A stretch of DNA of 33,572 bases from Chryseobacterium gleum (GTDB taxonomy: Bacteria; Bacteroidota; Bacteroidia; Flavobacteriales_D; UBA2798). The stretch spans positions 1 through 33,572 of the forward strand of contig CAMBFX010000013.1 of assembly GCA_945865695.1 (NCBI GenBank), in the 5' to 3' direction. Below the pieces are notes generated by a model that saw nothing but the letters and a program-made list of their open reading frames with translations, did no database searches and was not told the origin of the DNA. The stretch's first letter is position 1. Each line of letters starts with the position of its first letter. Made by a program: the position numbers and the translations under genes. Below, piece by piece: positions 1 to 33,572 of this stretch.

Positions 1-41
1 CCCAATTGACCAAACGCATTAATTCTTTTCGATAATTCCAT
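1..41 (-). CDS. N-terminus of acyl-CoA reductase (LuxC-like), truncated by window edge
   Basis: Minus strand from 41 reads ATGGAATTATCGAAAAGAATTAATGCGTTTGGTCAATTGGG = MELSKRINAFGQLG; resembles the start of Bacteroidota LuxC-like acyl-CoA reductases, often divergent from a ferredoxin gene. Only 13 codons visible. Confidence 0.5.
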   Translation of the reverse strand, partial: MELSKRINAFGQL

Positions 42-145
42 TTTATAACTGATTTTGGGCAAAATTACCGGAATTTTTTGATTAAAAATTAAAAGTGAGA
101 TACATAAAGAAAAAAGTAATACCTAAAAATTGTAAAAAACAAGAT

Positions 146-375
146 AGACCTATTCAACCCCTTCATGGTTGTGATGCAACCTTTTATAGATAGCTATTTA
201 TATTTAACACCTTAGAGTTTGAGGAAATTTCCATACAAATATGGTTTCATTCCTAAATGAAATTTTAATTACCTATTGCAAATAAATTCAACTTTGAAAA
301 ACCCAAACGGGTTTTAATATCAATAATACTAAACTAGCGAAATCTTGAACTACACTGAAGGGGTTGAATAGGTCT
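146..375. repeat. 230-bp element bounded by perfect 20-bp inverted repeats, with internal hairpins
   Basis: AGACCTATTCAACCCCTTCA (146-165) is the exact reverse complement of TGAAGGGGTTGAATAGGTCT (356-375). Internal palindromes at 167-181, 245-262 and 298-315. Confidence 0.75.
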
Positions 376-465
376 GCATTGGTATTTTTCCAAAATAAAA
401 ACATAAAGATTGGTGTTTTTCCAAAAATCTTCCCTTTATTCTTCTTTTCCCCAATTGTTTTTCTG

Positions 466-473
466 TACTTTTG
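466..473 (+). promoter_or_regulatory. Bacteroidota -7 box (TAnnTTTG)
   Basis: TACTTTTG 27 nt upstream of the ferredoxin ATG at 500; no convincing -33 box. Confidence 0.4.
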
Positions 474-499
474 CCCATCGAATCAAAAAGAATGATGTT

Positions 500-847
500 A
501 TGGCGATTATAATTACAGACGAATGTATTAATTGTGGGGCTTGTGAACCTGAATGTCCGAATAATGCCATTTATGAAGGCGGAGCAGAATGGAAATTTAT
601 GGACGGAACATCTTTGAAAGGAAATGTTTCTCACCCTGTTGCAGGAAATGTAAATGCAGAAAAAAATCATACACCTACCAGTATGGATGTTTACTATATT
701 GTTACTGATAAATGCACCGAATGTGTTGGTTTTCACGATGAACCTCAGTGTGCGGCGGTTTGCCCAGTGGATTGTTGTGTGGACGATCCTGACCACCGTG
801 AATCGAAAGAACAACTCTTGGCAAAGAAAGATTTCATGCATTTATAA
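500..847 (+). CDS. 4Fe-4S dicluster ferredoxin
   Basis: [28 protein letters not shown] with CxxCxxCxxxCP and a second cluster [22 protein letters not shown]. The ORF track starts at 410, but the ATG at 500 fits the family N-terminus. Confidence 0.93.
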
Positions 848-901
848 AGTTTGGTAAACAATTTGCATCCCTTGTGCGTAAACTCGGTTAATTTTTAGTT
901 T

Positions 902-1768
902 ATGGTGCGCATATTCATGGTCATTTTATTATTGGGAATTCCTTTCTGGTCAATATCTGGCAGTGATGAACCTACTTTGATAGAAAGAGAAAAAGAATTA
1001 AAAGTATTGTTAGATAGCGTTCGTTCTACCAAAAACGATAAATCGCGTAACGACTGGAATACAAAATTTAAAACACTTTTAGCCGAAACGATAGAAATGG
1101 AAGGCGCTTTTGCTTATGCATTTGATTCCCTTTTTTCTATTGGAAAATTACGCTCCCCGGATAATGTTTTTCGTTTTTTCAATTGGAATGTAGAAGCAGA
1201 CAATCATACTCATACCTACTATGGATTTTTATTAGTTCAGAATAAAAATAAAAAAGGAAAAGTAATTGAGTTCTCCGACAAATCTAATACCATTGCCAAA
1301 CCCGACAGTAAAGTTTTAGATCCTAAAAATTGGTACGGATGTTTATATTATAAAATCATTATTTCTTCAGAAAAACCAACCACTCAATACACCCTTCTAG
1401 GTTGGGATATTAACAGTGAAGTTTCGAGCAAAAGAATCATCGAAGTAATGTCCATTAAAGGAGATAAAGTTACCCTTGGTGATCCTGTTTTTAATATCGA
1501 AGGTGTTGGAATAAAAAGGAGAATTGTTTTGGAGCATAATGCCCAAGCTTTAATGACATTAAAATACAATGAACCCAAATTCACTATCATGTTTGATCAT
1601 CTTGTTCCCGAAGCTGCTTTTGCTGATGGACTTTATGAATTTTATATTCCAGATGGATCCTATGATGGATTTGAACTACAAGAAGACGGAATTTGGCTCT
1701 ATAAAGCCGATGTAGATGCAAGGCGAGAAAAAGATGATAGCGATAGGTTGTATAACGAACCAAGATAA
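902..1768 (+). CDS. Conserved secreted protein of unknown function
   Basis: 288-aa ORF with hydrophobic N-terminal signal (MVRIFMVILLLGIPFWSISG). Confidence 0.75.
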   Translation: MVRIFMVILLLGIPFWSISGSDEPTLIEREKELKVLLDSVRSTKNDKSRNDWNTKFKTLLAETIEMEGAFAYAFDSLFSIGKLRSPDNVFRFFNWNVEADNHTHTYYGFLLVQNKNKKGKVIEFSDKSNTIAKPDSKVLDPKNWYGCLYYKIIISSEKPTTQYTLLGWDINSEVSSKRIIEVMSIKGDKVTLGDPVFNIEGVGIKRRIVLEHNAQALMTLKYNEPKFTIMFDHLVPEAAFADGLYEFYIPDGSYDGFELQEDGIWLYKADVDARREKDDSDRLYNEPR

Positions 1769-1785
1769 GAATATTAGGATTTGAC

Positions 1786-1890
1786 TCAGACCCCTTCCCC
1801 CCATTCCTCGCTCCGCCAAAGCGCTTCGCGAAGGCGATGCGCGGTACCTGTCTGCCGACAGGCAGGCTTCCCCTTAGCAAGGGGAAGAGC
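1786..1890. repeat. GC-rich composite palindromic intergenic repeat
   Basis: Contains CGCTTCGCGAAGGCG, CCTGTCTGCCGACAGGCAGG and CTTCCCCTTAGCAAGGGGAAG in a highly AT-rich genome. Confidence 0.7.
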
Positions 1891-1969
1891 TGGATATCTT
1901 CGAATTTATAAACTGTAATATCATAGAAAACTTTCTTAAATTATAGAGTGAATTTTCTAATAACAACTG

Positions 1970-2019
1970 ACCCAATCCTCCCCTTATCCTAGGGGAGGTG
2001 TCCGCAGGACGGAGGGGTT
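1970..2019. repeat. Palindromic intergenic repeat, copy 1
   Basis: ACCCAATCCTCCCCTTATCCTAGGGGAGGTGTCCGCAGGACGGAGGGGTT; stem CTCCCCTT..AGGGGAG plus inner hairpin GTCC-GCA-GGAC. Confidence 0.85.
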
Positions 2020-2020
2020 C

Positions 2021-2070
2021 TTTTTCCCTTTTCCAAGGCGAGGTGTCTCGTCTTCGAGGTAGAGAAGTCA
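2021..2070. repeat. Degenerate copy of the palindromic repeat
   Basis: TTTTTCCCTTTTCCAAGGCGAGGTGTCTCGTCTTCGAGGTAGAGAAGTCA retains GAGGTGTCTCGTCTTCGAG and a decayed scaffold. Confidence 0.6.
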
Positions 2071-2126
2071 AAAAACCTTTTAATAATTCAATACTCAAAA
2101 ATCACACACCAAATTATAAAACCATA

Positions 2127-2181
2127 ACCCAATCCTCCCCTTATCCTAGGGGAGGTGTCTCGTCTTCGAGACGGAGGGGTT
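2127..2181. repeat. Palindromic intergenic repeat, copy 3
   Basis: ACCCAATCCTCCCCTTATCCTAGGGGAGGTGTCTCGTCTTCGAGACGGAGGGGTT; first 33 nt identical to copy 1, inner hairpin GTCTCG-TCTT-CGAGAC. Confidence 0.85.
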
Positions 2182-2246
2182 AAAATATTCCACTTTTCTC
2201 TTCCTAATCCGACCGAATATTCTCAACTTTGTAAAAAACAATAATT

Positions 2247-3335
2247 ATGTCTTTAATTACAACACAAAAAATCCACAATTTTAGCGCTGGTCCAGGAATT
2301 TTACCTCCAGAAGTTTTAAAACAATCTGCGGAAGCTTGTATCAACTTTGCTAACATGAATCTTTCTTTATTAGAAATTTCTCATCGTAGTAAAGAGTATG
2401 TGGCTGTAATGGATGAAGCTCGTGCTTTGATCAAAGAACATTTTGGTGTTGGAGATGAATATGAAGTGATGTATTTAGGTGGTGGAGCCAGCACCCAATT
2501 TGCCATGATTCCTCACAATTGTTTATCTGATAAAGGTTATGCTACTTATGTAAATACAGGAACGTGGGCAACCAATGCAATAAAACAAGCAAAAATAGTT
2601 GGTGAAACTAAAGTTATCGCCTCTTCAGAAGACAAAAACTTCACGTATATCCCAAAAGGATTTGTTGTTCCAACTGATGCTGATTATTTACATATCACTT
2701 CCAATAACACCATTTACGGTTCTCAATATGCATCTTTCCCAGAAAGTAAAATTCCATTGATTTGTGATATGTCGTCAGATATTTTTTCTCGTAAAGTTGA
2801 TGCGTCAAAATTTGCATTGATTTATGCTGGAGCACAAAAAAATATGGGCCCCGCTGGTGCAACAATGGTGATGATTAGAAAAGATATGGTAGATAAAGTA
2901 GATCGCAAGAAATTTGCTATGATGGATTATTCTGTTCATATCAAAGGCGAATCGATGTATAATACTCCTCCGGTATTTCCAGTTTATGTTACCATGTTAA
3001 CGCTTCGTTGGTTGAAACAAAACGGAGGTGTGGAGTGGATTGAAAAAATAAATAATCAAAAAGCGGCTACTTTATACAATGAAATAGATCGTAATTCGAT
3101 GTTTTATGGAACAGTTGCAAAAGAAGATCGTTCGAAAATGAATGTTACTTTCTTAATGAACAAACCTGAATTGGAAAATGAATTTGATAAAATGGCAAAG
3201 GAAAAAAGTTTGAGTGGTTTGAAAGGTCATCGTTCGGTAGGTGGATATCGCGCATCCATTTATAATGCTCTTCCACTAGAAAGTGTTGAAGCGCTGGTTG
3301 ACATGATGCAAGAATTCGAGAAAAAATTCGCTTAA
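2247..3335 (+). CDS. serC: 3-phosphoserine/phosphohydroxythreonine aminotransferase
   Basis: HNFSAGPGILPPEVL, LLEISHRSKEY, YLGGGASTQFAMIP and PLP-lysine region YAGAQKNMGPAG. Confidence 0.96.
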   Translation: MSLITTQKIHNFSAGPGILPPEVLKQSAEACINFANMNLSLLEISHRSKEYVAVMDEARALIKEHFGVGDEYEVMYLGGGASTQFAMIPHNCLSDKGYATYVNTGTWATNAIKQAKIVGETKVIASSEDKNFTYIPKGFVVPTDADYLHITSNNTIYGSQYASFPESKIPLICDMSSDIFSRKVDASKFALIYAGAQKNMGPAGATMVMIRKDMVDKVDRKKFAMMDYSVHIKGESMYNTPPVFPVYVTMLTLRWLKQNGGVEWIEKINNQKAATLYNEIDRNSMFYGTVAKEDRSKMNVTFLMNKPELENEFDKMAKEKSLSGLKGHRSVGGYRASIYNALPLESVEALVDMMQEFEKKFA

Positions 3336-3339
3336 GAAC

Positions 3340-3597
3340 ATGCGAGTTGTTGCCGAAATTCCTCATCCAGAATTTAAGATTTCCATTTTTGCTTGGAATG
3401 CAAAATTCATTTTAAAAATTGAAGTTGGTCCTTACGAACAAGCGTTTCGAATCAATGAAGAAACGGTTAGCGGTGACATTGAAAAAGTAAAAGCAATGGT
3501 AACTGAAGAGTTCTTAAAAGATTTTAGAACTCGATTTTTAGCTATGAGAGAAGATTTAAATAATGCATTAAAAAAAGTAAATACACCCCTATCATGA
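3340..3597 (+). CDS. Small conserved protein of unknown function
   Basis: 85-aa ORF 4 nt after serC; stop overlaps next start (ATGA). Confidence 0.7.
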   Translation: MRVVAEIPHPEFKISIFAWNAKFILKIEVGPYEQAFRINEETVSGDIEKVKAMVTEEFLKDFRTRFLAMREDLNNALKKVNTPLS

Positions 3598-4226
3598 AAT
3601 TGACAAAAACGTTATCGAGAAAAATTTTAAGTGCATCATTACTTAGTCTATTATTAATTGTTGCTTCTTGTGGTGGAGGGAAATCAGAAACATTAGAGAT
3701 CGAAAAAGAAGAAGGAAAAGATAAATCCATAGAAAAATCAGATAAAACCGTTCCTGCCGGAGCCATCAAAATTGGTTATATCCGAAGTGATAGTATTAAT
3801 GAAAAGTATCTTTTCTTGATTGATCGTAAAACGGAATTAGAAAATGAATCGATAAAAGCAGAGGGTGCCTTAAAGGCCGAATACAACCGAATGATGAAAA
3901 AACAGCAGGAGTTGGAAGGTAAGTTTAAATTCATGACCGTATCTGAACAACAAAGTGCACAAGAAGAAATGATGAAAATGGGTGAAAAATACCGTGCCAT
4001 TGAAGAAAAAATGGGAATGGAATTACAAGAAAAAAACGCATTCTTTCAGAAGCAATTATATGAAAATGTGGAAGCTTATTTAGCAAAGTATGCCAAAGCT
4101 AATGGTTTTGATTTTATTTTCCGTTACGAAATGGGATTGAATTTAATGTACGGTGCCGATAAATACAATATCACTTCGGATGTTTTAAAAGGATTGAATG
4201 AAGAATACAAATCTACCATGAAATAA
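3594..4226 (+). CDS. OmpH/Skp-family periplasmic chaperone-like lipoprotein
   Basis: Lipobox LLIVASCGGG; IKIGYIRSDSINEKY followed by a charged coiled coil typical of OmpH. Confidence 0.85.
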   Translation: MKLTKTLSRKILSASLLSLLLIVASCGGGKSETLEIEKEEGKDKSIEKSDKTVPAGAIKIGYIRSDSINEKYLFLIDRKTELENESIKAEGALKAEYNRMMKKQQELEGKFKFMTVSEQQSAQEEMMKMGEKYRAIEEKMGMELQEKNAFFQKQLYENVEAYLAKYAKANGFDFIFRYEMGLNLMYGADKYNITSDVLKGLNEEYKSTMK

Positions 4227-4777
4227 TGCATATTTCAGAACAAAAATACCGCGAAAATATTGCCGAATATTTGCTTTATATGTGGCAAATAGAAGATATT
4301 ATTCGTGCCTTTGATTTTGATATTGATAAAATTGAAAACAATCTTATTCGTCAGAATTACGAAGACGAAGAATTAATTGTGCAAGTAAGAAATTGGTATG
4401 ATAGTCTAATTCGCAAAATGGTTCGTGAGAAAATTCAAAAAAGCGGACACATGAATGATTTAGTAGATATTTTGGGTGAATTATACTTTCTACATACATC
4501 ACTTATAAACACTTTACAAGACGAAGATTATATTAAACTTTTTACTGAGGCTTTACCCTTCATTGAAGAATTCAAACAAAAAAGTAATTTAAAGACTATA
4601 AACGAAGTTGAAATCACTTTAACTGGACTTTATACCAAACTACTATTAAAACTCAAAGGTGTTGAAATTACGAAGGAAACTGACGAGGCTTTTGATACTT
4701 TTCGCAAGATGATTTCACATCTCACCAAGCAATTTCATAAGATGAAGCGCGGTGAACTAAATTTCCATTACAATTAA
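4226..4777 (+). CDS. DUF4924 family protein
   Basis: MHISEQKYRENIAEYLLYMWQIEDIIRAFDFD; TAATG junction with the preceding gene. Confidence 0.8.
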   Translation: MHISEQKYRENIAEYLLYMWQIEDIIRAFDFDIDKIENNLIRQNYEDEELIVQVRNWYDSLIRKMVREKIQKSGHMNDLVDILGELYFLHTSLINTLQDEDYIKLFTEALPFIEEFKQKSNLKTINEVEITLTGLYTKLLLKLKGVEITKETDEAFDTFRKMISHLTKQFHKMKRGELNFHYN

Positions 4778-4798
4778 TTTTCCTCCTATTTTATTTCT

Positions 4799-5929
4799 AT
4801 GAACATCGGTTTTGATGCTAAACGCGCTTTTTACAATACAACAGGACTAGGAAACTATAGCCGCACCTTAATTCGTTCGTTGGCGGGTTTATACATTAAA
4901 AACAATTATTTTCTTTTTACCCCTAAGCAATCGAGTTTATTTGGAGTTGCAGGAATGAAAAATGTGAAAGTGATTACCCCTTCCAAACTTCCCGCAAAGG
5001 TTTTTAAATCTGCTTGGAGAAGCATGTGGATGGTTAATGACTTGGAAAAAAACCAGATTGATGTATTTCATGGATTAAGCCATGAAATACCTAGAGGAAT
5101 CGAAAAAACAGGAATTAAAACTGTTGTTACTATTCACGATTTAATACATGAAAAATTTCCAGAACAATACAAAGCTGTAGATAGAAAAATTTATACTAGT
5201 AAATTCAAATTTGCTTGTCAGCATGCCACAAAAATAATTGCTATTTCACAGCAAACGAAAAAAGACATCATTGATATTTACAAAACTCCAGCCGAAAAAA
5301 TTGAAGTGATTTACCAAAGTGCCGACCCACAATTTTCAAAAGTAGCCGGTCCGGAAGAAAAGAAAAAGGTAAAAGCGAAATATAATTTGCCTGAAAAATA
5401 TTTAGTTTGTGTGGGCTCAATCATTGAGCGAAAAAACCTTTTACAAGTTTGCGAAGCAATGGTTGATATGCGTGATAATTATTTGAAATTGGTGGTGATT
5501 GGTGATGGAGATGATTCCTATGCACAAATGGTAAAGAATTTTGTAGCGGCAAATGATTTAAAAGATAAAATCATTTTCCTGAATGAAAAACAAAAAGTAG
5601 TTTTCTCCGATTTGCCAGCTATTTATCAATTATCAAAAGGAGCCATTTATATTTCTTCTTACGAGGGATTTGGATTACCTGTTCTGGAAGCCATCATGAG
5701 TAATGTGCCCGTGATTACTTCTAATGTTTCTTGCTTGCCAGAAGCTGGTGGTGATGCTGCATTTTATGTGAATCCAACCAATGTAAATGAAATTAGAACT
5801 ATGATTGAAAAAGTATCACTCGATAAAAATGCGGTTGCCCAAAAATTAGGAATTTATCCATCGCATTTAGCCAAATTTGATAATAAAAAGTTGACAGATG
5901 AAGTAGAAAAGTTATATAGATCACTTTAG
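4799..5929 (+). CDS. Glycosyltransferase, GT4-like
   Basis: MNIGFDAKRAFYNTTGLGNYSRTL; VGSIIERKNL; SYEGFGLPVLEAIMSNVPVITSNVSCLPEAGGDAA. Confidence 0.93.
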   Translation: MNIGFDAKRAFYNTTGLGNYSRTLIRSLAGLYIKNNYFLFTPKQSSLFGVAGMKNVKVITPSKLPAKVFKSAWRSMWMVNDLEKNQIDVFHGLSHEIPRGIEKTGIKTVVTIHDLIHEKFPEQYKAVDRKIYTSKFKFACQHATKIIAISQQTKKDIIDIYKTPAEKIEVIYQSADPQFSKVAGPEEKKKVKAKYNLPEKYLVCVGSIIERKNLLQVCEAMVDMRDNYLKLVVIGDGDDSYAQMVKNFVAANDLKDKIIFLNEKQKVVFSDLPAIYQLSKGAIYISSYEGFGLPVLEAIMSNVPVITSNVSCLPEAGGDAAFYVNPTNVNEIRTMIEKVSLDKNAVAQKLGIYPSHLAKFDNKKLTDEVEKLYRSL

Positions 5930-6176
5930 TTTTTTTCTAATCGAAATCAACGTCATTAGGAAATGAAATTCCCAGCGGAAAAATTACATTTATACCAAGC
6001 GATGATCCTAACAAAATGCATACGATATATCTAAAAAGAGCAAGGATTAAAATTTGAATAAAAAGATGACTACACGGCTAACCCCGAATTATTAACTATT
6101 AAGATTAAATTGGAGTTTGATGTTTGATCAATTTCGTATTCTTATAAATAGGTTTGGCATAATATCGAGACCTTAT

Positions 6177-6911
6177 TTACAAACTCATCACTTCCTTAAA
6201 CCGCGCTGCTTGCCTTCTTGAAATTTCTATTTTCTCGCCATTTTTTAATTGAGCTTGCAATCCTCCATTGAACCAGTTTTCGATTCCATTTACCCATTTG
6301 AGATTGATGATGAATTTACGATTGGCTCTGAAAAATATTTTCGGATCTAATTTATCTTCTAATGCGTTGAGTGATTTTAAAATCAACGGACGAAATTCGT
6401 TGAAATAAACTCGCACATAATTTCCCTCTGACTCAAACATGCGCACATCTTTAAGCGTAACGAACCAACATTTTTCTCCGTCTTTTAAGAAAATTTGATC
6501 GTCTTCAAAAAGTTTGTTTCGCAAACCATCAATCATTTCTTCTTGAACGGGAAAAAGTTCTTGCTTCTGACGCATCAATTTATTAATCGCCTCCTCTAGC
6601 CTATCCGGATTTACTGGCTTTAATAAATAATCTAATGCATTTACCTCAAAAGCTTTGATCGCATATTCGTCATAAGCCGTTACGAAAATTACTTTGGGTG
6701 CACGTTCTAAATCATTCAATAATTCAAATCCATTTTTTCCAGGCATTTGAATATCTAAAAAAATCAAATCTGGACGATGCAATTCAATGGCTACTTTTGC
6801 TTCCTCGGCATTTGAACACTCATCAATAATTTCTATTTCATGAAAACGATTGAGCAAACTTCTTAGTTCTTTTCTAGCCAATCTTTCATCATCAATAATT
6901 AGTGCTTTCAT
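6177..6911 (-). CDS. LytTR-family two-component response regulator
   Basis: MKALIIDDERLARKELRSLL receiver domain, phosphoacceptor LIFLDIQMPGKNG, C-terminal LytTR domain with FFRANRKFIINL. Confidence 0.95.
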   Translation of the reverse strand: MKALIIDDERLARKELRSLLNRFHEIEIIDECSNAEEAKVAIELHRPDLIFLDIQMPGKNGFELLNDLERAPKVIFVTAYDEYAIKAFEVNALDYLLKPVNPDRLEEAINKLMRQKQELFPVQEEMIDGLRNKLFEDDQIFLKDGEKCWFVTLKDVRMFESEGNYVRVYFNEFRPLILKSLNALEDKLDPKIFFRANRKFIINLKWVNGIENWFNGGLQAQLKNGEKIEISRRQAARFKEVMSL

Positions 6912-6999
6912 AATATTGTGTTTTTTATTTTTTTGTATTATGGAAGATCCGTTATAATTTTTTCTTAAAAGGTAACGAATTTTTCATAAAATTGTAATT

Positions 7000-8055
7000 T
7001 TATAGTTCTGCATTCATAGGTAATCTTATTAGAGCTACCACTCTTTGGTTCTCATTTTGGATATTAAACGAAGCTTTTTTTCCAAATAATAATTCTAATC
7101 TTTGAACGGTATTATTTATTCCGATTCCTGTTGAATTTTCATTATTACCGGTATAAAAACCTGAATTCATAATGCGAATCAAAAGCATATCACCATCAGG
7201 ACGAATTTCTATTTCTAAATTACCACCACTAGTTAACTTTGAAATTCCATGTTTAATAGCATTCTCCACCAAAGTTTGAACCATCAATGGCGGAATTAAA
7301 CAAGGGTAACTGGCTTGATCAACATTGTAAATAACACGCAGTCTTTCTTCGTATCGAATTCCTTCCAATTTAAGATAATCATTAATCACATGTAATTCAT
7401 CTTCTACTGTAACTAATCTTTTTCTACCCATCAATAAAGTACTTCTCAAAATATTAGAAAGTTTGGTCACCGCTTCTTTTGCCAAACCAGGATTTTCATC
7501 AATTAATGCACGAATACTATTCATACTATTAAACATGAAGTGAGGATTAAGCTGTGATTTTAAATTATTCAATTCGATTTCACTTTTCATTGCTTCCCAA
7601 CGAAGATTTTTAATTTCTTCATTACGCGACTTTTCGAAAAAATGGGTGGCATAGTAAATGATTGTCCAAAAAGTAAAAATGATAAACCATGAAACCCAAA
7701 TTCCAACTCCATCCGCAGTTGATAAACCTTTTTCAAAAACATCTGAATCGGCAATCAATAATTCGCTAAAAAGAATTTGAATGGCAGCCATTAAGATGGC
7801 ACTAATGGGAACAGTAATCAACATTCTAGGAATGGCTTGACCAATGGTTAAAGCCAGCCAACCATTTTTAACGATAACCAACCTAATTAAATGAGAAACT
7901 ACAATACCCGTAGCAAAAATGGCAAATAACAATCGACTTACCTCTGAAGTTAACTTATCATCTAAATAACTATTTAAGCCAACCAGAAAAATATAGAATG
8001 ACCACCCCAAAACCTGAGCTAACCAATAAACATAACGTATGGGTTTACGAATCAT
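7000..8055 (-). CDS. LytS-like sensor histidine kinase
   Basis: N-terminal TM segments; NLKSQLNPHFMFNSMNSIRALI and PPLMVQTLVENAIKHGI typical of the His_kinase family. Confidence 0.94.
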   Translation of the reverse strand: MIRKPIRYVYWLAQVLGWSFYIFLVGLNSYLDDKLTSEVSRLLFAIFATGIVVSHLIRLVIVKNGWLALTIGQAIPRMLITVPISAILMAAIQILFSELLIADSDVFEKGLSTADGVGIWVSWFIIFTFWTIIYYATHFFEKSRNEEIKNLRWEAMKSEIELNNLKSQLNPHFMFNSMNSIRALIDENPGLAKEAVTKLSNILRSTLLMGRKRLVTVEDELHVINDYLKLEGIRYEERLRVIYNVDQASYPCLIPPLMVQTLVENAIKHGISKLTSGGNLEIEIRPDGDMLLIRIMNSGFYTGNNENSTGIGINNTVQRLELLFGKKASFNIQNENQRVVALIRLPMNAEL

Positions 8056-8139
8056 TTTAACTATTTTTGATAAATTTAATTTTAAACGGCTTACCGGAAA
8101 AATAAAATTACACCAAAGGCAAATAAAACCTAAGAATAA

Positions 8140-8736
8140 ATGAATTTTCTAGCTCATGCTATGCTTTCGGGAGGTGATGAAGAGGTGATTACCGGTAATT
8201 TCATTGCCGATTGTGTGAAAGGCAAAGCATGGGAAAATTATCCTACGCGAATAAAAACTGGAATTCTATTACATCGATCTATTGATGAGTTTACTGATTC
8301 ACATGAAGTAAATCGTGATTCTTCGCGATTGCTTCAGCCCTATTTTGGAAAATACAGTTCGGTGGTAACCGATGTGATGAATGATCATTTATTGGCCATC
8401 GAATGGAATAAATTTTACCATCTTTCATTGGAGAAATTTATTAATTTCACCTATCAATCTATTCTGAAGAACGAAAAAATACTTCCTGATAAATCAAAAA
8501 TGATGTTGCCATACATGATACAACAAGACTGGTTAGGCTCATATATTCATCTCGAAGGAATTGCAGATGTTTTAAAAAGAATGTCGAAACGAACTCCATT
8601 TGAATCAGGAATGGAAAAATCATTGCAACCCCTAGCTGAACATTTCGAAATCTTACAGAAAAATTTTCAACTCTTTTTTCCTGAATTAATCATTCATTCG
8701 CAAAAAAAATTAACCATTTTATCAAAACATGAGTAA
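8140..8736 (+). CDS. ACP phosphodiesterase-like protein (DUF479)
   Basis: MNFLAHAMLSGGDEEVITGNFIADCVKGK..YPTRIKTGILLHRSIDEFTDSH. Confidence 0.9.
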   Translation: MNFLAHAMLSGGDEEVITGNFIADCVKGKAWENYPTRIKTGILLHRSIDEFTDSHEVNRDSSRLLQPYFGKYSSVVTDVMNDHLLAIEWNKFYHLSLEKFINFTYQSILKNEKILPDKSKMMLPYMIQQDWLGSYIHLEGIADVLKRMSKRTPFESGMEKSLQPLAEHFEILQKNFQLFFPELIIHSQKKLTILSKHE

Positions 8737-8977
8737 AATTACTATTGACCTGCACGAAAGTTATAATAAATCAAAAGACCTTGAATACTTATTAACTTCA
8801 TCGTTTCAAGAAGCTTTTGACCGCAAAGTTGATTATCTAGAAATAATACATGGCAAAGGCACTGGTCAATTAAAGAAAAGAGTGGATCGTTTTTTACAAC
8901 TCTCGGAAAATAAGTCTCGTTACAAAAGAGTGAAACATGACTCCAAGAATTTTGGTAGGCTTTTTGTGTACTTCTAA
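8729..8977 (+). CDS. Smr domain-containing protein
   Basis: ITIDLHES and LEIIHGKGTGQLKKRVDRFL; overlaps upstream gene by 8 nt (ATGAGTAA). Confidence 0.9.
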   Translation: MSKITIDLHESYNKSKDLEYLLTSSFQEAFDRKVDYLEIIHGKGTGQLKKRVDRFLQLSENKSRYKRVKHDSKNFGRLFVYF

Positions 8978-9017
8978 AATAGTTCGTCGAATTTTTTATA
9001 AATTCATCCAACTTTAT

Positions 9018-9047
9018 TTTGGTTTTAACGTGAATAGTTTAATTTTG
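9018..9047 (+). promoter_or_regulatory. Bacteroidota-type promoter (TTTG, 18 nt, TAATTTTG)
   Basis: TTTG 9018-9021, spacer 18 nt, TAATTTTG 9040-9047; ATG at 9068. Confidence 0.65.
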
Positions 9048-9067
9048 AAAAAAAATTAGGAATAGAA

Positions 9068-9868
9068 ATGATAAAGCAACTACTTTCAATCGTATTAGTA
9101 GGGATGACTGCAACCGTTTGGGCAACCAACGATCAGGCTGATGTGTTGACCATCGAAGGCCAATATCAGAGTAAAAATTTATTTATTTCAAACTCGATTG
9201 CTTCAAATGGTGTTGGATTTTGTGTCTATGAAGTTAGAGTTAACGGAGAGGTAACAACCGATGCTATTAGTTCAAGCGCATTTGAAATTGATTTAGAACA
9301 ATACCGTTTCAAAATGGGAGACGAGTTAATTGTTCAGATTGTGCATAAAAAAGGATGTCAACCAAAAGTTTTAAATCCTACTTCTTTATCACCACAAGCT
9401 ACGTTTAAAACAAAAGAAATTACATTAGATGAAACTGGTTTAATTTCATGGACCACAACAGGTGAAGTAGGTTCATTAGCATTTATTGTTGAACAATATA
9501 AGTGGAACAAATGGGTGAAAATTGGAGAAGTGAAAGGGGAAGGAACAAGTAGAGAAAACGATTACAGTTTTAAAATGTTGTTGACTTCAGGTAAAAATAA
9601 AGTTAGAGTAAAACAAGTTGGAAATTCTGGCAAAGAATTGTATTCACCAGCTGCTGAAATTATGAGTAACGAATTAAAACCTACGATGAGTTTTGATAAG
9701 AAAGCCAAAGCAGTTAAATTTTCAGCTCAAACTAACTATGAAATTTATGATAAATACGGTCAGCTTTGCAAAAAAGGATTTGGTGACAAAGTTGATATGG
9801 CTTCTCTTAAAAAAGAAACCTACTTCTTAAATTACGATAACACTTTTGAAGAAGTGAGCACGAAATAA
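9068..9868 (+). CDS. Secreted protein of unknown function
   Basis: 266-aa ORF with signal peptide MIKQLLSIVLVGMTATVWA; beta-rich composition. Confidence 0.8.
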   Translation: MIKQLLSIVLVGMTATVWATNDQADVLTIEGQYQSKNLFISNSIASNGVGFCVYEVRVNGEVTTDAISSSAFEIDLEQYRFKMGDELIVQIVHKKGCQPKVLNPTSLSPQATFKTKEITLDETGLISWTTTGEVGSLAFIVEQYKWNKWVKIGEVKGEGTSRENDYSFKMLLTSGKNKVRVKQVGNSGKELYSPAAEIMSNELKPTMSFDKKAKAVKFSAQTNYEIYDKYGQLCKKGFGDKVDMASLKKETYFLNYDNTFEEVSTK

Positions 9869-9886
9869 AAAAAGAATTCATCTTTG

Positions 9887-9918
9887 AAAAAGGCAGACTA
9901 AACGTTATGCCTTTTTTT
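9887..9918 (+). terminator. Rho-independent terminator
   Basis: AAAAAGGCA-gactaaacgtta-TGCCTTTTTTT: 9-bp stem with T tract, 18 nt after the stop codon. Confidence 0.75.
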
Positions 9919-10004
9919 ATTCAATTTATTTTTTGAAACCGATGTATATCTCCGTTAAGCCAACTAATTCAAAGTTCTCATAAGTCAAACCAAAACCCCT
10001 GCTT

Positions 10005-10184
10005 ATGAAAAAGAAACAACTACTCTATCTCATTTCCTGGTTAAAAATTAATTTAATGGAATCTGAAGGAATTATTAAACAATCAAAAATCACCCATAAC
10101 TATGATCGTGCTAATCAATGTGAGGGAATGCGAAATGCCTATTTGAATTGTTTAAGGAGAATTAATCGAAATCAGTTTGCTTAG
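10005..10184 (+). CDS. Candidate small basic protein, 59 aa
   Basis: ATG AAA AAG AAA CAA .. TTT GCT TAG = MKKKQLLYLISWLKINLMESEGIIKQSKITHNYDRANQCEGMRNAYLNCLRRINRNQFA; shorter than any ORF in the supplied track. Confidence 0.4.
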   Translation: MKKKQLLYLISWLKINLMESEGIIKQSKITHNYDRANQCEGMRNAYLNCLRRINRNQFA

Positions 10185-10213
10185 TTTTTCCAACCGGAAA
10201 AGCCTAAAAAAAG

Positions 10214-10243
10214 AAAACCCCGTTCTTTCGAACGAGGTTTAAC
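10214..10243 (-). terminator. Rho-independent terminator of the peroxiredoxin gene
   Basis: Minus strand AAACCTCGTTC-GAAA-GAACGGGGTTTTCTTTTTTT, just downstream of the stop at 10260. Confidence 0.8.
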
Positions 10244-10259
10244 CATTATTTTATTATTA

Positions 10260-10889
10260 TTAGTGTTTAGCTAAATAGGTAGCCACTCCGTCGTGTGTAT
10301 CTTTCAAGCCTTCATCACCTTTGTGCCAATCAGCAGGACAAACTTCACCATTATCTTCAAAGAATTGTAAAGCATCAACCATTCTAATTGCCTCATCAAC
10401 ATTTCTACCTAGAGGGAAGAAATTAACTAATTGATGCATAACAATACCACGCTTGTCAATTAAGAACAATCCACGGTAAGCAATCATTGAACCTGAAGCA
10501 ACTAAATTGCCATCTTCATCATAATCATATTCTCCAGAAAGAACACCATATGCATCAGAAATAGTTTTTGAAGTATCTGCAACGATTGGATATTTAACTC
10601 CTTTGATTCCTCCAGCATTTTTTTCCATTTGCAACCATCCCCAATGAGATTCTTCGGTATCTGTAGAGCAAGCTACAACAGCCACATTACGCTTTTCAAA
10701 TTCAGCAATTTTCGCTTGAAATGCGTGTAATTCAGTAGGACAAACGAATGTAAAATCCTTTGGATAGAAAAAGAAAATTACATGGTTTTTACCTAAATAT
10801 TGGTCGAGTGAAAAATCAACCACATTTAAACCATCCACCACTGCTTTTGCATTGAAAGAAGGCGCTTTTTTACCAACTAATACTGACAT
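10260..10889 (-). CDS. Peroxiredoxin (AhpC/typical 2-Cys type)
   Basis: FYPKDFTFVCPTELHAF (peroxidatic Cys) and EVCPADW (resolving Cys). Confidence 0.95.
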   Translation of the reverse strand: MSVLVGKKAPSFNAKAVVDGLNVVDFSLDQYLGKNHVIFFFYPKDFTFVCPTELHAFQAKIAEFEKRNVAVVACSTDTEESHWGWLQMEKNAGGIKGVKYPIVADTSKTISDAYGVLSGEYDYDEDGNLVASGSMIAYRGLFLIDKRGIVMHQLVNFFPLGRNVDEAIRMVDALQFFEDNGEVCPADWHKGDEGLKDTHDGVATYLAKH

Positions 10890-10981
10890 AATTTTTTGTT
10901 TTTATTGTTATTTTTTATTTAATAGACGTTTTCGATAGATTAATATTTCATATTAAAGATGAAAAATCAATATCAATGTCA

Positions 10982-10989
10982 CAAATGTA
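10982..10989 (-). promoter_or_regulatory. Bacteroidota -7 box for the peroxiredoxin gene
   Basis: TACATTTG on minus strand about 93 nt upstream of the start; no clear -33 box. Confidence 0.35.
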
Positions 10990-11091
10990 AGCAGTAATCA
11001 AATGCTTCACCCTATTTGACCGTTAATTTGTTTAAAGAATTGTTATTTCTTAATCCAAAACAAGTCAGGAAACCTCTAATTTCGCTTCACT

Positions 11092-11640
11092 ATGATTCAA
11101 CACAAAATCTTTATCTTGATTCTCCCTGTTTTTTTTGGAATCAATTGTTTTTCACAAGAAAAAATTAAGATCCGTATTAACGATTCAACTTTTTTTGAAC
11201 ATGAAGTAATCATTACTAAAAATGATACAATTAATGGTAAAAAAATTGCTGTTTATGCTTCAGATACATCTGTTATTGCCTATCAGAAAAGTTATTATGA
11301 AGGATATCAAACCGGTTTCTATAAAATTTATTTTCCTAGTGGTAAGCTAATGGAAACAAGTGTTTACATGAAAGATAAAAAAAACGGAGAATATACTGCG
11401 TATGAAATCGATGGAAGTATTTTAGTTAAAGGAAAATATGTTAATGATGTTAAAACTGGATTTTGGGCTTATAAAAAATATAAAATTTATGGTAAATTCA
11501 AAGATGGTTTAAAGCATGGTAAATGGAAATGGGTACAGAGTGAAGGCGTTTTTTATGTTTATAAATTTGATAGAGGAAAATTGCTTTCAGTTTCTATAAA
11601 AACTGCGCCTGAATTTCCAGAATATTTATTGAAACCATAA
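11092..11640 (+). CDS. Exported MORN/YwqK-like repeat protein
   Basis: Signal peptide; repeats GFYKIYFPSGKLMETSVYMKDKKNGEYTAYEIDGSILVKGKYVNDVKTGFWAYK. Confidence 0.75.
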   Translation: MIQHKIFILILPVFFGINCFSQEKIKIRINDSTFFEHEVIITKNDTINGKKIAVYASDTSVIAYQKSYYEGYQTGFYKIYFPSGKLMETSVYMKDKKNGEYTAYEIDGSILVKGKYVNDVKTGFWAYKKYKIYGKFKDGLKHGKWKWVQSEGVFYVYKFDRGKLLSVSIKTAPEFPEYLLKP

Positions 11641-11706
11641 TTAATTCTCATTTGTAAACATTCATTCATGAAGCAAGAAATCATCATTTATACCCGTATT
11701 AGTTGG

Positions 11707-13377
11707 ATGAAAAATATTTTTCATTTATTACTAGTATTCATTATTTTTTCTGTTGTTTCCTGTAATTCTGAAGAGAAAAAATCAGAAACCAAACACATGA
11801 TTTTTCACTATAACGAATCAGCTGGAATAAATCATTTGGATCCCGCACACGCTTCGCATTTTGAAGATGCGTGGTCATCTGGACATGTTTTTAATGGTTT
11901 GGTACAATTAAATCAGCAATTGAAAATTGAACCTTGCATTGCTAAAAAATGGACAATTAGTGAAGATCAACTAGAATATACTTTTATTTTACGTAATGAT
12001 GTTTACTTTCATGACCATTCGTTATTTCCTGATGGAAAAGGAAGAAAAGTAATTGCCATGGATTTTGTAAATAGTTTCTTTAGAATCATGGATCCCGAAG
12101 AAGCTTCGCCAGGAAGTTATGTTTTTAAAAATCTTAATAGAGAATTAAAAGGAATGGGAATTGTAGCAATAAATGATTCGACTCTTAAAATTTATTTGAA
12201 TGAACCACAAGTTTCTTTTATTCAACAACTCACTCTACCCTATTGCGCTGTTGTTCCTATAGAAATTGTAGAAAATTATGGTTCAGATTTTACTCGTCAT
12301 CCAGTTGGAACAGGTCCATTTACTTTTAAAAAATGGAAAGAAGGAGAACGAATTGTTTTATTAAAAAATCCAAATTATTTTGAGAAAGATGACAAAGGAA
12401 ATAAACTTCCCTATATTGACGCAATAAGTATAACCTTTATTCGAGATAAAGCAACAGAATTACACCAATTTCTAAAAGGTAGATTAGACATGATTTCAGG
12501 ATTACAACCTGCCAGTATGAACAAATTATTGAATAACGAAGGTGAGTTAAAAGATGAATTCAAAGAAGAAATATATCTGCAACGTGTTCCATGGTTGAAA
12601 ACAGATTACATTGGAATATTAGTAAATCCCGATAAAGAAATAGTTAAAAACAGTTTACTTCAAAACAGATTGGTTCGTCAAGCCATTAATTTCTCTATTA
12701 ATAGACGAGAAATTATTCGATTTTTAAGAAACGGAATTGGCACACCTGCCACGAGTGGATTTGCTCCGGTTGGTTTTCCGATTTCTGCCTCAGCTATAGT
12801 ACAAGGTTTTGATTATGATTTAAAAAAAGCAAAATCATTAATGGAAGAAGCTCGTTTATCATTTGGAGAATTATCAAATGAAGTTATTCTAACAACTGCA
12901 CCTGAATATCGCGAACTATGTGAATATCTTCAGCGCGCCTTGATAGAAATTGGATTAAATCCAAAAATAAATGTGGTAACAGCATCCGTTCAAAAACAAA
13001 TGATTGCTGTGTATGAAACCAATTTTTTCAGGAAATCATGGACAGCAGATTATCCCGATGCGATTAATTTTTATCAATTATTTTATTCGAAAAATAAATC
13101 TCCTAATGGGCCGAATTATACTCATTTTCAAAATCAATTATATGATGCCAATTTTGAGCAAGCCATGCAAGAAAATGACGAACAAAAATTAAAAGAATTA
13201 TATCGGAATATGGAAGAAATCATCTATGATGAAGCTCCTGTAATTCCTCTATTTTATGATGAAGTGATTCGTTATGTTAGAAAACATGTGACCGGTTTAG
13301 AAGCAAATGCGATGAATCAATTATCTTTAAAAAGAGTAAAGATTGATGTGAGTAAGCAAATGGAGAAAGCAAAATAA
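11707..13377 (+). CDS. ABC transporter substrate-binding lipoprotein (oligopeptide/SBP family 5)
   Basis: Internal ATG gives lipoprotein signal MKNIFHLLLVFIIFSVVSCNSE; LDPAHA, HPVGTGPFTFKKW, VRQAINFSINR, SWTADYPDAINF. ORF track starts 13 codons earlier at 11668. Confidence 0.9.
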   Translation: MKNIFHLLLVFIIFSVVSCNSEEKKSETKHMIFHYNESAGINHLDPAHASHFEDAWSSGHVFNGLVQLNQQLKIEPCIAKKWTISEDQLEYTFILRNDVYFHDHSLFPDGKGRKVIAMDFVNSFFRIMDPEEASPGSYVFKNLNRELKGMGIVAINDSTLKIYLNEPQVSFIQQLTLPYCAVVPIEIVENYGSDFTRHPVGTGPFTFKKWKEGERIVLLKNPNYFEKDDKGNKLPYIDAISITFIRDKATELHQFLKGRLDMISGLQPASMNKLLNNEGELKDEFKEEIYLQRVPWLKTDYIGILVNPDKEIVKNSLLQNRLVRQAINFSINRREIIRFLRNGIGTPATSGFAPVGFPISASAIVQGFDYDLKKAKSLMEEARLSFGELSNEVILTTAPEYRELCEYLQRALIEIGLNPKINVVTASVQKQMIAVYETNFFRKSWTADYPDAINFYQLFYSKNKSPNGPNYTHFQNQLYDANFEQAMQENDEQKLKELYRNMEEIIYDEAPVIPLFYDEVIRYVRKHVTGLEANAMNQLSLKRVKIDVSKQMEKAK

Positions 13378-13430
13378 TTAGCCAATGAGCGAATTACTCC
13401 TTACAGTCGTGAGAAAGTTAGCCAATTAGC
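13378..13430 (+). repeat. 13-bp imperfect direct repeat
   Basis: TTAGCCAATGAGC (13378-13390) and TTAGCCAATTAGC (13418-13430). Confidence 0.55.
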
Positions 13431-13454
13431 AAATGAAAAGACACAGATGAAAAA

Positions 13455-13922
13455 ATGAAAAAAGTAATACTAGCCATTTTTATTATTTCCTGCTCGCAGA
13501 ATGTAGAAGTAAAAAAAGCAATTTCAGAAAACAAAAAAAATATGCAAAAGAAAATTATTGTAACAAAAAATGCACCGGCACCTATTGGTCCTTATAGCCA
13601 AGCAGTACTGGTAGGAAATACACTTTATGTGAGTGGAACCGTTTGTATTGACGCAGAAACGGGCGACATTGATACCAGTAGTAGAGAAAATGAAACCAAA
13701 AAAGTGATGGAAAATTTAGGTGCCATTTTAAAAGCCGCTGATATGGATTATTCCAACATCGTTAAAACATCTATTTTTTTGATGGATATGGATGATTTTG
13801 CAACGGTAAACAAAGTATATTCATCTTACTTTACCTCTGATTTTCCAGCTAGAGAAACCGTTCAGGTTTCGCGTTTACCAAAGGATGTAAATGTGGAGAT
13901 TTCGGTGATAGCGGTGAAATAG
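13455..13922 (+). CDS. RidA/YjgF family protein, possibly with lipoprotein signal
   Basis: NAPAPIGPYSQAVLVGNTLYVSG and ARETVQVSRLPKDVNVEISVIAVK; N-terminal extension MKKVILAIFIISCSQN. Alternative cytosolic start ATG at 13542. Confidence 0.92.
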   Translation: MKKVILAIFIISCSQNVEVKKAISENKKNMQKKIIVTKNAPAPIGPYSQAVLVGNTLYVSGTVCIDAETGDIDTSSRENETKKVMENLGAILKAADMDYSNIVKTSIFLMDMDDFATVNKVYSSYFTSDFPARETVQVSRLPKDVNVEISVIAVK

Positions 13923-13951
13923 AGTAAGAATTCAAAATTCAAAATTTAAGA

Positions 13952-14078
13952 TTTACCCTTCGATACGAATCTCGAAGACTCTTTTCTACTCCGGGTAAGT
14001 ACGCGGCTTAACTAAGTTAGATTTAACAAATGTCATACTGAGCAGGTTTTATTCTTATTAAACCGTATCGAAGGATAA
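13952..14078. repeat. MITE-like element with 16-bp terminal inverted repeats (1 mismatch)
   Basis: TTTACCCTTCGATACG (13952-13967) versus reverse complement of CGTATCGAAGGATAAA (14063-14078). Confidence 0.65.
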
Positions 14079-14117
14079 AATAAATTATTATTTTTACACC
14101 CAATAAAAAACAAAACC

Positions 14118-14558
14118 ATGTCAAAAAAAGCAATTATCCACACCGAAAAAGGTGATATGACTGTTGAATTCTATCATGCCGATGCGCCAAATACAGTAGC
14201 CAACTTTATTAAATTAATCGAAAGCGGTTACTATAACGGTTTAAGTTTTCATAGAGTAATTCCTGATTTTGTGATTCAAGGAGGTTGCCCAAATGGAATT
14301 GGAAATGGTGGACCAGGATATAAAATCGATTGCGAATTAACGGGTGGAAATCAATTTCATGATCGTGGTGTTTTGTCCATGGCACATGCAGGTAGAAATA
14401 CAGGTGGATCACAATTTTTTGTTTGCCATAGCCGCAAAAACACAGCACATTTAGATAGAGTTCATACTTGCTTTGGAAAAGTTATTGAAGGCTTGGATGT
14501 GATTGATGCCATTCGTCAGGGAGACAAGATGACGAAAGTGGAGATAGTTGAGGGGTAA
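14118..14558 (+). CDS. Cyclophilin-type peptidyl-prolyl cis-trans isomerase
   Basis: [46 protein letters not shown]. Confidence 0.95.
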
Positions 14559-14904
14559 GATTAATCCTAATTAAAAAAATATAAAATAAATTGGAGAAGA
14601 AAAACTCTTGATTTAGAATTATTAATTTTGAATTAAATCCACAACCCTTCTTTTAGATTTACCTAACCTGCTTTGCTTATTGGTATTTTTTGCCCATTTC
14701 GTAAAATTATCCATTTACTATACTAACTGTATTTTTCTATTGTTGGTAATTCATTGGAATTATCCATGTGAGAACTATGCGCACGAATAAATTGTTTTGA
14801 TTTTAATTTTTTTATAGAAAGTAACTGTTATGCAATGAAATTTATAAACTTAAATATAATAGAGGTAAAAATCTATGTTCTTTTATTTATGCTCAGTTAT
14901 CCAA

Positions 14905-15693
14905 TTAATCCAAATACTTTTTTATCTCCGGCAAAAACGCTTTGATATCTGCAATTCTAGTTTCGTCACTGGGGTGAGTGCTCAAAATTTCTGGAACCCC
15001 TGCTCCACCGTTAGCCGACATTTTCTCCCAAAATAAAACCGCTTTCTCGGGATTGTATCCAGCCATGTACATAAAAATCAATCCTAATTTATCAGCTTCG
15101 GTTTCATGTTGACGAGAATATTTTAAGCTTCCCAATGCAGATGCAATTCCATAAGCTTGTAAGAAAATCTGACTTCCCTTGGATGCCTCATCACCCATCA
15201 TCACCGAAAGTGTTTGCCCAAGGCCATAAAATGCCATTTGCTGGCTCATTCTTTCATTTCCATGCCTAGCTAAAGCATGAGAAATTTCGTGTCCCATAAC
15301 CACAGCTAATAAAGTATCATCAGAGCAAAGAGGTAAGATTCCTGTATAAACAACCACTTTTCCTCCTGGCATACACCAGGCATTGATTAATTTATCTTGA
15401 ACCACATTAAATTGCCAATCAAATCCAATCAACCTACTTTGTAAACCATGATCATTAAAATATTTTTCTACCTTCTCTTTGATTTTATTTCCCACTCTTC
15501 GCACTTGAATAACTCTTGGGTCGTTATCATTTAATACAATATTGGTATCTAAAAATAAATCATAAGCAGTATCACTCATAGTGATTAATTGCTCTTCTGG
15601 TAAAAGATTTAATTGCTTGCGATTGGTTACAGGAACTCGAGTGCAAGAATAAGTCAAACACGAAAGAAGGAGAATAGTAAATAAAAATTTCAT
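14905..15693 (-). CDS. M48-family zinc metalloprotease lipoprotein
   Basis: Lipoprotein signal LTYSCTRVP; zinc motif VVMGHEISHALARHG; ETEADKLG. Confidence 0.94.
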   Translation of the reverse strand: MKFLFTILLLSCLTYSCTRVPVTNRKQLNLLPEEQLITMSDTAYDLFLDTNIVLNDNDPRVIQVRRVGNKIKEKVEKYFNDHGLQSRLIGFDWQFNVVQDKLINAWCMPGGKVVVYTGILPLCSDDTLLAVVMGHEISHALARHGNERMSQQMAFYGLGQTLSVMMGDEASKGSQIFLQAYGIASALGSLKYSRQHETEADKLGLIFMYMAGYNPEKAVLFWEKMSANGGAGVPEILSTHPSDETRIADIKAFLPEIKKYLD

Positions 15694-15740
15694 AGCACAA
15701 AACTACCAATTATTTATTTGTAAAGAATAATTAAAATTAA

Positions 15741-16031
15741 CTAATGAATTTCTGCCGATAATCCTGATTCTAATAATGCTGTACAAATAGGCTCTAATTC
15801 TTCAAAGGTACCATTCTTAATTTCGCATTTGCCGCTGTAATGTACTATATAAGCACACTGCTCGGCTTGCATAGTTTCATGTTTACAATACTTCACTAAC
15901 ATATTAATTACATGATCAAAAGAATTTACATCATCATTAAATAATACTAAATGTCTTGAATCAACATTTTCTTCAAGAGTAAGAACTTCCTCTTCTTCCT
16001 GCCATAATGGTTTTGTTGAATAATTACTCAT
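15741..16031 (-). CDS. clpS: ATP-dependent Clp protease adaptor ClpS
   Basis: HLVLFNDDVNSFDHVINMLVKYCKHETMQAEQCAYIVHYSGKCEIKNG. Confidence 0.93.
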   Translation of the reverse strand: MSNYSTKPLWQEEEEVLTLEENVDSRHLVLFNDDVNSFDHVINMLVKYCKHETMQAEQCAYIVHYSGKCEIKNGTFEELEPICTALLESGLSAEIH

Positions 16032-19000
16032 ACATTAATTTTATTGCTTCTTCTTCACTTATTTCTTTTGATTGATAATAACCCACTATTTTTACGGTTG
16101 TAATTCCTTCTTCATTAAAAAACGATTTATCCTGTGTTGCTTTTTCATAGGATTTATGATCACCGGTATAGTAGATAGTGCTGTTTGTTGGAGAATCTTT
16201 TCGTTTGATTCCTTTACTCATATTATTAAGAATAATTAAAGTAACTTTTTCTGGCAATTCATTTACATACTCACCAATGTAAACTTGAAAAACTAATCCT
16301 TCCACATCCTTTATTTTTTTATCAGATAATTCAGTTGTGTTGGTTGTGTTAGTTGTGTTAGTTGGATTAGTTGTGTTAGTTGAAGTGGTAGAGCCATCAT
16401 CAATTTTTACACCTTTTAAACCTTTTTCTTTATACTTACTAATCAACTGATCTGTTTTTTCTTTCCCTTCAATATCCTCAATATAGAAAATAGTTTTACC
16501 ATTATCGTCTTTGTTTCTTTTTATTGCATCCTCAGAACTTGTCATATAAACTTGAGCATCATTTGCTGGCACATCATTGGCATATTCACCTAAAATAATT
16601 TTATATTTCTTAGTGTCAACCGTTGGTGTAATTTGATTCCCGCCATTATTGGTAACTGTATTTTCTAAGGTTGAATTCACTGCTGTATTTACATTTCCAG
16701 TAGTATTTGTATTTGTTCCTTTCAAAGGATTTCCATTCGCATCTAGTTTTACTAGAATGGAATCACCATACTGTTTTAATAATTCTAACCCCTTTTCAGG
16801 AGTAATTTTATTTCCATTGATGTACGCAACAACGAACGCATCTTTCACTCCGATGTTACGAATTTCACCTTTGCGTAAATCCGCCTTATCAAATGCTTTA
16901 TAAATTCCAGTGGTATAACGAATCCAATTATTTCTGGTAATTAATTCACTATTCAGTGGAGAAAGATTGAATATTTTATCTGGTGTAACTGGCTTAGAAT
17001 AAACTCCCACTTGCACCGTGAAAAACAATCCTTGAATCACTTCAATCTGATTTGCTTTTGCTGCATTAGGAGTTCCGGCATAATAATCATCTTTTTTCTC
17101 ATCAATCAAATTCGTTTTCACTAATTCATCATTGGATGGGTTGGTGGTATTGGTCGCTACTGAAGTGTTAGTTAAATTAGTTATGTTAGTTGGGTTAGTT
17201 GGGTTTGTTAAGTTAGTTGAGTTGGTTATGTTAGTTGGATTAGTTGGGTTAGAATTATTTCCATTATCAATTTTAGCTAACACATCAGCTACGTTTGTTT
17301 TTTTTCCATCATCAAATCCAACCACAAAAGCATCTTTATAACCCATTGCACGAATTTCATCACGAGCTTTAATTGCTGATTCTAAATTCGTGAAATAACC
17401 AACGGTATAACGAGTTAAACCGTCACCTCTCGCCTCTCCAGTTACTGGGGCAAACTGGCTATATAAACTTTGTTTAATTGGATTACGGAAAGCTCCAACT
17501 TGTACTTTTAAATAAGCCCCATTTGGTGTTTTTGGATTTATTGGAATTGGATTAGCATCCGAATAAATAGGCGTTTCCACTCTCGTAAATACATCAGAAT
17601 TTACAATAGTTGGAATTACAAATTCTTTATTCGTTGGATCTGTAGTTTTAACAACAGAACGGTCTGGATCAGGTAATTTTCCATCAGAAGTAGCTAAACG
17701 AATATCTTCTGCTTTTTTAGAATCGATTTTCTTTAAATAATTTTCTACATCCCAATTAAAACCACTTGATTCTACATACATTTTCTCTGCCACTCTAGTT
17801 AATGAATCTGCAGAACGTTCAGCTTTATTTGCTTTCTTATCCAAATCATTTGCGGTTTTCTCTAATTGTGTTTTACGATCAGCATCCAATTCATTAGCCA
17901 CTAAATCTCTGGTATCTTGAGCTTCTTTTCGTGTATTATCCGCAATAATTTGTTGCTGTTCTGATTCTAATTTCGCTTTATCTCCTGCTGCTTTTTTATC
18001 GTCAGCTCGCTTTTTCATTTCGTAATATTCCACATACTCCGGTAAAGTTTTAACCGTTTCTTTTTTCTCTAAACGAATCGTTTCAATTTCTTTTCTCTTG
18101 TTTTGTTCTACTACTAAAATTTCTTCTTTTTGTTGATCTTCATTTGCTTTTTTATTCAAACTATTAGCAATATCTTGATGAACATTAGCATCATTTCTGG
18201 CTTGTTCGGCCGCTTTTTTATTTTCTTCTTTTGATTTTTTATTTCCTTTTTCAGCTTTTTTATCAAATTCTGCGGCAACATTATTTAAAGAATCAGCTAT
18301 TCTTCTTTCTTGAGTAGCCAATTTTCTTGCTTGAGATGAATTTCTTTCTTCAACATCCTCTGGAACAACCATATTTCCGTATTGATCTTTTGTTTCAGTC
18401 GAAACTTTAGCAGTCATACTATCTGCAATGTATCTGTTCATCAAATCACTTGCTACACGTATTTTTTCGATAGCAGAAGTTTCTAAATTATGAGCATCAC
18501 GCAATAAATCTGCTTTTTTTAATGGATCTTTTTCTTTGGTCGCATCCATTCTTTTTTGAGTAGCGTCATATTTATTTCGTTGCGCTTCTTGTTCCAAATT
18601 TTCTGCGGCTATTTTGCTTTCCTCATTAGAAGAACTAAAATTTGCAGAATTATTTTTTCTATTGGTATAATCTTGATTCGCCTTTTCCCACTCTTTATCA
18701 TTAGCAGCTTTCAAATCATCATTCACACTTAATTCCTTTTTAGCAATCGCCTGATCTTTTCTATCTAGATCACCTTTCGCCAACTTTTTCAATTTTTCAT
18801 CTTCAATTGTCAAATAATTCATTCTTGCTTCATCAGCTTCTTTTTTCATTTTAGCTAAATCAGTCAAATCTTTTTTAACGTCTTCCACTTCCTTATTGGC
18901 TTCGGTAGAATTATAACTTACCGACTCATATTTCACATCAGAATTTCTAGAATCCGGAATTCCAGCTTCCTTTAATTCTTCGTTCGTTTTTTCCATTTCA

Positions 19001-22000
19001 CGAATAGTTTCATTCTTAATCGTATTCAATTGATCTAATTTTTCCTTTTTTTCTTCAGGTGTTTTATTAAAATCTGTTTTAACTTTTAATTCTTCCTTTT
19101 CGATATTTTTTAAGAGATCTTCATTTAATTCATTCTTTCGAATATTTTTTTCTTCTTTAGAATCGGTAGAATTCTCAATTTTCGCTACTTCCTTTAAATA
19201 TTCTGGATCTACATTATTTAATGTTTCCTTTTTCTCTTCTGATATATTTTGGGTTGAATTTACAGTAGCAACTGGCATCTCATTTTTATACTCTGCAAAT
19301 AATTTTTCAGCTTCTTTTAATGATTCAATGGCTTCTTTTTCTTTGGCAGAAGCTTGTGAATTCAAATCAGCCTTTTTCATTGCATCGGATTCTTTTTTGG
19401 CATCGGCTCGTAATTGTTCAGCCTCCTTTTTAGTCCTTTCTGAATTTTGCTCTGCTATAACCGCATTTTTGTATTTTGGATTGTTTTCATCTGGATTTCC
19501 ATTTCTAAAAATATTCTTCTTTGTTTTTTCAACGTTTTGATCGGTAGAAACATATTCTGTATTATTTACTTTTTCAATTGCTGGAGCTACTTTATTAATT
19601 TCAGAATAATAGCTTTTCTCTTCGGTCACCATTTTCTTATCTAATTCCTTTTTCTTATTAGGATCTGTAGTTTCAGCCAATTCAACATACAACTTCTCTA
19701 ATGAATTTTCTTTGGATTCAATCACATCCATTTTCTTTTCAATTGCAACGGCATCTTTTTGTGCATTAGGATCAGAATACTCAGCAGATTTAAGTTCCGT
19801 TGTTTCTATTGAAATTGTTTTTACCCCTTTTTCATTAAGCTCATCTTCGCTTTTCTTGATTTCAACTTCTGTCTTTTCCTTTAAAACTTTTAATTCGGAT
19901 AGTTGTTTTTCTTTTTCTGATTCGGTTAAAATTAGGTCTGTTACTATTTTATTTTCCTTCTTTTCAATTTCTGTCAATAAATTCTCATTTGTCTTTTTTA
20001 TTTCCACTTCCTTTTTTAATTCTGAATAAGTAGAATTCTTAATCTCATTTAACTTCGCATCATAAGTCGAATCAACTTCCTTAATTTTTTCTTTATTATC
20101 GACCGTAAAATCATTGGTAGAAACTGATGTTGTATTTTCTTCCATTTCAATTCTAGCGATTTCTGATTCATGAATATTGTTTTCATTTTCTACTTTATCC
20201 TTCAACTGAATCAACTCTTCTCTTTCCTTTTGCGATTTTAGTTTTTCATCACCCGTTAGCTTATTCAATTCTTTGTCTATTTGAACAATTCTAACATCTG
20301 CATTTTTAATCAACCGATCATTCAAGTCCACTTTATCCGACAATTTATCTTTTTGAGAATCCGAAGAGGAATTAATTTTATTCATCTCTTGGTCATATCC
20401 TGGTAGCTTTTCATTTGATAGTTCTGTTTTTCTAACCTCAGTAAGAACCACCTTTTCGCTATTTGCAACCGTGTTTTCATTAAGTTTAGCTAAATCTTTT
20501 TCAATTTCAGAATTTTCATTCGTTCTTTCTACTTTAATCTTATTTACTTCCTCTATCTGTTTTGTAATTTCATTCTTCTTCTCTGTATCGGTTTCCGAAT
20601 TCAATTTCTGGGTTAAATCATTTTCAATTTTACCCAATTCATTAATGATTTCTTCATTGATTTTCTTCTCTTCAGTTAATCCCATTTTTTTATCGGGATT
20701 ATTCTCTGCATCATTCTTCTTTTTATTTAACTCTTTATAATTGTTATTTTTAGCTAAAAAATCTTGATTATTTTCTCTATCCGTTCGGTTTTGATCTTGC
20801 TGAGCGTTGATTTCACTTTTATTTTTTTCAATAGCGGATGCAACAGAATTTTCCGTCATATCCTTGGCCAGCTTATCTTTTTCAACTTGTGTTAATGAAG
20901 AACCCACATCACTAATTCCAGAAATTACTGACAATTGTTGATCTAATTCTTTCTGCTCTCCAATTAGCTGTTTGTATTTTTTATCATTGGCCGCAATCTG
21001 TGTTTGAGTATCTGATAATTCAGATTTTTTACCTTGCAATTCCGTTTCTATTGCTTTTTTTCTATCCTTTTTTGTGTTCGAATCTTTTAATTCTTTTTCT
21101 AATGAGGCGATGTCGTTCAATAAAGCATTTTCCGATTCACGATAATCGTCTAAGCGTATTTTCAATTTTTCTACTTCATTTCGTTTTTCAGAAGAGGCTG
21201 TTCTTAATTGGTCTTCATTATTTTTGTTTTCAGAATTAGCACCCATTACTGTTTTCACAAATTCTTGTTGCTTTTTCAATTCAGCAATTACTTCATTGTG
21301 GTTCTTCGCATTCACTGCCTTTTCAATTCCCTTTTCAAATTCACGAGCGATATTCGCATCCTTTTTCTTTTGTTCTACATCTGATTCTATTCCTTTTCCC
21401 AAATTAAAACCAGATACAGCCATCGCATTATCTTTAGCCGCATCTTCATTTAATTCAGCAGCTGCTTTAATCAATTGCTCTTTCTCGTCTTCATTAGATG
21501 TTTGGCTTGCTTCCTTGATCAAGTCGTTTGCTTTATCCGACTTCTCTTTTGCTTCTTGTTGCTTTTTGGCAGCAAATGCATATGCTCCATCCATTTTTAG
21601 CTTGGCTTCTTCATAATCTGTCTGTAATAAATCAGCATCCTTTTTTGCAACAGCCAAAACATCTTCATCTGCTTTAATATCTAATGAATCCGTTTTATCA
21701 ACCTTTGCATTTAAAGTAGTATCATTGATATCTGCATTAGGATCTAATTTGGCTTGTCCAAGAAAAACTTCTGCCAAAATCTCATCTACATTTTCGAATT
21801 GCTCATCAAAGAGATTTCTAATTTTTAAAATTTCTTTATTCTCTTCTTTAGTTAAAACTAATTCTTGTTTGAGCGGTCGCAATTCTTTTGAGGGAGGTAC
21901 TTCTACAATACCGGTATGTACCACTTGTGATTCGGCTACCACAGAAAATTTATACTTTCCTCCTTTGGGAAGAGTAATTAAATAAGATCCATTATTTCTA

Positions 22001-23160
22001 TTGGTATTAAAAATTCCAATTACTTCATTAGTTGCTACATCTTCAATGGTGATGGTTGCAGCTAAATACGTTTCATTAATTTCATTTATAAAATTTCCTT
22101 TAAGAATCGCAATATTGATCGGAAGTCGATCTACAAAAACATTATAAACATTTATTTTTCCAGAAGGGCTTTCTCTTGTAGAAGCGAAATAAGCCATTTT
22201 CTCGGACGAGTCAGTAACATATAAATAATCATCTCCCGGCGTATTAATGGCAAAGTCTACATTTTCAGGCGCTGAAAATTGATTGGTTTCACTATCATAA
22301 TAGCAACGAAAAATATCATATCCACCCATGCTATTATGACCTGTAGAAGCAAAATAAAAAGTTCTTCCATCTGGATGCATATAGGGAAAATCTTCATCTA
22401 GAGAAGTGTTGATGGGTCCATTTACTATTTGCGGAGTTCCAAAAGATCCATCTGGTAGTCGATTTACTTTGTAAATATCTTTTCCGGTTTTGCCGTCTTT
22501 ACCATAACTTGAATAAAAAATAGTTGAATTACTCGATTTAGCATTAGGGAAATAAACAATCACATTATGTTTTTTCTTTTTATCTAAGTCGGATTGTAAG
22601 GCAGAAATTAAAGCCATTTGACCGCCAATTCCTTGTAATTTATAATTATAAAAGAAATTAGATTCATTGAATTCGTTACGCGAAACAACTTGAACTTCGG
22701 TGATACGTTTCAATAAAGATTTTCCAAAATTACAAGCGTCAATTTCTTTTTGAACTTGATACTTCTCTTTTTCTTTCGGATTTAATGTAATGAACTTAGT
22801 ATAGGATTTCATTGCATCTGCAAACATATAATTCAAATGAAAGGCTTTTCCTAAGTGAAACCAAACACGAGAATCAGTCCCTTCTATTTGTGATGCGAAT
22901 TTTAAATAACGTAGACCTTGCCTTTTGTCGCCATCGGTATAAAGAATACAAGTTCCATATTTGAAATTATATTCACCACTTTTTTGATCTACACTTAGCT
23001 TTTTCAAAAAAAGTGGACCTGCCTCTCTAAAATTTCCTTCTTCAAAAAGTTTATTTGCTTCCTTGAGTTCTTCCGCAGGTGATTTTTGCGAAAAAGCAGC
23101 ATGCGAATTGATTCCCTGAAGAAGAGTAATTAAAAAGGTATATAGAAAAATTTGTTTCAA
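16024..23160 (-). CDS. Giant exported envelope protein: TPR + PD40 propeller + regulatory-like beta domain + about 1400-aa repetitive coiled coil + four C-terminal SPOR-like domains
   Basis: 2378-aa ORF with signal peptide; TPR-like N-terminus; STIFYSSYGKDGKTGKDIYKV and HPDGRTFYFASTGHNSMGGYDIFRC; K/E/N/A-rich coiled coil; C-terminal LKVQVGAFRNP, FTVQVGVYSKP, YKIILGEYAND, FQVYIGEYVNE. Start codon is TTG. Confidence 0.85.
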   Translation of the reverse strand: MKQIFLYTFLITLLQGINSHAAFSQKSPAEELKEANKLFEEGNFREAGPLFLKKLSVDQKSGEYNFKYGTCILYTDGDKRQGLRYLKFASQIEGTDSRVWFHLGKAFHLNYMFADAMKSYTKFITLNPKEKEKYQVQKEIDACNFGKSLLKRITEVQVVSRNEFNESNFFYNYKLQGIGGQMALISALQSDLDKKKKHNVIVYFPNAKSSNSTIFYSSYGKDGKTGKDIYKVNRLPDGSFGTPQIVNGPINTSLDEDFPYMHPDGRTFYFASTGHNSMGGYDIFRCYYDSETNQFSAPENVDFAINTPGDDYLYVTDSSEKMAYFASTRESPSGKINVYNVFVDRLPINIAILKGNFINEINETYLAATITIEDVATNEVIGIFNTNRNNGSYLITLPKGGKYKFSVVAESQVVHTGIVEVPPSKELRPLKQELVLTKEENKEILKIRNLFDEQFENVDEILAEVFLGQAKLDPNADINDTTLNAKVDKTDSLDIKADEDVLAVAKKDADLLQTDYEEAKLKMDGAYAFAAKKQQEAKEKSDKANDLIKEASQTSNEDEKEQLIKAAAELNEDAAKDNAMAVSGFNLGKGIESDVEQKKKDANIAREFEKGIEKAVNAKNHNEVIAELKKQQEFVKTVMGANSENKNNEDQLRTASSEKRNEVEKLKIRLDDYRESENALLNDIASLEKELKDSNTKKDRKKAIETELQGKKSELSDTQTQIAANDKKYKQLIGEQKELDQQLSVISGISDVGSSLTQVEKDKLAKDMTENSVASAIEKNKSEINAQQDQNRTDRENNQDFLAKNNNYKELNKKKNDAENNPDKKMGLTEEKKINEEIINELGKIENDLTQKLNSETDTEKKNEITKQIEEVNKIKVERTNENSEIEKDLAKLNENTVANSEKVVLTEVRKTELSNEKLPGYDQEMNKINSSSDSQKDKLSDKVDLNDRLIKNADVRIVQIDKELNKLTGDEKLKSQKEREELIQLKDKVENENNIHESEIARIEMEENTTSVSTNDFTVDNKEKIKEVDSTYDAKLNEIKNSTYSELKKEVEIKKTNENLLTEIEKKENKIVTDLILTESEKEKQLSELKVLKEKTEVEIKKSEDELNEKGVKTISIETTELKSAEYSDPNAQKDAVAIEKKMDVIESKENSLEKLYVELAETTDPNKKKELDKKMVTEEKSYYSEINKVAPAIEKVNNTEYVSTDQNVEKTKKNIFRNGNPDENNPKYKNAVIAEQNSERTKKEAEQLRADAKKESDAMKKADLNSQASAKEKEAIESLKEAEKLFAEYKNEMPVATVNSTQNISEEKKETLNNVDPEYLKEVAKIENSTDSKEEKNIRKNELNEDLLKNIEKEELKVKTDFNKTPEEKKEKLDQLNTIKNETIREMEKTNEELKEAGIPDSRNSDVKYESVSYNSTEANKEVEDVKKDLTDLAKMKKEADEARMNYLTIEDEKLKKLAKGDLDRKDQAIAKKELSVNDDLKAANDKEWEKANQDYTNRKNNSANFSSSNEESKIAAENLEQEAQRNKYDATQKRMDATKEKDPLKKADLLRDAHNLETSAIEKIRVASDLMNRYIADSMTAKVSTETKDQYGNMVVPEDVEERNSSQARKLATQERRIADSLNNVAAEFDKKAEKGNKKSKEENKKAAEQARNDANVHQDIANSLNKKANEDQQKEEILVVEQNKRKEIETIRLEKKETVKTLPEYVEYYEMKKRADDKKAAGDKAKLESEQQQIIADNTRKEAQDTRDLVANELDADRKTQLEKTANDLDKKANKAERSADSLTRVAEKMYVESSGFNWDVENYLKKIDSKKAEDIRLATSDGKLPDPDRSVVKTTDPTNKEFVIPTIVNSDVFTRVETPIYSDANPIPINPKTPNGAYLKVQVGAFRNPIKQSLYSQFAPVTGEARGDGLTRYTVGYFTNLESAIKARDEIRAMGYKDAFVVGFDDGKKTNVADVLAKIDNGNNSNPTNPTNITNSTNLTNPTNPTNITNLTNTSVATNTTNPSNDELVKTNLIDEKKDDYYAGTPNAAKANQIEVIQGLFFTVQVGVYSKPVTPDKIFNLSPLNSELITRNNWIRYTTGIYKAFDKADLRKGEIRNIGVKDAFVVAYINGNKITPEKGLELLKQYGDSILVKLDANGNPLKGTNTNTTGNVNTAVNSTLENTVTNNGGNQITPTVDTKKYKIILGEYANDVPANDAQVYMTSSEDAIKRNKDDNGKTIFYIEDIEGKEKTDQLISKYKEKGLKGVKIDDGSTTSTNTTNPTNTTNTTNTTELSDKKIKDVEGLVFQVYIGEYVNELPEKVTLIILNNMSKGIKRKDSPTNSTIYYTGDHKSYEKATQDKSFFNEEGITTVKIVGYYQSKEISEEEAIKLMYE
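16333..16384 (-). repeat. In-frame 9-nt tandem repeats encoding Thr/Asn linker
   Basis: Minus strand TCAACTAACACAACTAATCCAACTAACACAACTAACACAACCAACACAACT encodes STNTTNPTNTTNTTNTT. Confidence 0.85.
17166..17252 (-). repeat. In-frame tandem repeats encoding NPTN linker
   Basis: Encodes NPTNPTNITNSTNLTNPTNPTNITNLTN; plus-strand units of the GTTAGTTGG type. Confidence 0.85.
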
Positions 23161-23213
23161 GTGATAATTTACGGTTACACGTTACTGTACACCGAAGAGT
23201 AAAATTAGTTGAA

Positions 23214-23864
23214 TTATTTATTTTTTCGTCTTACAGGAAGCCGATTCTCTTCCTTTCTGAGAAGTCGTTCAATATTTTTCTGATGAGTAAAGAGCACAAC
23301 AATGGCAATTATCATCGAAAAATGAATAAGTGGAAGTGGTTCTGGACGGAAAAAAATAAATAAGTGAAAGGGGAAAGATATTCCTGCTATCATAGAGCCT
23401 AGGGATACATAGCCCGTCAAAAGAAACACAATTAAAAATATAGCTATACTCAAAAGCGCTGCTTGCCAATGCAATGCGATAATTACACCCATTAGAGTAG
23501 CCACTCCCTTGCCGCCTTTAAAATTTGCAAAAACAGGAAAAATATGACCAATGGTTACCGCAACAGCTAATGCTAATTGGAACATAGTGAAAATATCATC
23601 TTTGTGATTAAGTGGAGTCATATCCGAAAAAATCCAAACGGCAAAAAAACCTTTTAAAGCGTCAAGAATTAAAACGGTAACACCAGGTTTTCTACCTAAA
23701 ACACGAAAAGTATTAGTAGCTCCTGCGTTTCCACTTCCGTATTGACGAACATCCGTTTTATAAAAAGACTTTCCAATCCAAACGGCAGATGGGATAGAAC
23801 CCATTAAATAGGCCGCAAAAATTGCTAATAGATGAAACGAGGTGTAAACTTCTTCCATTTCCAT
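23214..23864 (-). CDS. plsY: Glycerol-3-phosphate acyltransferase PlsY
   Basis: YLMGSIPSAVWIGK, VRQYGSGNAGATNTFRVLGRKPG, HIFPVFANFKGGKGVAT. Confidence 0.95.
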   Translation of the reverse strand: MEMEEVYTSFHLLAIFAAYLMGSIPSAVWIGKSFYKTDVRQYGSGNAGATNTFRVLGRKPGVTVLILDALKGFFAVWIFSDMTPLNHKDDIFTMFQLALAVAVTIGHIFPVFANFKGGKGVATLMGVIIALHWQAALLSIAIFLIVFLLTGYVSLGSMIAGISFPFHLFIFFRPEPLPLIHFSMIIAIVVLFTHQKNIERLLRKEENRLPVRRKNK

Positions 23865-23925
23865 AACGACAAATTTAACAATTCTATAATACCAAAAACG
23901 ATTTAAATAGTTGAGAAATTAACAA

Positions 23926-26900
23926 TTACTCCACCATAAAACCAATTGCTGGTCCTCCGCTTGAAAGTGTTGTAATGGTTAAATCTTTAACTCCCTTCTC
24001 TCCCTTAAACTTCTTTTTGTCGTCTTTTGTTTCGGTGATTATATTATTAAATTGAGAATCTGAGGAATATGTGCTCAATAATCCATTAATGTATTTGAAA
24101 TAATAGTAAGCACTTTCTGGAGCAGTGCCATCTAACCAAATAGCCAATTGAATTTGATCACCTGTTTTACGTTTTAAAATACGTATTTTAACATTTACGA
24201 TTTTTAAGACTTGTTCATCATAAATATTACAAATTCCAGCTTTTCCATTGGCTTCCCATCCTTGCTCTTCCCCTTTTTCGGTAATGAAAGTACCCCATTT
24301 AAAATTCACGTCAGTTAATACCATTGAATTTTTTATTTTAACAGGAAAGTCTTTAATTTTTCCTTTATAAAGTAATTCTTCCATCATTTTATTCGTTTCG
24401 TCAAGAGAGGTCATTTCTCTTAAACCTTGAACCATATCTGAACCAGAAGTTTCTAACGGCATTAAGTCTGGAAATTTATTTATTTTCTCCACCATTTTTT
24501 TCATTGCGCCTTCAATGAATGGCAATTCAATTTGAACAGCGGCTTTAAATTGAGTGGAATTTTTAGCTAAATCAGTTGTAATATTTCCAACAGAAGTTAC
24601 TTTCACTAGGTCAAGATTCATTCCTAAATTCATTTTTCCATTTCCACTCAATTCACATTTGTCTTTGCTTAATGTGAGCATATTTCCAGGAAGAGAATTT
24701 TCTGAGAATTTTTCTTTCGTACCAATTTTATATTGTTTGCTGGTTTTGTCATACATCAAAATTCCAGAAGCTTTGATAACCTCGGTATGTTCTTTATTAA
24801 TTTTCTCTGAGAAGAAAGTGGGATAAAGTGAAACAGAATCTGTGTTTACAATCAAACCTGCCGTTAAAATTTTCTTCTCGCTACCTGAAATCTCAAGATC
24901 AACAGGAATTTCAATATTAAGTGGGTCTACAACACCTTTAAAGTTGAACCAATCAGTTACGAAACCATTACAATTAGAAACAATTTTAGTTGAACCATCA
25001 AAATTTAAACCTACATCAATCGCTTTTAGTGCAATTTTTCCTTTGTAATAAAAATTTGAACTAAGCATAAAATTCATCTCTTCTTTCACTTCTCCTATGG
25101 CATAAGTTTGAAAAGCGGTATCAACGGTGATATTTGCAAAATGAAAACTTGATTCTTTTTTGTCTTCATCAAGATAAAGATAATCACCAGAGGCAGTATA
25201 TTTTTTACGTGTATTAACTATAACATTTGCATTAAAAATTCGATGGTATTTAGTTACAGAGTTGGCTATTATTTGTGAATTTTTAAATTCATCCATTTTT
25301 GCATTTTTTCGAATTATTACTTTCTGGCTATCTGGTAAAATTCTAGCATCTGCAACATCTAAATAAGTTACTTTATCGGCATAAATTACTACCTTTTTCA
25401 TATCATATCTTGCTTTTGGAGCCATAAAATTCAAAGAATCTTGATCAGGATGGATAGAGAAAAAATTAGATCCAGCCAAATCCAAATCAGTGTCGATGTT
25501 TAAGCTTTTTCGATCAGATTCGAACGTTAAATCTTCGCGATCCATCCACCATTTGAATCTATCCATAAAACACACATACTTTATTTCCTCAAAAATCAAA
25601 GGCTCTGCTTTTCCATTGGAAGCAAATTCACCATATCGCTTATCGAAATCCACATGAGCTTTTACGTTTTCTGTTTTCAAAGCTATAGACGATTCATCAA
25701 AATTTTTGAGTCTAAAACTAGCCGTATCCGAATCAATTGCTCGTGCAGTTAAAATAAATTTTTTCGCTCCTAATTCAGCCGCATTAAAATAAATTCTGCC
25801 GCGAGCAGTCATACCGGATTCGCGCAATGTAACTGTTCCTTTCATTTTCACTTTTTCGATACTGTCATAAAGCATCAATGGTTTTTCGAGCGATTTGGCA
25901 GTAAACAATTTTTCTTTTGGAGCATATTTTACAAAACAATTTTCGCCATTCACAATTGGCACATTCATTCCTTGTGTGGTATGTGTATTGATATATTTCT
26001 TAGCCACTCCATTGGTTGAATCAGGAAAGAACGTAAAAGCATCAGACTCTGCTGAAGAAGTTAAAAAGGAAATTTTACCATCTCCCTGCAATCCCTTGCC
26101 CGATAATCGAATTTCGTTTTTAAAAACACCTTTATCCGCATAAATTTTTGCACCTGCATCGCCGGCTTTTCTGGTAAATCCAAGTGAATAATCTGGCATC
26201 ACTTTCAGTGATTCCTTCATCATAGGAAAAATTCCAGCAGAATGAAACTCACCATTAAATCGAAGTGATTTATTTTTAAAATTATCCAAACTATCTAAAG
26301 TAAATTTCTCATTTTTAAAATAGAATTTGGTACTGTCATAAACCCCACGATAGATTTTATTAAAAAACACATAACTTTCTTTATTGCATTCAAATATTGG
26401 ATACTTTGCAAATCCTCTTTTACTTCCTGCTTTATTATCTTTACCATCAATAGTAATGGTTCCTTTAACTCCAACTATTACTGAACTAAGTCTAATTTGA
26501 TTTCCTCTTCCTGTTAATGGCCAAACTCGAATTCTCATTGAGTCACAATCCACCACATTCAATTTAAATTCAGCATAATCAAACGAGAAATTCTTTCCAA
26601 AATATTCTGTAGCTCCCGCATTAATAATTCCGTCAAAAACAAAACTTCTATTTTTCTTTACCACAATTTTTTCTTCTCGTGGATAAACTTTTACAAATTG
26701 GGTATCACTTAAAGTCACTTTTTTTACTCCATCAATAGTTAAGTCATAACTTAACAAATTAATACTTGCATTTATTCCTGATTTCTTAGAATCGAAAATG
26801 ATAACATCAAAGTCATTATTTCGTCCAGCAGCTTTTATATAATCAAACATCTTTTTCTTTAAAAACACTTTTTCTTGGTCTGTATCACAGTCAAGCAATC

Positions 26901-28368
26901 CAAATTCAGCCAATTTAAATATGGTAGGAAGCACCATATCTTTTGTTCCACCTAATGCACTACAAACATCATATAGATTTAAAACCATGGTATCCTTTTT
27001 CAAGTACAATTGTTCAATCGCTAAAGCGGGATGATAAGAATCCATTCCCATCATTTGTTGGTACCTCACAATAGAAAAGTAATTTGCTGATTCGAAATAA
27101 GCTTCTGACGCTTGACCTTTATCTATGGTTGGACCCATATTTAAATCTTGAGTTCCCATTTTCCAACTCATGGTTTCGAACTTCATATCCAATTGATGAT
27201 AGGAATCATAATAGGGCGCCTGAGCGGTTCCTTGGCCCACTCTATTCAATGATACACCCCGAGTAATATTATCATATTTAAAATCTAAACCAGGATGTGA
27301 AATGGAATCTTTATCCATAAAAATGACTATTCTAGTTTTTTCCGAGGTAATTTTATCTGGTTTAATAATGAAATTAGTAGAGAAACCTTTCATCAATTTT
27401 TTACCATCCTTATAAAAAATTAAACTAGCTGGAAACTCAGGTGAACCTGTTCCAAATAAACTTGCGCCATCTAATGCAAATCCACCTTCGTAATCAATTT
27501 CCGGAAATACCTCTTTAATAAATAATCGTTTACTATAGGATTGAAATTTAGGATAGGTATGTCCGATAGTTTTACTTACGTTAACCAATTTATCACTAAC
27601 ACGCCCTTCTAAGGGTTTTTCAAAAAATTCAGTATACATAAAGCTTGAGTCGGCATCAAATCCTGCTGTTTTTAAATTGAGTCGATACTTTTTTAATTCT
27701 GCATAAGTTGTGGTTTTATCTAATCCTGTTCTTTCCCAAGTAACTGTTCCTTTATTACCTTGCCAAGTATCGAGTAAGGGTTTCAAAACTCCCGAAGTTT
27801 TAGCTATTAAAGAGCTATCGTTTTTTATAGAAACTACGCATAAGTCAGCTAGGGCAAAAGTAATAACAGGTGTTTTTTCATAAGAAAATTTGTAATCACG
27901 AGAGGTAATTCTCCATTTGATATTTACATTTTCAAAAACTACACCAGTATTAAATAATCCATCGGTAACTTTTAAAAATTCATCATATTTCTTTTTGTCG
28001 ACGCCTCCAAAAATTTTATCTATCACCTCATGGTATTGCGCAAATGCGGCTTGAGGATGTTTGTTTTTGAAAAAACCATGTATACCATGAATATAATTAT
28101 AATATTCCGGAAAAGCCTTAGCTCCTTTTGTTACTAATGAATTCGAGTAAGTATAAATGGTTTGTTTATCTGAATCTGGAATAGAATTCCAAACAGGTGT
28201 AAAATCTTTGATAAAATCTTTTGCTAATTTACGATCACCACCTTTTGTTAAAAATGACTCTACATCTTCTAGAAATTTTATTGGATCTGATTTAAACTCT
28301 TGTGCATTTAAACTTTTACCCAACAAAAATATTGCGGCAACAATTATTGCCTTAATTCCATTTTTCAT
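23926..28368 (-). CDS. 1480-aa exported protein of unknown function, predicted beta-rich
   Basis: Signal peptide MKNGIKAIIVAAIFLLGKSLNAQ; one uninterrupted ORF with alternating beta-type pattern and no TM segments. Confidence 0.85.
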   Translation of the reverse strand: MKNGIKAIIVAAIFLLGKSLNAQEFKSDPIKFLEDVESFLTKGGDRKLAKDFIKDFTPVWNSIPDSDKQTIYTYSNSLVTKGAKAFPEYYNYIHGIHGFFKNKHPQAAFAQYHEVIDKIFGGVDKKKYDEFLKVTDGLFNTGVVFENVNIKWRITSRDYKFSYEKTPVITFALADLCVVSIKNDSSLIAKTSGVLKPLLDTWQGNKGTVTWERTGLDKTTTYAELKKYRLNLKTAGFDADSSFMYTEFFEKPLEGRVSDKLVNVSKTIGHTYPKFQSYSKRLFIKEVFPEIDYEGGFALDGASLFGTGSPEFPASLIFYKDGKKLMKGFSTNFIIKPDKITSEKTRIVIFMDKDSISHPGLDFKYDNITRGVSLNRVGQGTAQAPYYDSYHQLDMKFETMSWKMGTQDLNMGPTIDKGQASEAYFESANYFSIVRYQQMMGMDSYHPALAIEQLYLKKDTMVLNLYDVCSALGGTKDMVLPTIFKLAEFGLLDCDTDQEKVFLKKKMFDYIKAAGRNNDFDVIIFDSKKSGINASINLLSYDLTIDGVKKVTLSDTQFVKVYPREEKIVVKKNRSFVFDGIINAGATEYFGKNFSFDYAEFKLNVVDCDSMRIRVWPLTGRGNQIRLSSVIVGVKGTITIDGKDNKAGSKRGFAKYPIFECNKESYVFFNKIYRGVYDSTKFYFKNEKFTLDSLDNFKNKSLRFNGEFHSAGIFPMMKESLKVMPDYSLGFTRKAGDAGAKIYADKGVFKNEIRLSGKGLQGDGKISFLTSSAESDAFTFFPDSTNGVAKKYINTHTTQGMNVPIVNGENCFVKYAPKEKLFTAKSLEKPLMLYDSIEKVKMKGTVTLRESGMTARGRIYFNAAELGAKKFILTARAIDSDTASFRLKNFDESSIALKTENVKAHVDFDKRYGEFASNGKAEPLIFEEIKYVCFMDRFKWWMDREDLTFESDRKSLNIDTDLDLAGSNFFSIHPDQDSLNFMAPKARYDMKKVVIYADKVTYLDVADARILPDSQKVIIRKNAKMDEFKNSQIIANSVTKYHRIFNANVIVNTRKKYTASGDYLYLDEDKKESSFHFANITVDTAFQTYAIGEVKEEMNFMLSSNFYYKGKIALKAIDVGLNFDGSTKIVSNCNGFVTDWFNFKGVVDPLNIEIPVDLEISGSEKKILTAGLIVNTDSVSLYPTFFSEKINKEHTEVIKASGILMYDKTSKQYKIGTKEKFSENSLPGNMLTLSKDKCELSGNGKMNLGMNLDLVKVTSVGNITTDLAKNSTQFKAAVQIELPFIEGAMKKMVEKINKFPDLMPLETSGSDMVQGLREMTSLDETNKMMEELLYKGKIKDFPVKIKNSMVLTDVNFKWGTFITEKGEEQGWEANGKAGICNIYDEQVLKIVNVKIRILKRKTGDQIQLAIWLDGTAPESAYYYFKYINGLLSTYSSDSQFNNIITETKDDKKKFKGEKGVKDLTITTLSSGGPAIGFMVE

Positions 28369-28378
28369 TATACATTTT

Positions 28379-29206
28379 TTACTTTGTGAAACGTGCTACC
28401 ATCCAATTGTTCTTTTCCATTTTACTAATGAATTTTAAGTCACAAGATTCAGCTGCCTTTTGCAACTGTGAAAGATCTGTTTCAAACACCCCGCTGAACA
28501 AGATGACTCCTCCTTTTTCAAGGCTTTGCGAATAAAACTTCATGTCGTGTAAAAGAACATTCAAATTGATGTTAGCTAAGATAATGTTAAACAAATGGCT
28601 TGCCAATAATTCGGCTCCCCCTTTTTCAACAGTGATGTTAATCGCTTTATTGAGAGAAATATTTTCAATCGTATTGAGATATGCCCATTCTTCTATATCA
28701 ATAGCTAAAATGTTGGATGCGGATAATTTAGAAGCCAAAATAGCCAAAATACCCGTTCCGCACCCCATATCTAAAACGCTTTTATTTTTGAAATCAATAT
28801 CAAAAAGCGACTTTGCCATTAACCAAGTAGTTTCATGATGACCCGTTCCAAATGACATTTGAGGCAATATAATTACCTCTAAAAGTTTTGGGTGAGAATC
28901 ATGAAATGGTGCACGTATATAACATTTATCATCTACTTCAATTGGATGAAAATTTGATTCCCATTCTGCATTCCAATTTTGGTCTGGATGATGAATAATT
29001 TCATAGGAGTTTTGAAACTCATTTTTCAAGGTTTCTAAAGCTATTTTTAATTTCTCTTCAGAAAACACGTGAGTTGGGATATAAGCACTTAATCCCTCTG
29101 ATTCATCTTCAAAATATTCGTAGGGTTCATTATCGAGCACATGATAAATCAATTCGCGCCCAGCAATAATTGGTGATATATTAATTTTTACTTGAGTATA
29201 TTTCAT
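28379..29206 (-). CDS. prmA: Ribosomal protein L11 methyltransferase
   Basis: PQMSFGTGHHETTWLM, VLDMGCGTGILAILASKLSASNILAIDIE. Confidence 0.93.
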   Translation of the reverse strand: MKYTQVKINISPIIAGRELIYHVLDNEPYEYFEDESEGLSAYIPTHVFSEEKLKIALETLKNEFQNSYEIIHHPDQNWNAEWESNFHPIEVDDKCYIRAPFHDSHPKLLEVIILPQMSFGTGHHETTWLMAKSLFDIDFKNKSVLDMGCGTGILAILASKLSASNILAIDIEEWAYLNTIENISLNKAINITVEKGGAELLASHLFNIILANINLNVLLHDMKFYSQSLEKGGVILFSGVFETDLSQLQKAAESCDLKFISKMEKNNWMVARFTK

Positions 29207-29964
29207 GAAATAGAAGCAATAATTTTAGAAAAAGAATCCGCATCTAAAGAAGCACCACCAATTAATCCTCCATCCACATCTTTACAAGAAAATATTTCTT
29301 TTGCATTGGAAGTATTACAACTTCCTCCATATACTATGGAAATATCTTTAGCCTTTTTTCCTAATATTTCTTGAATATTTTTACGAATAAAGGAATGCAT
29401 TTCTTGAGCTTGAGCGGATGTAGCGGTTACACCAGTACCAATGGCCCAAACAGGTTCATAAGCAATAGCAATAGAATTGATATACTTTTTGTCGATTCCA
29501 CCTAAAGCAATGGACAATTGTTCCGCCACTTTACTATTTTGTTGATTTTTCTTACGACAAGCTAAATCTTCGCCAACACACAACATCATTTTTAATCCTG
29601 ATTCCAAAACTGCACTTACTTTTTTAGCAATCATTTCATCTGTTTCACCAAATAAAATTCTACGTTCTGAATGTCCACATAAAATCCATTTTGCACCAGC
29701 TGACTTAATCATATCAACAGAAATTTCACCTGTGAAAGCACCCGAGTTTTCGAAGTAACAATTTTGAGCACCTACACAAATTTTGGTTGATTTTTTAAAT
29801 TCTGCAGAGGCTTTTGACAGATAAATTGAATTGGTAAAAAGTACCACCTCCGCCTTGGTTTTTATTTTTGAACTATTTTTTTTGAGTTGTGTAGTAAGTT
29901 TATTCGCTTGAATGAGATTCAAGTTCATTTTCCAATTTGCGGCAACAATTTTATTTCTACTCAT
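29203..29964 (-). CDS. tpiA: Triose-phosphate isomerase
   Basis: KIVAANWKMNLN, WILCGHSERR, IAYEPVWAIGTG, VYGGSCNTSN, DGGLIGGASLD. Confidence 0.97.
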   Translation of the reverse strand: MSRNKIVAANWKMNLNLIQANKLTTQLKKNSSKIKTKAEVVLFTNSIYLSKASAEFKKSTKICVGAQNCYFENSGAFTGEISVDMIKSAGAKWILCGHSERRILFGETDEMIAKKVSAVLESGLKMMLCVGEDLACRKKNQQNSKVAEQLSIALGGIDKKYINSIAIAYEPVWAIGTGVTATSAQAQEMHSFIRKNIQEILGKKAKDISIVYGGSCNTSNAKEIFSCKDVDGGLIGGASLDADSFSKIIASIS

Positions 29965-29965
29965 G

Positions 29966-31330
29966 CTATTTTACTCTTATTCGTGGATCGAGAATTCCAT
30001 ATACAATATCAACAATAATATTAATCAAAACAAACATCGTTGAAATAATTAAAACACTTCCTACTACAACTGGAAAATCTTCATCAATAACTGCATCAAA
30101 AACTTTTTTACCTATTCCATTCCAATCAAAAACATTCTCAATAAAAACAGCACCAGCCAACAAGGATGCAAACCAACCAGAAATGGCTGTTACCACTGGA
30201 TTCATAGCATTTTTCATTGCGTGGCGCCAAATCACTTTTGTTTCCGACAAACCTTTTGCGCGAGCGGTTCGAACATAATCTTGTGATAAAACATCTAAAA
30301 GAGAACTTCGAGTTAATTGCATAATGATGGCGAGTGGGCGTATTCCTAATGTTATAGCAGGAAGAATTAAATTTCTCCAATGAGTTTCATCTTCTCCGGT
30401 CATTTCATTGGGCATGGACCATGATCCAGACATTTCTAAATCCGTTCCTGGGAATTGCAAATACGATTCAATCAATGGAATCATTTCATAACCTTTCAAT
30501 CCATTAATCATTACACCTAAAAACCAAACAGCCATTCCAATTCCGAAAAATTTGACTGATTGTTCTATGACATAACCGAATGAAAAATTACTGAAATAAT
30601 ACTTAAAGCCTCGTTGCTTTTGCATCACCAATCCGGCAAATAAATCACGATTTTTTCGGAATGAATTAAATACAACACCAATAAAAAGTCCTGCAGCTAG
30701 CGCAATAAAAGGCAATTTTGGAAACCAAGTAACCTCATACCACACCCAACCTCCAATCCAAGAAATAATGAGCGCCATAAAAAATGAAGGTGCCGACATT
30801 CCAATCACGGCAATAATCAAAGTGAAATTATCAAAGAAGCTACCTTTTTTGATGGCAGCCACCACGCCCAATAAAATTCCAAAAATGGTTGCAATTCCCA
30901 TGGCAGTAATTGCTAAAATCATGGTTGCTGGAAGAGCTTCGTAAATAATATCCGAAACTTTCTTTTTCGTTCGATATGATTTTCGGAAGTGAGGAGATTT
31001 GATTACTAATACACGATCATCACTCACATTCATTACTTCAGAATAGGAATATTTAGCGGTATCCAAATAAAGATGGCTTTCCGTATTATTTTTATCGTGA
31101 ATGGAAATGGGAGAAAGATCATTGAGATAAAGTAAATACCTTTTGTAAAGCGGTAAGTCTAATCCCAAATCTGTACGAATAGTTTTAAGAATATCCTCAT
31201 TCACCATTTGCCCGCTTAGCATTCGCGCAGGATCACCTGGTTTGATATGAAACAAAAAGAAAATAACAGTTATCGCCCCAAATAATACGAGAAAACCATA
31301 CATTAATTTCTTTATGATATATCTAATCAT
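29966..31330 (-). CDS. ABC transporter permease, DppB/OppB type
   Basis: MIRYIIKKLMYGFLVLFGAITVIFFLFH, PGDPARML, and EAA-like loop SQDYVRTARAKGLSETKVIWRHAMKNAMNPVVT. Confidence 0.92.
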   Translation of the reverse strand: MIRYIIKKLMYGFLVLFGAITVIFFLFHIKPGDPARMLSGQMVNEDILKTIRTDLGLDLPLYKRYLLYLNDLSPISIHDKNNTESHLYLDTAKYSYSEVMNVSDDRVLVIKSPHFRKSYRTKKKVSDIIYEALPATMILAITAMGIATIFGILLGVVAAIKKGSFFDNFTLIIAVIGMSAPSFFMALIISWIGGWVWYEVTWFPKLPFIALAAGLFIGVVFNSFRKNRDLFAGLVMQKQRGFKYYFSNFSFGYVIEQSVKFFGIGMAVWFLGVMINGLKGYEMIPLIESYLQFPGTDLEMSGSWSMPNEMTGEDETHWRNLILPAITLGIRPLAIIMQLTRSSLLDVLSQDYVRTARAKGLSETKVIWRHAMKNAMNPVVTAISGWFASLLAGAVFIENVFDWNGIGKKVFDAVIDEDFPVVVGSVLIISTMFVLINIIVDIVYGILDPRIRVK

Positions 31331-33217
31331 TTATTTTAGATAATCATTTTTTACATCTTCATAAACTGGGAAAGAAGCTGCTGGCCACATATCCATCACT
31401 TCCGCTTTTTGAATTAACAATAAACCTGGATTAGATCGAATAATTGTTTTCTGAACCTTTTCATCCGCCGTATAAAACTTAAATGAAGGTTTCAATTGTT
31501 TGATTACTGAATCTTGAATTTTAGCACTTGATGCTGTTAGGCAAATAAATAAAATTCCATCTTTCTTAGCGGCTTCTGCAATTTCATTTGCTTGCGCCAT
31601 TGCATTAGCATCGGCATGCTTTAAATCATATGCTACCATGATAAATACACTTTCCATTTTCAAAACAGAATAAGTAATATCCAAACCAGTAGAAATTTCT
31701 GTAATAGAGAAATCTTTTGCTGGTGCATCTACACCTTCTTTTATAACTTCATTTCTTGAACTCACATAATCATAATTCTGATCCCAGTTCTCTGGCCAAT
31801 GATCAAATTCTTTTTCTTCACCTGTTTTTTTATCTTTCAAAGTATAATAAAACTTAAGTTCAGGCTGAATGCTTGTTCTTTGTTCAATCAAATTATTGCC
31901 AATTGCATAAGGACGGAAATCTTTTATAGGCAAATACCATAGGCAATAAATGGTAAACCCTAAACAAAGAATAAATAAACCAATGGCATTGGTCCACTCT
32001 GCACCAATTTTTTTAATCGGATATTTTTTGAGGAACCAATAAATTACAATAGCAACGAATGTAAAATAAAATGGGAACATCCAATCAAATAAGCCGCCAC
32101 TGAAAAGTGCAATGATGAGAAGAGAAACGGGAAGTATGGAAATATCTTCCTTAACTTCATTCAATTTTATTTCACCCGCATGAAGCAACAATATGATGAC
32201 AAAAAACAATAAGCAAATATCCTTGTAAAACGATTCCCAAGGAGTGAGTGATCTTCCCACAGAACCTTTCATGGCATCACCAAAACATCCGCAATCATCC
32301 ACACAAGTTCTTGTCCATTCACCCAATTTAATTTCTTCATTTGCTTTAAGTTCATCAATCTTGGCAACTTTCCCTCTAATTTCCTTTATAACCACTAATT
32401 CTTCCGCTGAAAAATTATCATCCGTATCCCCAATATATTCATAATAACCTTCATAATCTTTGGCAATTTTCTCTAATTGAGGGCTGTATTTTTCATTAAT
32501 TTTTGTCGAGCCTTCCATGTGTTTTTCACCGAATGATTTTTGGTCGTCCATACAGGTAGCTGTAAACCAAGTTAGCCAAGCAAAAAACAAAGCCATAGAA
32601 AGTAAAGTCCAAGCCGTTAATTTAGCCTTTCCTCCAATGAGAACTGCCAAACCTAACAATACTTCAATAGCCGAAATAAAAATGGCTAGAAAAAGTGACC
32701 AATCATAAAATAATGTCCAAAATGCAGGGCCTAAAGAAGAACTTCCTAAAGCGGTTTCTGTAAAATAATCTTCGAGTTTATAGGAGAATCCAAGTGGATC
32801 GTTTGCTTTTATTAATCCAGAAACAATGAAAAGTGAGCCAACAAAAACTCTAGCAATAAAAATAACCGATTTTTTATGATCTAGTATTTGTGGTTTAACC
32901 AAAGTAATTATCGCTATAATTATGAACGCCCAAGGAAAATAGAATGCCGCTCCCAAATCTTTTGTTAAAACAAGATAAGCCGGAAATAAAACCGAAAAAG
33001 CTAAAATCCCCCTTGTTGCCCAATGAATAATTTTGTTTTCAGAATTAGTGACGACTAAAAATCCACCCAAGCTCATGGCAGAAAGTGTGAACATCCAATA
33101 AATATTGAATTCATCGACCGGTGTAGGGTCGTTAGATGCGCTACTTATAAAATAAAATGAAAGCAAAATGTAAATCGCTCCCATTAATTGACTGATAAAA
33201 CCTAACTTTTTACTCAT
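31331..33217 (-). CDS. DoxX/BT_3928-like membrane protein with C-terminal thioredoxin-like region
   Basis: Multiple TM segments, FIARVFVGSLFIVSGLIKANDPLGFSYKL, WTRTCVDDCGCFGDAMKGSVGRSLTPWESFYKDI, C-terminal soluble domain. Confidence 0.85.
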   Translation of the reverse strand: MSKKLGFISQLMGAIYILLSFYFISSASNDPTPVDEFNIYWMFTLSAMSLGGFLVVTNSENKIIHWATRGILAFSVLFPAYLVLTKDLGAAFYFPWAFIIIAIITLVKPQILDHKKSVIFIARVFVGSLFIVSGLIKANDPLGFSYKLEDYFTETALGSSSLGPAFWTLFYDWSLFLAIFISAIEVLLGLAVLIGGKAKLTAWTLLSMALFFAWLTWFTATCMDDQKSFGEKHMEGSTKINEKYSPQLEKIAKDYEGYYEYIGDTDDNFSAEELVVIKEIRGKVAKIDELKANEEIKLGEWTRTCVDDCGCFGDAMKGSVGRSLTPWESFYKDICLLFFVIILLLHAGEIKLNEVKEDISILPVSLLIIALFSGGLFDWMFPFYFTFVAIVIYWFLKKYPIKKIGAEWTNAIGLFILCLGFTIYCLWYLPIKDFRPYAIGNNLIEQRTSIQPELKFYYTLKDKKTGEEKEFDHWPENWDQNYDYVSSRNEVIKEGVDAPAKDFSITEISTGLDITYSVLKMESVFIMVAYDLKHADANAMAQANEIAEAAKKDGILFICLTASSAKIQDSVIKQLKPSFKFYTADEKVQKTIIRSNPGLLLIQKAEVMDMWPAASFPVYEDVKNDYLK

Positions 33218-33325
33218 ATAATTTCTTATTTTTTGAATTTGTGAGCGCTATCGCGGTTCATATTAAATATATTTTTTTAGAAAGTTATTTTACAAATTCC
33301 GTTCTGCTATGAATTTAACAGAACA

Positions 33326-33572
33326 TTAACTTTCTACTTCTTCCATTTTGATGAGTGCAAAAATAGCATAATTCACTATATCGAAATAATTGGCATCAAT
33401 TCCTTCCGAAATAATAGTAACTCCTTTGTTATCTTCAATTTGTTTGATTCTTAAGAGTTTCATTAAAATCAAATCGGTAAATGAAGATATACGCATGTCT
33501 CGCCAAGCTTCACCATAATCATGATTTTTTTTCTCCATTAAGGATTTTGCATGAGACGACTCATTTCGAAAA
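33326..33572 (-). CDS. DUF1599 family protein, partial at right edge
   Basis: KKNHDYGEAWRDMRISSFTDLILMKLLRIKQIE..DIVNYAIFALIKME; frame stays open to the edge (..FRNESSHAKSLMEKKNHDYG). Confidence 0.8.
   Translation of the reverse strand, partial: FRNESSHAKSLMEKKNHDYGEAWRDMRISSFTDLILMKLLRIKQIEDNKGVTIISEGIDANYFDIVNYAIFALIKMEEVES

Follow-up and report, generated by a model that had tools for sequence, protein, structure and literature searches.

The 33,572-nucleotide stretch of DNA analysed here (the window) carries a gene for a 2378-residue protein, hereafter the giant, in which a head homologous to that of PorE is joined to tandem SPOR domains by a helical spacer of about 1,400 residues. The giant is conserved across many Bacteroidia and is not a one-off. 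On balance, we favour the view that it is a PorE/CHU_0125-type periplasmic linker, anchored by its SPOR domains, which would couple the outer membrane to the amidase-processed, most likely septal, cell wall.

Domain organisation of the giant

The open reading frame (16024-23160, minus strand) is single and intact, with a TTG start and zero internal stops, in agreement with the preliminary description of a 2378-aa envelope protein. The domain order announced there (signal peptide, TPR, PD40, beta domain, helix, SPOR) was confirmed by Pfam scans of the separate segments, PDB matches and AF2 models, the beta domain being CRD/Ig-like, the helix a spacer of ~1,400 aa and the SPOR-like repeats four in number. 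When the whole protein was scanned against Pfam, PD40 (E=7.6e-5) and SPOR (4.1e-4) were both over their cut-offs, TPR was weak and OmpA gave no match at E<=1. The N-terminal features are as follows.

23086..23160, minus strand: signal peptide (residues 1-25), Sec type, no lipobox cysteine (from the sequence)
22708..23079, minus strand: TPR domain (residues 28-151; Pfam, PDB sequence matches, AF2)
22126..22689, minus strand: PD40 / partial beta-propeller region (residues 158-345; PD40 E=2.8e-9, PorE model)
21811..22113, minus strand: CRD / CnaB-like beta-sandwich (residues 350-450; weak CarboxypepD_reg, CnaB2 structure match, AF2 strands)

The lipobox is absent from the window protein, and 36 of 37 orthologues have no lipobox-like match; the sole such match, FGAC in locus L075, is located in the TPR region.

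The TPR-like repeats, PD40 propeller motifs and regulatory-like beta domain proposed earlier for the head all hold. First, the TPR segment scanned alone matched TPR_2 with E=2.8e-4, below the Pfam cut-off of that family, its best PDB sequence matches were designed TPR proteins, and AF2 placed seven helices over residues 28-151. Second, the PD40 segment scanned alone gave two PD40 stretches (Pfam, E=2.8e-9). Third, the CRD-like segment matched CarboxypepD_reg at a sub-threshold 0.026 in Pfam, and its model nonetheless matches a CnaB2 structure. Residues 1-760 were modelled by AF2 with a mean pLDDT of 80 and a pTM of 0.49, at moderate confidence in the propeller portion, and this model gave TPR and CnaB2 as structure matches. 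The only curated-family match of the giant was the NCBIfam model T9SS_PorE (NF052230; E=3e-23, residues 205-451), which it matched with 82 bits where the cut-off is 600. According to the profiles, the AF2 model and the PDB matches, the giant thus has a TPR-propeller-CRD head of the PorE type.

The SPOR end

The four SPOR-like repeats of the preliminary description resolved, by profile matches, into two canonical and two divergent ones.

17266..17523, minus strand: SPOR1 (residues 1880-1965), canonical, with Q1887, A1890, F1891 and R1917 (Pfam, CwlC 1x60, AF2)
17167..17252, minus strand: N/T/P-rich repetitive linker after SPOR1 (tandem repeats finder, low AF2 pLDDT)
16756..17028, minus strand: SPOR2 (residues 2045-2135), canonical by family profile (profiles, AF2)
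16396..16611, minus strand: SPOR-like repeat 3 (residues 2184-2255), divergent, without the Gln (third-SPOR profile, 1.1e-10)
16030..16296, minus strand: SPOR-like repeat 4 (residues 2289-2377), divergent, without the Gln (third-SPOR profile, 8.3e-18)

Scanned alone, SPOR1 passed Pfam SPOR (PF05036) with 28.8 bits over a cut-off of 21 (E=1.5e-6); the window's own SPOR2 and repeats 3 and 4 had no Pfam match as isolated segments and were recognised by family profiles. The SPOR1 and SPOR2 profiles (A4, 32 sequences; A5, 33 sequences) matched each other at 1.8e-37, and the best PDB match of both was the SPOR of CwlC (1x60; E=0.0014 and E=0.0029, respectively). Repeats 3 and 4 matched each other at 4e-10, the best match of repeat 4 being the third SPOR of class-level relatives.

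The Gln of the VQVG motif is invariant in both alignments, and the Arg of TRY is kept in at least 90% of the SPOR1 and in most SPOR2 sequences. Matched by motif, without superposition, these residues correspond to Q270 and R309 of RlpA, whose SPOR uses Q270 and a patch of arginines, R309 among them, to bind denuded glycan, excludes stem peptides, and also binds anhydroMurNAc ends, more weakly (PMC6895207). SPOR1 and SPOR2 therefore keep the predicted glycan-contact Gln and Arg known from RlpA and, by analogy with other bacteria, the SPOR ligands of the giant would be the same. AF2 modelled residues 1260-2378 with a mean pLDDT of 62; the values were about 85-95 for SPOR2, 72-89 for SPOR1, 41-76 for repeat 4 and below 45 for repeat 3, while the linkers that flank the SPOR domains were poorly modelled and disordered-looking. 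In both SPOR1 and SPOR2, the strands and helices follow one another, as read from DSSP without superposition, in an order that fits beta-alpha-beta-beta-alpha-beta. SPOR was not reported in a PDB fold search with the whole C-terminal model, in which helices dominated the matches.

The helical spacer and its repeats

17551..21810, minus strand: helical spacer (residues 451-1870), length-variable among orthologues (AF2, periodicity, orthologue comparison)
20161..20415, minus strand: spacer repeat copy (residues 916-1000; repeat HMM E=3.6e-13)
19840..20082, minus strand: spacer repeat copy (residues 1027-1107; repeat HMM E=9.6e-9)
18976..19218, minus strand: spacer repeat copy (residues 1315-1395; repeat HMM E=2.3e-13, AF2)

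This region had been described as an enormous coiled coil with almost no hydrophobic core. It is indeed helical where AF2 modelled it (up to residue 760 and from residue 1260), with low confidence over much of its length, but part of it is an array of ~101-aa repeats, and the statement on the core was wrong: ILVMF residues make up 14-25%, and in the window spacer hydrophobic residues recur with a helical period of 3.50 residues (z=6.2). Among 12 proteins, the strongest peak lay at 3.4-3.75 in 10 (weakly in L083, z=2.2) and near 2.7 in L073 and L079.

Self-BLAST of the entire spacer returned no matches; a windowed self-comparison yielded 13 HSPs in the window spacer, offset by about 290, against none in heptad-block shuffles, and no internal repeats in several orthologues. 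The autocorrelation peak lay at 101 for both L033 and L032 and at 96 for L041, and a repeat HMM grown from L033 detected 179 domains (E<1e-3), spread over 36 proteins, and zero in heptad-block-shuffled spacers. There are three clear copies in the window, which span just part of its spacer, and up to 15 in relatives, some copies being 95% identical, with a median spacing of 101 aa (among spacings between 80 and 120). Spacers with more copies are longer (slope 66 aa, r=0.85 over 37 proteins, uncorrected for relatedness). Most class-level relatives are without any copy by this HMM, and the repeat is established for the window's order only. AF2 models the copy at residues 1315-1395 as a short helix plus a helical hairpin (pLDDT about 73-89), and a single unit compared alone with the PDB gave weak matches, chiefly to designed helical proteins. 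No curated domain or solved structure was found for it in this analysis. The spacer thus brings to light a helical repeat, apparently undescribed, whose arrays grow and shrink quickly.

Conservation and distribution

A taxonomic search for full-length homologues found relatives widely in the class Bacteroidia. The head matched at E<=1e-42 in 134 of the 296 class genomes sampled, most of the matches lying in frames above 1,500 aa (the relatives of the giant mostly span 1,500-2,600 aa); some of the 134 frames are shorter or cut by a contig end, and a few of the genomes add a two-headed paralogue. At the order level, all 60 genomes have some head match, many of them to paralogues, and orthologue-grade matches are common, in frames of up to 2,960 aa. 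In the phylum sample (297 genomes), just two had head matches, the genome of the window and another from the same order.

Two SPOR motifs were recognised by pattern in 36 of the 37 orthologues of the window's order with complete frames above 1,600 aa; in L064, an ambiguous base breaks the frame and the SPOR part sits in the next one. Twenty class-level loci, chosen non-randomly to include short and odd forms, were searched with head and SPOR profiles, and 15 of them had one to three SPOR matches: two or three in 12 (L095, L101-L111) and one in 3 (L092, L093, L098). The SPOR profiles had no match in the other five. Among these, L099 and L100 run off their contigs, so that the absence of SPOR is uninformative; L094 is a complete 1,579-aa frame; and L096 (7818-10769) and L097 are 984-aa frames of a different paralogue, in which two TPR-PD40-CRD heads are fused.

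The literature yielded no characterised full-length homologue, which is weak evidence, as subscription papers and preprints lay outside the search; nor was any paper found on PD40 plus a SPOR domain in Bacteroidetes, or on a SPOR domain and Flavobacterium.

Gene neighbourhood and related proteins

23926..28368, minus strand: 1480-aa ORF that starts like a signal peptide and has no known domain; a conserved neighbour
23214..23864, minus strand: PlsY glycerol-3-phosphate acyltransferase, conserved upstream neighbour (recurs across loci)
15741..16031, minus strand: ClpS-like protein of 96 aa, a conserved neighbour on the downstream side, whose start overlaps the end of the giant
14905..15693, minus strand: M48 peptidase, lipoprotein-like, frequent downstream neighbour

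The gene order TIM-PrmA-(1480-1540 aa)-PlsY-giant-ClpS-M48 occurs, whole or partial, in most loci of the order and several of the class, the 96-aa protein being presumably ClpS from the appearance of its sequence; the giant gene is thus widely conserved and uncharacterised, in a stable neighbourhood. Relatives of the 1480-aa ORF were found in 240 of the 296 class genomes sampled, and this neighbour, being more widespread than the giant, is not tied to it. The ORF matched nothing in Pfam or the PDB, and its reading as LptA/OstA-like, supported by neither, was dropped. No PorP-like gene was recognised near the giant, in the window or in the loci of relatives, and no T9SS genes in its conserved neighbourhood.

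The head of the giant is also homologous to that of a PorE/CHU_0125-like paralogue in its own genome. This genome encodes a 908-aa TPR-PD40-CRD-OmpA paralogue; a 728-aa TPR-PD40-CRD-SPOR paralogue (L112:3078-5264), directly 3' of an OstA/LptA-like gene; an amidase-like protein with its own SPOR (the amidase recognised by eye); and a segment of a PorG-like outer-membrane barrel, after which come SPOR domains (L115:1-1887, G000:C189), in a frame open at the contig start. Two further proteins combine HU-CCDC81 domains with a C-terminal SPOR (L113:636-1910 and L114:5050-6210), and a 1,150-aa protein that differs in its N-terminal part has one SPOR closely resembling SPOR1 (L116, G069:C24:28304-28567).

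Proposed role and alternatives

From these data, we infer the docking, localisation and function of the giant as follows. The TPR-PD40-CRD head would dock on the inner face of the outer membrane, directly or via a barrel partner; as the giant has neither a lipobox nor a PorP-like neighbour, this attachment would need another partner. The length-variable spacer, with its ~101-aa repeat arrays in the window's order, may give the protein slack and let it reach along the envelope, and its SPOR domains, in tandem, would bind peptidoglycan strands from which amidases have removed the stem peptides. Because OmpA_C grips stem peptides and SPOR stem-less glycan, an exchange of the former for the latter would shift the anchor from the whole sacculus to the amidase-processed wall, most likely the division septum, where it would couple the outer membrane to the septal wall.

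The idea, put forward at the outset, that SPOR replaces the OmpA anchor fits the PorE-type head, the lack of an OmpA match and the C-terminal SPOR domains with conserved glycan-contact residues. It is further supported by the occurrence in the same genome of OmpA and SPOR versions of the head and of the SPOR PorG-like barrel. This barrel, the amidase-like protein with its SPOR, and the conservation of the giant through the class, with SPOR matches in 15 of the 20 class-level loci, speak for the proposed linker as a whole. Against it count the lack of a lipobox and of a recognised PorP-like neighbour, the low AF2 confidence over much of the spacer and over repeat 3, the deletion of CHU_0125, a TPR-PD40-OmpA_C protein that maintains outer-membrane integrity, which causes no division defect (PMC5891637), and the complete relative L094, which has no SPOR match. 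More tentatively, the giant might be a Bacteroidia-specific outer-membrane-to-septum coupler that acts where Tol-Pal does in Proteobacteria, with a reach tuned in evolution by the gain and loss of ~101-aa repeats. If true, it would be a candidate for how many Bacteroidia draw in the outer membrane with the dividing wall, and a swap of anchor, from a reader of stem peptides to a reader of stem-less glycan, would have redirected an old envelope linker.

Alternatively, the giant could be a general, Pal- or CHU_0125-like tether for outer-membrane integrity, acting cell-wide with its SPOR domains on scattered denuded or anhydro-ended glycan and with no special septal role. The head type is common to CHU_0125-type integrity proteins (PMC5891637) and the paralogues of the giant, and the weaker binding of anhydroMurNAc ends by the RlpA SPOR (PMC6895207) would suit this role. 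We nevertheless regard it as rather unlikely, since SPOR specificity for stem-less glycan would concentrate the giant at amidase sites and the 908-aa OmpA-type protein of the same genome could serve general tethering.

The T9SS_PorE match and the GldJ-type match in the window's genome could point to a T9SS or gliding component or accessory, PorE-like, for example one that anchors a PorP-like barrel and surface cargo to the wall. This is improbable given the low T9SS_PorE score, the neighbourhood without recognised T9SS genes, and the distribution. Taking GldJ-family matches at E<=1e-40 as a proxy for T9SS/gliding, 261 of the 296 class genomes have one, and in at least 127 sampled genomes a GldJ match occurs without a giant at the thresholds applied. 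Family f63, whose ten genomes are presumably Flavobacteriaceae judging from their GldJ scores, which are the highest, has neither a head match at threshold nor a SPOR in a long frame. A core role was rejected on this distribution, the giant not being present wherever the system, by the GldJ proxy, is.

The length and helical periodicity of the spacer would also suit a structural filament, in which spacers self-associate into a SPOR-anchored envelope fibre parallel to the wall, and multi-rail filaments with GldJ as a component have been described beneath the outer membrane of gliding Flavobacterium johnsoniae (PMC9870892). Such a filament is quite improbable, as there is no evidence of self-assembly and the presumed family of F. 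johnsoniae is without the giant here. Finally, a periplasm-spanning strut or ruler setting the intermembrane distance, as suggested by the great length of a helical spacer that links a head of outer-membrane type to a wall anchor, is very improbable, because this spacer is too long (about 213 nm as one straight helix, by our calculation for 1,420 residues at 0.15 nm, in a periplasm a few tens of nm wide) and too variable (about 1,000-2,240 aa among the relatives in the order, tracking repeat gain and loss) for a fixed length, and the linkers flanking the SPOR domains look disordered in AF2.

Comparison with known systems

The reading that we favour, a SPOR-anchored periplasmic linker, places the giant beside PorE (PG1058 of Porphyromonas gingivalis, type IX secretion), which has a TPR, a PD40 beta-propeller and a CRD in the same order. 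Both are periplasmic and end in a domain of the peptidoglycan-binding type, the binding being predicted for the giant. PorE, a lipoprotein of ~78 kDa, has OmpA_C at its end, whereas the giant has no lipoprotein signal, a ~1,400-aa spacer and SPOR domains in place of OmpA_C, and scores far below the 600 bits of the PorE family. PorE binds the outer-membrane barrel PorP and is a proposed bridge from PorP to peptidoglycan (PMC9143113; PMC5053529); its OmpA_C grips the stem peptide via DAP, and its homologues in F. johnsoniae are also without a lipobox (PMC7192894).

The CHU_0125 family (NF053607, Cytophaga hutchinsonii) resembles the giant in its TPR-PD40 head and C-terminal wall anchor, and CHU_0125 differs from it in its size (656 aa) and its OmpA_C; NF053607 does not match the giant at E<=0.1 and matches only its shorter paralogues. 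The 728-aa paralogue has the same head and the same class of anchor as the giant, but lacks the long spacer and has a single SPOR, which did not reach the Pfam cut-off when the whole protein was scanned. In FtsN, DamX, RlpA and CwlC, usually a single SPOR is attached to an enzyme or to an inner-membrane protein. The giant resembles them in its SPOR profile and in the glycan-site Gln, Ala, Phe and Arg kept in SPOR1, and differs from them in combining two canonical and up to two more tandem SPOR domains with an outer-membrane-type head.
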